The notes under the pieces: model-generated
What the model saw: the letters and a program-made list of their open reading frames with translations, nothing else
The model's database searches: none
What the model was told of the DNA's origin: nothing
DNA from: Fidelibacterota bacterium
GTDB taxonomy: Bacteria > Fidelibacterota > Marinisomatia > SCGC-AAA003-L08 > TS1B11
Reading direction: 5' to 3'
NCBI GenBank assembly: GCA_004124875.1
Contig: SCKJ01000001.1
Coordinates: 372,001 to 436,000 of the forward strand
DNA: 64,000 nucleotides
Position numbers and translations under genes: made by a program
Shown: piece by piece, positions 1 through 64,000 of the stretch
Position numbering within the stretch: the stretch's first letter is position 1
Layout of the letters: each line of letters opens with the position of its first letter

Positions 1-537
1 CATCCCGGCTTCTTCATCGTTGATCAGAAAGATGTCAGTTTTTGCGAGCACTTCCAATAGACTGTCGCGACTGTTATTGATCCACAGGTTCATGGTATCG
101 CTGATGACGAGCGGGTGGTTGCTCAGTGCGGCCAAAAGATCAAGTTGCAGACGCGGTTGAATATTGCCCAGATAGACAATATCCGGCGACCGGTAGCCCT
201 CGGAGATAGCCGGTTTGAAGCCTTCAAACACGCCCAGCTCCGTAAACAGGGTATCGCGGCCCATAAAGCCTGCATGGTAGCGTCCCCCCCAGCGAAAAGT
301 GGCGCCCTCCACGGCCTGAACATTCTCGAGATTGACACCCCTGTCCTTGAGCAGCAGCCAGGCTTCATCGGGAAAGTCGGAACCGACTACGCCGACCAGA
401 TTGACCGGTGAGAACAGAGCCGTGGTGATGGAGAAGTAGGTCGCCGAGCCGCCCAGGATATTCTCCCGGCGACCGGCAGGGGCCTCTACGGTGTCCAGCG
501 CTATGGATCCGACGGCAAGTGTGGACCGGGTTTTCAT
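1..537 (-). CDS. PfkB-family carbohydrate kinase, C-terminus cut by window edge
   Basis: The minus strand is open from an ATG at 537 to the left edge, giving 179 residues with no stop. The N-terminus (MKTRSTLAVGSIALDT) and the following GGSATYFS segment match the start of PfkB/ribokinase sugar kinases, where the first strand and the GG motif contact the sugar. A VGVVGSDFPDEAW segment matches the conserved G-x-D-x(F/P) region. The last readable residues (FLINDEEAGM) correspond to the N-x-x-E motif that binds Mg-phosphate in this family. The GAGD catalytic motif would lie beyond the edge and cannot be checked. The family phosphorylates sugars or nucleosides at a hydroxymethyl group; the substrate is not predictable here. 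It is divergent from the Nudix gene at 611. Confidence 0.85.
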   Translation of the reverse strand, partial: MKTRSTLAVGSIALDTVEAPAGRRENILGGSATYFSITTALFSPVNLVGVVGSDFPDEAWLLLKDRGVNLENVQAVEGATFRWGGRYHAGFMGRDTLFTELGVFEGFKPAISEGYRSPDIVYLGNIQPRLQLDLLAALSNHPLVISDTMNLWINNSRDSLLEVLAKTDIFLINDEEAGM

Positions 538-610
538 AACTGGGCAGTTTATAGGGCTGAGCAGGAAAAAAGCAAGTTTGAAACTTCATAGCTGCGGCCT
601 AATTTGATAA

Positions 611-1108
611 ATGGGACATTTGGAATACTGCTCGAACTGCGGCAGCCTTAACAGCGTACAGTTCGCCGAGGGGCGGGATAGAGTCGTCTGTCCCAGCTGC
701 GGAACGATTCACTACGAAAATCCAGTGCCGGCAGCCACGGTCATTGGCCAGCGTAATGGCGAACTGCTGCTGGTCAAGCGGGCGGCGCCTCCAGCGGTAG
801 GGAAGTGGTGCCTGCCGGGGGGCTTTGTTGAGCAGGGGGAAATGCCCGAACAGGCCGCCCTGCGCGAATTGAAAGAGGAGACCGGCTTGACCGCAGACAG
901 CCTGAGTTTTTTCCAGTTTTGCCCCTTTCCCAGCGGCCGTAGCGGCGAGGTAATGGTTATGGTCTACATTGCCGACAGTCTCGACGGGACTCCGGAGGCA
1001 GGGGACGACGCTTCCGAAGTGCAATTTTTTCCTCTCACCGCATTGCCGCCCATCGCATTTCGCTGCCATATGGCTTTCATCGACAGTTACTTCAATCAGG
1101 CGGGCTGA
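611..1108 (+). CDS. Nudix hydrolase with N-terminal zinc ribbon
   Basis: 165 residues. Residues 7-30 carry two CxxC pairs (C7/C10 and C27/C30), a zinc ribbon like that of NudC-type NADH pyrophosphatases. Residues 70-92 hold a complete Nudix box: GG, then E at the expected spacing, then RELKEETGL, which supplies the Mg-binding glutamates. The enzyme should hydrolyse a nucleoside diphosphate linked to another moiety; the substrate is not evident. The SQPWPFPxS motif of true NudC is absent, although FCPFPSGRSGE occupies a similar place, so a NudC call is not justified. It ends three bases before the AroQ-like gene, so the two are probably co-transcribed. Confidence 0.9.
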   Translation: MGHLEYCSNCGSLNSVQFAEGRDRVVCPSCGTIHYENPVPAATVIGQRNGELLLVKRAAPPAVGKWCLPGGFVEQGEMPEQAALRELKEETGLTADSLSFFQFCPFPSGRSGEVMVMVYIADSLDGTPEAGDDASEVQFFPLTALPPIAFRCHMAFIDSYFNQAG

Positions 1109-1111
1109 TCC

Positions 1112-1555
1112 ATGCGGATATTGACCCTGCTGGGACCCAACCTGAATCTGCTGGGCTGGATCAGCCGGTCAACCGGCCGGCGGCTGACACTGGACCGGCT
1201 GGAAAAAGCGGTGCGCACCGCCGCCAACGGTCTGGGCGCGGATGTCGTTCTGGCGCAGCTCAATGACGAGGTAAAAGCCTGCCAGCTGGTGGCGCGCAAT
1301 CGCAGCAAGATAGCGGGTCTGCTGCTGGTGCCGGGCATTTGGGACCGGACCGGCCAGCAGCTACAGGAAACCGTGCGCATGATCGGCATACCGCTGGCGC
1401 TGTTTCAGCTGCTGCCTGAGGGCGGGCCGTGGACGGCTGAGGCGCCATCGCTATTTGAGGATATTGCCGTGCTGAAAGCATCCGGCAACGGCGCGACTGA
1501 CCTGGCCGCGGCCTTTACCCGCTTCCATGCTCTGCTAGCCCGGCAGGGCGACTGA
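1112..1555 (+). CDS. AroQ-like (type II dehydroquinase fold) protein, probably non-catalytic
   Basis: 147 residues beginning MRILTLLGPNLNLLG, the hallmark N-terminus of type II 3-dehydroquinate dehydratase. The length also matches the family (about 145-150). The active-site segments are eroded, however. The flexible-loop REPxxYG that carries the catalytic Arg and Tyr reads GWISRSTGRR. NPGAYTHTS reads VPGIWDRTG, losing the substrate Asn and catalytic His. The HLSNIHARE segment reads FQLLPEGGPW. I therefore expect the fold without the dehydratase activity. It starts 3 bp after the Nudix stop (translational coupling likely), and its 3' end overlaps the convergent EamA gene by 41 bp. It could be a relic or a repurposed binding protein. 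Confidence 0.7.
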   Translation: MRILTLLGPNLNLLGWISRSTGRRLTLDRLEKAVRTAANGLGADVVLAQLNDEVKACQLVARNRSKIAGLLLVPGIWDRTGQQLQETVRMIGIPLALFQLLPEGGPWTAEAPSLFEDIAVLKASGNGATDLAAAFTRFHALLARQGD

Positions 1556-2411
1556 CTGCCCCCAGCTCTGCCCAGACGACAACGGTCACGATCAGCAGGC
1601 CACCCAGCCAGGCGGTGGGCGACAGATATTCCCCAGCCAGCATAACGGCATACAGGGCGCCGAAAACGGGCTCGGTGGTTAAAAACAGGGCCGTCCGGGT
1701 GGGTGACACGCGGCGCTGGGCCCAGGTCATCCCCAAAAAAGCGCCTGCCGTTCCCAGCACGCCGGTGATGACCAATCCCCACCAGAGCGCCGGATCGGGC
1801 CGCAGCTGCGCGGAGCCGGTTGCCAGGACAGAGAGCGCGGACAGGACCACCATGGTCAGCAGCTGCACCCAAAAATATCTGAGGGTATCGACCGTGGGGG
1901 CATAGATACCCAGCAGGATGATCTGCCCGGCGAAAGCCACGGCGCAAACCAGAGTGAGACCATCGCCCAAATTAATGCTGTTGCCTGCGGCGGGATCAAT
2001 GAGCAGATAGAGACCGCCGGCGGCCAGCGCGACGGAAATCCAGCGCTTGGTGGAAATGATCTGGTGGCCGAGGCCCCACAGGAAAAACGGCACCAGCAGC
2101 ACATTCAGCCCGGTGATGAAGGCCGACCGGCTGGCCGAGGTATAGACCAGGCCCCAGGTCTGGAAAGTGAAGCCGACAAACAGCGCCACCCCGGTCAGGA
2201 TGCCGCCGATCCACTCCCGGCGCGTGATTTGCAGCCAGGAATGTCCGCGGCGGGTGGCCGCTAAACCACGCCAGATGATGGGAATGGTGATAATGGCCAG
2301 CGCCAGACCGAAGCGCATCGTCAGGAACATGAACGGAGTCGTATGCCCCAGCGCCTGTTTGACCAGGGAAAAGGTGCTGCCCCAGACCAGCGCCGCTGAA
2401 AGGAGCACCAT
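1515..2411 (-). CDS. EamA/DMT-family transporter
   Basis: About 298 residues from the ATG at 2411. This start excludes the much longer open frame that runs on into the neighbouring symporter. The protein opens with MVLLSAALVWGSTFSLVKQA, the typical first helix of EamA permeases. Roughly ten hydrophobic segments form two EamA repeats, with the second including LTTEPVFGALYAVMLAGE, the conserved end of the second domain. Family members export amino acids, metabolites or nucleotide sugars across the inner membrane; the substrate here is unknown. It lies 47 bp downstream of the SSS symporter in the same direction. No clear Shine-Dalgarno sequence precedes the start, so a nearby TTG is possible. 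Confidence 0.85.
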   Translation of the reverse strand: MVLLSAALVWGSTFSLVKQALGHTTPFMFLTMRFGLALAIITIPIIWRGLAATRRGHSWLQITRREWIGGILTGVALFVGFTFQTWGLVYTSASRSAFITGLNVLLVPFFLWGLGHQIISTKRWISVALAAGGLYLLIDPAAGNSINLGDGLTLVCAVAFAGQIILLGIYAPTVDTLRYFWVQLLTMVVLSALSVLATGSAQLRPDPALWWGLVITGVLGTAGAFLGMTWAQRRVSPTRTALFLTTEPVFGALYAVMLAGEYLSPTAWLGGLLIVTVVVWAELGAVSRPAGLAEHGSG

Positions 2412-2458
2412 ATCGGGCGCCAAGGTGCCCGAGGAGCTGCGAGGTTGGTCGGGTATTA

Positions 2459-3904
2459 TCAACGGGATGCTGCCGGTTGCGCAGGCAGGCGTGAACCGGC
2501 CCAGTAACCGGCCAGGGCGGCCATGATTCCCCAGATGATGAACCCCAGGCCCGATTCGGCCAGCCAGAGCGGCTCCCACCGGCCGAGTCCGCCATAGGTC
2601 TCCAAGAAGTAGGCCAACACCACGCCGGCGAAGCCTGCTATCGATGATGCGGTGATGCCTCGCGGGTTCGCCCGGGGCCAGAAAACGGCCGCCACCGGCG
2701 CCGCCACTGCGGCGGTCAGGATGCCGGAGGAGAGGTAAAAGATGTCCCAGAGCGATTGGGTATACAGGGCAAAAAGCGTGGCTGCCCCTACCGACAGCAA
2801 GGTGATAATGCGTGGCCGGTTCGTGCCGCCTGAGGCCTTGCCTGTCAGGTCGTACCCGATGGACAGCGCCATGACATTGACGCACGTGTCGATAGTGCTC
2901 ATGGCCGCCGCCACCAGTCCCACCGCAACCAGCGTTACCAGGTAAGGGGGCGCGTAGCTCGACACCAGTGCGGCGAAAATGGCCTCCCCCTCCATGCCGA
3001 CGGCGCTGGGGAAGCTGCCGGCCTCCAGGGGGTAGAGGGCCAGCGATCCGATGCCAATAAACAGGGGCAGAATGCCTACGAACAGCAAGGCGCTGCCGAT
3101 GGCCATAACCACCCCTTTGCGGGCCGAGGCGGGAGTGTCTGCCGCCTGAACGCGCAGCCAGAGATCGGTTTCGAACACCCATCCCGGCAGATAGGCGACG
3201 AATGTCAGGAAGATAATGGCGATGCCCGGCGACGTCAGGCTGGTCCAACTGCTGCCCGATTTAGCCGCATGGACCTGCCGGTCCGGCCAGCCGCCGGCTG
3301 TCTCGCTCAATCCCTGGATCGCCAGATAACCCATGGTCAGGATGTAGAGGGCCACCAGCAGATACTGCAACTTATCGGTGGCGACAACTGCCCCAAAGCC
3401 GCCCAAAGTGGCGTATATGGCGACGATGATCCCTATGATGATGATCATGACCGGCGGACTAACGCCGAGCTGCGGCGCCAGCAAGAGACCCGCCACATAC
3501 AGTTCCGCGCCACCCCACACCAGGAAGACGACGGCCAGGGCTACGGCAACCGATTTTCGGGCGGTTGGCCCAAATCGTTGGCCTACCATCTCAGGCTGGC
3601 TGAACGCCGGCAGCGCCCGGTAGCGAGCCGCGAGAAAATAGATGATGATGAGCGTGATCAGCCAGGGGATGGTAATGAGCCAGATGGCGCCCAGTCCGTA
3701 CCAGTAAAACAGCTGCACGGCATAGACGCAAGACCACGACACCGACATGAATCCCGCCGATATGGAGAGCCCCACCGAGGCGCCGCTCAAACTTCTGCCG
3801 GCGGTCCAGTAGTCGCTGCCCGCGGTGCCCCTGCGGTAGGATTTCAGGCCCAGCGCTACGGCGGCCAGAGAGTACAGCAGGAAGGCAATCCAGGTGGCGC
3901 TCAT
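2459..3904 (-). CDS. Sodium:solute symporter (SSS/SLC5 family)
   Basis: 481 residues with about 13 hydrophobic helices. The N-terminal pattern YWTAGRSLSGASVGLSISAG matches the G-R-x-L consensus after the first helix of SSS transporters. Later segments ATLGGFGAVVATDKLQYLL and the helix containing AAAMSTIDTCVNVMA match the conserved Na+-site regions. It should import a solute (sugar, carboxylate or amino acid) driven by sodium at the inner membrane; the substrate cannot be assigned. It is followed by the EamA gene in the same orientation. The upstream 227 bp contains only low-complexity sequence. Confidence 0.92.
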   Translation of the reverse strand: MSATWIAFLLYSLAAVALGLKSYRRGTAGSDYWTAGRSLSGASVGLSISAGFMSVSWSCVYAVQLFYWYGLGAIWLITIPWLITLIIIYFLAARYRALPAFSQPEMVGQRFGPTARKSVAVALAVVFLVWGGAELYVAGLLLAPQLGVSPPVMIIIIGIIVAIYATLGGFGAVVATDKLQYLLVALYILTMGYLAIQGLSETAGGWPDRQVHAAKSGSSWTSLTSPGIAIIFLTFVAYLPGWVFETDLWLRVQAADTPASARKGVVMAIGSALLFVGILPLFIGIGSLALYPLEAGSFPSAVGMEGEAIFAALVSSYAPPYLVTLVAVGLVAAAMSTIDTCVNVMALSIGYDLTGKASGGTNRPRIITLLSVGAATLFALYTQSLWDIFYLSSGILTAAVAAPVAAVFWPRANPRGITASSIAGFAGVVLAYFLETYGGLGRWEPLWLAESGLGFIIWGIMAALAGYWAGSRLPAQPAASR

Positions 3905-3940
3905 CAGGCGGTGAATTTAGGGCAGGCGTTAACCAGTTGG

Positions 3941-4030
3941 CAGCAACAGTAGCAGTGGCAGTGGCAGAGCAGGAAGTTGTCAGTTATCAGTCGTCAATAT
4001 TCCAATCATCAATGGACGATTGTCAATCCG
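3941..4030. repeat. Low-complexity intergenic tract
   Basis: Between the SSS gene and the DjlA-like gene lies a stretch of drifted short words: CAG/TGG triplets (GCAGCAACAGTAGCAGTGGC) passing into an AT-rich tract of CAAT/CAATC words. Comparable AT-rich tracts occur in other intergenic gaps (4881-4975, 5699-5727, 7863-7890, 9718-9750). No gene is visible in 3905-4131. Confidence 0.45.
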
Positions 4031-4131
4031 CCCGGCCCCTTGTGGCCTGTCGATGAGGTCTCTAATTTCCCGCTCACCAACAAAAGGGATCGCGGCAGCA
4101 TGATGCACATGACAGAGCAGGCCATCTGAGG

Positions 4132-4860
4132 ATGGCCGGCTGGGAAAAATGGCTCTGGGGGGGACTGGGGTGGTCGCTGTTCGGACCCGTCTGGGGCATC
4201 CTCGGGTATGCGCTGGGCAGCATGAAGGACAACAGCGACTACGGCGCTTACAGCCGGGACGCGCACTATCCTCAGACTCGCGCCGGAGATTTTGGCGTGT
4301 CGATGATGGTGCTTTTGGCGGCCGTCATGAAAGCAGACGACAAACTGCTCAAGTCGGAGCTCAACTTCGTCAAGGAGTTCATGCTGCGCACTTTTGGCTC
4401 CGAGCATACCCGCGACCTGATGATCCTTTTCCAGGATATTTTGAAACAGGACTACCCCCTGCGTGACGTCTGTGCGCAGATCAAACGCCAGATGGACCAC
4501 CCCGCCCGGCTGGAGATGGTGCATCTGCTGTTCGGGCTCGCCCAGGCCGACCGAAAGGTCGATCCGGCGGAGGTCGATGTCATCCGTATCATCAGCGGAT
4601 ACCTGGGCATCTCGGCCGCCGATTTCGAATCGATCCAGGCCATGTTCATCAAAGACACACAAGCCGCCTACACGGTTTTGGAGATTGATACCGATGCCAG
4701 TCAGGATGAGGTAAAAAAGGCTTTCCGGAAAATGGCCAACAAGTACCATCCCGACAAGGTCGCCCACCTGGGTGAGGACTTTGGGGCGATTGCCGAGGAG
4801 AAGTTCAAGGCCATCAACGATGCCTACCAGACCGTCAAGGAGCAGCGCGGCTGGGAGTAG
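4132..4860 (+). CDS. DjlA-like co-chaperone (TM + TerB-like + J domain)
   Basis: 242 residues. A glycine-rich hydrophobic helix at about 10-30 should anchor the protein in the membrane. Residues about 55-172 form an alpha-helical TerB-like domain (MMVLLAAVMKADDKLLKSEL and FGLAQADRKVDPAEVDVIR, the repeated acidic motif of TerB). Residues 179-242 form a J domain with HPD at 206-208, the motif that stimulates DnaK ATPase. The order is that of DjlA, although E. coli DjlA is slightly longer. It should present DnaK at the membrane. The start follows a short upstream leader; the ATG at 4132 gives a full first helix. Confidence 0.9.
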   Translation: MAGWEKWLWGGLGWSLFGPVWGILGYALGSMKDNSDYGAYSRDAHYPQTRAGDFGVSMMVLLAAVMKADDKLLKSELNFVKEFMLRTFGSEHTRDLMILFQDILKQDYPLRDVCAQIKRQMDHPARLEMVHLLFGLAQADRKVDPAEVDVIRIISGYLGISAADFESIQAMFIKDTQAAYTVLEIDTDASQDEVKKAFRKMANKYHPDKVAHLGEDFGAIAEEKFKAINDAYQTVKEQRGWE

Positions 4861-4880
4861 GGGGAAGGTGATGTTGCCGA

Positions 4881-4975
4881 GTAATGATAATTGTCGATTG
4901 AAGATTGAAGGATGAAGGATGAAGGATGAAGTAATGAGTAGTGAGTGATGAGGAGTGAGAATCGAGGATTGTCGA
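4881..4975. repeat. Drifted short tandem repeat tract (GATGAAG)n
   Basis: The gap 4861-5061 holds GATGAAG repeated three times exactly (4911-4931), preceded by a one-base variant and followed by drifted words (GTAATGAGTAGTGAGTGATG). No coding frame is convincing on either strand; the long minus-strand frame crossing this tract reads through real plus-strand genes on both sides. Confidence 0.6.
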
Positions 4976-5061
4976 TATTGCAGCGAGGACATGGAGATTC
5001 CATTGCAGGAGTTGGGCGACGCCTTATTAAATTGACCGCGTAGGAACGAAAGGAGCCCATC

Positions 5062-5688
5062 GTGAGGGACCGCCTCCCTCGCATCAGCGTCAAAACGGAT
5101 CAACCTCCGCAGCAGTTCTTGGAGAGCCTGGCGCACGAAGCCCGGCAGCTGGGCGAATATCTGGTCGACCTGGGGGTTCAGGACGGCGCCCACACGCTGA
5201 CCCTCAAACCGCTGACATTGCTGCCCCACCGGGACCTGGAAGGGCGCCTGGTCGGCATATCGGGAGACGAAGACCGCATACGGATCGACCTCCGTGCCCA
5301 CCGCTGGAACCCTGAACCCCCCACCTACGATACTTACGTGGCCGCCGCCCGGGAGCTCCTGCAGCCGCTCCTGCGCCGCTACAACCTTGCGCACCGGTCC
5401 AACCGCAAGCTGCGCATCGCCACCAAAACGGAGACCGAACCCCAACTGCCGCTCATGGCGCGGGAGCTGTTCGACGCCTTTGCCATCGACGCCCACAAGA
5501 GCGGCCTCCGGGAGACCGACTGGCGGCGGTTCTACCGCTTCATCCGCCACGCCGCGGCCCATAACCTCAACATCGACCGGGACGATCTCCACTACTTGCT
5601 GGTGAGCGCCGGCTTCTCCATCGACCATGCCGCCGAGATTGCCGATGTGTATGAGCATGGGCGGGGGCTGCTGGGGGCGAGAGGATAG
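5062..5688 (+). CDS. Hypothetical protein, 208 aa
   Basis: I do not recognise this family. The GTG start at 5062 is supported by AAAGGAG at about 5048-5054. The product is soluble, highly charged (many Arg/His/Asp), with no signal peptide or membrane segment. The first half contains beta-like segments (HTLTLKPLTLLPHRDLEGRL and a following DRIRIDLRAHRW). The second half is helical, including LFDAFAIDAHKSGLRETDWR and RFIRHAAAHNLNIDRDDLHY. Codon use and GC content resemble the core genes rather than the AT-rich islet that follows. It stands alone, flanked on both sides by repeat-like intergenic sequence. Confidence 0.7.
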   Translation: MRDRLPRISVKTDQPPQQFLESLAHEARQLGEYLVDLGVQDGAHTLTLKPLTLLPHRDLEGRLVGISGDEDRIRIDLRAHRWNPEPPTYDTYVAAARELLQPLLRRYNLAHRSNRKLRIATKTETEPQLPLMARELFDAFAIDAHKSGLRETDWRRFYRFIRHAAAHNLNIDRDDLHYLLVSAGFSIDHAAEIADVYEHGRGLLGARG

Positions 5689-5807
5689 TGGAGGTTGAAG
5701 AAATATTGAAAATTGACAATTGATGGTTTAAATAGGGCACGCACGTGCCGAGATTCAGCCCCGATTAAAATTACAGATAGAAAGCTGTGAATTCTCTTAA
5801 CCCCTAG

Positions 5808-6710
5808 TCAAAGATCGATTTTCATAATATTCTTCTTCAGATCACGTGGAAGACGGAAGAAAAATGCCCGACCGATTTTAAATTTCTCAAGCAATTTTAG
5901 TTCCACCATTTTTAATAGATCTTTGCGAGCCGTTTCATAAGATATGCTATTTGAATTTTTATGTGTCTTTAGCGAATAATTCACCCCCTCGTTTCGCAAG
6001 CCGTGGTTAAGTAGAGCCACTTGCCGATGATTAAGGGAGGCAAATAGATTTTGATTTCTTTTTAACAGTAGTTCGGTCTCATGCACTTGGTCCATTTTCC
6101 GATCAAGTGAACGATGCAATTTTTCGATTGCTTTTTGGATAACACGCAGTTGGAATGTGATGAAATAAGTCAGATCATTGTCGTCAGTCTCTGAGTACAG
6201 ATATGACCGTGCATATTGAGCTGGAGATTGCATTAGGATGTTTGAGATCGATAGATATTCCATTAGCCAATACCCCCTACGGGCCATGTACCAATAGAAA
6301 ATGGCTCTTGCCGTTCTACCGTTACCATCAATAAAAGGATGATCATAAGCAAGGGCGAAGTGCAATAGGATACCCATGATAACTGGGTGTAAAAATATTT
6401 CTCCATCCTCAGCATTCGCTATTTGACAAAAATTCGCTAGTCTGCCAGGTAATTCATTGGCATCAGGCGGCACATGTAGAACTACTCCATCATTTGGATC
6501 AACCACAACAATATTCTCATCCCTGCGACGAAATCGTCCTGCACCTGTTTCATCATCTAATGTTTTTGAAACTAAGATTCGCTGTAGTTCGAAAATGTTC
6601 TCAGGGTCTAATTTTTCCTCCCTCATGTCTTGGATGAATAGCATCGCATGGTAGTTATTCGCAATCATTTGCTCGCTTCTGTCCCTCGGCCTCCTGCCCT
6701 CTCTTAGCAT
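5808..6710 (-). CDS. Fic-domain protein, 5'-truncated (AMPylation fold)
   Basis: 300 residues from the ATG at 6710, AT-richer than the core genes. Residues 124-135 read HPFIDGNGRTAR, the complete Fic catalytic motif, so transferase chemistry (usually AMP onto a target hydroxyl) looks intact. A C-terminal winged-helix-like region follows. In-frame homology continues upstream of the ATG to 6743 (GAATTRQVAKQ) and then hits a stop at 6744-6746. In intact Fic proteins this is where S/T-xxx-EG sits, the inhibitory helix motif, preceded by an N-terminal domain. Both are missing and the VRR-NUC gene begins there. This looks like a truncated or decaying gene, or a deregulated short form. Confidence 0.85.
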   Translation of the reverse strand: MLREGRRPRDRSEQMIANNYHAMLFIQDMREEKLDPENIFELQRILVSKTLDDETGAGRFRRRDENIVVVDPNDGVVLHVPPDANELPGRLANFCQIANAEDGEIFLHPVIMGILLHFALAYDHPFIDGNGRTARAIFYWYMARRGYWLMEYLSISNILMQSPAQYARSYLYSETDDNDLTYFITFQLRVIQKAIEKLHRSLDRKMDQVHETELLLKRNQNLFASLNHRQVALLNHGLRNEGVNYSLKTHKNSNSISYETARKDLLKMVELKLLEKFKIGRAFFFRLPRDLKKNIMKIDL

Positions 6711-6745
6711 CTGCTTGGCGACCTGTCGCGTGGTTGCTGCGCCCT

Positions 6746-7732
6746 ATGGCCGCAATCCCTAGCCGAAAGGGAAAAATAGAGCGGTTTTACTGGCGAGAGA
6801 TATTCAGAACATATTGCTCGTTTATGTTGGAACATTTTGGTGGCAATCTGCCTTACGATAGCATTGTGAGTCTCGATCACAATGAACCATCTCTACGAAA
6901 AAGGTTGCGAGACGAGGCAAAAAAATATTGGCAGAAAAAGCATAAGATTCAACCTAAGTATGATACTAAGGAACGCACCCAAGCTGAATTCTTAGCACAA
7001 ATCGCTGTTCCTGTTCGCGAGCATCATGCGCAGTATGTCCAAATTACTAGAGGTGGAAATCGTATTGGGAGATGGCTAGATAATTCAGGCCAAGTCGTTG
7101 GGGCGGAAGATATTGCAAAAGAATATTACTCAAATCTGGGGTATCAAGTTCTCCGATTTGAACGACAAATCATATCAGCTTGGATTGGGGCATTTCTTGG
7201 AAAAGTTATTGAAGATCAAAATGATCCTTTGGCGCGACCTGGTATGACTGGATCGTCCGTTAACTGGAAACCCAACAACCCAAAAGCAATACAAATTTGG
7301 GTTAATTTTCCACCGGATATCGGTCGTGCACAGTACTACAAGAGGCGGGAGGGTGATATTATTTCCGCAATGTCCGCAATTGCTGAAGCAAATAATCTCG
7401 GGGAACTATTCGATGATTCGTGGGGCTCTAATTACAATCTTATAGATTACTTTAAGGCGGCAAACACCGAGGACATTTTGAGAGCTCGATTAACTTTGGA
7501 TATACTTCCAGCAGCCCTTGTAATTGATATTTTGCATTGGGTAATAAAGGACTTCTGGGCGAGGAGAGCAGGGTGGCCCGATTTATTAGTTTACAAAATG
7601 AACGAATTCCGATTTGTAGAGGTGAAAACAAAACATGATAAACTATCTCAAGACCAAATGAATTGGTTTGAATGGGCTATATTGACTCAGAAAATCCCTT
7701 GTGAGATTATGAAGTTAAGGCCGCTGGATTGA
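6746..7732 (+). CDS. VRR-NUC domain nuclease protein
   Basis: About 328 residues from ATG 6746; a TTG at 6734 is an in-frame alternative. The C-terminal 80 residues carry the VRR-NUC (PD-(D/E)xK type) pattern: GWPDLLVYK supplies the catalytic Asp, RFVEVKTKHDKLSQDQMNWF supplies E-x-K and the conserved Q. The N-terminal two thirds (helical, rich in charged residues) resembles the region preceding VRR-NUC in FAN1-like and phage/defence proteins but I cannot assign it. The gene is AT-rich, diverges from the truncated Fic gene with no intergenic space, and is probably part of the same horizontally acquired islet. Confidence 0.8.
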   Translation: MAAIPSRKGKIERFYWREIFRTYCSFMLEHFGGNLPYDSIVSLDHNEPSLRKRLRDEAKKYWQKKHKIQPKYDTKERTQAEFLAQIAVPVREHHAQYVQITRGGNRIGRWLDNSGQVVGAEDIAKEYYSNLGYQVLRFERQIISAWIGAFLGKVIEDQNDPLARPGMTGSSVNWKPNNPKAIQIWVNFPPDIGRAQYYKRREGDIISAMSAIAEANNLGELFDDSWGSNYNLIDYFKAANTEDILRARLTLDILPAALVIDILHWVIKDFWARRAGWPDLLVYKMNEFRFVEVKTKHDKLSQDQMNWFEWAILTQKIPCEIMKLRPLD

Positions 7733-7926
7733 CGGTGGACCCGAGGAGCGCAGAACTCACCCCCTTCACTGCCGTTATGCCCCCTCTCATTAAAGTCGAG
7801 GGGGACGATGCAATCGGGGGGCGAGTTAATCCTGTTAACTGATCACTCTTCCGGTTCCTTTCCTCAATTTTCAATTGACAGTATTCAATACACTGCGACC
7901 CATCACCTAATTCCCTAACTTCCCCC
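7733..7926. other. Intergenic region with an AT-rich tract
   Basis: No gene is visible. The tract at 7863-7890 (CAATTTTCAATTGACAGTATT) belongs to the drifted CAATTTT word family seen in neighbouring gaps. A promoter for the mutase gene is expected here but I cannot point to a convincing one, nor to a Shine-Dalgarno sequence before 7927. Confidence 0.4.
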
Positions 7927-9453
<1,527 letters not shown>

Positions 9454-9507
9454 AGTGTCACGGGCTCACCGGATTTATTCAATATTCTTAAAAAAGTGGT
9501 CGATGTA

Positions 9508-9714
9508 ATGCAAGCTCTCTCGGCAGTTATTAACGAAGTTTCAAAGTATTACATGGATGCATCGACAGGATTTGGTTATAATTTAGAATCCAATATGGGT
9601 ATGTATGTTCTATTGCACGCTATGAACACAGGCTTAACATATGCCGAGGAGAAACATAAGAAGATACAATCAGGCGATTATGATATTGATGATTTGAAAC
9701 AGGTGGAATGGTAG
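9508..9714 (+). CDS. Small hypothetical protein
   Basis: About 68 residues from ATG 9508 (an in-frame GTG lies at 9496). The product is a small mixed helical protein (VINEVSKYYMDASTGFGYNL, then AEEKHKKIQSGDYDIDD), with no signal peptide and no family I recognise. The sequence is clearly AT-richer than the mutase gene before it and birA after it. No strong ribosome-binding site is visible. It may be a small acquired gene or spurious; the lack of a good start site keeps confidence low. Confidence 0.4.
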   Translation: MQALSAVINEVSKYYMDASTGFGYNLESNMGMYVLLHAMNTGLTYAEEKHKKIQSGDYDIDDLKQVEW

Positions 9715-9763
9715 AACGGTCAATTTTCAATTTTAATTTTTCAATACTGGTAACTTAAACCCC

Positions 9764-10522
9764 ATGCTTTTTACCCAGCTCATTCAGGCGAACCTCACTA
9801 CCCGCCAACTCGGACGGGAAATCACCTATTACCCCCACACCGATTCCACCAATGACGACCTGTGGGAGCTGCTGGGCGATGGCGAAGCGGAGACGGGTCA
9901 TATAGTGCTAACCGATCATCAGCGCGAAGGCAAGGGCCGCCAAGGGCGCAGTTGGTACGAGTCGGCCGGACTGGGGCTCCCATTCTCGGTGCTGCTTGAG
10001 CCAGGTTGGCCCGATGAGCAGCTGGGTCTGGTATCGCTGGCGGCGGGGGTGGCGGTGGGCGAGGCGCTGCTCGATTTTGATGTGGAGTCGTCCCTTAAGT
10101 GGCCCAATGATGTCCTCTGCAAAGGCAAAAAAATTGCCGGCATTCTTGCTGAGCACCGGGCGGACAAAGTGGTGCTCGGCATCGGCGTCAACGTCAATGA
10201 GCAGCTGACCGATTTTCCCGATGAACTTCAGGCTGGCGCCACTTCGGTGCTGCTGGTGACCGGCGGAACGATTCAGCGGGAACGGCTGCTGGCCGATATT
10301 ATCAATGGTTTGGAGTCGATGCTGGGACCGTTTTCCAAGGACATCGGGGCGCGCTGGATGGCCCTGTGCGCGCATGTCGATCAGGCAGTTACGTTTCATT
10401 CCGGCAGCGCTGCGGTTGAAGGCATTTTTGAGGGACTTGATGATACCGGACATGCCCTGATCAACAGCGGCAACGGCGCGGTGGCCTTCTCCGCCGGCGA
10501 TATTGCGCTGGGCGATGGCTGA
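9764..10522 (+). CDS. birA: Biotin--[acetyl-CoA-carboxylase] ligase (monofunctional)
   Basis: 252 residues. TDSTND near residue 27 and GKGRQGRSW at about 56-64 form the biotinyl-5'-AMP binding loop, and LKWPNDVLCKGKKIAGILAE at 111-130 contains the catalytic lysine region. The N-terminal DNA-binding wing of bifunctional BirA is absent, so it is a group I ligase that does not act as a repressor. It attaches biotin to the AMKM lysine of carrier proteins, such as that encoded at 21497. It is followed 23 bp later by coaX, suggesting an operon of two cofactor-related enzymes, an arrangement common in bacteria. Confidence 0.95.
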   Translation: MLFTQLIQANLTTRQLGREITYYPHTDSTNDDLWELLGDGEAETGHIVLTDHQREGKGRQGRSWYESAGLGLPFSVLLEPGWPDEQLGLVSLAAGVAVGEALLDFDVESSLKWPNDVLCKGKKIAGILAEHRADKVVLGIGVNVNEQLTDFPDELQAGATSVLLVTGGTIQRERLLADIINGLESMLGPFSKDIGARWMALCAHVDQAVTFHSGSAAVEGIFEGLDDTGHALINSGNGAVAFSAGDIALGDG

Positions 10523-10545
10523 GTCGATGCCCCGAGAATAGCGGC

Positions 10546-11313
10546 GTGCTGCTGGCTATCGAAATCGGCAACTCCCATGTGGTGGTCTCATTTTTTAACG
10601 GCGCCGACCTGCTCTATACCGGCCGCCTGCCGGCTGATGCCAGTGTCACCCCGTTCAGGTGGTGGGAACTTTTCAAGACGCTCATCGCCGAAAGCGGGTT
10701 GGATGAATCCGGCATTCAGCGGGTAGCCATTTCATCTGTGGTGCCGGTAGTGGGCGCCGCCATCCATGCCATGGCCGCCGAGCATCTGCCTGGCGAGCCT
10801 CTGCAGATCAACGCCAACCTGCCGCTTGATCTCGGTCTCGATGTGACGCACCCCGACAGTGTCGGCGCCGACCGCATCTGCAATGTTGTCGCCTGCCGCG
10901 AGCTTTATGGCACGCCGGGTGTCGTCGTCGATTTGGGGACGGCCACCACCTTTGACGTGATAGATGAACAGGGGCATTTTATCGGCGGCAGCATCATGCC
11001 GGGCGTCGAGGCATCGGCGAGGCAGCTCTTTTCTGCTGCGGCCCTGTTATCCAAGGTGGAACTGAAAGTGCCCGCTTCAGCCATTGGACGCGACACCGAG
11101 TCCAATCTGCAGGCCGGTATCATCTTCGGGGCCGTCGATCAGGTTGACGGGATGCTGCGGCGTATCGCCAACGAGACCGGCTGGGAGCATCCGCAGCGGG
11201 TGGTGACGGGCGGCCAAAGCCACCTGATTGCGCCGCTGCTCAGCACCGCGGTCATTCACGATCCCGACCTGACGGTGCAAGGGCTCAGGATAATCGCCGA
11301 AAAGGTGGGCTGA
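10546..11313 (+). CDS. coaX: Type III pantothenate kinase
   Basis: 255 residues with a GTG start at 10546. The ASKHA-fold motifs are visible: LLAIEIGNSHVVVSFF (phosphate-1 loop), PDSVGADRICNVVACRELYG, and VVVDLGTATTFDV (phosphate-2). GGSIMPGVEASARQLFSAAA matches the region lining the pantothenate site. It phosphorylates pantothenate, the first step of CoA synthesis, and this type is insensitive to CoA feedback. One oddity: the usual aspartate of the first D-x-G-N motif is a glutamate here (EIGN). Downstream of birA in the same direction. Confidence 0.93.
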   Translation: MLLAIEIGNSHVVVSFFNGADLLYTGRLPADASVTPFRWWELFKTLIAESGLDESGIQRVAISSVVPVVGAAIHAMAAEHLPGEPLQINANLPLDLGLDVTHPDSVGADRICNVVACRELYGTPGVVVDLGTATTFDVIDEQGHFIGGSIMPGVEASARQLFSAAALLSKVELKVPASAIGRDTESNLQAGIIFGAVDQVDGMLRRIANETGWEHPQRVVTGGQSHLIAPLLSTAVIHDPDLTVQGLRIIAEKVG

Positions 11314-11511
11314 GTTCCAAATGGCGGCTACCGATACGCCGCGCTGCCGATTACATCAATATAGCCGGCGACTACCTGACTAGTGCCCAGGCGCACTCCT
11401 TAATTGTTGTAGAAAATATGACCGCACAAATTTACGCCTTCTCTCTCTGCCGGACCCAAATGAACTGCGCAAAAACATTAGCAATTGCCTGATAGATCGA
11501 AATCATTTAAT

Positions 11512-11531
11512 ATTGGACACACATATCCAAT
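11512..11531. promoter_or_regulatory. Inverted repeat ATTGGA-N8-TCCAAT, candidate Rrf2 operator
   Basis: A perfect 6-bp inverted repeat with an 8-bp spacer lies 32 bp upstream of the rrf2-type gene start, in an AT-rich stretch where a promoter is expected. Rrf2 regulators bind palindromic sites and often autoregulate, so this is a candidate operator. The assignment is inferred from position and symmetry only. Confidence 0.45.
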
Positions 11532-11562
11532 TAACTGACTTTTTCTCAGCGAGGGAGATGGC

Positions 11563-12024
11563 GTGATCTACTCGAAATCTGCCGAATATGCCATACAGGC
11601 GATGATTTACCTGGCCGAGCAGGATGGGGACCGCTTATCCATGGTCAGCGCCATCGCCGAGGACCACAATATACCACGGCATTTTCTGGCCAAGCTGGTG
11701 CAAACCCTGACCCGCCACCACCTGATCAAAAGTTTTCGCGGTCGCACAGGCGGCATCAGGTTGGCCCGGCCGGCAGACAAAATCACGCTCCTGCAAGTGG
11801 TCCACGCCATCGAGGGTCCGCCCCCGGAGAATGAAATGTGCGTGATCGGCCTCGACATCTGTTCAGACACCGCCTGCTGTCCGCTGCATAATCAATGGAA
11901 GCGTATCCGGGAGGAAGTACGTACGACTCTGCATCGTCAGACCCTGCAAGATCTGGCTATTGGCATGCAGCGGAAACGGCGGCAGCTGGCCTTGCTTTCT
12001 GACGGCGGAGGCGGCAAAAGCTGA
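11563..12024 (+). CDS. Rrf2-family transcriptional regulator
   Basis: 153 residues from a GTG start at 11563, preceded by GAGGGAG at 11551-11557. The N-terminal winged helix is typical (MIYSKSAEYAIQAMIYLAEQ; IPRHFLAKLVQTLTRHHLIK; SFRGRTGGIRLARP). C93, C100, C105 and C106 plus H109 could ligate a 2Fe-2S or other Fe-S cluster as in IscR/NsrR, but the spacing differs from IscR and the target pathway is unknown. No isc, suf or nitrosative-stress genes lie nearby. A palindrome at 11512-11531 is a candidate autoregulatory site. Confidence 0.9.
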   Translation: MIYSKSAEYAIQAMIYLAEQDGDRLSMVSAIAEDHNIPRHFLAKLVQTLTRHHLIKSFRGRTGGIRLARPADKITLLQVVHAIEGPPPENEMCVIGLDICSDTACCPLHNQWKRIREEVRTTLHRQTLQDLAIGMQRKRRQLALLSDGGGGKS

Positions 12025-12242
12025 TTGAACAACCCGGGACCGGAAGTGAGCCCCACGGAATAACCGGGCATGATGTGCCGTCCATCAGAAAAAAATACAA
12101 ACAGGTAGAATTATCCAGTAATTAGCCGTAAACTGGGCCTGCGCCGGGCTGGCCGGTTCAGCTGCCTTGCGCCGCTCTTTTACAATGCTTGTTCCGGCGG
12201 TGGGTCGCCGTCGATGGAGGATTGCTCACTCTGCTTCATAAA

Positions 12243-12263
12243 ATCAGGGCTCCCAGCCCTGAT
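12243..12263 (-). terminator. 9-bp hairpin, likely terminator of the glc operon
   Basis: ATCAGGGCT-CCC-AGCCCTGAT is a perfect 9-bp stem with a 3-nt loop. Read on the minus strand it is followed by TTTTA, so it could terminate transcripts coming from glcDEF, whose last stop is at 12420. On the plus strand no T-run follows. Confidence 0.5.
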
Positions 12264-12347
12264 CCTTCGTGGTGGTTTACTGGGACCTGAAGCCCTTACG
12301 GGCAATCTTGATGATCGTCCATCCCGCGCCTATCGCCGGACTCCATT

Positions 12348-12414
12348 GCCGGGCGCCCTTGCGCATCTTCCCTAAATGAAGTAGCCCTACTAATATAGCA
12401 AGGCCGCGCCCGGC
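12348..12414 (-). other. Long imperfect hairpin just 3' of glcF
   Basis: Arms GCCGGGCGCCCTTGC (12348-12362) and GCAAGG-CC-GCGCCCGGC (12398-12414) pair as 15 bp interrupted by a 2-nt bulge, around a 35-nt loop. The structure begins 6 bp after the glcF stop codon on the minus strand. There is no T-tract, so it might stabilise the 3' end of the mRNA or be a mobile-repeat remnant. Confidence 0.5.
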
Positions 12415-12419
12415 GTTAT

Positions 12420-13688
12420 TTATTCGGCAAAAACGCGGCGGTAGGTTTCGTCCAGGCTATATGCCGCATCCAATATCTCAAGGGTATGGCGCACCTGACG
12501 CCGCTGGCCATCCAATTTCAGTCCGCCTTGAATCTGCATCTGGCAGCCGGGATTGGCTGTCGCCACAATCTCGGCATCCACTTTTTCCAGCATGGCCAGC
12601 TTGCGCCCTAAAATCTGCCGCGAGAGGTCAGGCTCGGTCAGGCTGTAAAGGCCGGCGCTGCCGCAACATACTTCGGATTCCGGCAGCGGAATGAGATTCT
12701 CGCAGGCCGCGCGGAGGAGCGCCTCCGGTTGCTGGACGATTTTCTGCGCGTGAAAAAGGTGGCACGGCGCATCGTAGGTGACCTTCTCTGGCAGTTTGTG
12801 GACCGGCGGCAGCAGGCCGTTGTCCACCAGCCATTCGACTGCATCGACTACCTGCGGCAGCCCGTCCGCGGCTGCATGCTTCAGATGGGCACCGCAGCCA
12901 GCCGAATTGACGATGAGAGCTGCAGCGCCGGTTTGGCTGAACGCAGACATATCGCCCACCCGTTCCCCTTTCGCACCCGTGGCCGTGTCGATACCGGCGT
13001 GGGCGTGCAGCGCGCCGCAGCAGTGCTGCCCGGCTGGCACAATAACGGTATAGCCGTTCCATTGCATAACCCGCACGGTAGCGGCATGCACATTCGCGAA
13101 CCAGCTGTCCATGACGCAGCCGGCGAACAGCGCGACCGTCTCGCGATGGATCCCCTCAGGATGGCGCGGCTCGAAGCGCTGCTCCGCCGCCGCAGTAAAA
13201 CTTTTTGCCGGGAGCTTCGGCAGGCCTGCCAGCTGCATCCGCAAAGGCCGCGGCAGCAACCGCAGCCGCACGGCCAGGCGATCGAGCCTGAGCTTCTGCA
13301 GCCAGGCCAGCAGGCGGGTCAGCCGCCGCCTGAGAACAGGCGCGGTGGTCCACCGCAATATCGTTCTGCTGCCCAGCTTCAAGGGCGTCACTTCTCTCCG
13401 CTGAAACGACCGGACCTGCTCCAGCAAACTGCCGTAGGGGACCCCGGAGGGGCAGGCGGTTTCGCAGGCCAGGCAGCCCAGGCAGCGATCAATGTGCACG
13501 AAATGGCCTGAGCGGTCGCTCCATTCGTGGCGGTCGATCGAATTCATCAGCACTAGGCGTCCACGGGGAGAGTCGGCTTCGCGTCCCGTCACCATATACG
13601 TGGGGCAGCTGGGTAGACACAGGCCGCAGTGGATGCAGGTTTGCAGCTGCCGCGCCTGGTCAGGCTGAAACATCAGGTGCGCCGTCAT
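12420..13688 (-). CDS. glcF: Glycolate oxidase iron-sulfur subunit
   Basis: About 422 residues. I choose ATG 13688 because GGGAGG sits six bases upstream and the ATG overlaps the glcE stop (ATGA); an upstream ATG at 13700 lies inside glcE. Two 4Fe-4S motifs are visible near the N-terminus: CIHCGLCLPSCP (from C18) and CLGCLACETACPSG. Two cysteine-rich CCG domains follow (HCCGALHAHAG and VCCGSAGLYSL). It passes electrons from the flavin subunits to the respiratory chain at the membrane. It is the last gene of glcD-glcE-glcF. Confidence 0.94.
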   Translation of the reverse strand: MTAHLMFQPDQARQLQTCIHCGLCLPSCPTYMVTGREADSPRGRLVLMNSIDRHEWSDRSGHFVHIDRCLGCLACETACPSGVPYGSLLEQVRSFQRREVTPLKLGSRTILRWTTAPVLRRRLTRLLAWLQKLRLDRLAVRLRLLPRPLRMQLAGLPKLPAKSFTAAAEQRFEPRHPEGIHRETVALFAGCVMDSWFANVHAATVRVMQWNGYTVIVPAGQHCCGALHAHAGIDTATGAKGERVGDMSAFSQTGAAALIVNSAGCGAHLKHAAADGLPQVVDAVEWLVDNGLLPPVHKLPEKVTYDAPCHLFHAQKIVQQPEALLRAACENLIPLPESEVCCGSAGLYSLTEPDLSRQILGRKLAMLEKVDAEIVATANPGCQMQIQGGLKLDGQRRQVRHTLEILDAAYSLDETYRRVFAE

Positions 13689-14773
13689 GATGCCTCCCAC
13701 AATGGGCCGAAAATGGAATCGGGGTCGAGGATCGATTTAACTTTTTGCATGTAAAGGGCCGTATCGTCCCCTGGCACGGATGATTTACGCTGCCAATCGC
13801 CAGCCTCGACGACCTGACCCCCCGAAGCCTCAATGGAGGCTGCCAGCGGCGAGGCTCCAGCGCCAAAGAAGAGCGCTGCCCCGGTGGCCGGGTAGATGAT
13901 CAGTTCTTTCTCCCGGCCGGTCTCCAGTGCTATTGCCTGGCCCAGATTTGCGGGCAGAAAGCGGCCTATTCTCACCGGTTGGCTGGTGGTCACCGGCTCG
14001 TTTGGAACGCCTTCACAAGGCGTCACTTCAACCCCGCGCACCCCTTCCGTCAGTCCGATCCATCCATCGATCTCGCCTCGAGGGGCATAGGTCAAGCCTT
14101 CCAACTGCCACTCGCCGGCCTGTCCCTTAAGCCGGATCGCTTCCCAGGGGTCGGTTTGCAGTCCGCTGCTGCGCGGCCTGACCGTCCCCCGCCAGATGTT
14201 CAGCAGCGGCTCCGGGGTTGACGCCGCAATGTTGACGCGACACAGGCCGGTGGGGAGCGGAATGAGTCTCAGCGACACTTCGACCATCAGGCCGAGCGCG
14301 TGGCGGGACCCGATATACAGGGGTGAAAGTAGATAGCCGGCGACATTTTTCACCACTTTCGCGCCCCAGGTCACCGGCGATCCGCTGTCATCAATGGCCG
14401 TCATGCCCATGACCCAGTCCCTGGCCGTGCCGTAGCGATGGCTGAGCCAGCTCAGCGACAGATCGTTTCCGAGATAGTCGGCCAGCGGCATGAAGCCCCC
14501 CATGGGCGTGTCCAGCGGCAGCCATAACCCCTCTGCAGCGACATGCGCTTTCACCTGGTCGAGCGTCTGACCCACCCCGGTTGTCAGCACCATGTCGGCA
14601 GGATTGAAGGGGGACGTTTGGCGCAGCGCTGAAAAATCGATGCTGTGCTCGGCGAGAGGCCCGCCGATGGATACTTTTTGCTCCCGGGCCCGCTGCACCC
14701 ATGCGGCGAGATCGCCGGATGAATCCGGGATAACGGGTTGCCCGGCGTGAGGCCATGTGCGCGCCATGGTCAC
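13685..14773 (-). CDS. glcE: Glycolate oxidase FAD-binding subunit
   Basis: 362 residues. The start is GTG at 14773, giving a GTGA overlap with the glcD stop; ATG 14767 is an alternative. The chain resembles a shortened FAD-binding (PCMH-type) flavoprotein. LTTGVGQTLDQVKAHVAAEG and LPLDTPMGGFMPLADYLGND match the FAD-binding half, and VTWGAKVVKNVAGYLLSPLY carries the conserved V-K-N-V-A-G-Y. The second catalytic domain of GlcD is reduced, as in GlcE proteins. It acts with GlcD and GlcF in oxidation of glycolate to glyoxylate. Confidence 0.92.
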   Translation of the reverse strand: MTMARTWPHAGQPVIPDSSGDLAAWVQRAREQKVSIGGPLAEHSIDFSALRQTSPFNPADMVLTTGVGQTLDQVKAHVAAEGLWLPLDTPMGGFMPLADYLGNDLSLSWLSHRYGTARDWVMGMTAIDDSGSPVTWGAKVVKNVAGYLLSPLYIGSRHALGLMVEVSLRLIPLPTGLCRVNIAASTPEPLLNIWRGTVRPRSSGLQTDPWEAIRLKGQAGEWQLEGLTYAPRGEIDGWIGLTEGVRGVEVTPCEGVPNEPVTTSQPVRIGRFLPANLGQAIALETGREKELIIYPATGAALFFGAGASPLAASIEASGGQVVEAGDWQRKSSVPGDDTALYMQKVKSILDPDSIFGPLWEAS

Positions 14774-16206
14774 AGCCAGGTGCCCTCAGGCAGGGTGGCG
14801 CCATTTTTCACTTCGCCGCAGCGGGCGCCCTCGGGCAAGAGTTTGCAGGGATTCAGCAGGCCCAGCGGACTCAGGCCGTTGCGCAATCGCCGCATGTGGG
14901 CCAGGTCCGCGCCGGAGTACATGCGGGCCATCATCTCCCGCTTCTCCAGGCCGATGCCATGTTCGCCGGAGAGCGAGCCCCCCATTTCGAGGCAGGCGGC
15001 CAGGATATCCTCCGAGCAGGCCAAGGCGCGATCGGCACCATCCGGGGTGTCCGGGTCAAACAGGATGAGCGGGTGGATATTGCCGTCTCCGGCGTGCGCG
15101 ATGTTGGCCACTTTCAGTTTGTGGATCCCGGCGATGCGGTAGACCGCCTGCAGAATGTCGGTCAGACGGCTGCGGGGCACGACACCGTCGTTGGTGTAGT
15201 AGGCCGGAGATATTTTGCCCATGGCGCCCGCGACATGCTTCCGCCCGAGCCATAATTTCTGGCGCTCCTCCTCAGATTGAGCGAGTGTAAAATCGATGGC
15301 GCCGTGCTCCCGGCAGAGCGCCTCAATGGTCTCCGCCTGCCCCTTGGAGCGCTCATCATCGGTGTCCAGCTCGATGAGCAGGATGGCCCCTGCGTCGGTT
15401 GGGAAGCCGACTTTAAGATGAGCCTCCACCGCCTGGATGCAGAGCTGATCGATGAACTCAAGGGCCGACGGCAAAATGCGGGCGGCGAGAATGGCCGTTA
15501 CGGAGTCGGTGGCCCCGGCCGGATCGGCGAAAGTGGCCAGCATGGTGGTGATGCCTGCCGCTACCGGGACCAGGCGGACCGTCACCTCGGTGGTGATGCC
15601 AAGGGTCCCTTCAGAGCCGACCAGGAAGGAGGAGAAAGAGGGTCCCGTCTGGGCCAGATAGGGGCCGCCAAATGTGGCCACCTGACCATCGGCCATGACC
15701 ACGGTCTGGCCGAGCACATGGTTCAATGTGACGCCCTGTTTCAGGGTATGTGGGCCGCCGGCGTTTTCGGCCACGTTACCGCCGATGGTACAGGCCGCCT
15801 GGCTGGAGGGGTCCGGGGCAAACTCAAGGCCGTAAGGGCGGGTCTGCAGAGAGAGGTAGCTGTTCACGACCCCAGGCTGCACGATGGCAAACCGGTTATC
15901 TGCCGACAGATATATAATCTGATTCATGCGGCTCAGCTGTATGATGACGCCCCCGTCAATAATAGCCCCGCCGCTCAGGCCCGTTCCGGCCCCTCTGGCG
16001 ACAAAGGGAACGCCCGCCCGATTGCAGGCTTTAACAATGGCGGCCACCTCGCCGGTCGATTGGGGATAGACGACGCACTCGGGCGCCGCCTGATGGAGAG
16101 TCAGCCCGTCCGAGGCGAATGTCAACAGTTCGGCAGTCCCTGTATCGACATTTGGCCGGCCGACGATTTTCCGGAAACGGCGCGTGAGGGAATCATTCAA
16201 CGGCAT
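14770..16206 (-). CDS. glcD: Glycolate oxidase FAD-linked catalytic subunit
   Basis: 478 residues of the FAD-linked oxidase family. The PCMH FAD-binding domain shows PFVARGAGTGLSGGAIIDGG and TIGGNVAENAGGPHTLKQGV; the C-terminal domain ends in NIAHAGDGNIHPLILFDPD and SGEHGIGLEKREMM, the conserved metal/substrate residues of GlcD and D-lactate dehydrogenases. Operon context with glcE and glcF (4-bp overlaps) favours glycolate oxidation over D-lactate. It is divergent from the ECF sigma gene at 16336 across a 129-bp gap, which must hold both promoters. Confidence 0.94.
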   Translation of the reverse strand: MPLNDSLTRRFRKIVGRPNVDTGTAELLTFASDGLTLHQAAPECVVYPQSTGEVAAIVKACNRAGVPFVARGAGTGLSGGAIIDGGVIIQLSRMNQIIYLSADNRFAIVQPGVVNSYLSLQTRPYGLEFAPDPSSQAACTIGGNVAENAGGPHTLKQGVTLNHVLGQTVVMADGQVATFGGPYLAQTGPSFSSFLVGSEGTLGITTEVTVRLVPVAAGITTMLATFADPAGATDSVTAILAARILPSALEFIDQLCIQAVEAHLKVGFPTDAGAILLIELDTDDERSKGQAETIEALCREHGAIDFTLAQSEEERQKLWLGRKHVAGAMGKISPAYYTNDGVVPRSRLTDILQAVYRIAGIHKLKVANIAHAGDGNIHPLILFDPDTPDGADRALACSEDILAACLEMGGSLSGEHGIGLEKREMMARMYSGADLAHMRRLRNGLSPLGLLNPCKLLPEGARCGEVKNGATLPEGTWL

Positions 16207-16335
16207 GCGGAAAATTTAGTCTCGCGAACAGTGCTGCCAAGTAAAATCATCAGTAAATAAAATGGTTGAAATTATTCCCAAGCATCGCCAACCTTTCGAC
16301 TGAAGAACCCGTCTATTACCCGGCATGTTTATTTT

Positions 16336-16932
16336 ATGGAATTAATTGAACATGAATTGATAAAACGTGCCCGGGGCGGAGACACTGGGGCGTTCAAACA
16401 GTTGGTTGAGGAAAATCAGAAACAGGTTTTTAATAGGGCCATGGAACTTACAGGTAATGGGGCCGACGCCGATGATCTCGCGCAGATTGTTTTTATCAAG
16501 GCGTACAAAGGATTATCAAGATTCAAAGGGCAGGCCAAGTTCCAGTCGTGGCTCTACCGGATTATGGTCAACAGCCACATAGATGAAAGTCGCAAGCGGC
16601 TCAGTCGCGGTGGCTGGGAGGTCGCTCCGGTCCATCGAGCAGAAGGCGATGAAAAGGAGCTTTTCATCGACACGTCATCGGCCCACAATCCCGAGGCGCA
16701 ATCGGAGGCGGCCAGTATGCGCGCCGACATCGAAATAGCGCTCCAGGCATTGGCCCCGCAACAGCGGACCATTTTCGTCATGCGCCATTACAAGGACATG
16801 CCCCTGAAAGAGATCGCCCAGGCGCTGGGGGTGACGACGGGTACGGTTAAAAGTCAGTTGTTTCGGGCGCTCCAGCATTTGCAGGAAAAGCTCGCTTTTT
16901 ATCGCCACGAATTAGGATTGGGATCATCATGA
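16336..16932 (+). CDS. RNA polymerase ECF sigma factor
   Basis: 198 residues. Region 2 is clear (DADDLAQIVFIKAYKGLSRF and FQSWLYRIMVNSHIDESRK), which binds core polymerase and the -10 element. Region 4 carries a helix-turn-helix (MPLKEIAQALGVTTGTVKSQ) for the -35 element. The stop overlaps the start of the anti-sigma gene by 4 bp (ATGA), so the two are translationally coupled. Its target could include the HEAT-repeat gene directly downstream. No strong Shine-Dalgarno site precedes the ATG. Confidence 0.95.
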   Translation: MELIEHELIKRARGGDTGAFKQLVEENQKQVFNRAMELTGNGADADDLAQIVFIKAYKGLSRFKGQAKFQSWLYRIMVNSHIDESRKRLSRGGWEVAPVHRAEGDEKELFIDTSSAHNPEAQSEAASMRADIEIALQALAPQQRTIFVMRHYKDMPLKEIAQALGVTTGTVKSQLFRALQHLQEKLAFYRHELGLGSS

Positions 16933-17774
16933 GTATGAATTGCAAAAAATGTGAAAATATGATGGCCGAGGCCCTTTACGGTGAATTAGGCCCGAGAGCA
17001 CGTGCGCGCTTTGATGAGCACCTTCAAGGCTGCTCTCAGTGCACTGACATGTTTCTCCAATTTCAGCAGACGCTGGCCGTAACGGACCGGCGCGAACTGG
17101 CGCGTGCTGATGATGCGTCCATGAAAGGGTTCTGGGAGCGTCTGGAGCCACATCTTGAGCGCACCCCGGCCACGCCGGTTTGGAACTTGGCACCCGTGCG
17201 CCTGGCGCTTGCCGATTGGACCAGCCGTCCTGCCCTGGCCGCCGCTGCCGCCCTGTTGCTTGTGGCTGTGGGCATATTCATTGGCCGCATCAATCCCCAG
17301 AATTTGGGCGGCGTCCAACCCCAGGCGGCGGCAGTGCTGAATCCGGCCGTGACGGCGGAATTTAATGAGCAGTTCGGCAGTTACCTCGAGCGGACTAAAA
17401 TGATCCTGCTCGGTATGGACAACTACCAGCTGGATGAGGGTCCAAGCGAAGATAATCTGGATCATCAACGGGCCATTTCGAGGGAACTGCTTCATCAGGG
17501 TAGAGACCTTAAAGCGCATGCGGCAATTTCTTCCGATGCATCGGTCGGCTACCTGATAGATGATATTGAGCGCATCCTGCTGCAGTTGGCCAACAGTGAC
17601 GACGGGGACCTGGAGGTGACCATTCAGATCATTCAGTCGGGCATGCAGCGCAATGGTGTGCTGCTTAAAATCACTTTAACAGAGCTCAGCCGCATTCACC
17701 GGGAGCAGCTGGAAATCCAGTTGAAAACATCTTCAATAATTGCCTATTACGGGAAGGACAGAGACGATGGTTAA
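16929..17774 (+). CDS. Anti-sigma factor with zinc-finger N-terminus
   Basis: 281 residues. The N-terminus has C-x-x-C and H-x3-C-x2-C (HLQGCSQC), the zf-HC2 anti-sigma domain that sequesters ECF factors. A hydrophobic segment at about residues 98-115 (AAAAALLLVAVGIFIGRI) should cross the membrane, leaving a helical C-terminal domain of about 160 residues outside, possibly the sensor. It overlaps the sigma gene by 4 bp and the HEAT-repeat gene by 8 bp, so the three form one transcription unit. Confidence 0.9.
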   Translation: MSMNCKKCENMMAEALYGELGPRARARFDEHLQGCSQCTDMFLQFQQTLAVTDRRELARADDASMKGFWERLEPHLERTPATPVWNLAPVRLALADWTSRPALAAAAALLLVAVGIFIGRINPQNLGGVQPQAAAVLNPAVTAEFNEQFGSYLERTKMILLGMDNYQLDEGPSEDNLDHQRAISRELLHQGRDLKAHAAISSDASVGYLIDDIERILLQLANSDDGDLEVTIQIIQSGMQRNGVLLKITLTELSRIHREQLEIQLKTSSIIAYYGKDRDDG

Positions 17775-19236
17775 CGATATGGCAGGCGGCATCATTCGCT
17801 CCATAGCCGGAGCAATACTGTTGATGGCGGTAACTGTGCCGCTCATCGGCCTGTCGCAGAACGCCGACCCCGAAGCCTCCGCGAGGGACGCCCTCTCGAG
17901 GCAGATCATGCCTCCCAGAGTCTACTCCATCAACGACAAGGGTGAGGTCATCAAAATTGATTTCCCCACTTTGCCTGTGTTGCCACAAATATATGCGCCG
18001 CAAGATGCGCTCGAGAGCGTTCCTGGCTACCTTCAGGATTTAGAAGAAAATTTGAGACTGCAGGAGTTGGAGCAATTTAATGTGGGGGCGCTACAGCATT
18101 TACAGGAGGCCTTGCAATTTGAAGCCCTTGAACAGCTGCAGCTCGATGCCCTTGATCTGGATCTGGATGCATTCGACCTTGAAATGCAGGTGTACGATCT
18201 GGAGCAGGGTCTACTTGATGACTGCGATTGCGGCCCGGTTGTCGTCGCCCCGGCAAGTATGGCACGCTCGGTTATGCGGGCAAAAAAAGCGCTTGTTACA
18301 GGGCAGGACCCCGATCTCTCCGTGCTGCCTGTTCCCAAAGATCCCAGAAGCAGGGTGAGAGGCCGGAACAACAGGGTGGTCGTCGCCCCGGCGCCATCTT
18401 CGGCGAGAACCAAGGAAGCCTACCAGGCGGCCTACAGCCTGATTCTGGATGAGAAATGGCGGGATGCGGGCGACGCGCTGCAGGCATTTATACAAAACAA
18501 CTACAAGAACCGCTATACGGACGATGCCACTTTCTGGTTCGCTTACTCGCTGGAAAAAATCGATGGCGCTTCCGAAAAGGTGTTTGATGCTTACTATGCC
18601 TTTGTGTCGCTCTATCCTTCGAGCAGCTGGGAAGATGACGCCAAGGCCAACCTGATCCGCCTGGGAATGGTGCTGGTCAAAAGCGACCGGAAGAACCGCT
18701 CTAAATATGAGCCTGTCATGGCAGCTCTGCGCAAAGATGATGACATCAAAGTGGCCATTTCAGCGCTTTACGGGCTGCGCCGCATCGGCGATGAAACCTC
18801 ATTGAAGGCCATCATCAGCATTTACGATGAAACTGCCAACGAGGAGCTGCGCAAAAACGTGGTCTCCACGCTGGCACGTTTTGACGGGGAGCTGGTGGTC
18901 GATAAGCTGGCTGAAATTGCTATTAATGACCCCAATGATGAGGTTCGCTCCACGGCGTTGCAAGCGCTGGGCCGTTCGGACCAGGCCAAAGCGGCTGTCG
19001 TCCTGAGGCAGCTGGCCACCACGGACGACGATCCCAAGGTTCGTTTGTCAGCCATCAAAGCCATCGGTAGAATGCGGGGGTCAAATGAGACGATCACGAT
19101 TACAATCAAGGCTCTGGAATCTATTGCCAAGACCGATGTCCACGTGAAAGTGCGCACCGAGGCGGTTTTGGCGTTGGGAAAAATCGGGACCTCTGAGGCC
19201 CAGGAAGCGCTGGTGCGGATATTGTCCGGGAATTAG
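17767..19236 (+). CDS. Secreted TPR/HEAT-repeat protein
   Basis: About 489 residues. The start is ATG 17767, with AAGGA at 17755-17759. A hydrophobic leader (IRSIAGAILLMAVTVPLIGL) suggests Sec export. A leucine/aspartate-rich amphipathic stretch follows at about 90-150 (EALEQLQLDALDLDLDAFDL). A TPR-like region (AYSLILDEKWRDAGDALQAF and DDATFWFAYSLEKI) resembles the helical repeats of YbgF/CpoB. The last 160 residues are HEAT repeats (DDIKVAISALYGLRRIGDET; DPNDEVRSTALQALGRS; DDPKVRLSAIKAIGRM; HVKVRTEAVLALGKIGTSEA). It should act as a periplasmic scaffold. It is encoded with an ECF sigma/anti-sigma pair and faces a second pair. Confidence 0.88.
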   Translation: MVNDMAGGIIRSIAGAILLMAVTVPLIGLSQNADPEASARDALSRQIMPPRVYSINDKGEVIKIDFPTLPVLPQIYAPQDALESVPGYLQDLEENLRLQELEQFNVGALQHLQEALQFEALEQLQLDALDLDLDAFDLEMQVYDLEQGLLDDCDCGPVVVAPASMARSVMRAKKALVTGQDPDLSVLPVPKDPRSRVRGRNNRVVVAPAPSSARTKEAYQAAYSLILDEKWRDAGDALQAFIQNNYKNRYTDDATFWFAYSLEKIDGASEKVFDAYYAFVSLYPSSSWEDDAKANLIRLGMVLVKSDRKNRSKYEPVMAALRKDDDIKVAISALYGLRRIGDETSLKAIISIYDETANEELRKNVVSTLARFDGELVVDKLAEIAINDPNDEVRSTALQALGRSDQAKAAVVLRQLATTDDDPKVRLSAIKAIGRMRGSNETITITIKALESIAKTDVHVKVRTEAVLALGKIGTSEAQEALVRILSGN

Positions 19237-19240
19237 CCGT

Positions 19241-19672
19241 CTAACTGCTGCGCAGGGAGGTCAGCAGACCGGCATCGCTCTGCTTACTGACGATGACCCA
19301 CAGGGAAAGGGCCAGCGACATCGCCATCAGGGCAATCAGGGCGCCGGTAAAGCCGAGGGGGACAGATTCTATCCAGGGTGATACCTGCCGCATGACCGTT
19401 TCGTAGAGGGCGTAACGGGCCGAGTGGACCAGTTCCAGGCCCCAGACGCCCAAGGTGTAGCTGGCGAGGCTGATCAGTCTCACCAACGACTGGCCCGACA
19501 TGAAGATCACCAACACCGATGCCGCAAGGACCACGGCTCCTGACCGCCATCGCAGGGCGGTAGTTTCGGCGGCAGGGATATCCAACAGCCGAGCCTCCAG
19601 GCCGGGCGGCATGGTCCGGCGGGATTGTTGGAACATCTGGCGCAGGTTGGTATCGTTCATCCGTTCATTCAT
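19241..19672 (-). CDS. Small two-TM protein, likely anti-sigma partner
   Basis: 143 residues. A short N-terminal cytoplasmic part (MNERMNDTNLRQMFQQSRRT) is followed by two hydrophobic helices (SGAVVLAASVLVIFMSG and FTGALIALMAMSLALSLWVI). There is no zinc-binding motif. It overlaps the stop of an ECF sigma gene by 4 bp (ATGA), which is the main reason to call it a membrane regulator of that sigma factor. Its stop is 5 bp from the convergent HEAT gene stop. The function is inferred from context only. Confidence 0.7.
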   Translation of the reverse strand: MNERMNDTNLRQMFQQSRRTMPPGLEARLLDIPAAETTALRWRSGAVVLAASVLVIFMSGQSLVRLISLASYTLGVWGLELVHSARYALYETVMRQVSPWIESVPLGFTGALIALMAMSLALSLWVIVSKQSDAGLLTSLRSS

Positions 19673-20223
19673 TCGTCAGGCTCATCGTTTCCCAGCAACC
19701 GGGCCAAGGCGGCTTTCCCGCGATGCAGGTGGGACTTGACCGTCCCCAACGGTTGCTCCATGATCTCGGCCACCTCTTCATACGACCGCTCCTGAAAGTA
19801 ATACAATGTCAGGGCCAAACGTTGGGAATATTGAAGTTTGGCTACCGCCTCGTGCAGCTGGTGATGTTCCCAATCGGCCATGGCCTCGATCTCCGGGGTG
19901 GGGGAGTCGTCGCGGAGCTGGCTCTCCTGCCTTTCCTCCAGGCGCTCAGGTTTGCGCTTTTTAAGCAGATCGTAGCAGACATTTTTTACGATGCGGTAGA
20001 GCCAGGTTGAGAGCTGGGCATCCCCTTTAAACCGCTTCAGGTTGCGGTAAACGCGCAGAAAGACCTCCTGCGAAGCATCCTGCGCCAGTATTTCGTCGTT
20101 CAATGTAAACAGGGCCGTGTTGTACACATTGTCTCCGTGTTCGGCAACCAATTTCCTGAAGGCCTCTTCTATGTGGCCCGCGCGATAAAGATCGAATATT
20201 GCGGCGTCGGAAGAGGGTGCCAT
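19669..20223 (-). CDS. RNA polymerase ECF sigma factor (RpoE-like)
   Basis: 184 residues. Region 2: EILAQDASQEVFLRVYRNLK and STWLYRIVKNVCYDLLKKRK. Region 4: RSYEEVAEIMEQPLGTVKSH, followed by LHRGKAALARLL, a standard ECF helix-turn-helix. It is coupled to the small membrane protein gene by a 4-bp overlap. The gene diverges from the DUF6249-like gene at 20371, and the 147-bp gap between them contains GGAACC at about 20332, which resembles the GGAAC -35 element of ECF promoters. This match is short and only suggestive. Confidence 0.94.
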   Translation of the reverse strand: MAPSSDAAIFDLYRAGHIEEAFRKLVAEHGDNVYNTALFTLNDEILAQDASQEVFLRVYRNLKRFKGDAQLSTWLYRIVKNVCYDLLKKRKPERLEERQESQLRDDSPTPEIEAMADWEHHQLHEAVAKLQYSQRLALTLYYFQERSYEEVAEIMEQPLGTVKSHLHRGKAALARLLGNDEPDE

Positions 20224-20370
20224 TTTACATCAGACCGATTAAAGCGCTAAATTGTTGCACAAGCCAGCTTGCCAATATCCGCACTGTGATGCAACATTTA
20301 CCTGTGCCACTCAGTCGTAAGGGTGAAATAGGAACCAATAACTCATGCGGAAAATGAGAAGGAACGTACC

Positions 20371-20721
20371 ATGGGAGACGATGCAATTCCCCTTTATTTG
20401 GGGTTATCCGCGATCACATTTACAGCAGGGCTGATTGCGTGGGCCCTGTTTCTGAACTACAGGAAGCGAGTATTGACTGGAAAGGAAGTCATGGCGGCTA
20501 TTGAGAAGGGGATCGACGTGCCGTTCGCCTCGCAGGCGCCCACCCTTAGTTATCGCAACCGGGGTATTGTGTGGATTGCCCTGGGGTTGGTGATGGTGCG
20601 GGTCCTCTGGGCCTTGACCGGTGAGTTTTCCGTGGCATCCGTGGGCCTGATTCCCATAGCTTATGGTGTCGCCAGTCTGTGGATAGCTTTGTCGGCGAAG
20701 CATAAAGATGGTGAAGGCTAA
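20371..20721 (+). CDS. Small membrane protein, DUF6249-like
   Basis: 116 residues preceded by AAGGAA at about 20360. Three hydrophobic segments (GLSAITFTAGLIAWALFL; IVWIALGLVMVRVLWAL; VGLIPIAYGVASLWIAL) flank a short loop, VMAAIEKGIDVP. The E-x-M-A-A-I-E-K-G-x-x-(I/V)-P loop after the first helix is the recognisable signature of DUF6249-type proteins, often encoded beside ECF sigma factors. The molecular role is not known. The end overlaps the convergent SDR gene by 4 bp. Confidence 0.75.
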   Translation: MGDDAIPLYLGLSAITFTAGLIAWALFLNYRKRVLTGKEVMAAIEKGIDVPFASQAPTLSYRNRGIVWIALGLVMVRVLWALTGEFSVASVGLIPIAYGVASLWIALSAKHKDGEG

Positions 20722-21494
20722 GTCGGCCGGACTTTTCTGCGGGCGATGCGGTCGATGAGCGACGGCAGGAAAGGCTTGATGAATTGACCGGCTTTGGCGA
20801 GGGGGGTCATGATCACTTCTCGTTTCCTTTTGCCGGCCGCCCGGACAATGATCCGCGCACAGGTTTCTACGGACATGCCGCTACGAATGGTCCCCTGCTC
20901 CCCGCCATAACGGATCAGGCCGGTCTTGACCAGTCCCGGACAGGCCATAGTGACGGTCACGCCACTGTCCAGCAGCTCAATTCTCAACGATTCAAAAAAA
21001 CCGTGCAGAGCATATTTTGACGCGGCATAACCGGTCAGTCCCGGCACTCCGGTTTTGCCGGCCAGGCTTGACACAACAACAATGGAGCCGCGTGATTCGA
21101 GGAGCTGCGGGAGGGCATAGTGGGTACAGTGGACCGAGCCCAAATAGTTGACGCGCATCAGCTGCTCGAAAATGTCCAGGTTGGCGATATGTTCAAACTC
21201 CTCGCGCATGGATATGCCGGCATTATTCACCAGAACGTCGATTCCGCCCAGGGCAGCCACGCTTGATTCCATAAGCGCGCGGCATTGCGACCTCACCGTC
21301 ACGTCGGTAACCACCGTAGTGGCCGCTCCGCCCAGTTGGCGGCACTCCTCCGCCACTGCCTTCAATTCCGGCTCCCTGCGGGCTGCCAGCACCAGACGAG
21401 CCCCCTGGGAAGCCATCTGCCGGGCCATTTCGGCGCCGATGCCACTTGAGGCCCCGGTGATCACAACCCTCTGCCCGGAAAAATGACCCGCCAC
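20718..21494 (-). CDS. SDR-family NAD(P)-dependent oxidoreductase
   Basis: 258 residues of the classical short-chain dehydrogenase fold. The cofactor loop is TGASSGIG (residues about 13-20), the structural motif NNAG follows at about 90, and the active site has S (VVSSLAG) and YAASK. An R-R pair after the second strand (AARREPEL) suggests NADP preference. The sequence most resembles the 11-beta-HSD/DHRS7-like branch, which acts on lipophilic carbonyls or 3-ketoacyl substrates; the true substrate is unknown. It sits 2 bp after the biotin carrier gene in the same direction, so it is likely in the same operon. Confidence 0.92.
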   Translation of the reverse strand: MAGHFSGQRVVITGASSGIGAEMARQMASQGARLVLAARREPELKAVAEECRQLGGAATTVVTDVTVRSQCRALMESSVAALGGIDVLVNNAGISMREEFEHIANLDIFEQLMRVNYLGSVHCTHYALPQLLESRGSIVVVSSLAGKTGVPGLTGYAASKYALHGFFESLRIELLDSGVTVTMACPGLVKTGLIRYGGEQGTIRSGMSVETCARIIVRAAGKRKREVIMTPLAKAGQFIKPFLPSLIDRIARRKVRPT

Positions 21495-21496
21495 GG

Positions 21497-22006
21497 CTAA
21501 GGCGTCCTTTCAATGACCAGCAACAGGGTCTCTTTTTCCACCGTATCTCCGGGTTTTACAAAGATTTGCCCAATCGTTCCAGCGAACGGGGCGGTCATTT
21601 CGTTTTCCATTTTCATCGCCTCCAGCACGATCACCGTGTCGCCTTTGGATACTGATTCGCCTGAGGCCACAGCCAGCGACGTCACGAGCCCCGGAATGGG
21701 GGCTCTGATCTCTCCGTGGTCCGAGGTTGCCACAATGCCGATACCGAGCCGCGCGACGGTCTGCTGAACCTCGCTACGCAGCTCCACCTGGTAGGTCTGC
21801 TCCCGCAGCAGCACCTGGTAGCCGTTCCTGCTGGGACGAATGGATAAATGGTGCGACTGCCCGTCAATGATCAGCGACCACGAATAGGGCGACAGTTGGA
21901 CCCCATCAACTTTCGTGTCGACACCATCAAGCCGTACTACGGGATGCTTGCCATCCGCGCGCAGGTCGAGGTCGATGGTGCGCTCGCCCACAGTGGCCTG
22001 AATCAT
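21497..22006 (-). CDS. Biotin carboxyl carrier protein of an acyl-CoA carboxylase
   Basis: About 169 residues from ATG 22006. The ATG shares one base with the biotin carboxylase stop (TGATG), and a GTG lies one codon earlier. The C-terminal 75 residues form a biotinyl domain (IRAPIPGLVTSLAVASGESV, then EAMKMENE with the biotinylated Lys at about 132). The N-terminal 95 residues are beta-rich and resemble the linking domain of propionyl-CoA carboxylase alpha chains or oxaloacetate decarboxylase subunits, not the Pro/Ala-rich linker of AccB. BirA at 9764 would modify it. Confidence 0.9.
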   Translation of the reverse strand: MIQATVGERTIDLDLRADGKHPVVRLDGVDTKVDGVQLSPYSWSLIIDGQSHHLSIRPSRNGYQVLLREQTYQVELRSEVQQTVARLGIGIVATSDHGEIRAPIPGLVTSLAVASGESVSKGDTVIVLEAMKMENEMTAPFAGTIGQIFVKPGDTVEKETLLLVIERTP

Positions 22007-23514
22007 CACCGCCTCATTTGCCTCCGCCGGCCCTCCGCCAGCCAGGCCGAGTCTCCGCCATCACCTTCGGGCCGGTTCATTCGCCGGGGTTTTTCATGAT
22101 CGCCAAACAGGGCCGCGCCCAGGGCCGCAACTTGTGGCAGATGGTCTTCCCGGGTGTTGCTGAACTGCTCCAGTTCTGCTTGGTGATCAGTAATAAAATG
22201 GGTGTTGTAGCGGCCGCTGGTAAATGCTTCGCTGTGCATCACTGCCCGGCAAAATGGGATGGTGGTGCGCAGCCCCACAATGCGCAGCTCTTCCAGGGCC
22301 CGGCTCATGCGGTTGATAGCCTCCTGCCGTGTGCGGCCCCAACTGCACAGTTTGCCCAGCAGAGGATCGTAGTGCGTAGTGATCTCCAGACCGGCCCGGA
22401 TGCCGTGGTCGAGGCGCACGCCCGGTCCGCCAGGCTCGGACAGTTCAACTATCGTGCCGATGGAGGGAGCAAAGCCGTCGAATCCGTCCTCGGCATAGAT
22501 GCGGCACTCGATGGCATGGCCGCGGGGCACGATATCATCGTGGCTGAATGGCAGCGGTTCCCCAGAGGCCACCTGTAGCTGCGCGGCGACCAGGTCGTAA
22601 CCGGTAACCATCTCGGTAATGGGGTGCTCTACCTGCAGCCGGGTATTCATCTCCAGGAAGTAAAAATTCCGCTCCTCATCAACCAGGAATTCGACGGTCC
22701 CGGCCCCGACGTAGCCGCACGCGCGGGCAATATTTTCCGCCGATTGCGCCAGCTGCACCCGCAGGGCGTCATGGATGAAGGGCGAGGGGGCCTCTTCCAC
22801 AATTTTCTGGTACCGCCGCTGAATGGAGCACTCCCGCTCCCCGAGGCTGACAATATTTCCATGCTGATCGGCGAAAATTTGCACCTCGATATGGTGTGGC
22901 CCATGAAGATATTTTTGCAGAAAGACCCGGTCATCGGCAAAAGCGTGCCCAGCCTCGGAGCGAGCGAGTTCAATAGCCTTGACCAGCTCATCCCTCTGGC
23001 GCACAATGCGCATGCCCTTGCCGCCGCCACCGCCCGCCGCCTTGACCAACACGGGGTATCCTATCTGGTCCGCCGCATCCAGAGCGGAGTCGAAATCCGT
23101 CACCGCATCATCAAGCCCTTCGAGAACCGTTGTCCCTGTGCGTACAGCCAATTTTCGCGCGGCCAGTTTGTCGCCCATCTGGGCCATGACTTTAGCAGGC
23201 GGACCGATCCAGGTCAGGCCCGCCGCCGTTACCTGATCGGCGAAATCTGCGTTTTCAGAGAGGAATCCGTAACCGGGATGGACGCCATCGCAACCGGATC
23301 GCACAGCGATATCAACGATAGCCTCTCCCCTGAGGTAAGATTCCGTGGCCGGTGGCGGGCCAATCTCAACGGCCTCATCGGCCATCAGCACATGGGGGGC
23401 GGTCCGGTCAGCCGTGGAGTAAATGGCCACCGTGGGGATGTCCATCTCGCGACAGGCGCGGATGATGCGCACGGCAATTTCGCCCCGGTTGGCAATAAGT
23501 ATTTTCTTCAGCAT
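22006..23514 (-). CDS. Biotin carboxylase subunit (acetyl/propionyl-CoA carboxylase)
   Basis: 502 residues. MLKKILIANRGEIAVRIIRA is the signature N-terminus. The ATP-grasp region contains VLVKAAGGGGGKGMRIV, and active-site blocks such as GERECSIQRRYQKIVEEAPS and EMNTRLQVEHPITEMVTGYD are intact. It carboxylates biotin on the carrier protein encoded next to it (1-3 bp coupling). The C-terminus carries about 50 extra residues (from about LEQFSNTREDHLPQV onward) beyond AccC, as in PCC alpha chains. The carboxyltransferase subunit is not in this window, so acetyl-CoA or propionyl-CoA specificity is unresolved. The mutase at 7927 favours propionyl-CoA. Confidence 0.93.
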   Translation of the reverse strand: MLKKILIANRGEIAVRIIRACREMDIPTVAIYSTADRTAPHVLMADEAVEIGPPPATESYLRGEAIVDIAVRSGCDGVHPGYGFLSENADFADQVTAAGLTWIGPPAKVMAQMGDKLAARKLAVRTGTTVLEGLDDAVTDFDSALDAADQIGYPVLVKAAGGGGGKGMRIVRQRDELVKAIELARSEAGHAFADDRVFLQKYLHGPHHIEVQIFADQHGNIVSLGERECSIQRRYQKIVEEAPSPFIHDALRVQLAQSAENIARACGYVGAGTVEFLVDEERNFYFLEMNTRLQVEHPITEMVTGYDLVAAQLQVASGEPLPFSHDDIVPRGHAIECRIYAEDGFDGFAPSIGTIVELSEPGGPGVRLDHGIRAGLEITTHYDPLLGKLCSWGRTRQEAINRMSRALEELRIVGLRTTIPFCRAVMHSEAFTSGRYNTHFITDHQAELEQFSNTREDHLPQVAALGAALFGDHEKPRRMNRPEGDGGDSAWLAEGRRRQMRR

Positions 23515-23594
23515 GGACCTGAGAGTTTAGGCAGATGATCGGCTCCGGACAAGGGAGCACAAGCAAATAGCCCTTCCCGGCCTGGCGGCGGGGT

Positions 23595-24467
23595 TTAACC
23601 GCCCAGCTCGTCCAGGACCTGTTTTTCCACCGCATCCCTGATGGCGCTGGTGCGGGGATATTCCCGGGGACCATAGCCCTCCCAGGTCACCGGGTAGATG
23701 CCGATGCCGGTGCTGGCGATAAAGGCTTCATCCATGTGGTTGGCCGCCTCGCGCGTAATGGGCGAGGTGTCGATAGTGAGGCCCTGCGCCGGTGCGAGCT
23801 CCAGCACAAGATCGCGGGTCACCCCCTGAAGGATACCCAGCGACAGGTCGGGCGTTCGCAGGATATCCCCGTCAATGAAAAAGATGTTCCTCACGGCGCA
23901 CTCGGTGATGACCCCCTCGCCATTGACAAACACCGGCTCAAAGGCTCCCTGGCGGTTGGCCTCACGTATCGCCAGCATATTCCATAGATAGGTCATCGAC
24001 TTGATGGCCGGCGACCTGCGGGCAACGGGGTAATCCGCTTCATTGGCGAAGATCACTTTCACCGGGAAGGCCGGCTCAGGCTGCGTATACCTCAGTCCGA
24101 TATATAAATTCGCCGGGCCTGAAAACTTGAACGGCGCGCCCGGCACTGTGCCCCGTGTCAGCATGAGCCGCAAAGTCGATTCGGTAAGGCGGTTGCGCAG
24201 GACCATCTCCTCCAGGAGGCCGATGAGTTCCTTTTCGCTCACCGGAAATTCGATTTCCAGAATCGCCATGCCTGCGCGCATCCGCTCCAGGTGCTTGTGG
24301 GGCCGGAACAGTTTGCCTGAGGAGACCAGCAGAGTTTCGAACAGGCCGTCACCATACCAGAAGCCGCTATCCATAAATGGTACGGTCGCTTCACTTTGCG
24401 GAATCCAGTTGCCGCCTGAATAGACAATGGGGTCGTCGGGGTTAAGCGGGGTGCGGTAGCTCATCAT
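23595..24467 (-). CDS. Class IV PLP-dependent aminotransferase
   Basis: 290 residues of the BCAT/D-amino acid transaminase/ADC lyase fold. The conserved GFWYGDGLFETLLVSSGKLF block, the PLP lysine in AIKSMTYLWNMLA, and the cofactor-binding segments EGVITECAVRNIFFIDGD and LSLGILQGVTRDLVLELA are all present. These features do not decide between branched-chain aminotransferase, D-alanine transaminase and aminodeoxychorismate lyase. The extended C-terminus (EAFIASTGIGIYPVTW) is aminotransferase-like. It stands between the carboxylase operon and the methyltransferase locus, all on the same strand. Confidence 0.9.
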   Translation of the reverse strand: MMSYRTPLNPDDPIVYSGGNWIPQSEATVPFMDSGFWYGDGLFETLLVSSGKLFRPHKHLERMRAGMAILEIEFPVSEKELIGLLEEMVLRNRLTESTLRLMLTRGTVPGAPFKFSGPANLYIGLRYTQPEPAFPVKVIFANEADYPVARRSPAIKSMTYLWNMLAIREANRQGAFEPVFVNGEGVITECAVRNIFFIDGDILRTPDLSLGILQGVTRDLVLELAPAQGLTIDTSPITREAANHMDEAFIASTGIGIYPVTWEGYGPREYPRTSAIRDAVEKQVLDELGG

Positions 24468-24520
24468 ATAAGGCTTGGTAGCCCCGAAAGTTACTGCGTC
24501 CGGGCCGGGTCGTAAGCAGG

Positions 24521-25240
24521 TTATGGCGCGGGATCGTTAAAGGTCGACCCCCTCTCCCATTCGACAGGCTCAAGCGCTGGCAGGGCGGGAGGCGACCACT
24601 TTAACCAGGTGCCCACAAAGGCAAAATAGTTCATGATGACATCTGAGTCCCAATCCGGATTAACGCGGATGCTATCGAGACGATCCTTGCGATCAAGAGC
24701 CAGCAGCCTTTTCAGGGGCGTGAGCAGTTGATCCTGGAGACGGCGCTCCAGCGTATTGGTGCCGATTTTGGCCAGCAGCCACTCCCAATCGTATCCCGGC
24801 AGCTCTTTGAGCCAGCGGGCAACCCGGTCAGGGTCAGCTTTTGACGACTGCCAGGTATCCCCAACTGACAGCAGCAGCAGCCTGGCCGTTAGCTCCCGCC
24901 GGACGGGGAGATCATGCAGCCACAGCAGGAACAGCGGCGTCGAAAAGGGAAAATTGCCCAACCGGCGACCCAGATCGTCAACCCAGTTTGGATTGAGATT
25001 CGCCGGCGACGCCTCGCCGTGGCGACTGATGCCAGGCAAGTATCTAGGGGCGGTCAGGTGAACGCCAACAACATCATCGACACCGATGGCCGGATCGATC
25101 CAGCTGTGGACACCGTCATCCAGCCCGGCCAGGGTCCAGCCCAGGTGGTGGTGCAACAGGGCCGCGCAGAGCAGTCCTTCCAAATCAGCGGAGACGATCA
25201 TGGCCGAGTCGCGCCGGGCCAGCCAGGGATGCAGCTTCAT
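24521..25240 (-). CDS. DHH-like protein coupled to a DNA methyltransferase, function unknown
   Basis: About 239 residues from ATG 25240. The frame is open to 25309, so a start inside the methyltransferase gene cannot be excluded. The N-terminus (AMIVSADLEGLLCAALLHHH, then GLDDG) resembles the first Asp motif of DHH phosphoesterases and closely parallels the opening of the true DHH protein at 62160 (GDLDGIVSAALL). The second region (ISRHGEASPANLNPNW) has a single His rather than a DHH triad. The rest is helical, with no known domain. It follows a DNA methyltransferase stop by 22 bp, so it may be a restriction or regulatory partner. The fold assignment is tentative. Confidence 0.6.
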   Translation of the reverse strand: MKLHPWLARRDSAMIVSADLEGLLCAALLHHHLGWTLAGLDDGVHSWIDPAIGVDDVVGVHLTAPRYLPGISRHGEASPANLNPNWVDDLGRRLGNFPFSTPLFLLWLHDLPVRRELTARLLLLSVGDTWQSSKADPDRVARWLKELPGYDWEWLLAKIGTNTLERRLQDQLLTPLKRLLALDRKDRLDSIRVNPDWDSDVIMNYFAFVGTWLKWSPPALPALEPVEWERGSTFNDPAP

Positions 25241-25262
25241 CAGTTCCGCGCGATGCACCGGC

Positions 25263-26462
25263 CTAGCGGCTCCAGTCGACGCGGGCGTTATTCGTTGCCG
25301 GCCGGTCACCTTTGCACAGTACCAGGATGCGGTCGACAGTCGTCGCCTGGCCCCGTGTTTTGTTCCAGATTTTGGTCACCTTCAGATTGTCGGCGATGGG
25401 GTCGGCCACAAGATCGATGAGCTGCAGGCCAAGCTGGGGTTGGGCATGCTCCCACACTGCGGCGGCCAAGTTGATGGGTGGCCGTCCCTTTTGGGCCACA
25501 TCTCCGATGACCAAGACGCAAACGCCCCCCGGTGACAGCAGCCGTTCCATCTGCAGCAGCAGTTCGTCCATAAAGGCGAGGTAAGGAGGCAGATCATGGC
25601 CATCGTCCAGAGTTTCATCCACCTCCGTTGCGGGGACGCCTAAAAACCAGAGCCGAATCCAGTTGTACAGGCCGTACTTGACCACTTTCAGATAGGGTGG
25701 CGAGGAGACCACCAACTGCACGGAGCCGCGGTCGATTTTCCGGTGCAGCTGGCGGAAATCGAGTTGGTAGGCGCGTCCCCTGGCGACGGGCACGCTCTCG
25801 CGGAACAGGCGCTTCAGTCTGTCTCCGGTTTTCTCAAAAACGTCTAGCGGCAGGGGCTGAATCTTTTTCTCGCGCACGTAACGGCTGATGTAGCCGGGGC
25901 TCATGCTGAAGGTGTTGGGCATATCAATGCTCAGGTAGATCGAGTCGTCTCGCGACCGGCGGTATTTCCCGTGCATAATGCCGAGAATGGTCGCTTTTAA
26001 GAAAGTATCGGCGCGGCTATCGGTGAGGGCCTGCTTCAAGTAAGTGAGCTGCTTGAGCGTGTGGGGATGATATACCACGCGTATGGGATGGCCGGCAGCT
26101 TCTTCCCTGACCGCCGCCCCGCTCCAGCCGGATTCAAGCTCCTGCAGCCGCAGGGCCGCTTCCTCATAGGTGGGGGGGTCGACTTTGGCCAGCGACAGCA
26201 CATATGCCAGGGGATTTAAGTCACTTGCCAGCCCTACCCGGCCCTCCACACAGGCTTGGGTCGGCGTGGTGCCCCGGCCCGAAAAGGGGTCCAGGACCGT
26301 ATCTCCTTTATGGGTAAAGCGCTGGATAAAATAGTGCGGCAGGCGGGGCGGAAACATGGCCATATAACTGCACATGGGGTGGAACGGGTGCCCCCAACGT
26401 TTGGGATGATCCTTCCACTCCGGGACGACAGGGGGCGATATGGTAACCTTTGGCGAAAACAT
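25263..26462 (-). CDS. DNA methyltransferase (N4-cytosine/N6-adenine, SPPY type)
   Basis: 399 residues. Motif I, DPFSGRGTTPTQA at about 58-70, binds AdoMet and is preceded by FIQRFTHKGDTVL. Catalytic motif IV appears much later as VVSSPPYLKVVKYGLYNW, around residue 250. SPPY is common in N4-cytosine methyltransferases. The order motif I, long insert, motif IV corresponds to the alpha arrangement, with the insert acting as target recognition domain. The substrate strand and site cannot be read from sequence. The downstream DHH-like gene begins 22 bp later in the same operon. Confidence 0.88.
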   Translation of the reverse strand: MFSPKVTISPPVVPEWKDHPKRWGHPFHPMCSYMAMFPPRLPHYFIQRFTHKGDTVLDPFSGRGTTPTQACVEGRVGLASDLNPLAYVLSLAKVDPPTYEEAALRLQELESGWSGAAVREEAAGHPIRVVYHPHTLKQLTYLKQALTDSRADTFLKATILGIMHGKYRRSRDDSIYLSIDMPNTFSMSPGYISRYVREKKIQPLPLDVFEKTGDRLKRLFRESVPVARGRAYQLDFRQLHRKIDRGSVQLVVSSPPYLKVVKYGLYNWIRLWFLGVPATEVDETLDDGHDLPPYLAFMDELLLQMERLLSPGGVCVLVIGDVAQKGRPPINLAAAVWEHAQPQLGLQLIDLVADPIADNLKVTKIWNKTRGQATTVDRILVLCKGDRPATNNARVDWSR

Positions 26463-26510
26463 CGGCCCGGTGAATGTAACCCGGCGGCCAGGCCGGTGGC
26501 GACCAAAACA

Positions 26511-26539
26511 AAAAAGGGGCTCCAGTGGCGCCCCTTTTT
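26511..26539. terminator. Bidirectional rho-independent terminator
   Basis: AAAAAGGGGC and GCCCCTTTTT form a perfect 10-bp inverted repeat around a 9-nt loop. The G/C core is flanked by A and T runs, so it can work in both directions. On the minus strand it lies 25 bp after the DUF6588 gene stop and separates that gene from the methyltransferase operon. Confidence 0.85.
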
Positions 26540-26563
26540 CAGTCTGTCCTAATCTAAGGATGG

Positions 26564-27622
26564 TTAACGGAACGTGAGCCCCAAGCCGATGTTGTGGGCG
26601 ACGTATTCCCCGGCATTGTAGTCGTAATTAATACTCAGCAACAGCAGTTTCAGCCTGACGCCTACTGTTGTCCGGAATCTGTTCTCTCCGTCCAGCTTGA
26701 AATCGAGAAGATTGTTACCCTGGGCATCGTCAACCATTATCGATATGCTGGAATTCTCGAGGCCGATGCCACCGTACACCGTGATGAATGGGATGCTCTT
26801 GCTGGCCTGGAAGTTGATAATGTTATTGCTCGCGGTGATCACCCCGGCGAGGTCCATGTTCGTGCGATAGTAGCCGACTGACATGGCGGGAAAGACCAGC
26901 GGGATGGTCGGCAGTACCTTATTAAGGTAGAACTTCACACCGTAGCCGGAGAATTTGAGCTCATCGCCCCCGTCCCCTAAAGGGACGGTAAAACCGCGCA
27001 GCATGAATTCCAGGCCGAAAGGCAGTCCGAGCGCAATCTGGGGCATCACCATGGGCAAAAATTCCAGATTAATTCCGCCGATAGTATTGAAAGTCAATTC
27101 GCTGGTGATCAAATTCCGGATATCGGTCTCGATAGCATCCACGCTGGCGCCCGGCACACCCTGGCCTACGAGATAGGTCTTCGTCGCATTGAAGGCGTAA
27201 TCGGCATCCGGCGCCAAAGTGACGCCTGCATCGCTACCGAAAAAGGTCGGTGTCGCGCGGTTATCCACAGGATAAAGCTGGTCGCCATCCAGGGGCACTT
27301 GATAGGTCGTCGTGCCGAGGGGGATAGGCAATGTAAGATCTTTGATCACAATAAAATCATATGTGAGTGCTGTTTGGGGTATGGCAGTGAATGAGAAATT
27401 CACTGTCGCATCGAAACCGAACAGTTTGTGCGGCCTGGCTTTGCGAAAGGTGCCGGAGTTCATGCTGGTTCCGAATGCCGTTGCAACGGGCGCCAGGTAG
27501 CCCTTGGCGTTATCGGAGACCATCTCGCGAAGCTTATCCTCAAGGCTTTCATCCTGTGCGTTTGCCGGTATCAAGAGAGCAAACAACAATGGCAGAGCTA
27601 TTAGTGGTTTGAGTCCGTGCAT
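26564..27622 (-). CDS. DUF6588-like secreted beta-barrel protein
   Basis: 352 residues. AAGGAG lies 6 bases before ATG 27622. A signal peptide is clear (LIALPLLFALLIPANAQ, cleavage after NAQ). The mature chain alternates short beta segments with Gly/Asn turns and ends in strands typical of outer-membrane barrels (FRTTVGVRLKLLLLSINYDY; VAHNIGLGLTFR with terminal aromatic). The pattern NAKGYLAPVATAFGTSMNSG after the signal peptide is the conserved opening of DUF6588 proteins, common in FCB bacteria. The role is unknown, probably an outer-membrane protein. It ends at a strong terminator. Confidence 0.8.
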   Translation of the reverse strand: MHGLKPLIALPLLFALLIPANAQDESLEDKLREMVSDNAKGYLAPVATAFGTSMNSGTFRKARPHKLFGFDATVNFSFTAIPQTALTYDFIVIKDLTLPIPLGTTTYQVPLDGDQLYPVDNRATPTFFGSDAGVTLAPDADYAFNATKTYLVGQGVPGASVDAIETDIRNLITSELTFNTIGGINLEFLPMVMPQIALGLPFGLEFMLRGFTVPLGDGGDELKFSGYGVKFYLNKVLPTIPLVFPAMSVGYYRTNMDLAGVITASNNIINFQASKSIPFITVYGGIGLENSSISIMVDDAQGNNLLDFKLDGENRFRTTVGVRLKLLLLSINYDYNAGEYVAHNIGLGLTFR

Positions 27623-27867
27623 GATATCTCCTTCTTCCTACTTCGGGCACAGTCAGTTAGTACCCGCATTCGACACAACATATAAGACCGGGCGCTATGA
27701 ACCCCCTGAAAGCGCGATTGTAGGCCCCTCGGAGGGACAAATGCAAGCCCAATCATGTCTGCCCTGGCAGTGTGTGACCCAGATCATACCCGGTTTTTTC
27801 GCATTCAATGGTAACGATTTCACCCGGCACAGGTTGTATGCTGGCGGCAAGGTTGCTAACTTGACGG

Positions 27868-28212
27868 ATGACGAAAATATCCGCACCAACCACCTATCAG
27901 CTGTTCGGTGATTTCCTGGCCATCAACTGGGATGACGGCCATGAGTCGATGCTGGCCCTGAAAATGCTGCGGCAGGCCTGTCCCTGTGCCCATTGCCGGG
28001 GGGAGCCGGACCTGTTGGGGAGGATCATGATGCCGGCTCAACGGGATGAGCATACAGACGCAAGTTTTCAGCTGCGGAGCATGAGTCCCGTGGGTCACTA
28101 CGGGATACAGTTCACATGGGGCGACTCCCATTATACGGGCATCTACACCTTTGAGCATTTACGGCGCCTGTGCGACTGCGATAGTTGCCGCCATGAAAAA
28201 GAGTCTGCCTGA
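27868..28212 (+). CDS. DUF971 (GBBH-like N-terminal) domain protein
   Basis: 114 residues. The sequence GDFLAINWDDGHESMLALKM, then RQACPCAHCRGEP, then HYGIQFTWGDSHYTGIYTFE matches DUF971, the metal-binding N-terminal domain of gamma-butyrobetaine hydroxylase-like proteins. Cysteines in CPCAHC, plus a C-terminal CDCDSC, could bind zinc or an Fe-S cluster. Stand-alone DUF971 proteins are often encoded near Fe-S assembly or ApbC/Mrp-type genes, but none is present here. The TPR gene starts 2 bp after the stop. Confidence 0.88.
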   Translation: MTKISAPTTYQLFGDFLAINWDDGHESMLALKMLRQACPCAHCRGEPDLLGRIMMPAQRDEHTDASFQLRSMSPVGHYGIQFTWGDSHYTGIYTFEHLRRLCDCDSCRHEKESA

Positions 28213-28214
28213 CC

Positions 28215-30074
28215 ATGGCTCCCAGGCGCATTTCAGCCGTCTGTGGCAGGTGGGCGCCCATTTTGTGCCTGCTGCCGGTCATGGCTTTCAGCCAGGAGGA
28301 CGACGCTGCAGCTGAAAAATCTCTGTTGGAGCAGGTTTACCAGAGCCGTATTGCGTTGATGCAGGACTCGCTGTTTATTACCAGGGAAAGATTACAGGCG
28401 GCGGAATTTCTCAACAGCGGAGTTTCCCGGGAGGCGACCCAGGTGCGAGATTCGCTGAGCCAGGCGCAGGCGGCCACCCGGCAGTGGGCAGATAGCGTCA
28501 CCAGTCTGCTGGTACTTTCCGATAGTCAGCAGGCAGAAAACGCCCTCAATATCGACAGGCTGAAATCGCTGAGTGATTCCCTGACCCAGAGCTTTATTCG
28601 TGAACAGGGACTGAGCGACCTCAACGATTCCCTCCTGGTCCTCCTGAGCCAGACACAGGACTTCCTGGGCTCTGCCGGCAAGAATGATTCGGTTGTCAGC
28701 GACTCCCTGCAGAACCTGCGGGCGGCCCTCTGGCGATTACAGAGCAGCATGGCCACCAATGAGGCCAGCATTGCGACACAAATGGAGCGGCTGCAATCCT
28801 CAATGATGTCGCGCGCGGGGTTGAGCCTGGATACTTTACTCGAAAGCCGGAATCTCAGTTATCTCGACCATCTGGTCGATTACAATGGACCGCGGTCCGG
28901 TATCGGGCGCTTTTGGGGCGGGGGCAGGGATGTTTTGGCCGGGTTCAAGCAGGAGGAATTAACGCTTTACCTTGCACAGGCCCGGCAGGCGGGCAGAGCC
29001 GACGATGCGCTTAACCTGCTGGCTGAGCTGCTGATAGACAACGGCAGTCCCGCTCAGGGAGCGTTGGCCTACCTGAAAGTCCTTTTCCTCTACCCCCGGG
29101 GCGACTCATGGGCGGATGCCCGCACTAAAATCGTTGGTCTGGTGGAACGCGAAAGTGAAGAAGGGCGCCTGCTGTATGAGGTTGTGCTGGTGCCCGATTC
29201 GATGAAAGTCGGTGACGATCTCTTCCTGCGGATGCTGCACTACCTGGATCATTTACGGAGTCTTACGAGCGAAGTGGCCCTGCGCTGGTTTGTCGAGGAG
29301 TGCCGCAGCTTCATGGCCCTTTATCCCGGCGTGGCGCAAACCGACCAGATACTGTTCTGGATGGCCCAGGCATATGACGGCCTCGAGGAGATTCACCGGG
29401 CCTCACTCACCTGGCAGAAATTGGAGACACTTTACCCTGCGAGCAGCCATCTGCCGCTGGCTCTGCTCAATCTGGCGGACATAGCCTCCCATCGTCTGGG
29501 CCTGCCGGAAGTGGGCATCGAGCGGTACAAAACTTTTATGGACCGGTATCCGAACCATCCCGAGGCGCCCAGGGCATTGCTGGCGCAAGCGATCCTGTAC
29601 GAGGAGGAACTCAAGGACTACCATCAGGCGGGAGACCTATACCGCCGGCTGGCGGACGAGTATCCCGGCGACCCGGTCGTGCCGATTGGGCTGTTCCGCT
29701 ACGGTTTTGTGCTGGAGAAACGGCTGGGGTCCCCCGCGGGGGCAGCGTCGGTGTACGAGGAGGTCCTCAGGCATTACGGCGACGACCCGGACACCGGTAT
29801 TCCGGCCTTGGAGAAATTGGCCCGGATTGCCTATGACCTTGACCAGTATGACGGGGCCATTGTTTACTATCTCGACATCCCGGAAAGATACCCGGACGCT
29901 GACGACAGGAGTGTCACCGCGATTCTTGAGGCGGCCGAAATTTATGAGGATAACCTGAAAAATCTGGACGCGGCCATTCACACGCTGCACATGATTCTCG
30001 ATAACTACCCCGACTACGCGGGCATCAAGTCGGTCCAGAAACAGGTGCAGAAACTGCAGAAAAAAAGGGTTTAG
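28215..30074 (+). CDS. Secreted coiled-coil/TPR protein (CpoB/YbgF-like)
   Basis: 619 residues. A signal peptide occupies about residues 1-26 (WAPILCLLPVMAFSQ). Residues about 30-210 are heptad-like (SDSLTQSFIREQGLSDLNDS), likely a coiled coil. The C-terminal half consists of TPR repeats, e.g. LLIDNGSPAQGALAYLKVLF, IERYKTFMDRYPNHPEAPRA and AAIHTLHMILDNYPDYAGIK. The layout resembles a large YbgF/CpoB or BamD-like periplasmic scaffold. The gene follows the DUF971 gene by 2 bp and ends just before the AT-rich restriction-modification cluster. Confidence 0.85.
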   Translation: MAPRRISAVCGRWAPILCLLPVMAFSQEDDAAAEKSLLEQVYQSRIALMQDSLFITRERLQAAEFLNSGVSREATQVRDSLSQAQAATRQWADSVTSLLVLSDSQQAENALNIDRLKSLSDSLTQSFIREQGLSDLNDSLLVLLSQTQDFLGSAGKNDSVVSDSLQNLRAALWRLQSSMATNEASIATQMERLQSSMMSRAGLSLDTLLESRNLSYLDHLVDYNGPRSGIGRFWGGGRDVLAGFKQEELTLYLAQARQAGRADDALNLLAELLIDNGSPAQGALAYLKVLFLYPRGDSWADARTKIVGLVERESEEGRLLYEVVLVPDSMKVGDDLFLRMLHYLDHLRSLTSEVALRWFVEECRSFMALYPGVAQTDQILFWMAQAYDGLEEIHRASLTWQKLETLYPASSHLPLALLNLADIASHRLGLPEVGIERYKTFMDRYPNHPEAPRALLAQAILYEEELKDYHQAGDLYRRLADEYPGDPVVPIGLFRYGFVLEKRLGSPAGAASVYEEVLRHYGDDPDTGIPALEKLARIAYDLDQYDGAIVYYLDIPERYPDADDRSVTAILEAAEIYEDNLKNLDAAIHTLHMILDNYPDYAGIKSVQKQVQKLQKKRV

Positions 30075-30088
30075 GGGGGCCTACTGGC

Positions 30089-31117
30089 ATGAAAGAAGCC
30101 GCTATGCGCTACGAATTTTATAACCAAGATTGCATCCTAGGGGCCAAGGAGCACTTGGAAGATGATTCCGTCGATTTGATTATCACTGATCCGCCTTTTG
30201 CAATAGAGGGAGATAAACTCCACAAGCATTATAACAGGAAGGAAACATTTGTAATCGATGGATATGTGGAGATTGCCAGGGAAGAATATGCTGATTTCTC
30301 CAAATTATGGATAACTGAAGCAGAGCGAGTTCTTCGGCCGGGTGGAGCATTGGCTGTTGTCTCTGGATATTCAAACCTAATTGACATACTTAACGCGCTA
30401 CGGGGCACTACTCTCAAGGAGATCAATCATATAATTTGGAAATACAACTTCGGTGTCAGTACCAAGTCCAAGTTTGTTTCCTCTCATTACCATATCCTTT
30501 ATTACTTCAAGCCAGGTGGTCAACGGACATTCAACACCTTTGCTCGATTCGGTTCACGCGAGAGAAACGGTAATAACCGGTCGCTCCTGTACCAAGACCT
30601 GGAGGACGTTTGGATCATAAACCGGGAATACAAACCAGGCGAGATCAAAAATAAGAATGAGCTCCCCTCCGCATTACTGATCAAACTGATCCAATACCTA
30701 AGTAAACCGCGGGATGTTATATGTGACTTTTTCCTCGGGGGATTTTCCACGGCTAAAATCGCCAAGGGACTGGGCCGAAGTGCAATCGGATTCGAGATCA
30801 ATAAAATCAGTTTTGACCATCATTATAAAGAAGTCGAGACAATAAGAGTTAATGAAATCGCTGGTGATGTGAAAGTTGGGACTGATGACACGCCCTTAAA
30901 AGCAGGCGAACCGTGGCGTGAGGGAGAATTAAACCAACTGAAGGACCGGTATCTTGAATTGTATCAACAAGGCCGCACGAAAAAAGAATCAATTCAAACC
31001 CTTTCTAGCGAGTTTGAAAGAGGGCCTTGGGCAATTATAAAAAGGCTAAATTCAATGAAATTTAGGAATAAATCGGATATCCCACTACAGTTCTATTTTT
31101 CAGATGATGGAGCTTAG
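30089..31117 (+). CDS. DNA methyltransferase, beta-type (N6-A or N4-C)
   Basis: 342 residues, AT-rich. ATG 30089 follows AGGGGGG; ATG 30104 is an alternative that gives the more usual MRYEFYNQDC start. Motif IV, DLIITDPPFAIEGD, is N-terminal, and motif I, ICDFFLGGFSTAKIAKGLGR, is C-terminal: the beta order (PF01555 type). DPPF does not decide between adenine and cytosine N-methylation. After motif I the last 100 residues form a helical tail (ELYQQGRTKKESIQTLSSEF) that resembles a small helix-turn-helix. It lies upstream of a C5 methyltransferase, a nuclease and Vsr in the same direction. Confidence 0.9.
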   Translation: MKEAAMRYEFYNQDCILGAKEHLEDDSVDLIITDPPFAIEGDKLHKHYNRKETFVIDGYVEIAREEYADFSKLWITEAERVLRPGGALAVVSGYSNLIDILNALRGTTLKEINHIIWKYNFGVSTKSKFVSSHYHILYYFKPGGQRTFNTFARFGSRERNGNNRSLLYQDLEDVWIINREYKPGEIKNKNELPSALLIKLIQYLSKPRDVICDFFLGGFSTAKIAKGLGRSAIGFEINKISFDHHYKEVETIRVNEIAGDVKVGTDDTPLKAGEPWREGELNQLKDRYLELYQQGRTKKESIQTLSSEFERGPWAIIKRLNSMKFRNKSDIPLQFYFSDDGA

Positions 31118-31149
31118 ACAATAACAATGATACACTATCAAACAATAAC

Positions 31150-32208
31150 GTGAAATTTCGATATGGCGAGCTATTTTCTGGTCCAGGCGGATTGTCTCTA
31201 GCCGCGCTGAGATCAACGGTGAGGGGGAATGGAGAGGTGTATTCGATCTCCCATCAATGGGCAACAGACTACGACAAAGACAGTTGTGAAACATATCAGC
31301 GCAATATTATCGGGAAAGCATCTAATTCTGTTCACTGCAAGGATGTGCGAAAACTCAATATTGAAGAATTGCCGCCGATAGATGCTCTTGCATTTGGCTT
31401 TCCTTGCAATGATTTCAGTGCCATAGGGGAAAAAAAAGGGATTTATGGAGAATTTGGGCCACTGTATTCATACGGAATACGGGCGCTCAGGCATTTCAAA
31501 CCATTGTGGTTTCTTGCTGAGAATGTTTCCGGACTTAGATATGCGAATCAAGGCATGGCCTTAAAACTAATTCTAACTGAAATGGAAGAGTCCGGTTATG
31601 ATATTGTTGCTCATTTATATCGGTTCGAGCGATATGGAGTGCCTCAACGACGTCACAGGTTAATCATTGTGGGCATCAGGAGTGATCTTAAAAAAAAATT
31701 CGGCGTTCCAAAACCGCAACAAGATGTAGAGATAACTTCACGAGAAGCAATTGAAGAACCCCCGATACTCGAGAATGCTCCAAATCACGAATATACCCGT
31801 CAATCACAGCAAGTAATTGACAGACTCAAACATATCAAGCCCGGAGAGAACGCATTTAACGCCGACCTTCCGGAGCACTTACGCCTTAATGTAAAGGGAG
31901 CGACTATTAGTGTAATATACAAAAGATTACATCCAGATAGACCTTCATATACAGTTACTGGGAGTGGAGGTGGGGGTACTCATATGTACCATTGGTCCGA
32001 GAATCGCGCCTTGACAAACCGTGAGCGGGCCAGGTTGCAAACATTCCCAGATGATTATGTGTTCTACGGTTCAAAAGAAAGTGTGCGAAAACAAATAGGA
32101 ATGGCTGTGCCTGTAACTGGCGCACAAAGAATTTTTCTTGCCATTTTGATGACAATGGCTGGTATCGAATACCCATCGATTGAGCCTACTATTGGTAATG
32201 GGGCGTGA
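31150..32208 (+). CDS. DNA (cytosine-5) methyltransferase
   Basis: 352 residues from a GTG start at 31150. Motif I is ELFSGPGGLSLAAL, motif IV is GFPCNDFSAIGEKKG with the nucleophilic Cys, motif VI is FLAENVSGL and motif VIII is YGVPQRRHRLIIVGIR. Motifs IX-X at the C-terminus (RALTNRERARLQTFPDDYVF and GMAVPV) are complete. It should form m5C in the site cut by the adjacent NgoFVII-like endonuclease. Vsr downstream fits, since m5C deamination creates T:G mismatches that Vsr repairs. No strong ribosome-binding site is visible. Confidence 0.95.
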   Translation: MKFRYGELFSGPGGLSLAALRSTVRGNGEVYSISHQWATDYDKDSCETYQRNIIGKASNSVHCKDVRKLNIEELPPIDALAFGFPCNDFSAIGEKKGIYGEFGPLYSYGIRALRHFKPLWFLAENVSGLRYANQGMALKLILTEMEESGYDIVAHLYRFERYGVPQRRHRLIIVGIRSDLKKKFGVPKPQQDVEITSREAIEEPPILENAPNHEYTRQSQQVIDRLKHIKPGENAFNADLPEHLRLNVKGATISVIYKRLHPDRPSYTVTGSGGGGTHMYHWSENRALTNRERARLQTFPDDYVFYGSKESVRKQIGMAVPVTGAQRIFLAILMTMAGIEYPSIEPTIGNGA

Positions 32209-32227
32209 GAGAGGAAATAGCCAACAA

Positions 32228-33235
32228 ATGAGCGACGCCGTATTGTCAAATAATCTTCTTGAGAAAATTCTCCTTGTACCTGCTAAGGAGGGAGCTGATA
32301 CTCTGCACATAGTATCAGGTTACGCTACCGCGACGATGGCCTATCGACATTTCGAATTATTAAAAAAGAACAATCTTGCGAATGTTAGCATTAACCTGAT
32401 AGTTGGCATGTGCACTATTGATGGTATTTCTCGAAAGACGCACATGGCCTTTAAGGCGTTAACCGAAAAATACTCTCTGGGCCTTTTTAACTGTAATTAT
32501 CTAATTAAACCCCCGGCGATTCATAGCAAACTCTACGTTTGGTCAAAGGGTAAGGATGGGGCAATTGGATATATTGGTTCGGGTAACTATACGCAGATGG
32601 GATTTAGTGGGAACCAGAGAGAGGCATTTTCTTCTCATTCTCCAGCATCTTTAATGGATTATTATAGCGCAATTCTTGACCAAACCATTAGTTGCGTTGA
32701 CAATAATATTGCAGATTTTATCGAAATCAAGGAGAATGACTTCCAGCACATTTCTGAAATCGAAGAAGAGGAGGAGGGAGGTATTGATACAAGTGATGAG
32801 GAATCTGTAGCCTCTACAAAGTCACCGCATGTTCGTGTTAGTTTTCTGGATAGGTCCAATCGCTTACCGCCGCGTTCAGGCTTGAACTGGGGACAGAGAC
32901 CAGAGTATGCAAGAGAGCCAAATCAGGCATACATTCGGTTGCCCGCGGACATTTATAATTCTAGTTTCTTCCCGGTGCGTCCTATCCATTTTACTGTTTT
33001 AACGGATGATGATAAAGTACTTATATGCTCAAGGGCTCAGGATAGTTCAAAGGCGATCCATACGCCGCACAACAACAGCCTTCTAGGAGAGTACTTTAGG
33101 TATCGACTCGGTTTGCCAAATGGCGCGCTCGTTGAGCTAGATCATTTAGTCCAATACGGGAGAACCCACGTAGATTTCTATCGAATTGACGAAGAAACGT
33201 ATTATATGGATTTCTCCATCGATATCAATGGATAA
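32228..33235 (+). CDS. NgoFVII-family type II restriction endonuclease (PLD fold)
   Basis: About 335 residues from ATG 32228, with AGAGGAA upstream. The frame is open further upstream but overlaps the methyltransferase. HSKLYVWSKGKDGAIGYIG followed by SGNYTQMGF is the H-x-K...(G)S-x-N motif of phospholipase D-type nucleases. The opening (EGADTLHIVSGYATATMA) also matches PLD-type REases of the NgoFVII family, which act as dimers with a single composite active site. The middle has an acidic stretch (EIEEEEEGGIDTSDEE). The cognate modification is most likely by the C5 methyltransferase just upstream. The known NgoFVII site (GCSGC) should not be assumed here. Confidence 0.85.
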   Translation: MSDAVLSNNLLEKILLVPAKEGADTLHIVSGYATATMAYRHFELLKKNNLANVSINLIVGMCTIDGISRKTHMAFKALTEKYSLGLFNCNYLIKPPAIHSKLYVWSKGKDGAIGYIGSGNYTQMGFSGNQREAFSSHSPASLMDYYSAILDQTISCVDNNIADFIEIKENDFQHISEIEEEEEGGIDTSDEESVASTKSPHVRVSFLDRSNRLPPRSGLNWGQRPEYAREPNQAYIRLPADIYNSSFFPVRPIHFTVLTDDDKVLICSRAQDSSKAIHTPHNNSLLGEYFRYRLGLPNGALVELDHLVQYGRTHVDFYRIDEETYYMDFSIDING

Positions 33236-33629
33236 TTTGACGGTCGAACAGCGCCGGAAGAATATGAGGAATATTCGATCAAAGAATACGCAGCCTGAGC
33301 GAATCGTCTTTCAAGAACTCCGAAAGCGTGACTTATATTTTACAAAACATGTTGCAAATGTACCGGGCAAACCCGATATAGTTTTCAAAAGGAAAAAGGT
33401 TGCAATATTTATCGACTCCGATTTCTGGCACGGAAATCCATCTAGATTCCAAATGCCAAGAACTAACACTGACTATTGGGAGAAAAAGATAAGTTCAAAT
33501 AAAAAGCGCGACAGGAGGGTGACGTCCGAATTAGTTGGGCGGGGCTGGTTGGTCGTCAGGCTATGGGAATATGAGGTGCGACACAACATAGATGAGTGTA
33601 TGCGTACTATCGAAAAGGCAATTGTGTAA
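33228..33629 (+). CDS. vsr: Very short patch repair (Vsr) endonuclease
   Basis: About 133 residues from ATG 33228, overlapping the endonuclease stop by 8 bp. The signature start TVEQRRKNMRNIRSKNTQPE and the central catalytic region (VPGKPDIVFKRKKVAIFIDS, then DFWHG) match Vsr. The catalytic Asp in PDIVF and the His in DFWHG are kept. The Cys pair that surrounds FWHG in E. coli-type Vsr is replaced (DFWHGN). It nicks DNA 5' of T in T:G mismatches created by deamination of m5C, and so protects the site methylated by the C5 enzyme in this cluster. Confidence 0.92.
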   Translation: MDNLTVEQRRKNMRNIRSKNTQPERIVFQELRKRDLYFTKHVANVPGKPDIVFKRKKVAIFIDSDFWHGNPSRFQMPRTNTDYWEKKISSNKKRDRRVTSELVGRGWLVVRLWEYEVRHNIDECMRTIEKAIV

Positions 33630-33770
33630 CTGTGATGAATTCATGTTTTGGGTGCTTTTCGATTAAACGATATCGATGGGTGGTATACTGATATAGCATG
33701 GTTAATTTCTAGATAGTATATTTTAATAATACATATTTACCATATATTCAGAGATCAAGTCCTCCACAAA

Positions 33771-33796
33771 AAAATGCCCCGGCGCTAACCAGGGCA
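33771..33796 (-). terminator. Rho-independent terminator for the LysM lipoprotein gene
   Basis: TGCCC/GGGCA plus an inner GG/CC pair around loop CGCTAA, and on the minus strand a run of seven T follows. It lies 40 bp after the LysM gene stop. The 206-bp gap 33630-33835 is otherwise very AT-rich, and no gene is seen there. Confidence 0.8.
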
Positions 33797-33835
33797 CTTT
33801 CATTTCAGCCAGAGGCAAAGTTAGGCTCCACGGGC

Positions 33836-34561
33836 CTACCAGAGACGGGTGCGAATGCGCAGCTCCATGCCCGGCTTGATCAATCCCTCGTTTTGGGTGA
33901 GCAGCGCCTCATTGTCCCAGAAGATCACAATCCAGGCCCGCTCATCCTTGTACTCCGTGCCGGCGATGGCCCACAGGTTTTCCCCCGACACCACCGTATG
34001 CGTCAAGTACTCGAAGGAAATTTCCGTTATTTCTGCCGCCGGTTTGTACAGCTCGAGGTCGCGGTAGGGAAAGATCCGGGCGGGATCATCCCCAATACGC
34101 ATCCGGTTCCACTTGTATATGTTGCGCCACTCATTGGGATTGCCATACTCCTTAAAGGCAATCTTGGTGAGATAATCGTTGGGCCGGATGATATACGAGT
34201 AGGCCACGCTGTCCCGCGGCAGGGAACCTGGCGGCAGCTGCTCAATATCCTGGTAATCGCTGCTGGGGATGACCTTACTTACAGGCGCTTCAGCCATGGC
34301 ATCGTGATGGTCCTCCCGGCTCGTTTCCATATCGGCCGCCCGGGGTTCATCCATGGCCATGGTGTCCTCTGCCTCAGCATCCTCTGACGACATCAATTCG
34401 TCTGCCGCAGAGGCATCATCTGTTGCCGTCACTTCCTCCGCGGGCGCTGGTGTTGGCTCCGCAGCTGTGGGCGAGGGGCCCTGGTCAACGGCTTCAGTGG
34501 CGCATCCGGCCAGCAGGAAGGCTCCTGCCAATGTTAAGAGTGCTAAACGAAAGTACTTCAT
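33836..34561 (-). CDS. LysM-domain lipoprotein
   Basis: 241 residues. AAAGGAT precedes ATG 34561. The N-terminus is a lipoprotein signal with lipobox LAGC (residues about 17-20). A low-complexity Ala/Glu/Asp-rich linker follows (about 25-100), then two LysM-like domains: YIIRPNDYLTKIAFKEYGNP and TVVSGENLWAIAGTEYKDER. LysM binds peptidoglycan, so the protein probably links the outer membrane to the cell wall. A promoter-bearing 315-bp gap separates it from the divergent M16 operon. Confidence 0.92.
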   Translation of the reverse strand: MKYFRLALLTLAGAFLLAGCATEAVDQGPSPTAAEPTPAPAEEVTATDDASAADELMSSEDAEAEDTMAMDEPRAADMETSREDHHDAMAEAPVSKVIPSSDYQDIEQLPPGSLPRDSVAYSYIIRPNDYLTKIAFKEYGNPNEWRNIYKWNRMRIGDDPARIFPYRDLELYKPAAEITEISFEYLTHTVVSGENLWAIAGTEYKDERAWIVIFWDNEALLTQNEGLIKPGMELRIRTRLW

Positions 34562-34876
34562 AATCGTATCCTTTATCCTGCGTCGCTCGTACTTATGCTA
34601 CATCGGGTCTTTAACCCGGCGGCGCCGGTGGTGTTCCCACCCATACGATTTGCGACAGGGGAAAATGAACTTCAGTGCCAATTAAACCACACAATGTTCA
34701 AAAAGTTGTGATCTGCCCCACATTTCGGCCAAAAACTTGCGCTGAGTCACCTCTGAGGTCGCTTTTTCCCGTTTTCTGCCTTGATTCACGTCAGGGCGGG
34801 AAAATTATTGTAGATTTACACCCCGACGGACGAGGGTAAAACCAAAGAATCGAAATAAATACGGGACCCCGATCAG
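34562..34876. promoter_or_regulatory. Divergent promoter region between LysM gene and M16 operon
   Basis: A 315-bp gap without a gene. It contains a small hairpin CGGGT-CTTTA-ACCCG (34614-34628) within the presumed leader of the LysM transcript, and a palindrome ACCTC-T-GAGGT (34749-34759), a possible operator. An AT-rich stretch around 34800-34815 could hold the promoter of the M16 operon. None of these is strong enough to name a regulator. Confidence 0.4.
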
Positions 34877-36175
34877 ATGCAGGGATTTGAGGAAATTCGC
34901 AGCTCAGGGGGAATTACGGAGTTCCGCCTTACGGCCAATGGACTGACACTGTTGCTCATGGAGGAACATTCCGCGCCGGTGGCGACGGTGATGGTCACCT
35001 ACCTGGTGGGCTCGCGCAACGAAGCCATCGGCTACACCGGATCGACCCACATCCTTGAGCACCTTATGTTCAAAGGGTCCACCGATTACAATCGCGATAA
35101 CGGCCGGTCCATCTGGACGGTGTTGCAGGATGTGGGCGCCCGTCTCAACGCCACGACCTGGCTCGACCGCACCAACTATTTTGAAATGCTGCCCAGCGAG
35201 CATCTTGAAACGGCCATCGCCATCGAAGCGGACCGCATGCGGGAGGCTTTCCTGCATGACGAGGACCGGCAGTCAGAGATGACTGTGGTGCGCAACGAAT
35301 TTGAACGCGGGGAAAACGACCCCATGGAAGCGCTCGACAAGAGCCTGTGGGCCACGGCCTACCAGGCGCACCCCTACCATCATTCGACCATTGGCTGGCG
35401 CTCCGATATTGAAGGGGTTCCCACCGAGAGGCTGAAAGCCTTTTATGACACCTATTACTGGCCCAACAATGCCACGGTAACCGTTATCGGCGATTTTAGC
35501 ACGGAGCAGACATTGGGCTGGATCAGCCACCATTTCGGCCGTTTCGGCGCCTCTCCGCAGCCGATTCCCGACATGTATACGTCTGAACCCAAGCAGGAGG
35601 GTCCCCGCCGGTTCAGTATTAAACGGACCGGGGAGGCCGGCATCGTCGGGGTGGCTCACAAGTCGCCCGCGGGACTGGATGAGGACAAGGACGCCCTCGC
35701 CGTGCTGGGGAATATCCTCGGCAGCGGTAAAACAGCCCGCTTTTATCGGGAACTGGTCGACACTGGACTGGCCTCATCCATCTCAGTGTCGGACCATCCC
35801 TTCCGGGACAATGGACTGTTCATGGCCTACGCCTTCCTCACCCCGGATACGGAGCATGAGAAGGTAGAAGCCGTGATTCTGGATATTTACCGCGTCGCCC
35901 AGGAGCAGGGGGTCACCGAGGAGGAGGTGGAGCGCTCCAAAGCACAGGCACGGGCGCAGTTGGCCTTCAGCCGGGACGGCTCCTATGCGGTAGCCTCGGC
36001 GCTTAACGAAGCCATAGCGATGGGAGACTGGACCCACTATACCACTTATCAGGAGCGCATCGCGAAAGTGACCCCTGAGCAGGTGCAGGCGGCGGCCCAA
36101 AAATATCTGGTGGAGGATCAGAGCACGACCGGCTGGTTCGTGCCCCTGTCGGCGACCGCAGAGGGGGCGGCATAA
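34877..36175 (+). CDS. M16-family zinc metallopeptidase (active subunit)
   Basis: 432 residues. HILEH at 58-62 is the inverted HxxEH zinc motif of M16 peptidases, and NEFERGENDP about 75 residues later supplies the third ligand (Glu). A second M16 domain (EARRFSIKR...GVAHKSPAG region) follows. There is no signal peptide, so it should be cytoplasmic or use another export route. The partner at 36175 lacks the motif, giving an active/inactive heterodimer as in MPP or PqqL-like pairs. The stop and the partner start overlap (TAATG). Confidence 0.92.
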   Translation: MQGFEEIRSSGGITEFRLTANGLTLLLMEEHSAPVATVMVTYLVGSRNEAIGYTGSTHILEHLMFKGSTDYNRDNGRSIWTVLQDVGARLNATTWLDRTNYFEMLPSEHLETAIAIEADRMREAFLHDEDRQSEMTVVRNEFERGENDPMEALDKSLWATAYQAHPYHHSTIGWRSDIEGVPTERLKAFYDTYYWPNNATVTVIGDFSTEQTLGWISHHFGRFGASPQPIPDMYTSEPKQEGPRRFSIKRTGEAGIVGVAHKSPAGLDEDKDALAVLGNILGSGKTARFYRELVDTGLASSISVSDHPFRDNGLFMAYAFLTPDTEHEKVEAVILDIYRVAQEQGVTEEEVERSKAQARAQLAFSRDGSYAVASALNEAIAMGDWTHYTTYQERIAKVTPEQVQAAAQKYLVEDQSTTGWFVPLSATAEGAA

Positions 36176-37482
36176 TGGCCCCCGGACAGATGGCCGCGCG
36201 GCTCACCGATGGCGAGGTGCTGCCCGGTCTGCGCCTGGTTACCCTGCCTATGGGAGTGCAAGATGTTGTGACGCTCACTGGTTCCTTTTATGCCGGTGAC
36301 ACATTTTCCCCCACCGGGCAGCGCGCCACAGCGGAAGTAACGGCTGCCATGCTCGACAAAGGCAGTGAGCGGCGCGACAAATTCGAAATTGGCGCGGCAC
36401 TGGAATCTGTCGGAGCGTCCATCAGCTTTTCCTCAGACGACTACCGCATCAATTTCAACGCCCGTTGCCTCAAAGCAGACATCCCGCTCGTTGTGGAGCT
36501 GTTGGCCGAGCAGCTGCGGTTGCCGGCCTTTCACGCAAAGGATGTGGCCTCCCTGCAAAAAAGAGCCGAGGCAAACTTGCAGCGGCAGGGGGAAAGCACC
36601 GATGAACAGGCGCGCATTGCCTTCAGTCAGCATCTTTATCCCGATACGCACCCCAACTATGTTCCTTCCATTGAGGACCAGATGGCCGACATCAAGGCCG
36701 TGACTCCGAACCACCTTAAAGCCTTCCATTTGGCCCACTACGGATTGGGCAACATGCAGATAGCGGTGACCGGAGATATTGACCGGGCCATTTTAGAGGA
36801 ACAGTTTAAGGCCCACTTTGGTGACTGGCCCTCCGTAGAGGTGACGCCCAGACCGTTGGACGACATGCGGGCCAGCACGAATGGCAGCGGAGGCACCCAT
36901 TTCGTCACTATGGCTGAAAAGACCTCTGTCGATTTGATACTGGGTATGGCCGTGGGTATCGACCGCGAACATGTCGATTATCGTCCCCTGATGATGGCCA
37001 GCTTCATTCTGGGTGGCAACTTTTCCGCCCGCTTGATGGCCACTATACGGGACGAGGCAGGCCTGACCTACGGCATTGGATCGTCCCTTGGTGGCGCCAG
37101 TGATGGCAAGGACGGCTACTGGACCATCTACGCCACTTTTGCCCCAGATCTGTTGGAGCAGGGTCGCGCCGCCACCATGGAACAATTTGAAAAATGGCTC
37201 AGCTCCGGCGCCACGGCTGACGAGCTGGCCGCCAAAAAAACGACCATCACCGGCTCCTACCAGGTGGGGTTGGCTTCGACCAAAGGGGTGGCCGGGGCGC
37301 TGCTGGACATTATGGAACGTGGCCGGCCCCTCTCCTACCTCGACGATTATCCGGAGGAAATCCGCGCCCTTACCCTTGAGCAGGTAAACAGCGTCATTGG
37401 CCGCTATATCAGCCTGGACCGGCTGACGATCGTTGCCGCGGGGAGTATCGATGCTGATGGGCGCCCGCTGGCCGGCACATAG
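36175..37482 (+). CDS. M16-family peptidase homologue without zinc motif
   Basis: 435 residues. The M16 fold is evident (VTLTGSFYAGDTFSPTGQR; LESVGASISFSSDDYRINFN; VAVTGDI-type strand AVTGDIDRAILEEQFKAHFG). At the position of HxxEH it reads TAEVTAAMLDKGS, so zinc cannot be bound. The RDEAGLTYGIGSSLGGASDG motif of the second M16 domain, which forms the substrate chamber, is kept. It should be the non-catalytic half of the heterodimer with the preceding gene (start overlapping its stop by one base). Confidence 0.9.
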   Translation: MAPGQMAARLTDGEVLPGLRLVTLPMGVQDVVTLTGSFYAGDTFSPTGQRATAEVTAAMLDKGSERRDKFEIGAALESVGASISFSSDDYRINFNARCLKADIPLVVELLAEQLRLPAFHAKDVASLQKRAEANLQRQGESTDEQARIAFSQHLYPDTHPNYVPSIEDQMADIKAVTPNHLKAFHLAHYGLGNMQIAVTGDIDRAILEEQFKAHFGDWPSVEVTPRPLDDMRASTNGSGGTHFVTMAEKTSVDLILGMAVGIDREHVDYRPLMMASFILGGNFSARLMATIRDEAGLTYGIGSSLGGASDGKDGYWTIYATFAPDLLEQGRAATMEQFEKWLSSGATADELAAKKTTITGSYQVGLASTKGVAGALLDIMERGRPLSYLDDYPEEIRALTLEQVNSVIGRYISLDRLTIVAAGSIDADGRPLAGT

Positions 37483-37510
37483 TCCCGTCTGGGCCCGCGG
37501 ACAGTAGGGG

Positions 37511-38818
37511 ATGCTGATAGGACGCCGCCGTGAGAAGCGGACTTTCAGCCCTTGGGCCTACCGCTTCATGCGCCTCATTCTGGTGCCGCTTTTACGCCTG
37601 TACCACCGTCCCGCCGTTATCGGCCGGGAAAACATGCCGACCCACGGCCCCTGCTTCCTGATTGCCAATCACTCCGGCATGTATGATATGTTTTTCATGA
37701 ACTACCCTATCCGCCATGAGGCCCTGGCCGGGATCATGACCGACGAATATTTACGCAGCGGCATCTTGCCCTGGTTCTTCCGCCGGCTGGGCACGGTCGC
37801 TACCCGCAAGTTTCAGCCTCAGTCGACCCCTGTCCGTGAGCTGCTGCGGCTGATCCGCGACAAGCGCATGATCGTGCTGATGCCCGAAGGCGAGAGCAAT
37901 TGGGATGGGGTCACCCTGCCGACCGTCGCCTCCACGGGCAAACTGTTCCGCTCAACGCAAGTGCCGGTCTACCCGGTGACCCTGCATAACGGCTACCAGG
38001 CCTTCCCCCGGTGGGCTCGCTGGCCCCGGCCGGTTAAAGTGACCATCGAGTTTCACCCGCCCATCCATTTTACCCCCGAGATGTCGGATGATGAGGTGGC
38101 CGAGCGGGTAGACCGCGCCGTTCATTGGCACCCCTTGTGGGAGCCGGAATCGTTACGCTGGACAGGCAGATGGTCGCCCCGGACGGCCAGCGGCATTACG
38201 CGGCTGCTGTTCCGCTGCCCAAGCTGCGGCAGATCGGGCAACTTGCAGGAGCTGCGCGGAAAGTACCTCCGCTGCGGCGACTGTTCCGGCCGCTGGCGCG
38301 TATCGGCCGACGGCTGGCTCACCGACACCGCCACGGCGGAGCGGGAGTTCTCCACCACCCTGTTCCAGACCATCTGTAAAATGCCCAGGGAGACGCTCGA
38401 TTTTGGTGCCCAGGGAGTGGGACTCATTCGCACGGCGAACCTGCCGGTCTATCGGGAGACGACCTATCCCGGCTACGAGTCGCTGGGCCGCCGGGACTGC
38501 ATCCTGCGATCAGATGCTATCGACCTGTTGCCTGCTGCCACGGCCGCTTTCGACAAGCTCAGGGTAACCGCTGCTACCGCCACTGACAAACCAATCACCA
38601 TCCCTTTGGCAGATTTACGTTCCTTCAGCGCGGAGCTTAAAGTCAAATTCCAGCTGCGCACGCAGGATCATCTGTACCAACTCATCTTCGATAAGGGCAG
38701 CCCCTTGCAGTGGCAGGTTTACTTGAAAGGGATGCTGCCGCACCTGGAGGAGGGCCTCACGCGCAACACCGATTATGCCAACAGTCACGGGCTGACCCAA
38801 CGGGAGCATGACGCATGA
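37511..38818 (+). CDS. 1-acylglycerol-3-phosphate acyltransferase (PlsC-type) with C-terminal zinc ribbon
   Basis: 435 residues, about 200 more than a standard PlsC. The acyltransferase domain occupies about residues 30-205, with HSGMYD (H54, D59; H-x4-D) and [10 protein letters not shown] (the E-G substrate motif). A segment at about 232-270 carries C236/C239 and C255/C258, a zinc ribbon ([20 protein letters not shown]). A C-terminal domain of 165 residues has no family I know. The first domain should transfer acyl chains in phospholipid synthesis at the inner membrane. It starts 28 bp after the M16 genes and overlaps gltS by 4 bp. Confidence 0.8.
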
Positions 38819-40227
38819 ATATCCCCTGGAACCTCGACGTCAATCTGAAGGATGTGGTCCTCGATTTCTCCTGGCTGAGCCTGTTGCTTATTGTGGGCGC
38901 CGTGTTGCGCCGCTATGTCCCCTTTTTCCAGCGCTACCTGGTGCCCAACAATATCATTGCCGGATTTGTGGGGCTGATCATCGGCCCGCAGCTGCTCGGC
39001 ATCAGCGGCATGGCGCCGGAGCGCCTCGTCGTGTACGTCTACCATCTGCTGGCACTGGTGTTTATCGCCGTGGGACTGCGTCAGGAAAAATCGAGCTGGG
39101 GCTCGGGACCGGTCAGCATGGGGCTTGCGTTTGTCACTACTTACCTGGTGCAGGGGACCGTGGGACTCGGCGTGGCGCTGCTGATGGCCGCTACCCTCTG
39201 GCCCGACCTGTTCATCGGTATTGGCCTGCTGGTGCCGCTCGGCTTCGGCATGGGGCCGGGACTGGCCTACACCATGGGCAACAGTTGGGAGGCCTACGGT
39301 TTCAGCGGGGGCGGCGCGGTCGGCCTCACTTTTGCGGCCATCGGCTTCCTCATCGCCTATTTTGCCGGCATTCCGCTGGTGAACCGGGCCATCGCGAGAG
39401 GAACGACCACTCTGATTTCAGGCGCCGATGCCATCAGCGACGATGTGCGCCGCGGCGTGTTGAAGGAGCCGCCACCGCTGCGGTCGGCCGGCAACCTGAC
39501 CATTGCATCGGAGGCCATGGAGCCCATGGCGTTTCAACTGGGGCTTATCGGCGCGCTCTACCTGTTCACCTACGCCATCACATACGGGCTCAACGGCCTC
39601 ATGATCGACGCCGGTCTGCAGGAGTACACCGCGACCCTGTGGTCGTTCCAGTTTATTCTGGCGGCGGTGGTTTCCATGCTGTTCCGCAAAGCGGTCGACA
39701 TGGCGGGACGCGGCTACCTGATCGACAAGGGCCTCATGACCCGCTCAGCCGGCGTCTTCATGGACTACCTCGTGGCCGCCTCCATAGCCGCCATTTCCGT
39801 CGCCGTTGTCTGGCGTTACTGGCAACCCATTGCGCTTATCTCCCTCTCCGGCGGCCTGGCCACCTATTTCTACGTGCGCTGGCTGATGTACCGGGCGTTC
39901 GACGACTATCACTTCGAACGCTTCATCGGCGTGTTTGGCGATATGACCGGGACCATCAATTCCGGGCTTGTGCTGGTGCGGGTCACCGATCCCGAATTCG
40001 ACACCCCCGTGGCCGAAGACCTGGTGTACGGCAGCGGCATGGCCCTGATGGTGGGCTTTCCCCTGCTGATCGTGCTCAAGCTGCCGTTCACCAACTTCGC
40101 CAACTCACTCACCGGCTACTGGGTAACAATCGTCATTTTCCTGGTCTATTTCGTGATCCTGATCATCGGCTGGCGGCTCACCGGACTTCTGCGGTTCACT
40201 GCTCAACCGCCCGGCGGCGGCGAGTGA
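38815..40227 (+). CDS. gltS: Sodium:glutamate symporter (GltS family)
   Basis: 470 residues with about 12 hydrophobic helices. [20 protein letters not shown] near residue 43 and the central [19 protein letters not shown] followed by [20 protein letters not shown] match the re-entrant loops of GltS-type Na+/glutamate symporters. The second half repeats the topology ([20 protein letters not shown]). It should import glutamate with sodium. The start overlaps the plsC-type stop (ATGA) and the stop overlaps the carA start (GTGA), so it lies in one operon with carA, an enzyme that consumes glutamine. GltS homologues vary in specificity, so glutamate is a family-level call. Confidence 0.88.
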
Positions 40228-41315
40228 CCCCTCCCCAGCTCTCACCGGCGACCCTGCTGCTGGTCAATGGCGCCCGCTTTGATGGCCTCAGTTTCGGAGC
40301 GCTGGGCAGCGCCACCGGCGAGGTCTGCTTCAACACCGGCATGACCGGCTACCAGGAAATTCTGACCGACCCCTCCTACGCCGGGCAGCTCGTCACCATG
40401 ACCTATCCCCACATTGGCAACTACGGCGTCAATGAGGCCGATGTGGAGTCGAGCCGCATTCAGGTGGCCGGTTTCATCGTGCGCGACGGCACGGCGACCC
40501 CCTCCAACCACCGCATGACCCAGACCCTGCCCGACTACCTGACTGACGCCGGCATTGTCGGCATCCAGAGCATCGACACGCGCATGCTGGTGCGCATAAT
40601 CCGCAGCGAAGGGGCTATGAACGGCGTCATTGCCTCCGGCGACATCGAAGATGTTCAGCTGCAGGCTCTGCTCGCCGACGCCCCCAACATGACGGGCCTC
40701 GATCTGGCCAGCGCCGTTACCTGCTCAAAGCCGTACACCTGGGGCGATGGCGCAGGAAAATTTCGAGTGGTGGCGTATGATTTTGGCATCAAGTATAACA
40801 TTATGCGGCAGTTGGAAAACCTCGGCTGCGCCATTACGGTCGTCCCTGCCAGCACATCCGCCGACGAGGCCCTGGCCCTGCGGCCCGACGGCATCTTTCT
40901 CTCCAACGGTCCCGGCGATCCGGCCGCCGTGACGCCCGCCATTGAAGCGGTGGGGGAGCTGCTGGGCCAACTGCCCCTGTTCGGCATCTGCCTGGGGCAC
41001 CAGATTCTGGCGCTGGCGCTGGGGGCGACAACCTACAAGCTGCCGTTCGGGCACCGGGGGATCAACCATCCTGTCAAGAATCTGGCCACCGGCAAGGTGG
41101 AGATCACCAGCCAGAACCACGGCTTTGCGGTCGATGCCGATTCCATCAAGGGCGAGCTGCAGCTGACCCACATCAACCTCAATGACGACACGGTGGAGGG
41201 ACTGCGGGCGGAGCGGCAGCGGGCCTTCAGCGTGCAGTACCACCCGGAGGCGTCGCCGGGGCCCCACGATGCGGCGTATCTGTTTGGGGAGTTTGTAGGG
41301 ATGATGGGAGGGTGA
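40224..41315 (+). CDS. carA: Carbamoyl-phosphate synthase small (glutaminase) subunit
   Basis: 363 residues from GTG 40224, which overlaps the gltS stop. A much longer open frame runs through the symporter gene in another register and is not the protein. The N-terminal domain has [20 protein letters not shown] and [19 protein letters not shown], hallmarks of CarA. The C-terminal class I amidotransferase has [16 protein letters not shown] with the nucleophilic Cys and [12 protein letters not shown] with the catalytic His. It delivers ammonia to CarB for pyrimidine and arginine synthesis. carB is not in the window; an AT-rich island begins 120 bp downstream. Confidence 0.96.
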
Positions 41316-41435
41316 ATTATAGAGGTAGAGAGGACGCCGAGAGCATAAAATAATGAGAGTCCCAATCTCAATTTCATTTGTATTGTTTATCCCACCATTC
41401 TACATTAGCAATTCTTAAAAAAAGGATGTGCAAAA

Positions 41436-42863
41436 ATGGCTTGGAAGAGGAAAATACTGACCGTTGATGAAATCAACTTGGATGCAAATAACTCTCGGAT
41501 ACCTCCGCTATATGATGCACCCAAACAAAATGAGATAATCCACGATCTTGTGGAGTACGAGAAAATAACAGAACTCGCTGAAAGTATCATCTCTTTTCAA
41601 GGGCTTTACCCTGGTGAAAACATTATTGCTGTGGAAATAAATGGGACTTACACGGTTGTTGAGGGAAACAGGAGAATCGCATCGTTAAAACTTTTGCTGG
41701 ACCCGGAAAAAGCGCCGCCCGGCAAAAAAAAGAAATTCTCTAATATGGCAAGCCAAATTGACCCCGAAAAAATCGCAACGATAGAAGCGGTCATTGCACC
41801 GGATATTGAATCCACTATCCCGATTATTATGAACCGACATGCCAATAGAGCTATGCTAGAGTGGGGCGCGATTAACAAATCGATATACTTGTTCAATATA
41901 TTGAAGAATTCAGCGGATCAGGACGCAACATTAGACAATCTTAATATAACCGGCGATGATTTCAATAGCTTGGTGCGACGCTATGTAATCTACAAATTAG
42001 CTTGTGAAGCAAACGTTCCCGATGATAGAAAAAGTAGAATATTAAATCCACGTAAGTTTAAAATCACGGTATTAGAAAGACTGTTTTCGTATAATTTATT
42101 TATGGATCGGGTTGGCTTAAGATGGGATCAGAACGATTTAATTATTTATTCGGATTCGGCGCAATTCCAATTATGGTGGGGTCAAATTGTATCAGATATT
42201 GCGCACCCCGTGAAAATGGATCGACTGACATCACGAAAAATCAATAGCCTAAAAGATGTAAAGAAATATCTTGATGATAATAATATCACCAGTGATGTTG
42301 AAGATTTGGGGAAGGAAACTAGGGTTACTCCATTCGGAGATGACGAAAATAAAAAAAATGGGAGCGAGAGCAGAAAAAAACCATATAGACCAAGAGGCAG
42401 CGCTGGGATTATTCCGGAATCTTTTGAGTGTACTGTTCGAAATAAGCGAATTCAAGCGCTAACGAAATCGCTCAAAACAATTTCGTATCGCTCTCATAGG
42501 GATATTGTTGTCATTGGACTGAGGGCATTATTAGAGATGGGATTGAGTTACTTTTTAGTGAAAACAAAATACATGGATGAATTAATTAGAATTAAAAAGC
42601 CAAAGGATGCCAAGGGAAGTTGGGCACCGGGACTAAGGCCAATGGCACTTTTTGTTAGTGAACATCATGAAATCATGGCTGGTGATCCGCAAGCAAAAAG
42701 AGTATTAGGGCACATGATAAAGGAAAAAGGGAATATTCTCTCTATCGATATATTGAATCTGTTTGCTCATAATATCCACTACAGTAGCACCTCTGAAAAA
42801 ATAAGAGAAATATGGGATGGGTTGGAGAATATATTTACAGTATTATTGACGGAGCCATCCTAG
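41436..42863 (+). CDS. ParB/Srx-like domain protein with HEPN-like C-terminal helices
   Basis: 475 residues; AAAGGA at about 41421-41426 supports ATG 41436. The N-terminal 90 residues are ParB/sulfiredoxin-like: KILTVDEINLDANNSR sets the first strand and YTVVEGNRRIASLKLL (E76-G77-N78-R79-R80) is the nucleotide-binding motif of this superfamily. A helical middle follows. The C-terminus (SIDILNLFAHNIHYSS, then an IREIW motif) resembles the N-x3-H helical module found in HEPN-like domains of defence proteins. This last point is my pattern match. AT-rich, with a D12 methyltransferase starting 1 bp later. The pair could be a modification-based defence or regulation unit. No toxin activity can be read directly. 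Confidence 0.7.
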   Translation: MAWKRKILTVDEINLDANNSRIPPLYDAPKQNEIIHDLVEYEKITELAESIISFQGLYPGENIIAVEINGTYTVVEGNRRIASLKLLLDPEKAPPGKKKKFSNMASQIDPEKIATIEAVIAPDIESTIPIIMNRHANRAMLEWGAINKSIYLFNILKNSADQDATLDNLNITGDDFNSLVRRYVIYKLACEANVPDDRKSRILNPRKFKITVLERLFSYNLFMDRVGLRWDQNDLIIYSDSAQFQLWWGQIVSDIAHPVKMDRLTSRKINSLKDVKKYLDDNNITSDVEDLGKETRVTPFGDDENKKNGSESRKKPYRPRGSAGIIPESFECTVRNKRIQALTKSLKTISYRSHRDIVVIGLRALLEMGLSYFLVKTKYMDELIRIKKPKDAKGSWAPGLRPMALFVSEHHEIMAGDPQAKRVLGHMIKEKGNILSIDILNLFAHNIHYSSTSEKIREIWDGLENIFTVLLTEPS

Positions 42864-42864
42864 C

Positions 42865-43740
42865 GTGGGAGTTACTCTCAGCCCCCTCCGCTACCCCGGT
42901 GGAAAAGCCATCCTGGGGAATTTTCTAGGCTCAACTATTAGCGCGAATAAACTTGAAGGCGCAATCTACGTTGAACCCTATGCAGGCGGGGCAGGGGCGG
43001 CCCTTAAATTGTTATTTGGGGGGCAAGTAGCCAAGGTTATCCTGAATGACAAGAGCGAGTTCATATACCAGATATGGCGTGGGATTCTTTTGGAACCAGA
43101 GGGCTTTTTAAAACTCCTTTCCGATACTCCGGTTACGATTAAGGAGTGGCACAAGCAGCAGCGGATTTATACAAAGCCGGACAAGTTTTCGCCTCTTGAA
43201 GTAGGCTTTGCCACCTTTTTCCTCAATCGCACCAACCATTCAGGCATCCTCTATGCTCGACCTATTGGCGGGCTCCAGCAAAATGGGAAGTGGAAACTGG
43301 ACGCCCGCTATAAAAAAGATAAACTTAAGGCCAAGATCGAAAAAATTGCCGCCAGGGCCGATGACATAGAATTTCACAACAAAGATGCACTGGTATTTCT
43401 AGCAGAAGATATACTGCCGCTGGCAAAACAGGGCAAGGCTCTATTTGTCTATTACGATCCGCCCTATTATGAAAATGGGAAGAAGCTATATCTGAACCAC
43501 TATAATGACGATAATCACCGTGAACTTGCGGAGTTTATTAAGGCCCAGACCTCATTTAAGTGGGTGCTCTCGTATGACAATCATCCGGAGATTCTAAATC
43601 TATATAAAGATATGCAGGTTGACGAATTGAACCTTTATCATTTTGCGTACAAGGCACATTTGGGGAAAGAACTGCTCATTACCAATGGACATTGCGTGTT
43701 ACCGAAAGAAGCGCTTGCCAGATTCCAACTCGCAACCTGA
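42865..43740 (+). CDS. D12-class (Dam-like) DNA adenine methyltransferase
   Basis: 291 residues from a GTG start one base after the ParB-like stop (TAG-C-GTG). Motif X is N-terminal (LSPLRYPGGK), motif I is YVEPYAGGAGAALKLL and motif IV is FVYYDPPYYENGKK. This is the alpha class (motif order X-I-TRD-IV) of N6-adenine methyltransferases. The FLNRTNHSGILYARPIGG block is the conserved segment found in Dam and DpnIIA. The recognition sequence is not predictable. GC content is intermediate between the ParB-like gene and core genes. No endonuclease is adjacent, so it is either a solitary methyltransferase or works with the ParB-like protein. Confidence 0.92.
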   Translation: MGVTLSPLRYPGGKAILGNFLGSTISANKLEGAIYVEPYAGGAGAALKLLFGGQVAKVILNDKSEFIYQIWRGILLEPEGFLKLLSDTPVTIKEWHKQQRIYTKPDKFSPLEVGFATFFLNRTNHSGILYARPIGGLQQNGKWKLDARYKKDKLKAKIEKIAARADDIEFHNKDALVFLAEDILPLAKQGKALFVYYDPPYYENGKKLYLNHYNDDNHRELAEFIKAQTSFKWVLSYDNHPEILNLYKDMQVDELNLYHFAYKAHLGKELLITNGHCVLPKEALARFQLAT

Positions 43741-43762
43741 AACTTGAAACCCGAAACCGTCT

Positions 43763-44992
43763 TTAAATAACCTCCCGCACCGGGTTCCATCCGAAACCGT
43801 AGCCCAGCCATTTGTGGTCGGGGATGTCGCAGATAATCACGTCGGCCTGTTTGCCCACCTCCAGCGAACCCACCTCACCTCCCAGTCCCACAGCATGGGC
43901 GGCGTTGATGGTGGCGGCGACAATCGCTTCGGCCACCGTCATCCCCAGGTGGCGGGTCGCCAGGGCGATCATCATCGGCATGGAGGGGGTAAAGGACGAG
44001 CCGGGGTTAAAGTCGGTGGCCAGGGCCACGGGAATGTCGGCGTCAATCAGGCGGCGGCCGTCGGCGTAGTGGTCAAGGCTGAGATGAAAGGCGACCCCCG
44101 GCAGCAGGGTGCCAATGGCACCCGCCTTGGCCAGGGCGTCCAAACCATCATCATTGAGGTAGTCCAGGTGATCGACACTGACCGCGCCCAGCCCGGCAGC
44201 CACCGCGGTGCCGCCAAAATCGCTGAACTGCCCGGCGTGGATCTTCAGGCCGTAGCCGAGCGCTTTGGCTCCCTTAAGCAACATCGTTGTTTCTTCTATG
44301 TTGAAAGCTTCGCTTTCACAGAAGACGTCGAAGAAATCGGCGAGATCTTCCTCTTTAGCCTCAGCTGCTATCTCCATGACGAGGTCCAGATAGGCAGATC
44401 TATTGGCACGAAATTCCTCTGGAATCACATGGGCGCCGAGGTAGGTGGTGACGATGCGCTGGCGGCCCTCCGCGCCCAGCTGCCGGGCCACCTTAAGCAG
44501 CCGCAGCTCGGTGTCGCGGTCGAGGCCGTAGCCCGACTTGATCTCTACGGTGGTGGTGCCCAGGGTCAGCATGCGGCGAAGCCACAGCCGGCCGTGGCTG
44601 AGGAGTTCCTTTTCGCTCGCCTCGCGAGTCGCCGCAACGGTGGTCTGGATGCCGCCGCCGGCGCGTAAAATGTCGAGGTAATCGCGGCCGAGCATGCGCT
44701 GTTCCCACTCCGCCGAGCGGTCGCCGCCGAACAGGAGGTGGGTGTGGGGATCGACAAAGCCGGGCAAGACCACGCCACCACCGGCGTCGATGGTGCGGTC
44801 ATCTGGCACGGGGTGCGACTTTTTCAGATCCGCTTCGGACCCGACCGCTACTATTTTGCCGTCACTGATGGCCACCGCGCCGTTGGGGATAATGCCCAGC
44901 CGGCCTTGATCTTTACCCCGTGCAGCCGCCTGGGAGAATCCGGCGCAAGTCACCACTTCGGCGGCGTTGACGATGAGCCGCACGCCGGTCAA
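43763..44992 (-). CDS. hutI: Imidazolonepropionase
   Basis: 409 residues; the frame begins with TTG at 44992, which forms a TTGA overlap with the hutU stop, and a GTG four codons later is an alternative. The amidohydrolase metal motif VDPHTHLLFGGDR is present, followed by EIKSGYGLDRDTELRLLKVA, KIHAGQFSDFGGTAVAAGLG and VALATDFNPGSSFTPSMPMM. This arrangement identifies HutI, which opens imidazolone-5-propionate to N-formimino-glutamate in histidine degradation. It is the last gene of the hut operon here. Zinc or iron ligands (H-x-H, later H and D) are all in place. Confidence 0.94.
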   Translation of the reverse strand: MTGVRLIVNAAEVVTCAGFSQAAARGKDQGRLGIIPNGAVAISDGKIVAVGSEADLKKSHPVPDDRTIDAGGGVVLPGFVDPHTHLLFGGDRSAEWEQRMLGRDYLDILRAGGGIQTTVAATREASEKELLSHGRLWLRRMLTLGTTTVEIKSGYGLDRDTELRLLKVARQLGAEGRQRIVTTYLGAHVIPEEFRANRSAYLDLVMEIAAEAKEEDLADFFDVFCESEAFNIEETTMLLKGAKALGYGLKIHAGQFSDFGGTAVAAGLGAVSVDHLDYLNDDGLDALAKAGAIGTLLPGVAFHLSLDHYADGRRLIDADIPVALATDFNPGSSFTPSMPMMIALATRHLGMTVAEAIVAATINAAHAVGLGGEVGSLEVGKQADVIICDIPDHKWLGYGFGWNPVREVI

Positions 44993-46755
44993 GGGAGCTG
45001 GATGCCATTGTTGGTGACAGTCTCCCTGGCCTCATGGTAACCGGCCAAGGCATGCCTTGCCACACCGATGCCCGGATCGACGGTCAGCACCCGGTTGAGG
45101 CGCTCGGCCCGCTCGGAAGTGCCGTCGGCCACCACCACCATGCCCGCATGCAGGGCGTTGCCGATGCCGACACCGCCGCCGTGATGGAACGAGACCCATG
45201 AGGCCCCAGAGGCGGTGTTCAGGGCAAAATTAATGAGCGGCCAGTCGGCCACGGCGTCCGTGCCATCAAGCATATCTTCCGTCTCGCGATCCGGTGAAGC
45301 CACGCTGCCGGTGTCGAGGTGGTCGCGGCCAATCACGATGGGGGCGCTGACTTTGCCATCGGCCACGAGGTTGTTAAGGGTCTCGCCGAACTTGGCCCTG
45401 TCGCCGTAACCGAGCCAGCAGATGCGCGTCGGCAGTCCCATGAAGGGGATCTTTTTCGCCGCCAGTTTGAGCCAGCGCTGCAGGCCTTCGTCTTCGGGAA
45501 ACAGGTTGATGAGCTCGGCGTCAATGGTGTGGATGTCGGCGGGATCGCCCGACAGGGCCGCCCAGCGGAACGGTCCCATGCCCCGGCTGAACAGCGGTCG
45601 GATGTACGCCGGCACAAAGCCGGGATAGTGGTAGTTGCCATCGCCGTCGCGCATGGAAACGCCGGCATGTTCGGCTTGGGCCCGCAGATTGTTGCCGTAG
45701 TCGAAGGCCACCGCCCCCTGGCGCTGCATCTCCAGCATCGCCTCCACATGGGGACCAATGGCATCCAGGCTGCGCTGATGGTAGGCGGCCGTGTCGCTGG
45801 CGCGCAGAGCGTCGAGCTCGTCCAGCTCGCCAACGGGCACATAGGCGCCCAGGTCGTGCGCCGGGGTCTGGTCGGTCACCATGTCGGGGATGGCGCCCCG
45901 CCGCACCATCTGGGGGTAAACTTCGGCGGCGTTGCCCACCAGACCGATAGAGAGGCTCTCGCCAGCGCCCCGGGCTTCGTCGGCCCACTTGAGCGCCTCA
46001 TCCAGGGAGGTCGTCATGCGGTCGCAGTAACCTTCGGCCACCTTGCGCTCGATGCGCGACCGGCGCACCTCCACAGCGATGAGGATCCCTTCGTTCATGG
46101 TCACCGCCAGCGGTTGGGCGCCGCTCATACCGCCCAGTCCCGATGAGAGCACCAGTTTCCCTTTCAGACTTGGGACGCCATAGTGCTTTTCGGCCGCCGC
46201 CAGAAATGTCTGATAGGTGCCCTGCAAGATGCCCTGAGTGCCGATGTAGATCCACGACCCGGCGGTCATCTGGCCGTACATCATCTCGCCCATGCGATCA
46301 AGATCGTTAAATTTTTCCTGCGTGGCCCAGCGTGGGACCAGGTTGCTGTTGGCGATGATCACCCGTGGGGCGTAAGGGTGAGTCTGCGCCACATAGACGG
46401 CCCGGCCCGACTGTACGCAGAGCGTTTCATCGGGCTTGAGATTGTTGAGGGCCTCGGTAATTTTATGGAACTCATGCCAGTTCCGCGCGGCCCGGCCTGT
46501 GCCCCCGTAGACGATGAGCTGCTCCCAATCGATGGCATTGGCGGGATTGACATTATTATGCAGCATGCGCCGGGCTGCTTCGGCGTCCCAGGTGGCGGCG
46601 GTTTTGGAGGCGCCGGTCGTGGCGGCAGGGGGACGATCGGGGCGGGCCTGCATGTGCATGGGCCGGCCGTAGGTGCGCAGCTCGGCGGCTATATCGCAGC
46701 TGCAGCCGTACTTGGTCTGCTCGGACGAAACGATCTGGCCATCGGTTGGCGTCAA
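44989..46755 (-). CDS. hutU: Urocanate hydratase
   Basis: 588 residues. The start is TTG 46755 with GAGGA five bases upstream, overlapping the hutG stop (TTGA). The N-terminal residues (DIAAELRTYGRPMHMQARP) match the extended N-terminus of FCB-type urocanases, which supports this start over the internal ATGs at 46659 and 46653. Core motifs: YGGTGRAARNWHEF, the NAD-binding IYIGTQGILQGTYQTFLAAA, SSGLGGMSGAQPLAVTMNEG with the conserved active-site region, and SFHHGGGVGIGNALHAGMVV. It adds water to urocanate to give imidazolone-propionate, using tightly bound NAD+. Confidence 0.95.
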   Translation of the reverse strand: MTPTDGQIVSSEQTKYGCSCDIAAELRTYGRPMHMQARPDRPPAATTGASKTAATWDAEAARRMLHNNVNPANAIDWEQLIVYGGTGRAARNWHEFHKITEALNNLKPDETLCVQSGRAVYVAQTHPYAPRVIIANSNLVPRWATQEKFNDLDRMGEMMYGQMTAGSWIYIGTQGILQGTYQTFLAAAEKHYGVPSLKGKLVLSSGLGGMSGAQPLAVTMNEGILIAVEVRRSRIERKVAEGYCDRMTTSLDEALKWADEARGAGESLSIGLVGNAAEVYPQMVRRGAIPDMVTDQTPAHDLGAYVPVGELDELDALRASDTAAYHQRSLDAIGPHVEAMLEMQRQGAVAFDYGNNLRAQAEHAGVSMRDGDGNYHYPGFVPAYIRPLFSRGMGPFRWAALSGDPADIHTIDAELINLFPEDEGLQRWLKLAAKKIPFMGLPTRICWLGYGDRAKFGETLNNLVADGKVSAPIVIGRDHLDTGSVASPDRETEDMLDGTDAVADWPLINFALNTASGASWVSFHHGGGVGIGNALHAGMVVVADGTSERAERLNRVLTVDPGIGVARHALAGYHEARETVTNNGIQLP

Positions 46756-47723
46756 TTTTTCCTCGATGCGAGACCCGACAGAAAGGCGTGTAAAAGCAGC
46801 ACGGCCAGCCGCCCGGTCCGCTGGTCGATGTCATGCGGCGGTGAGAACTCCATCAGCTCAAACAGCTTGACGCTTCTGTGCCGTCCGGCCACAAAAGCCA
46901 TGGCTCGCCCCTCGCCGGGTGTCAGCCCTTCGGTGCCCGGAGCAGAGACGCCGGGGGCGAATGCCGCTGAAAATACGTCGAGGTCGATGGAGACGAAAAG
47001 CGCGTCCGCGCCGGCGGAGAGGCGATTGAGCTGCCCGTTGAGAATGTTGGCGGGACCCGCTTCGCGCAGTTGCTCCAGTCCCCAGCAGCCGACACGATGT
47101 TCGGCCGCGTACTGCAAATGTTCCGCACTGTTGGTGGCGCTGTGGAGGCCGAGCTCCACAATCCGTTCCCCCGGCACGCGCAGCTCCTCCAGGATTCGGC
47201 GGTAGGGGGTGCCGCTGTGACAGACCCCGTCAATCACCTCGCGCATGTCGAGATGGGCGTCGATATTGGCCCCGCCGATGTCCCCGTACGTGAGCGACAG
47301 GCCCTGTGCCGAGCCGAATGTGGCGTCGTTGCCCCCGCCGATAATGACCGGGATGGCGCCTGACCCTGTAATCACTTCAACTGCTTCTGACAATCGCTGA
47401 TGGGTACCGGCCGGGTCGCCGGGAATGACGTCGAGATCACCGGCATCGGCAATGGTGAGATGGTCGAAGCTGAGCCCCCGTCCGGCGTCGTATGTGGTGC
47501 CGAATCGCAGCACGGCCTGGCGAAACGCCTGCGGTCCCTCGGCAGCCCCAACACGGCCACCATTGAGGGCCACCCCTTCATCGTAGGGCACGCCCAGCAG
47601 GGCCACATCGGCCGGGTCGCCGGTCCATGGCAAAATGCGATGCTTGAGGCGGGGATCGCCGGCACGGGATAAATCTTCAGGGAATATGACCGCCGGAGGC
47701 GTGGTATGGGGCACCGTGCTCAT
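46752..47723 (-). CDS. hutG: Arginase-family formimidoylglutamase (probable HutG)
   Basis: 323 residues of the ureohydrolase fold. Metal motifs are NIDAHLDMREV (D-A-H-x-D) and VSIDLDVFSAAFAPGVSAPG (S-x-D-x-D plus the conserved loop). The first motif is GGGNDATFG instead of the usual G-G-x-H, so one manganese ligand (His) appears to be Asn. Position upstream of hutU and hutI with a 4-bp overlap argues for formimidoylglutamase, which releases glutamate and formamide, rather than arginase or agmatinase. No hutH is in the window. Confidence 0.85.
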   Translation of the reverse strand: MSTVPHTTPPAVIFPEDLSRAGDPRLKHRILPWTGDPADVALLGVPYDEGVALNGGRVGAAEGPQAFRQAVLRFGTTYDAGRGLSFDHLTIADAGDLDVIPGDPAGTHQRLSEAVEVITGSGAIPVIIGGGNDATFGSAQGLSLTYGDIGGANIDAHLDMREVIDGVCHSGTPYRRILEELRVPGERIVELGLHSATNSAEHLQYAAEHRVGCWGLEQLREAGPANILNGQLNRLSAGADALFVSIDLDVFSAAFAPGVSAPGTEGLTPGEGRAMAFVAGRHRSVKLFELMEFSPPHDIDQRTGRLAVLLLHAFLSGLASRKN

Positions 47724-47755
47724 GTCGCGCGAAAGTTAACCCGGCAGCGGCATCA

Positions 47756-49018
47756 TTACCGTTTCCGATTTATAAGGTGGATGCTTTCCCCCGTCAGGAT
47801 AGCCCCTTTTCCGAACCGCTTGCGAATGGCATCCACCGTCGTGTCGACCTGATCATCGTGGGTCTGTCTGCCGGTATCAAACAGGTCACCTTGCGCGGGA
47901 CCATGCCCCAGATTGGAGACGCCCATCCCGATGAGCCGCACCGGTCTCCCGGGCGCCAGATTGATGGTCAGCAGGTCTACGGCCACATCGAATATGGCCT
48001 CAGTGGTGTGGGTAGGCGTGTCGATGGAGCGGGCGTAGGTATGGGTCTCGAACCCGGCGTAGCGCAACTTCAAGGTGATGGTCCGGCCCATTTCATCCTG
48101 CTCGCGCAGAGTGGCGGCCACTTCCCCACATTGCCGGTGCAGCGTCGATCGCAGGGTGGCCAAGTCGGTCTTGTCGATGTCAAACGTGCGCTCCTTGCTG
48201 ACCGATTTTCGCTTCGCGCGACCACCCAGCCCGGTAGAGCCAATGCCCTGAGATTTGCGGTAGAGCGACAGCCCATGCTCACCGAAACGGCGCTCCAGCT
48301 GCTGCCGCGACAGGGCGGCCAGGTCGCCAATGGTGGCTATCCCTTCGGCGTTGAGCCGCTTCACCGTTACCGGTCCGCAGCCGGGCAGGTGGCTGATGGG
48401 CAGCGGCGCCAGGAAGTTTGCCTCCTCTCCCGGAGGCACCACTACCACCCCATCAGCGGCGAGATATTTTTCGCTGGCCTTGGGCGCCGTGGCATCATCA
48501 CCCAGCCGTGGGTCGCCGGACGGTTTGGCCTCATCGCTGGCCACCTTGCTGATAAGTTTGTTGGAAGAGAGGCCCAACGATGCCGGGAGTCCGGTCTCGG
48601 TAAAAATGGCCTGGCGGATGGCCGACCCCACTTCGGCCGGCGGACCCCACAGCGCGCCGGTGCCGGTAAGATCGAGGTAGCCTTCGTCGATGGATGACAT
48701 CTCCACTTCCGGCGTGAACCGCACAAGAATCTCCCGCACTTGATCGTGATAATGCTTGTAGTCGCTGAAGCCGGGGACCACGATGACCAGCTCGGGACAC
48801 AGACGGACCGCCTGGCTCATGGGCATCGCGGAGTGAACACCGAAGCGCCGGGCCTCATAGCTGGCGGAGGAGACCACCGAGCGTCCCTCCGGCTGGCCGC
48901 CGACTACTACGGGGAGGCCTTCGAGGGAGGGGTCTTTCAGCCGCTCCACGGAGACGAAAAAAGTGTTCATGTCCACATGGGCGATCAGGGTCGATGGCTG
49001 GGGACGGTTGAGGATCAC
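47756..49018 (-). CDS. dinB: DNA polymerase IV
   Basis: 420 residues from GTG 49018. AHVDMNTFFVSVERLKDPSL is the Y-family palm start with the first metal Asp; SASYEARRFGVHSAMPMSQA follows, and MSSIDEGYLDLTGT supplies the second catalytic D-E pair. HhH-like residues (ISHLPGCGPVTVKRLNAEGI) bind DNA, and the little-finger domain follows. The C-terminus (ILTGESIHLINRKR) is not the canonical clamp-binding QxxLF. It performs error-prone lesion bypass. It lies 33 bp upstream of hutG in the same direction, probably by chance. Confidence 0.95.
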   Translation of the reverse strand: MILNRPQPSTLIAHVDMNTFFVSVERLKDPSLEGLPVVVGGQPEGRSVVSSASYEARRFGVHSAMPMSQAVRLCPELVIVVPGFSDYKHYHDQVREILVRFTPEVEMSSIDEGYLDLTGTGALWGPPAEVGSAIRQAIFTETGLPASLGLSSNKLISKVASDEAKPSGDPRLGDDATAPKASEKYLAADGVVVVPPGEEANFLAPLPISHLPGCGPVTVKRLNAEGIATIGDLAALSRQQLERRFGEHGLSLYRKSQGIGSTGLGGRAKRKSVSKERTFDIDKTDLATLRSTLHRQCGEVAATLREQDEMGRTITLKLRYAGFETHTYARSIDTPTHTTEAIFDVAVDLLTINLAPGRPVRLIGMGVSNLGHGPAQGDLFDTGRQTHDDQVDTTVDAIRKRFGKGAILTGESIHLINRKR

Positions 49019-49073
49019 AACACCTGAAGTTCACAATTGGGCGTCACAGTTGCAAGGCGTGAACGGTGGCAGG

Positions 49074-49262
49074 CTAGCCCTCAGCCAGCAGTTGCAAGAA
49101 GCGGGGGTGATCCCACACCGGTTCCCAAATAGGGTCAACTTTGAGCATCTCCAAGGTCGTGAGGGCCGGAATGGAGAGCAATAACTCTATCTCGTCAAGG
49201 GCCGCATCATGGTTGCCACTTAAAATCTGAATATAGGCCATGACCATGACCGCGGTTGGGCC
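49074..49262 (-). pseudogene. Separated C-terminal tail of the adenylate cyclase/TPR gene
   Basis: Immediately after the TGA at 49263-49265 the same reading frame continues for 62 codons to a TAG at 49074. It codes for VMAYIQILSGNHDAALDEIE, then LLLSIPALTTLEMLKVDPIW and EPVWDHPRFLQLLAEG. This is the usual final TPR and C-terminal signature (x-DP-x-W-x-P-(L/V)-x-x-x-PRF) of class III cyclase/TolB/TPR proteins. The stop therefore interrupts an otherwise complete gene rather than ending it. Internal ATGs in this tail exist but a 62-codon independent gene is unlikely. Confidence 0.75.
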
Positions 49263-51368
49263 TCACCAATGACATTCAGTTATGGGCATCAACTTTTTGG
49301 CCAGATTGCCGGCTGCCAGGGCTTCATTTTCAAGCCCCAAAAAAGCACAAGCGAGTCCATAGTCGGCCTGCAGCATCCAGCCGTCAGGATTCGCTGATAT
49401 GCGATTGTCCAGCCAGATTCGAGCGGAGTCGTAATAGGCCTGGCTCAGGCCGGCATTTCCGTCCTGCCCGTAGATTTGGGCCAACGTGAAATAGTAGAGC
49501 TGATCTCTAGGCAATGGGTAAATTTGGCGCACGGCCGGCGTCAGGTCTTCTGCCGTTTTATCGAGCAAACCAAAACGCCAATATCCGAGCCGGTTGATTA
49601 ACTGGCCGCCTAACCCCAGCACCTCGGCAGGGTCCACAAATGTGGCCGACTTGCGGACCTCTTCTCGAGCCTTCTTAATATCGCCTGCGGATAGTAACGC
49701 CAGTTCTATCTTCATGGCGTACAGACTGGGGTTATCTGGTGTCAAAGTCAGGAGATAGACCAGAACTTTTTCCGCTTTAGTATATTCGCGTTGGTAGAGA
49801 TAAATAGCCGCGAGAAGCTGGTTGGCTTTAGGTGAGCGGGGGTCCAAATCGGCGGCCTGCTTGAAGTTATCAAGGGCTTCATCCCATTTACCCTGGCGCA
49901 TTTGGACGAGGGCGATTTCTGCCACCAGCGCACTGTTACTTTGCATGCCAATCTGAGCCGTGGCAAAGGCCTCCAGAGCGGCATCATAGTCACGGTCTAC
50001 CAGGTTGTAATAGTAGCCCAGTGCGAGATACCCTTCCGGTAAGTTCCTGTCCAGCGCGAAAGCATGGTCTACGGCTTCTTCGGCCTGCCGGGCGAGGTCA
50101 GGTAACTGTTCATGATTGAAATAGTAGGTCGTCATGGCGTAGGACAGGCGCGCATGGGCGACAGCAAAGCCGGGGTCCAATTCGATGGCCTGCTGATAAA
50201 CCTTTATGGCCTGTTGAAGTTCGGATTTGCGGCCGGATACATCAAAAGAACCCTTGTAAAGATAATCGTTGCCTCGCAGGTACCACTCGTAAGCCTCCAG
50301 GTTGTCCGTGGGACGCTTCTCGATGCGCTGCTGCTCTTCAGGCAGCAGTTTGGCCTTAAGAGCGCGGGCAATCTGCTGGGCCACTTCAGACTGGATGGCG
50401 AAAATATCAGCCATTTCGCGATCGTATGTTTCTGCCCAAAGGTGTTCATCGGTTCGTGCATCGATCAGCAGGCTCACGATCCGTATTCGGCCACCGGACC
50501 TTTGAACACTGCCCTCCAGGATAGAAGCAACCCCCAGCTCCCGGGCGATCTCGCGAACGGATTTCCGGGTCCCCTTATACTGCATGATTGACGTGCGTGA
50601 TATGACCTTGAGGTCGCTTATTTTTGACAGGTGGCTCAGGATAACATCGGTGATGCCGTCACTGAAAAACTCATCTTCCTCCTGGCCACTGTAATTGGTA
50701 AAGGGCAGGACGGCAATAGAACGGTTGCCGAGGCGGGGAGTGGAACCGGCGTCGTCAAAGAATCTGTTGGCGAGCCAATAGACCAACAACGCCGTCAGGA
50801 CAACGCCTGCAACCGGCAGCCAGTTGAAGCGTCGCACAGTGGCCGGCCACCCGGTAGTGGTGATGGGCCTGGCGCCGCTGGAGCTGTCGGATACAAGGAA
50901 TGTTTTCACCGGCTCCGCGATACCTTTAAGGGCTTGCGCCCCCATTTCCTGAGATGTTATCTCCGGCTTGTTTTTGATGGCATCGTAAACCGGCTGGGAA
51001 ATGCAGATGCCACCCTCCGGGGCCAGTGGCTCCAGGCGGGAAGCCACGTTTACGCCGTCGCCGAAGACATCCTCATGCTCAAACAGCACATCGCCTACAT
51101 GAATACCGATCCGTAAAACCAGATCGGGAACATCCCGCGCGGTTTTTTGAATCTCCAGGGCACAGTTGACGGCATCTACCGCGCTATCGAATGCAGACAG
51201 GGTACCGTCGCCGATCTCCTTCAGCCAGTCGCCGTTATGTTTCTCAATGATCGGTTTATGCAGGTCCCGATTGCGTTGCAGCAGCGCAATGGCTCGCTGC
51301 TCATCGACAGACATCAGGGATGTATAGCCCACGATATCGGTGAACATTATAGCGGCAAGTTTACGCAT
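49263..51368 (-). CDS. Class III adenylate/guanylate cyclase with TolB-like and TPR domains (interrupted)
   Basis: 701 residues up to the in-frame TGA. The cyclase domain (1-165) has FTDIVGY with the first metal Asp, EIGDGTLSAFDSAVDAVNCA with the second metal motif, and VFGDGVNVASRLEPLAPEGG. One transmembrane helix lies at about 187-205 (VAGVVLTALLVYWLAN). A TolB/FlgO-like domain follows (SIAVLPFTNYSGQEEDEFFS; ISDLKVISRTSIMQYKGTRK), then about eight TPR units. It would make cAMP (or cGMP) in response to protein interactions. The reading frame continues past the TGA to 49074 with the family's C-terminal signature, so the ORF is truncated by a nonsense codon or recoded. Confidence 0.9.
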   Translation of the reverse strand: MRKLAAIMFTDIVGYTSLMSVDEQRAIALLQRNRDLHKPIIEKHNGDWLKEIGDGTLSAFDSAVDAVNCALEIQKTARDVPDLVLRIGIHVGDVLFEHEDVFGDGVNVASRLEPLAPEGGICISQPVYDAIKNKPEITSQEMGAQALKGIAEPVKTFLVSDSSSGARPITTTGWPATVRRFNWLPVAGVVLTALLVYWLANRFFDDAGSTPRLGNRSIAVLPFTNYSGQEEDEFFSDGITDVILSHLSKISDLKVISRTSIMQYKGTRKSVREIARELGVASILEGSVQRSGGRIRIVSLLIDARTDEHLWAETYDREMADIFAIQSEVAQQIARALKAKLLPEEQQRIEKRPTDNLEAYEWYLRGNDYLYKGSFDVSGRKSELQQAIKVYQQAIELDPGFAVAHARLSYAMTTYYFNHEQLPDLARQAEEAVDHAFALDRNLPEGYLALGYYYNLVDRDYDAALEAFATAQIGMQSNSALVAEIALVQMRQGKWDEALDNFKQAADLDPRSPKANQLLAAIYLYQREYTKAEKVLVYLLTLTPDNPSLYAMKIELALLSAGDIKKAREEVRKSATFVDPAEVLGLGGQLINRLGYWRFGLLDKTAEDLTPAVRQIYPLPRDQLYYFTLAQIYGQDGNAGLSQAYYDSARIWLDNRISANPDGWMLQADYGLACAFLGLENEALAAGNLAKKLMPITECHW

Positions 51369-51455
51369 TGGGTATCGAATTACGGCGACACGAAAGGTAG
51401 TGGCAATGAGCGCAAACTAAAAGAGCAAACCAATATGACTGCGCCGGGATGGTTG

Positions 51456-51812
51456 CTAACGGTTTAACCACCGGCTTACCATTTGGCGGTTCCGGGCCAC
51501 CCAGCAGTACCCCAGGTCGACGGCCTGTCGCAGCGGCGGCAGGCGCAGAAACCACCAGAGCCACCGCCAACGGGGCAGGGCCAGACTGAGCGCCGCAGCC
51601 ACCGCCCCGCCCCGCACCCTGATCCGGTCGCCGGGCATGACCAGCAGCACCGTGCGCCGGGCTAAAATGAGGCGCCGGGTGGGAAGGGGCAACTCCTGGA
51701 ACGGTTTCAGGTCAAGGGAGCCGGGTGGGCTGACGCCATCCAACCAACGGACGAGGCGCATGCAAAGTCCGCATTCGCCGTCGTAAATGAGCAGGGGTGT
51801 GGGGGCCTCCAT
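51456..51812 (-). CDS. DCC-family (DUF393) thiol-disulfide oxidoreductase-like protein
   Basis: About 118 residues from ATG 51812; the frame is open 24 codons further to an ATG at 51884 with no obvious ribosome-binding site. LLIYDGECGLCMRLVRWLDG near the N-terminus is the DxxCxxC motif that defines the DCC family. A hydrophobic Trp-rich stretch follows (PRWRWLWWFLRLPPLRQAVD) and the chain ends in WLNR. The motif suggests a thioredoxin-like redox function but no substrate is known. Confidence 0.85.
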   Translation of the reverse strand: MEAPTPLLIYDGECGLCMRLVRWLDGVSPPGSLDLKPFQELPLPTRRLILARRTVLLVMPGDRIRVRGGAVAAALSLALPRWRWLWWFLRLPPLRQAVDLGYCWVARNRQMVSRWLNR

Positions 51813-52011
51813 GGCGTAATTTGTTGTGGCCGGGGCCGCAATGCCAAACAATGTCGCCGGTATGCTGTGCACACAAGACATCATTCATGGTTATATTCGC
51901 CACGAAATTTTTTCGGAACCTACAGCCCATAGATGCTTTAACAGCGCGAGGAGCCGCAAGCCCGGATCGCGAAGTTGCCAGGATCATGGGTGCAGAATTC
52001 CAGGAGTAAAC

Positions 52012-52017
52012 AGGAGG
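52012..52017 (+). promoter_or_regulatory. Shine-Dalgarno AGGAGG fixing a TTG start
   Basis: A perfect AGGAGG sits 7 bases before the TTG at 52025. No ATG or GTG lies at a suitable distance, so this site decides the TTG start of the ABC ATPase gene. Confidence 0.75.
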
Positions 52018-52024
52018 TACCCGG

Positions 52025-52972
52025 TTGATACATGTTGAGAACCTGACCAAGGATTACGGCGAGATCAAGGCGGTAAAGGGGATAAATTTCACCGTAAACG
52101 ACGGCGAGATTCTCGGATTTCTCGGACCCAACGGCGCCGGAAAATCAACCACCTTGAGGATTATGACGACCTTCCTGGCGCCTACCTCAGGCACCGTCAC
52201 GTTGGATGGCTACAGCATCCACGAGCATCCCACCGAAGTACGCCGCCGCATCGGTTACCTGCCGGAACTGAATCCACTCTATGGCGATATGGTAGTGCAT
52301 GATCTGCTGAAGTTTGTCGCCGGCGTACGGGGCATCACCGGCAAGGCGTTCAAGTCTGCGTTGGGGCGCGTGATGGGCGTGTGTGGCATCGGGGAGGTCA
52401 TGCACCGGACAGTGCGGGAACTTTCCAAAGGGTACAAGCAGCGGGTCGGCCTGGCCATGGCCATTATCCACGATCCGGAGATACTGATTCTGGATGAACC
52501 CTCGGCGGGACTCGATCCAAACCAGATTGTAGAGATACGGCAGCTCATCAAGGACCTGGGCAAGGAGAAAACGGTTATCTTGTCAAGCCATATCTTGCAG
52601 GAAGTGCAGGCCGTGGCCGACCGGATGATCATCCTGAACAATGGCGAAGTGGTTGCCGATGGCACCAATGCTGAACTGATGGCCAGTTTCCAGGGTAAGG
52701 CGCAGCTGATCATGGAGGTTAAAAACGCCAGCGCAGCTTCCATCAAGGCGTTGCCGCAAAAGATTCCGGACATATCGATTCAGGGACAATCGGCACACGG
52801 AAACGTCCGGCGCGTGCAGCTCGAATATCCGACTGGGCACGATCTGCGCGAGCAGGTGTTCAAGTACGCGGTAGAATCGGGCTGGACGATCCTGGAGATG
52901 TCACGGCAGCAGGCGCAGTTGGAAGACGTCTTCCGCAGCCTGACGCTGATGGAAGGAGGGCGTGATGCCTGA
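52025..52972 (+). CDS. ABC transporter ATP-binding protein (GldA-like)
   Basis: 315 residues from TTG 52025 (AGGAGG 7 bases upstream). Walker A is GPNGAGKSTT, the signature LSKGYKQRVGLAMA, and Walker B ILILDEPSAGLDPNQIVEI. Following the ATPase domain (to about 220) is a C-terminal domain with the pattern typical of ABC-2 export ATPases (DUF4162-like; VQLEYPTGHDLREQVFKYAV). Together with the permease, the auxiliary protein and the DUF4340 protein it forms a Gld-type export system, in FCB bacteria linked to gliding and type IX secretion. The permease gene overlaps its end by 8 bp. Confidence 0.92.
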   Translation: MIHVENLTKDYGEIKAVKGINFTVNDGEILGFLGPNGAGKSTTLRIMTTFLAPTSGTVTLDGYSIHEHPTEVRRRIGYLPELNPLYGDMVVHDLLKFVAGVRGITGKAFKSALGRVMGVCGIGEVMHRTVRELSKGYKQRVGLAMAIIHDPEILILDEPSAGLDPNQIVEIRQLIKDLGKEKTVILSSHILQEVQAVADRMIILNNGEVVADGTNAELMASFQGKAQLIMEVKNASAASIKALPQKIPDISIQGQSAHGNVRRVQLEYPTGHDLREQVFKYAVESGWTILEMSRQQAQLEDVFRSLTLMEGGRDA

Positions 52973-53702
52973 AGCATTTACCATCTACCTGCGCCAGACA
53001 ATTCTGATTTTCCGCAAGGAGCTGGCCTCCTATTTTGATTCCGCCGTGGCCTATATTGCGCTGGTGGTTTTTTTGTTGATTAGCGGCTGGTTTTTTTCCA
53101 GCTCGTTCTTCCTGATCAACGAGTCTGACTTGCGAGTGCTGTTCAGCATGATACCCATTATGTATCTTTTCTTTATCCCGGCCATCACCATGGGGTTGCT
53201 GGCCCGCGAGAAAAGCGCCGGGACCATAGAGTTGCTGGTGACCCTGCCCATCGCTGATGGAGCTGTCGTGCTGGGCAAGTATTTGGCCGCGATGGCCCTG
53301 TTGGGGGTGGCTCTGCTGTTTACCCTGTTGCACTTTATCACTCTGGTGTTCGTGTCATCCAACGTGGATGTGGGGGCGCTGCTCAGCGGCTACCTGGGCC
53401 TGTTGCTGGTGGGCGGCGTCTATGCGGCCATCGGCATATTCTGCAGCGCCATTACCGATAATCAGATCACCGCTTTTATCGGCAGCTTCATGCTCGTCTT
53501 TATCCTGTTTGTCCTGAGCAAGGTGATCATATTCGTGCCCGGATTCATGTCTGCCTTTGTACAGTATATCAGTATCGACTTTCACCTGACCAATATTTCC
53601 AGGGGAGTTATCGACTCACGAAATCTGGTCTACTTCGGATCCATGATTTTCCTGTTCCTGACCCTGGCCGTGCGGGTGCTGGAAATGCGGAAGTGGAGAT
53701 AG
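52965..53702 (+). CDS. ABC-2 type permease (GldF-like)
   Basis: About 245 residues from ATG 52965 (GGAGGG just upstream). Six hydrophobic helices are evident, the first around SAVAYIALVVFLLISGWFFS and later ones such as YLAAMALLGVALLFTLLHFI, LLLVGGVYAAIGIFCSAITD and IGSFMLVFILFVLSKVIIFV. FFIPAITMGLLAREKSAGTI is the conserved cytoplasmic segment after the second helix in ABC-2 transporters that contact the ATPase. It pairs with the ATPase at 52025. Confidence 0.92.
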   Translation: MPEAFTIYLRQTILIFRKELASYFDSAVAYIALVVFLLISGWFFSSSFFLINESDLRVLFSMIPIMYLFFIPAITMGLLAREKSAGTIELLVTLPIADGAVVLGKYLAAMALLGVALLFTLLHFITLVFVSSNVDVGALLSGYLGLLLVGGVYAAIGIFCSAITDNQITAFIGSFMLVFILFVLSKVIIFVPGFMSAFVQYISIDFHLTNISRGVIDSRNLVYFGSMIFLFLTLAVRVLEMRKWR

Positions 53703-53706
53703 AGAC

Positions 53707-55275
53707 ATGAACTCCATCACCAACAAGCGCGATTTTCTGACCTACCTGGCCATTGTGGGGGGGATTCTCATCCTGGCGAATGTCACTTCGCGAAATCTGT
53801 TTTTTCGCTGGGACTGGACGGAGAATGATATCTACACTCTGTCGGAGTCGAGCCGCAACATTGTGGGCCAGCTCGATGACCGGCTGATCGCCAAAGTCTA
53901 CTTTTCCGACAATCTCCCCGGCCAGTACGCCAATACCAGGCGTTACCTGCAAGACTTGCTGGAAGAGTTTCAGGCGTATTCAGGTGGCAATTTCCGCTTC
54001 GAAATCTATCGGCCTGAAGACGATTCCAAGCTGGAGAGCCAGGCGAATAAGTATGGCATCCCGCCGACCCAACTGCAGGTCATCGAGAACGACCGCATGG
54101 AGATCAGAAATGTCTGGATGGGGCTGGTGTTGCTGTATGCAGACCGGCAACAGACCATACCGAGGATTCAATCGACCACCAGGCTGGAATACGATCTGGC
54201 CTCCGCGGTGAAAAAACTGACCGATGTTAACATGCGCACTGTGGCGGTCGTGCGGCAAGGTGAGGCCCGGCACAGTAACAATAATGTGGAGGAGAAGCTG
54301 CGGCAGACCTATAACGTCACCACCGCTACTCTGGCCGGTCCGGTGCCGTCCGATGTTGATCTGCTGCTGATGAATGGCATCACCGATTCGCTGGCCTCAG
54401 AGGAGCTGTACCATCTCGATCAATACCTCATGTCGGGCCGACCGCTGTTTCTGGCGCAGGGTAAAATCGCCGCTGATCTGCAGCAGGGATTTGCCACGGA
54501 AATTCGATCCAATCTCTTCGGTGCCCTGGACCATTACGGACTGTCGATTGTTCCGGGTCTGGTGGCCGACAAATTCGCCAGCAAGATCGGGATTGAAACG
54601 CAGCGGGGCATTTTCCGGGTGCGCAACGCTGTCGTCTATCCGTTTTTTCCGCTTCTGCGCAGCTTCAACGATGATCATATTATTACCTCGCGCCTGGAAG
54701 AGCTGCGGCTGTTTTTCGCCAGCCAAATTTCAGCGGCGGACGATCTGCCCGATTCAGGGGCCATTTTTGTGCCGCTGGCGTTTACCAGCAACAACACCGG
54801 CCACGTGCCGTCACCCCCGTTTAACCTGGGCTACGAGAGGAATCCGATCACCAGAATGCTCAACGGTCCACCGCGGGCTCTGGCTGGCTTGATCAGCGGG
54901 CCGGCAACGAGCTATTTTGCCGCTGGCGACGGACCGCAAGATGCCGGGGCGTTTATCGGCTCCACCGGAGGACTCCAGATTCTGATCGTAGGCGACAAGG
55001 ACTTTTTCGACGATGTGGCTGGCGGTTCGGTGACGGAAAATCTGACTTTCGTCATCAACGCTGTCGATTATTTGGTGGGAGACGCCGAACTCATTGCCGT
55101 GCGCAGCCGCGAGGTGACGACCCGGCCGTTGAACGACCTGTCTGATGGCGCTCGCCGAAGCATCAAATGGCTCAACACTCTCGGACCGTCCATGCTGGTG
55201 ATTGCTATGGGTCTGTGGCGCTGGCGGGGCAACCGGAAGCGGCGCAAATACCTGGAGGATGTCTATGCAACTTAA
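53707..55275 (+). CDS. GldG-family ABC transporter auxiliary protein
   Basis: 522 residues. An N-terminal membrane helix (LTYLAIVGGILILANVTSRN) is followed by RWDWTENDIYTLSESSRNIV, the conserved opening of GldG/ABC-type auxiliary periplasmic domains (PF09822). A large periplasmic domain follows (e.g. DRLIAKVYFSDNLPGQYANT; VAVVRQGEARHSNNN; DVDLLLMNGITDSLASEELY), and a second hydrophobic segment near the C-terminus (GPSMLVIAMGLWRWR) anchors it again. It should act with the ATPase and permease in export across the inner membrane. It overlaps the DUF4340 gene by 11 bp. Confidence 0.92.
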   Translation: MNSITNKRDFLTYLAIVGGILILANVTSRNLFFRWDWTENDIYTLSESSRNIVGQLDDRLIAKVYFSDNLPGQYANTRRYLQDLLEEFQAYSGGNFRFEIYRPEDDSKLESQANKYGIPPTQLQVIENDRMEIRNVWMGLVLLYADRQQTIPRIQSTTRLEYDLASAVKKLTDVNMRTVAVVRQGEARHSNNNVEEKLRQTYNVTTATLAGPVPSDVDLLLMNGITDSLASEELYHLDQYLMSGRPLFLAQGKIAADLQQGFATEIRSNLFGALDHYGLSIVPGLVADKFASKIGIETQRGIFRVRNAVVYPFFPLLRSFNDDHIITSRLEELRLFFASQISAADDLPDSGAIFVPLAFTSNNTGHVPSPPFNLGYERNPITRMLNGPPRALAGLISGPATSYFAAGDGPQDAGAFIGSTGGLQILIVGDKDFFDDVAGGSVTENLTFVINAVDYLVGDAELIAVRSREVTTRPLNDLSDGARRSIKWLNTLGPSMLVIAMGLWRWRGNRKRRKYLEDVYAT

Positions 55276-55816
55276 GCAGTGGCGCACACTGGGAATCATC
55301 CTGGTAGTCTTGTTGGGCGTCTATTGGCTCACGCAGATACAGGAGGCGGGGCGCAGCATGAAAACCTCCTCGCTCATTGATCTCGCAGAGGATGAAGTGG
55401 GCCGGATTGTCATTATCGAAGGCGGCCAGCGCGCTGAACTGGTGCGGCTGGATACTTTATGGGTTATGGCGGGGCACGAAACCAGGCAACTGATCAACTG
55501 GCGCATGAATGCCATATTTGCCAGCGTGCTGGGCGCCCGGCGTGAGAGCCTCATCTCCGAAAATCCCGCCAAGTGGGGCACCTACGGCGTCGGGTCCAAC
55601 GGACGGCAGATTATGGTATACGACCTGAAAGGGGACCTCCGGGGCCACTGGTTCGTGGGCCAGTCGAGCAGCAACTTTCGGACCGGTTTTGTGCGCGCAG
55701 CGGATCAGGACGTCGTCTACATGACTGACCGCAACATCCATCCTTTCCTAGGCACCGGCCTGGATTTCTGGCTCGAGCCACCGCCAGCGCCCGACACCAG
55801 CGCTACCGAGGGGTAA
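55265..55816 (+). CDS. DUF4340-domain membrane-anchored protein
   Basis: About 183 residues from ATG 55265, a start that gives the N-terminal helix TLGIILVVLLGVYWLTQI. A periplasmic beta-rich domain follows with KTSSLIDLAEDEVGRIVIIE, LVRLDTLWVMAGHETRQLIN and YGVGSNGRQIMVYDLKGDLR, the DUF4340 pattern (duplicated strands with D-x-x-W). Such proteins are regularly encoded last in Gld-type ABC operons; their molecular role is not established. A terminator follows at 55826. Confidence 0.88.
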   Translation: MQLKQWRTLGIILVVLLGVYWLTQIQEAGRSMKTSSLIDLAEDEVGRIVIIEGGQRAELVRLDTLWVMAGHETRQLINWRMNAIFASVLGARRESLISENPAKWGTYGVGSNGRQIMVYDLKGDLRGHWFVGQSSSNFRTGFVRAADQDVVYMTDRNIHPFLGTGLDFWLEPPPAPDTSATEG

Positions 55817-55825
55817 GGTTTGATG

Positions 55826-55854
55826 AAAAGGGCTGCCCCGCGGTGGCCCTTTTT
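55826..55854 (+). terminator. Rho-independent terminator of the Gld-type operon
   Basis: AAAAGGGC and GCCCTTTT form an 8-bp inverted repeat around a 12-nt GC-rich loop, with T following. It lies 10 bp downstream of the DUF4340 stop, and the acylphosphatase start is 20 bp beyond. Confidence 0.8.
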
Positions 55855-55873
55855 ATCGCCGTAACCCCACCCC

Positions 55874-56146
55874 ATGCCGTCCATCCGCATCATTGTCTCC
55901 GGCCGGGTCCAGGGGGTCGCCTTTCGCCACTACGCGGAGCGCGAGGCCGAGCGCCTGGGCCTTGACGGCTGGGTCCGGAACCTCCCTGCGGGTGAAGTGG
56001 AGATCGTTGCCGCCGGGGAATCGGGAAAACTTGATGAGATGACGGCCTGGGCCCGTCGCGGTCCCCCATTCGCCAAAGTAACCGGTATTGTGGTCTCGCC
56101 CGCCGGGGAAGTGGTCGGCGGGTCAGGCTTTGGGGTCCGGCAGTAG
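55874..56146 (+). CDS. acyP: Acylphosphatase
   Basis: 90 residues, the normal family length. GRVQGVAFRHYA contains the phosphate-binding Arg, and GWVRNLPAGEVEIVA contains the catalytic Asn. The beta-alpha-beta repeats of the fold are readable throughout. It hydrolyses acyl phosphates such as 1,3-bisphosphoglycerate and carbamoyl phosphate in the cytoplasm. The start at ATG 55874 gives MPSIRIIVSGRVQG, a typical N-terminus. It converges with the amidotransferase gene. Confidence 0.94.
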   Translation: MPSIRIIVSGRVQGVAFRHYAEREAERLGLDGWVRNLPAGEVEIVAAGESGKLDEMTAWARRGPPFAKVTGIVVSPAGEVVGGSGFGVRQ

Positions 56147-56162
56147 CGCAGGAATCGATGAC

Positions 56163-56963
56163 TCAGGAGGGCGGCAACTGCAGCGGCTGTACCTCCGCCG
56201 GTCTGCCGGGGGATAGCGTCACCAGCGACTGATGGGGGACCGCCGCCCAGGCATCGCCCGGTGTCAGCGGCTCAGAAGCGACCATGCTCCCTTCAGGGAA
56301 TGCGCCGTCGCGGTCCAGCAGATAGAGGGAATTGGAGCGCTCCACGTTGGACCATCTCGACACCACCACGTGCTGACCATCGCTCAGGGCCATATTGAGC
56401 TGCAGCGTCAATCCGGCCTCGCGCGTGAGCAGATCCAGATCGCCAATGAGCGCGACCATGGCCGCCGCTAAATCGTCTCCTGCATCGAGAGCGTCCACCA
56501 GCAGCTGGAACAGTGTTTCGCTGTCGGTGGAGGTCTGCAATGCGGCGTAGCCCCGGTCCGACAACCGGCCTCGCAGCTGCCGCTTCATTTTCTCGCGGAA
56601 ACCTTCAACAAATCCGTTGTGCATGAACAGGTAGTCGCCTTCATTGTAGGGCTGCGCGGAGTGGACGCCGGAGGTGCTGGAGTCGGTGGCGTTGCGGACG
56701 TTGGCCAGGAGTATCTCGCTACTTAGCAGGCGCCCCAGACCCGGCAGGTCCCGGTCGGCCCAGATGGGCGATGATCGCCGGTAGCAGCCCGGTTGGCGGC
56801 TCACTTTGCGGTCGTACCAACCGACGCCGAAGCCATCAGCATTCACAGATCCCGACAGCAACTCATTCGGGGCGTAGCTCTGGTGATGGAGAGCATGTTC
56901 GCCATCAAGCAGCACGCCTGCGGCGGTGATGGGTTCTCCGGCATATATGGCCATTCTGCACAC
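56163..56963 (-). CDS. Class II glutamine amidotransferase (EgtC/YafJ-like)
   Basis: 266 residues. The chain starts MCRMAIYAGE, where Cys2 would become the N-terminal nucleophile after Met removal. NADGFGVGWYDRK and LLANVRNATDSSTSGVHSAQ are the standard class II glutaminase motifs, and PYNEGDYLFMHNGFVEGFRE matches the oxyanion-hole Asn-Gly. It is about the length of EgtC, but no ergothioneine genes (egtB, egtD) lie nearby, so only the general family name is safe. It starts 3 bp after the kinase gene and is in the same operon as the YyaL-type gene. Confidence 0.9.
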   Translation of the reverse strand: MCRMAIYAGEPITAAGVLLDGEHALHHQSYAPNELLSGSVNADGFGVGWYDRKVSRQPGCYRRSSPIWADRDLPGLGRLLSSEILLANVRNATDSSTSGVHSAQPYNEGDYLFMHNGFVEGFREKMKRQLRGRLSDRGYAALQTSTDSETLFQLLVDALDAGDDLAAAMVALIGDLDLLTREAGLTLQLNMALSDGQHVVVSRWSNVERSNSLYLLDRDGAFPEGSMVASEPLTPGDAWAAVPHQSLVTLSPGRPAEVQPLQLPPS

Positions 56964-56966
56964 GGC

Positions 56967-58450
56967 TCAATACCTGAAGGCGCTGCCGCCGAGAAACTCG
57001 CGCAGGATCGAGTTGCGGGGCACCGGATCGAGATCCATCGGTTGGGTAAACGAGAGTAAAGTTGCGAGTCTGCTGGCTTCTGGGTAGGCTGGGCTCTCCT
57101 CAGGAACGCCTCGGAGGACTATCTCCGCCATAGGCCGCAGCGCCGCCAGCTCGTAGATAAGGGCCGAGTTGAACATGAAGTCGGCGGCCTCCTGATACCG
57201 GAAGACATGCTGCTCTTCACCCAATCGCACGGACGGCCAACGCAGGAGGGTATCCTCTGCGTCGTAGCCCCGGAACTGCTGATCTCGCACCATGCGGCGC
57301 AGCAGCCGGTTGTCGGAGCTGGAGATTCTGTGCTCGTTGTCGATACTCAGCTGCGTAATGGCGCTGACGTAAACCCGCTGCAGCTGGTCATCACCCAGCT
57401 GCGTGGAAAAAACAGGATTCAGGCCGTGAATGCCCTCGACAATCAGGTATGCGCCGGCAGGCAAAGAGATGGTCTGATCGGTCTGGGCGCCCTTGCCCTT
57501 TTTGAAGGAGTAACGCCTCACGGGAGATTCTTCGCCGGCCAGCAGCGATTTCACCGTTGCGATGAGGCGCTCCACATCGAGCACATCCAGACCCTCAAAA
57601 TTGAGGCTCCCATCGGGTTCAGGCGCCATGTCGGCCTGATCAAAAAAGTAGTCATCCATCGACAGGCTCACGGTTTCGAGTCCGTTGACTTTCAGTTGTA
57701 TGGCCAGCCGCTTGGCGAAAGTGGTTTTTCCCGATGAGGAGGGCCCCGACACAAAAATGGCGCGGCTTTGGGGATGGGCCGATATGGCGTCGGCTATTTC
57801 TGCAACGGTTTTCTCATGAAGACCCTCCGCCACCAACACCATCTCGCGGAAATTCTCTCCCTCCAGCACCTTATTCATCTGTCGCAGGTTAGTGATGCGC
57901 AGGGAGCGTCCCCAGTCGTGCCGCTGGCGGATGGACTGGTAGAGTTTGGGGCTGTCCCTGAACGGCGGCACCTCAAAGGGGGGCAGCAGGCTGGGAAACC
58001 GGAGCACAAAGCCGTGGTCGTAGGGGGTCAATTTGAAGTTGGCCAACCGCTGCATGTCGGTAACCATCGGCTCGAATCGATAGTCGCAGTAGGTCTCAAA
58101 TCGAGCTGCGGGAATGGGGTCCAGACCAAGCCGGCGCAGGATTTCCAGCTTATCGGTGCGTCTCTTATGTTCAAAAATGGCCTGCAGTTCTCCCCGTGGC
58201 AGGTCCAGCAGCTCCAGTTGGGCTTTGCCATCCATAAAGCTGCCCAGTGTCTCGGCCAGCAGCGCCACATCATCTCCGGAAAGGGGCGCATCCACGCCGA
58301 AGTGGCAATAGTACCCGCTGAGAAACGAGTGCTCGATAAAAAATTCCCGATCCGGGAAAACGCGTTCCGCCGCCGCCGCCAGCAAAAATCCCAATGAGGC
58401 ATGCAGCGCGCTGGGGTTCTCCCTGGCCTGGAGCTGCGGCGCAGCGGAAA

Positions 58451-58454
<4 letters not shown>
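56967..58454 (-). CDS. Uridine kinase-like (phosphoribulokinase family) nucleoside kinase with N-terminal ThrRS-like domain
   Basis: 495 residues. The P-loop [10 protein letters not shown] is at about 236-245, followed by [19 protein letters not shown] (Asp-Asp-Tyr substrate motif) and [13 protein letters not shown] (Walker B-like) as in Udk. The first 200 residues ([54 protein letters not shown]) resemble the second additional domain of threonyl-tRNA synthetase, a known fusion in this nucleoside kinase group. It should phosphorylate a nucleoside with ATP or GTP; the substrate is not certain. The start overlaps the YyaL-type stop (ATGA). Confidence 0.88.
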
Positions 58455-60532
<2,078 letters not shown>

Positions 60533-60633
60533 GTCGTGGTCCTGTTCAACGGCGTCGGTACTCAAGGGGGAAAGGTAACATCATCGGGCCCTGCAAGCGG
60601 AGCTGTTCAGCTACCCTAGCAGCTTGATGGCGG

Positions 60634-61023
60634 CTACCGCTGATCTCTGAATTTTTGCATGGTGCGCCGCTCTTTTTTGGTCGGCCGCCCTTTATAAGTG
60701 CCCCTGGCCTGCCGAAACGCGGCGTTCATCAGCTTGGCCTGCTGCTCCCGCTCCAGCTCCTCTTCCGGCGTCACGTCCTCATAGAGACCCGCCGCCAATT
60801 TTGCCGCCACCCGCTTAATCGCCAACCCCCTGACTTCGATCCGCTGGCGATGGTGCACACGGGTTATTTGGATAGTGTCGCCAACCGCGACCGCGCGACT
60901 CGGCTTGACGCCTTGGCCGTTCAATTTCACTTTGCCGGCGACACAGGCGGAGGTGGCCGCAGTACGGGTCTTGAACATCCTGGCCGACCACAGCCATTTA
61001 TCGATCCGCGTTGCTTCAGTCAT
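60634..61023 (-). CDS. S4-domain RNA-binding protein (Hsp15/HslR-like)
   Basis: 129 residues. The S4 domain spans about residues 5-65: RIDKWLWSARMFKTRTAATS, then AGKVKLNGQGVKPSRAVAVG, with the typical loop. The basic C-terminal tail (GTYKGRPTKKERRTMQKFRD) is characteristic of Hsp15, which recycles 50S subunits carrying nascent chains. It overlaps the stop of the upstream TPR/beta-protein gene by 8 bp and so is likely co-transcribed with it. Confidence 0.9.
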   Translation of the reverse strand: MTEATRIDKWLWSARMFKTRTAATSACVAGKVKLNGQGVKPSRAVAVGDTIQITRVHHRQRIEVRGLAIKRVAAKLAAGLYEDVTPEEELEREQQAKLMNAAFRQARGTYKGRPTKKERRTMQKFRDQR

Positions 61024-61948
61024 AGGACCTGTGGAAAAAGCCGACTGCGATACCTGCGCCCATCATAATGGCGCCTGCCGGCGCTCCCGGGGCCGTGGGA
61101 ACCGAGATAAAATTAACGGCCAGATCGAGATAGTAGCCCGACTGTGTCCTGCCGGAAGACTGGTCCCAAAGGTTACGGGTGATTCCGGCAGTGATCACGG
61201 GGCGGATTTCTCTGCCGGTTGAGGTGCGGACTTTGTAAGGCCCGATGGCGGCATCGATGACCCACTTTCCGGCCCTGAACCCCGTGCCCAGGCCGAATCC
61301 TCTAAAGGTGAAGTTTGGCAGAAAGAGGTTTTTGTCCGCCGGCAGACTGACGCCAACCCTGGAGAGGTTCGCTGTCAGTGCGAGGGAGCCGGAGGTCCAT
61401 ATGGGTCGCCGGATGATCAGAATGTGCGCCAGCGTAGGGTTGTGGGAGTCAAAGATGGTGTCTGTGACTGCCATAAGAGGCCCCGATTGGAATGTGGTGA
61501 TATTGCGGACGTTCTCGGCGATCCGCACCAGTTTTTCATACAGCGTGAGAGGCTCGGGCGTCTCCAAATCCAGTAGCGAAGAACGCAACATGGCCTCTTT
61601 CAGCCGGTCATGTTCCTCCGTCATGGTCCGCAGATACTGATGGCCGGCAGGCAGCAGCCCGGCGCCCAGCGCGATGGCCCGTCCATAGAGTGAATCAGCG
61701 CGAGCGTAGACGCCGGTCAATGCCAGGGCGTGGGCCAGATTGCGCATGGAGGTCGGACGCCGCAGGTCTTCCGGCCGGAACGCAGCTGCCATGGCCAGTG
61801 CCTGCTCGTAATGCCGCGCAGCCAACGCGAGTGCGTTGTCCGCCATGGCCTGATTGCCGCGGGAAGTGTGATATTCCCAATCAGGCAGCTGATCCAGCGC
61901 TAAAAGGGGGCGGCAGCAGGCAACCAACAGTATGATGGTAAATTTCAT
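61016..61948 (-). CDS. Secreted TPR + beta-sheet protein, hypothetical
   Basis: About 310 residues from ATG 61948; the frame is open seven codons further to a TTG at 61969. The N-terminus is a signal peptide (FTIILLVACCRPLLA). Residues about 30-140 form two to three TPR-like helix pairs (ALAARHYEQALAMAAAF; ARADSLYGRAIALG). The C-terminal half is beta-rich with many Gly/Asn turns (LPNFTFRGFGLGTGFRAGKW; GIAVGFFHRSYD), suggesting a small barrel or beta sandwich. I do not recognise a family. The Hsp15-like gene overlaps its stop. Confidence 0.75.
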   Translation of the reverse strand: MKFTIILLVACCRPLLALDQLPDWEYHTSRGNQAMADNALALAARHYEQALAMAAAFRPEDLRRPTSMRNLAHALALTGVYARADSLYGRAIALGAGLLPAGHQYLRTMTEEHDRLKEAMLRSSLLDLETPEPLTLYEKLVRIAENVRNITTFQSGPLMAVTDTIFDSHNPTLAHILIIRRPIWTSGSLALTANLSRVGVSLPADKNLFLPNFTFRGFGLGTGFRAGKWVIDAAIGPYKVRTSTGREIRPVITAGITRNLWDQSSGRTQSGYYLDLAVNFISVPTAPGAPAGAIMMGAGIAVGFFHRSYD

Positions 61949-62159
61949 TTTGATTGTGATATTGATCAAAGGTGGTCCCCGGCGTTATGTCTATATTCTA
62001 ATATGGATGTCAGGAACTCTCCCACCTCAATATGGCGTAGATGTGGCAAAAGGTTTAACTTAGAGCCGGTTCTGGTGCAGCGCATTGGATTCCGAAGCTG
62101 CAGATGAGTATTGAGACGGTTCCGGCATTAAACGATTTCAGATTTGCAGGAATGCATCC

Positions 62160-63095
62160 GTGAAAGCAATTGTCAGAGGAGATTTGGACGGTATCGTGTC
62201 GGCCGCATTGCTCATAGCAATAAAGCAGGTCGACGAAATGGTCGTCGTGCAAATTAAAGATATCGTTGATGGCAATATCGAAATTACCGATCAGGATATC
62301 ATTTGCAACCTGCCCTACCACCCCGACTGCTACCTCTGGTTTGATCACCATACCAGCGAGGCGCGCAAAACGCCGCCGATTCCCATTAATTTTCAGGGAG
62401 CCTTTGTGCTGGCTGACAGTGCCGCCCGGGTCGTATATGACTATTTTCTTCCTTTCCATCCCAAGCTTGAAAAATATGTTAAGCTGGTAGAGGAGGTGGA
62501 CAAGTTTGACCGGGCCGATCTGACCAAAGATGATGTCCTGAACCCCCGGAGCCACGTCATGCTTGGGTTCCTTCTGGATCCACGATCCCGGATGCCCGGC
62601 GATGGTGAAAATCGTCTTCGTTTTGAGAAATGGCGCGCCAGGATTCCAGACTTGCTGATTCATGAAGGGATAGAGGATATTTTATCGCTTCAGGAGACGC
62701 AGCACTGGGTCAAGGTGTACATGGAAAATCAGGCCGCCGCTATGGAAGTTTACAGAAAAACCACCCGGCTTGAGGGCAATATCATTTACAGCGATTTCAG
62801 AGGACTGACAGTGCCCCCAGCGAACAGATTTATCATTTATTCCATGCCCGAATTTTCTGCGGGAAATATAACCGTACAAGTATCGGACGGTGAACCGGAT
62901 GTTTGGTATGAAATCTCCATCGGCCATTCCATTTTCAACAGGACTTCTATGGTTGATGTGGGCGACCTTTGCAGCTGGTATGGTGGAGGCGGGCACCGCG
63001 CCGTAGGCGTTTGCAGACCGAGTTCTGATGATGTTGAACAAGTGCTTTCGGAAGTATTGCATGCCTGCCAGGGGGGGTCGATTAGCCACGCTTGA
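62160..63095 (+). CDS. DHH-family phosphoesterase
   Basis: 311 residues from GTG 62160, with AGGAA eight bases upstream; the nearby ATG at 62153 hits a stop at once. The first motif is RGDLDGIVSAALLIA (D-x-D), the second LPYHPDCYLWFDHHTSEARK with DHH, and the C-terminal DHHA1-like end has WYGGGGHRAVGV. It should hydrolyse phosphoesters, such as short oligonucleotides, cyclic dinucleotides or polyphosphate; the exact substrate is not clear. It is monocistronic, with a strong terminator 37 bp downstream. Confidence 0.88.
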   Translation: MKAIVRGDLDGIVSAALLIAIKQVDEMVVVQIKDIVDGNIEITDQDIICNLPYHPDCYLWFDHHTSEARKTPPIPINFQGAFVLADSAARVVYDYFLPFHPKLEKYVKLVEEVDKFDRADLTKDDVLNPRSHVMLGFLLDPRSRMPGDGENRLRFEKWRARIPDLLIHEGIEDILSLQETQHWVKVYMENQAAAMEVYRKTTRLEGNIIYSDFRGLTVPPANRFIIYSMPEFSAGNITVQVSDGEPDVWYEISIGHSIFNRTSMVDVGDLCSWYGGGGHRAVGVCRPSSDDVEQVLSEVLHACQGGSISHA

Positions 63096-63131
63096 TATGC
63101 CCTCCCATTGAGTGAGCCGTGAAAAAGATAT

Positions 63132-63160
63132 GGACCGGATAAAAGTCGGTCCTTTTTTTT
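63132..63160 (+). terminator. Rho-independent terminator of the DHH gene
   Basis: GGACCG and CGGTCC form a 6-bp stem around a 9-nt loop, followed at once by eight T (63153-63160). It lies 37 bp past the stop at 63095. Confidence 0.85.
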
Positions 63161-63191
63161 ATGCGGCGCGCGCTGGAGCCCGTAAAATAAA

Positions 63192-63226
63192 AACCCCGGC
63201 GACCTTCATTAAAGGGCGCCGGGGTT
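63192..63226. terminator. Rho-independent terminator of the T9SS-tail gene
   Basis: AACCCCGGCG and CGCCGGGGTT form a 10-bp inverted repeat around a 15-nt loop. On the minus strand a T-rich run follows (TTTTTATTTTA), 63 bp after the stop at 63289. On the plus strand CATTTTT follows, so it may also act there. Confidence 0.82.
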
Positions 63227-63288
63227 CATTTTTGGTTAGCGCAACCGCGGACCTTGAGGCGCCACGCGGTGGGCTGCAACCTTCATCG

Positions 63289-64000
63289 CTACTTAATGAG
63301 CGACATCTTTATGGTGTTAGTGTATTCCGGTGTCACCATTCGGGCGAAATAGATACCGGTTGACACTGGGTGCCCCATGCTGTCGGAACTGTTCCAAATT
63401 ACTTTGTTGTATCCGGCATGCATGTATCCATTTACCAGTTCGACGATTTTGCGTCCCCTGATGTCGTAGATCGTAATGTTCACTTTTGTCCGGGCCGGCA
63501 TTTCGTACCGCAATGTCGTGACAGGATTGAACGGGTTTGGATAATTCTGGTGCAACGCGAACATCTGGGGCAAGTGATTATCACTCTCCACGGCCAGAGT
63601 CTTGTAGATGATTATCTCAAACGGTCCATTCAACGCCTCAACTGAATCTGCACCCGATAGGGCCCAGATTGACCACCAGAGGCTAAGATTATTGACGCCC
63701 AGATCGTCCATGATGGCAATGAGATCCGTGTAAGGCACCTCAATCCCGGTGCCGACAGTGTCGCGCAACAGGTAGGTTGACTGCTCATCTTCCAGTATGA
63801 AGATGTAAGACACATTTTCGCCGTCGGCATCGGTGCTGACTTCCCATGAAAAGGCCAGTTTCTGTCCGGCCAACTCACTGGAATATTGTATCTCGTGTGC
63901 ATCGACCGGCAGAAGCAGATCGAAATCCGATGGCCTGTCGTTGGCAGCGGCAAACGTGACATTGAAGCGGGAGGTTTCGCTGGCGCCTATCGCATCCGTT
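63289..64000 (-). CDS. Secreted protein with type IX-style C-terminal sorting module (N-terminus outside window)
   Basis: The minus-strand frame is open to the right edge; 236 full codons plus part of one are visible. The upstream part has beta-sandwich sequence (ASETSRFNVTFAAANDRPSD; QKLAFSWEVSTDADGENVSY), typical of Ig-like domains. The C-terminal 85 residues begin with LHQNYPNPFNPVTTLRYEMP, followed by ARTKVNITIYDIRGRKIVEL and an ending TNTIKMSLIK. This is the FlgD-like/T9SS type A sorting module seen in Bacteroidetes, Ignavibacteria, Neomarinimicrobiota and relatives. It directs export and surface attachment. The catalytic or binding part lies outside the window. Confidence 0.9.
   Translation of the reverse strand, partial: TDAIGASETSRFNVTFAAANDRPSDFDLLLPVDAHEIQYSSELAGQKLAFSWEVSTDADGENVSYIFILEDEQSTYLLRDTVGTGIEVPYTDLIAIMDDLGVNNLSLWWSIWALSGADSVEALNGPFEIIIYKTLAVESDNHLPQMFALHQNYPNPFNPVTTLRYEMPARTKVNITIYDIRGRKIVELVNGYMHAGYNKVIWNSSDSMGHPVSTGIYFARMVTPEYTNTIKMSLIK

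Follow-up and report, generated by a model that had tools for sequence, protein, structure and literature searches.

The window, as we call the 64,000-nucleotide stretch of DNA analyzed here, lies on contig C7 of a 3.0-Mb genome and encodes a DNA methyltransferase (MTase) followed by a 239-aa protein that probably belongs to an unnamed, DHH-superfamily-like family. We refer to it as the GHH family, for the GHH found in place of DHH. At a probability of roughly one half, we interpret the 239-aa protein as a degenerate member of this family, the intact members as partners of MTases in a restriction-modification (RM)-like module, and the window pair as an orphan MTase accompanied by a dead hydrolase.

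The MTase (399 aa; 25263..26462, minus strand) matches the N6_N4_Mtase profile PF01555 with 58.6 bits against a cut-off of 26.7, and the PADLOC model MTase_II PDLC03325 with an E value of 1e-40. Motif I, DPFSGRGT (residues 58-65; 26268..26291, minus strand), precedes motif IV, SPPY (residues 254-257; 25692..25703, minus strand), which places the enzyme in the alpha order; SPPY is typical of m4C enzymes. The partner gene (24521..25240, minus strand) was assigned to the GHH family, as a degenerate, DHH-like copy, from homologues, an AlphaFold model and motif alignment. Downstream, a gene for a pabC-like class IV aminotransferase (PF01063; 23595..24467, minus strand) is, by neighborhood comparison, a conserved neighbor within the window's taxonomic order. 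An earlier note on this DNA had described an alpha-order MTase (DPFSGRG, then SPPY) with a 239-residue protein 22 bp further on, and its coordinates and motifs were verified: 22 bp separate the MTase stop from the partner ATG at 25240. The longest mechanical ORF of the partner starts with a GTG at 25309, which gives a 47-bp overlap with the MTase, and no clear ribosome-binding site chooses between the two starts. The strings reported from the partner, SADLEGLLCAALLHHHLGW, ISRHG and NLNPN, are all present in it. The same note had regarded an ORF at 62160 as a true DHH protein; the strings GDLDGIVSAALL and DHH are indeed present there, yet no Pfam match reaches E<=1e-3. With its GDLDG and DHH strings, this gene (62160-63095, plus strand) may encode another uncatalogued DHH-like protein.

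The composition of the pair (GC 0.60, GC3 0.71-0.73) is that of the surrounding chromosome. The order c6, c8, MTase, GHH gene, pabC-like gene forms a conserved, vertically inherited neighborhood around the pair; the MTase is conserved in 11/11 genomes of the window family, f1, in which the pabC-like gene lies directly 3' of the two genes. A search of 100 genomes, the window's own included, recovered partner homologues in 11/11 genomes of f1, 40/41 of the order (the exception being a genome 58% complete) and 0/59 of other orders of the class. Against its congener counterpart, the GHH gene has a dN/dS (Nei-Gojobori) of 0.34 (dS 1.3, near saturation) and the MTase one of 0.18. Because homologues are found throughout the family and nearly throughout the order, and dN/dS is 0.34, the 239-aa ORF is more than a chance reading frame. 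Elsewhere in the window, a low-GC RM island (30089-33629, plus strand) holds genes for a beta-order N6_N4 MTase, a C5 MTase, an NgoFVII-type PLD endonuclease and Vsr. Membership of this island in the MTase-GHH pair was considered and rejected on composition (GC 0.42-0.44 versus ~0.60). The first MTase of the island closely resembles the type paired with GHH genes in families f24 and f27, and a similar MTase occupies the same place in congener G001.

The 239-aa protein matched no model of Pfam, NCBIfam or PADLOC at E<=1, and no relevant PDB sequence. Searches of the family proteins against Pfam, NCBIfam, PADLOC, PHROGs and PDB sequences likewise gave nothing relevant, leaving DHH homology without sequence-level proof; Pfam yielded no PF01368 or DHHA1 profile match for the family, and the PADLOC restriction endonuclease (REase) models included none matched by the GHH partner. 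The DHHA1 signature GG(x)H is absent, the single C-terminal-half GG(x)H among 62 members being motif III of a truncated sequence. AlphaFold models of the window protein (pLDDT 78) and of a relative from an f2-f5 locus, L047 (pLDDT 89), neither an intact member, were compared with PDB chains by VIA-align. The listed best rows for both models were DHH-superfamily chains (RecJ, Cdc45, PggH, NrnA), including chains whose titles name only a complex and which we take to be Cdc45 or GAN. Weighing against the DHH reading, best Z scores over the two models were 7.3 (5.2 A, 212 residues) and 5.7, where values below 8 can reflect a common arrangement; the best Foldseek E value was 7e-3 (RecJ-Cdc45), with nothing below 1e-3; and hhalign scored the family against RecJ at 24.2 (E 0.045, not significant) and against NrnA at 15.1, with 17 control alignments at 12.1-20.9. 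A BFVD fold search gave weak RecJ-like rows only. The models' best PDB alignments, together with the invariant Asp/His order in relatives, nonetheless favor the DHH-like fold that the earlier note had proposed, and the GHH family probably has a DHH-type fold and active site; profile comparison lends this weak support.

Thirteen aligned rows, covering four further families of the phylum, f1 and a plasmid protein, share invariant D36, D38, D86, G98, H99, H100 and D166 (L116 numbering). The order at positions 36, 38, 86, 99 and 166 matches that of the P. yayanosii pApase ligands D10, D12, D59, H78 and D126, that is, Asp, Asp, Asp, the first His of DHH and Asp (PMC8268124). The same study reports that mutation of the Asp of DHH removed >80% of activity, whereas a mutant of the first His was almost as active as before (PMC8268124). 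Given these mutants, neither equating GHH with activity nor equating GGH with its loss is safe. The triad Asp is replaced even in intact GHH members. Overall, motif III reads GHH in 25/62 members, GG or GS in families f2-f5 (G-G-X in G037) and S-R-H in the window; a DHH string was found once among the 62, outside motif III.

The window copy departs from intact relatives at all four motifs. By alignment, its motif I position reads D-L-E (residues 19-21; 25178..25186, minus strand) where intact relatives have D-x-D, and its motif II position is His 61 (25058..25060, minus strand) in place of Asp. Motif III is S-R-H (residues 72-74; 25019..25027, minus strand), GHH in intact relatives and DHH in the superfamily, in agreement with the initial observation that the DHH triad is replaced. 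NLNPN (residues 81-85; 24986..25000, minus strand) preserves an N-P-N stretch conserved across the family, and at motif IV, V-G-D (residues 126-128; 24857..24865, minus strand), the Asp is one column off the conserved Asp. Three of five predicted metal ligands are lost and a fourth is changed. Six candidate catalytic positions read D-E-H-R-H-G in the window and D-E-R-P-A-A in the congener, versus D-D-D-H-H-D in 14/14 phylum carriers outside the window order, in the plasmid copy from Alkaliphilus (Clostridia) and in 4/11 f1 genomes (G002, G007, G009 in both copies, and G010); the other 7/11 are degenerate. Alignment reading places GHH and the Asp positions in second-phylum and phage copies as well.

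The first His is missing in 29/29 f2-f5 genomes, and within the phylum intact sites occur in 18/25 genomes with an adjacent MTase versus 0/29 without. Loci L058, L065, L066 and L075 in the six-position table are additional copies from genomes already represented in the counts, and L076, with a stop codon at its end, was left out of alignments A2 and A3. In a tree that omitted L066 (a near-copy) and sequences of <=190 aa or with >=15 X, f1 is sister (100/99) to the MTase-less f2-f5 clade, both lying within a larger group of MTase-bearing rows, the root being midpoint only, and four label changes are enough for all groups. Because f2-f5 form one clade, the missing MTase and the missing first His there count as a single event rather than 29. 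GGH copies may be active, judging from the pApase first-His mutant (PMC8268124), in which case the confinement of intact sites to MTase-bearing genomes may mean less.

A profile search of 245 genomes of the window's phylum, Neomarinimicrobiota/Fidelibacterota, identified 54 carriers, of which 14 (families f21, f24, f27 and f29) fall outside the window order. Outside this phylum, one more carrier came from a search of 392 relatives, and in the phylum of that carrier, the second phylum, 4/124 genomes searched have the gene; the Alkaliphilus plasmid protein is a relative at E 3e-10. Alignment A5, of 13 rows, detected identical phage copies on two IMG/VR contigs. A viral scan with the phage protein returned the same two contigs only; no relatives emerged from viral scans that used the window protein, alignment A4 (16 rows) or the plasmid protein, and annotated phage and plasmid collections held no relative of the window protein or the phage protein. 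The idea that GHH proteins replace a housekeeping DHH protein was rejected. Of 13 genomes examined, 12 encode two PF01368 proteins, similar in size to RecJ and NrnA, so the GHH protein is no stand-in for RecJ or NrnA in most of them; the exception, G121, has no PF01368 protein.

Wherever the family was found on a chromosome outside f2-f5, it stood beside a DNA MTase. This pairing with METHYLTRANSFERASES comprises 11/11 f1 genomes, 14/14 phylum carriers outside the order and 4/4 second-phylum carriers, or 29/29 chromosomal carriers, and extends to the phage contig. An association with DNA MTases elsewhere, on which the earlier proposal depended, is thus strongly supported, and the data gave neither an unrelated fold nor a family never beside MTases. 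The nearest MTase-GHH gap is <=392 bp in the 31 scored loci with a partner, among which contig ends cut two partner genes and one GHH gene, and one of two G009 copies has a truncated MTase. Partners are of three types: alpha SPPY (f1, f21), beta DPPY/F (f24, f27, f29, G512) and beta SPPY (G384, G398, G505, phage). Arrangements are also three, with the MTase first, the GHH gene first, or the two convergent. As the genomes are related, the 29 pairings are not independent of one another; with three MTase types, pairing must have arisen at least three times. In the 4.2-Mb genome G201, the sole PF01555 match is the neighbor of the GHH gene. In G505 (L174 5617-10561, plus strand), two ORFs 3' of the MTase gene together make up a split GHH gene, and a 904-aa Mrr_cat-nSTAND1 gene comes next. 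The MTase-GHH pair is present twice on contig C1 of the f1 genome G009 (L068, L070), in one case with the truncated MTase, alongside two further MTase fragments.

GHH genes are also maintained without an MTase. In f2-f5, PF01555 was beside the GHH gene in 0/29 carriers among the matches listed (to ~E 1e-4), and 13/29 carriers lack any PF01555 match among the matches listed; seven f2-f5 loci scored directly had no MTase within 1.5 kb of the GHH gene. The gene here typically lies directly before pabB (PF00425) and a pabC-like gene (PF01063), as in L047 (10001-13000). MTase-free copies in f3/f4 have dN/dS values of 0.07-0.10 (5 pairs), and this strong constraint points to an MTase-independent role in f2-f5. 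The Alkaliphilus plasmid copy of the GHH protein is intact. Its gene (L185 35189-36277, minus strand) neighbors dnaE within a replication module that also encodes an HD protein, primase and SSB, and the 436-kb record contains no PF01555 match.

These copies bear directly on the main rival to the RM-like reading, which we regard as rather unlikely: that GHH proteins are regulatory, accessory or nucleotide-processing partners of MTases, or Cdc45-like replication or repair factors, and that the pair is a housekeeping epigenetic module in which binding matters, so that catalytic loss is tolerated. In favor of such a role are strong constraint in the absence of an MTase, vertical inheritance of the pair in the window's order, Cdc45 chains among the best model matches, the position of the plasmid copy alongside genes for dnaE, primase and SSB, and an ORF that outlived the loss of its motif residues. 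However, association with unlike MTase types in changing gene order is more what one expects of an exchangeable module than of a fixed subunit, and patchy presence in the second phylum (4/124), together with presence in phage, suits mobile conflict genes.

Model matches also included chains of PggH, pApase, DhhP, GdpP and NrN, which would fit a small-nucleotide phosphodiesterase of signaling or defense (as PggH, NrnA and the SAM-AMP hydrolase NrN), while the MTase would either act upon a linked substrate or simply lie in the same defense locus. Phage DHH phosphodiesterases have been proposed, in a review, to counter nucleotide signals (PMC7824862). We consider this role improbable, however, as the loci read contain no nucleotide cyclase, CARF or CRISPR gene by the GHH gene, the constant neighbor is a DNA MTase and the DHHA1 GG(x)H signature is absent. 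Chance or inherited adjacency of unrelated neighbors on a slowly changing chromosome would account for the window pair, which sits in a conserved, vertically inherited neighborhood, but three MTase types in three arrangements across two phyla and phage cannot be one frozen neighborhood, and a PF01555 neighbor is expected for a random gene at ~0.05-1.1% per genome, which makes this explanation very improbable.

We prefer to read the pair, given its recurrence with unlike MTases, as an RM-like module that in the window has lost its hydrolase half. Computation directly supports homology, the pairing, loss of the motifs, native composition and constraint, whereas the DHH fold and active site (from models and motifs), hydrolase activity, methylation dependence and the orphan state of the MTase are inferred. 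In intact members, motifs DxD, D, GHH and D would most likely hold a divalent metal and hydrolyze a phosphodiester bond; the MTase would mark the owner's DNA, and the GHH hydrolase would act where the mark is missing. In the window lineage, the pair would have been inherited vertically as the hydrolase lost its active site, leaving an orphan MTase and a pseudo-hydrolase under relaxed but not absent selection, perhaps retained as a binding partner. Consistent with this scenario, a second-phylum GHH copy is followed by an Mrr_cat-nSTAND1 gene, and inheritance is vertical and GC native in the window. Furthermore, the GHH partner evolves faster than the MTase in 4/5 genome pairs: besides the window and its congener, dN/dS for GHH genes versus MTases was 0.17 versus 0.05 and 0.30 versus 0.17 (the latter MTase partial) in two f29 pairs, 0.105 versus 0.051 in the second phylum, and 0.26 versus 0.27 in G004/G008. 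Arguing against the RM-like reading are the long vertical inheritance, unusual for RM, the strongly constrained MTase-free f2-f5 copies, and the intact plasmid copy by dnaE with no PF01555 in its record. The suggestion that a nuclease-like partner replaces a classical restriction enzyme is accordingly plausible for relatives with intact sites and unlikely for the window copy, given D-E-H-R-H-G versus D-D-D-H-H-D; in the window, an orphan MTase inherited vertically together with a dead partner is the most likely state of the pair.

A more complete version can be offered only tentatively: an RM-like system whose effector has a DHH-superfamily fold (RecJ/Cdc45-like) bearing GHH, combined with at least three kinds of MTase across two phyla and a phage, with a dead effector and orphan MTase in the window and an MTase-free, constrained copy by pabB/pabC in sister families. 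If true, DNA modification would be tied to a nuclease or phosphodiesterase fold for which the libraries searched contain no matching restriction-enzyme model, and the intact-site relatives beside MTases hint at an undescribed self/non-self system. The open-licence PMC literature yielded no paper on a DHH protein as effector of an RM system and none on Marinimicrobia DNA MTases. Since the family forms a natural series from intact to dead sites, with and without MTases, methylation dependence of the effector is directly testable.

The GHH family resembles the DHH superfamily (RecJ, Cdc45/GAN, NrnA, PggH, pApase) in predicted fold and shares the ligand order of pApase, and by predicted fold and, in relatives, motif order it probably works like a DHH protein. 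Unlike that superfamily, it has GHH for DHH, no PF01368 or other Pfam match, no GG(x)H and MTase neighbors, and the window copy is without most metal ligands; on these grounds of triad, profile, DHHA1 motif and ligands, we do not file it as a DHH phosphoesterase. As in type II RM, the unit joins a DNA MTase to a putative hydrolase, varies in gene order, is patchy in the second phylum and is phage-borne. In contrast to type II RM, the partner matches no PADLOC REase model, inheritance in f1 is vertical and the window partner appears dead; since no known REase model is matched and cleavage is putative only, the pair is not filed there either. A further parallel is the operon of a HerA-like (DUF87) ATPase and an MTase, in that the window MTase's closest relatives beyond the pair (30-39% identity) adjoin a DNA-processing gene (L180 3992-6623; L181 424-5200; L178 1-4201, whose genes are alike by eye only). 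There, unlike in GHH pairs, the partner is a DUF87/HerA-type ATPase, NurA is annotated only in Deferribacter, and these loci contain no GHH match. The window's own genome has a second, distant alpha-type MTase beside a gene that by eye resembles DUF262 and a further small gene (L177 3108-6116, minus strand); this may be a separate defense cassette. Finally, the window MTase resembles orphan alpha-order N6/N4 MTases in being chromosomal, present throughout its family and without a working restriction partner, and differs from them in its constant, still translated partner gene and in having relatives with intact partners.
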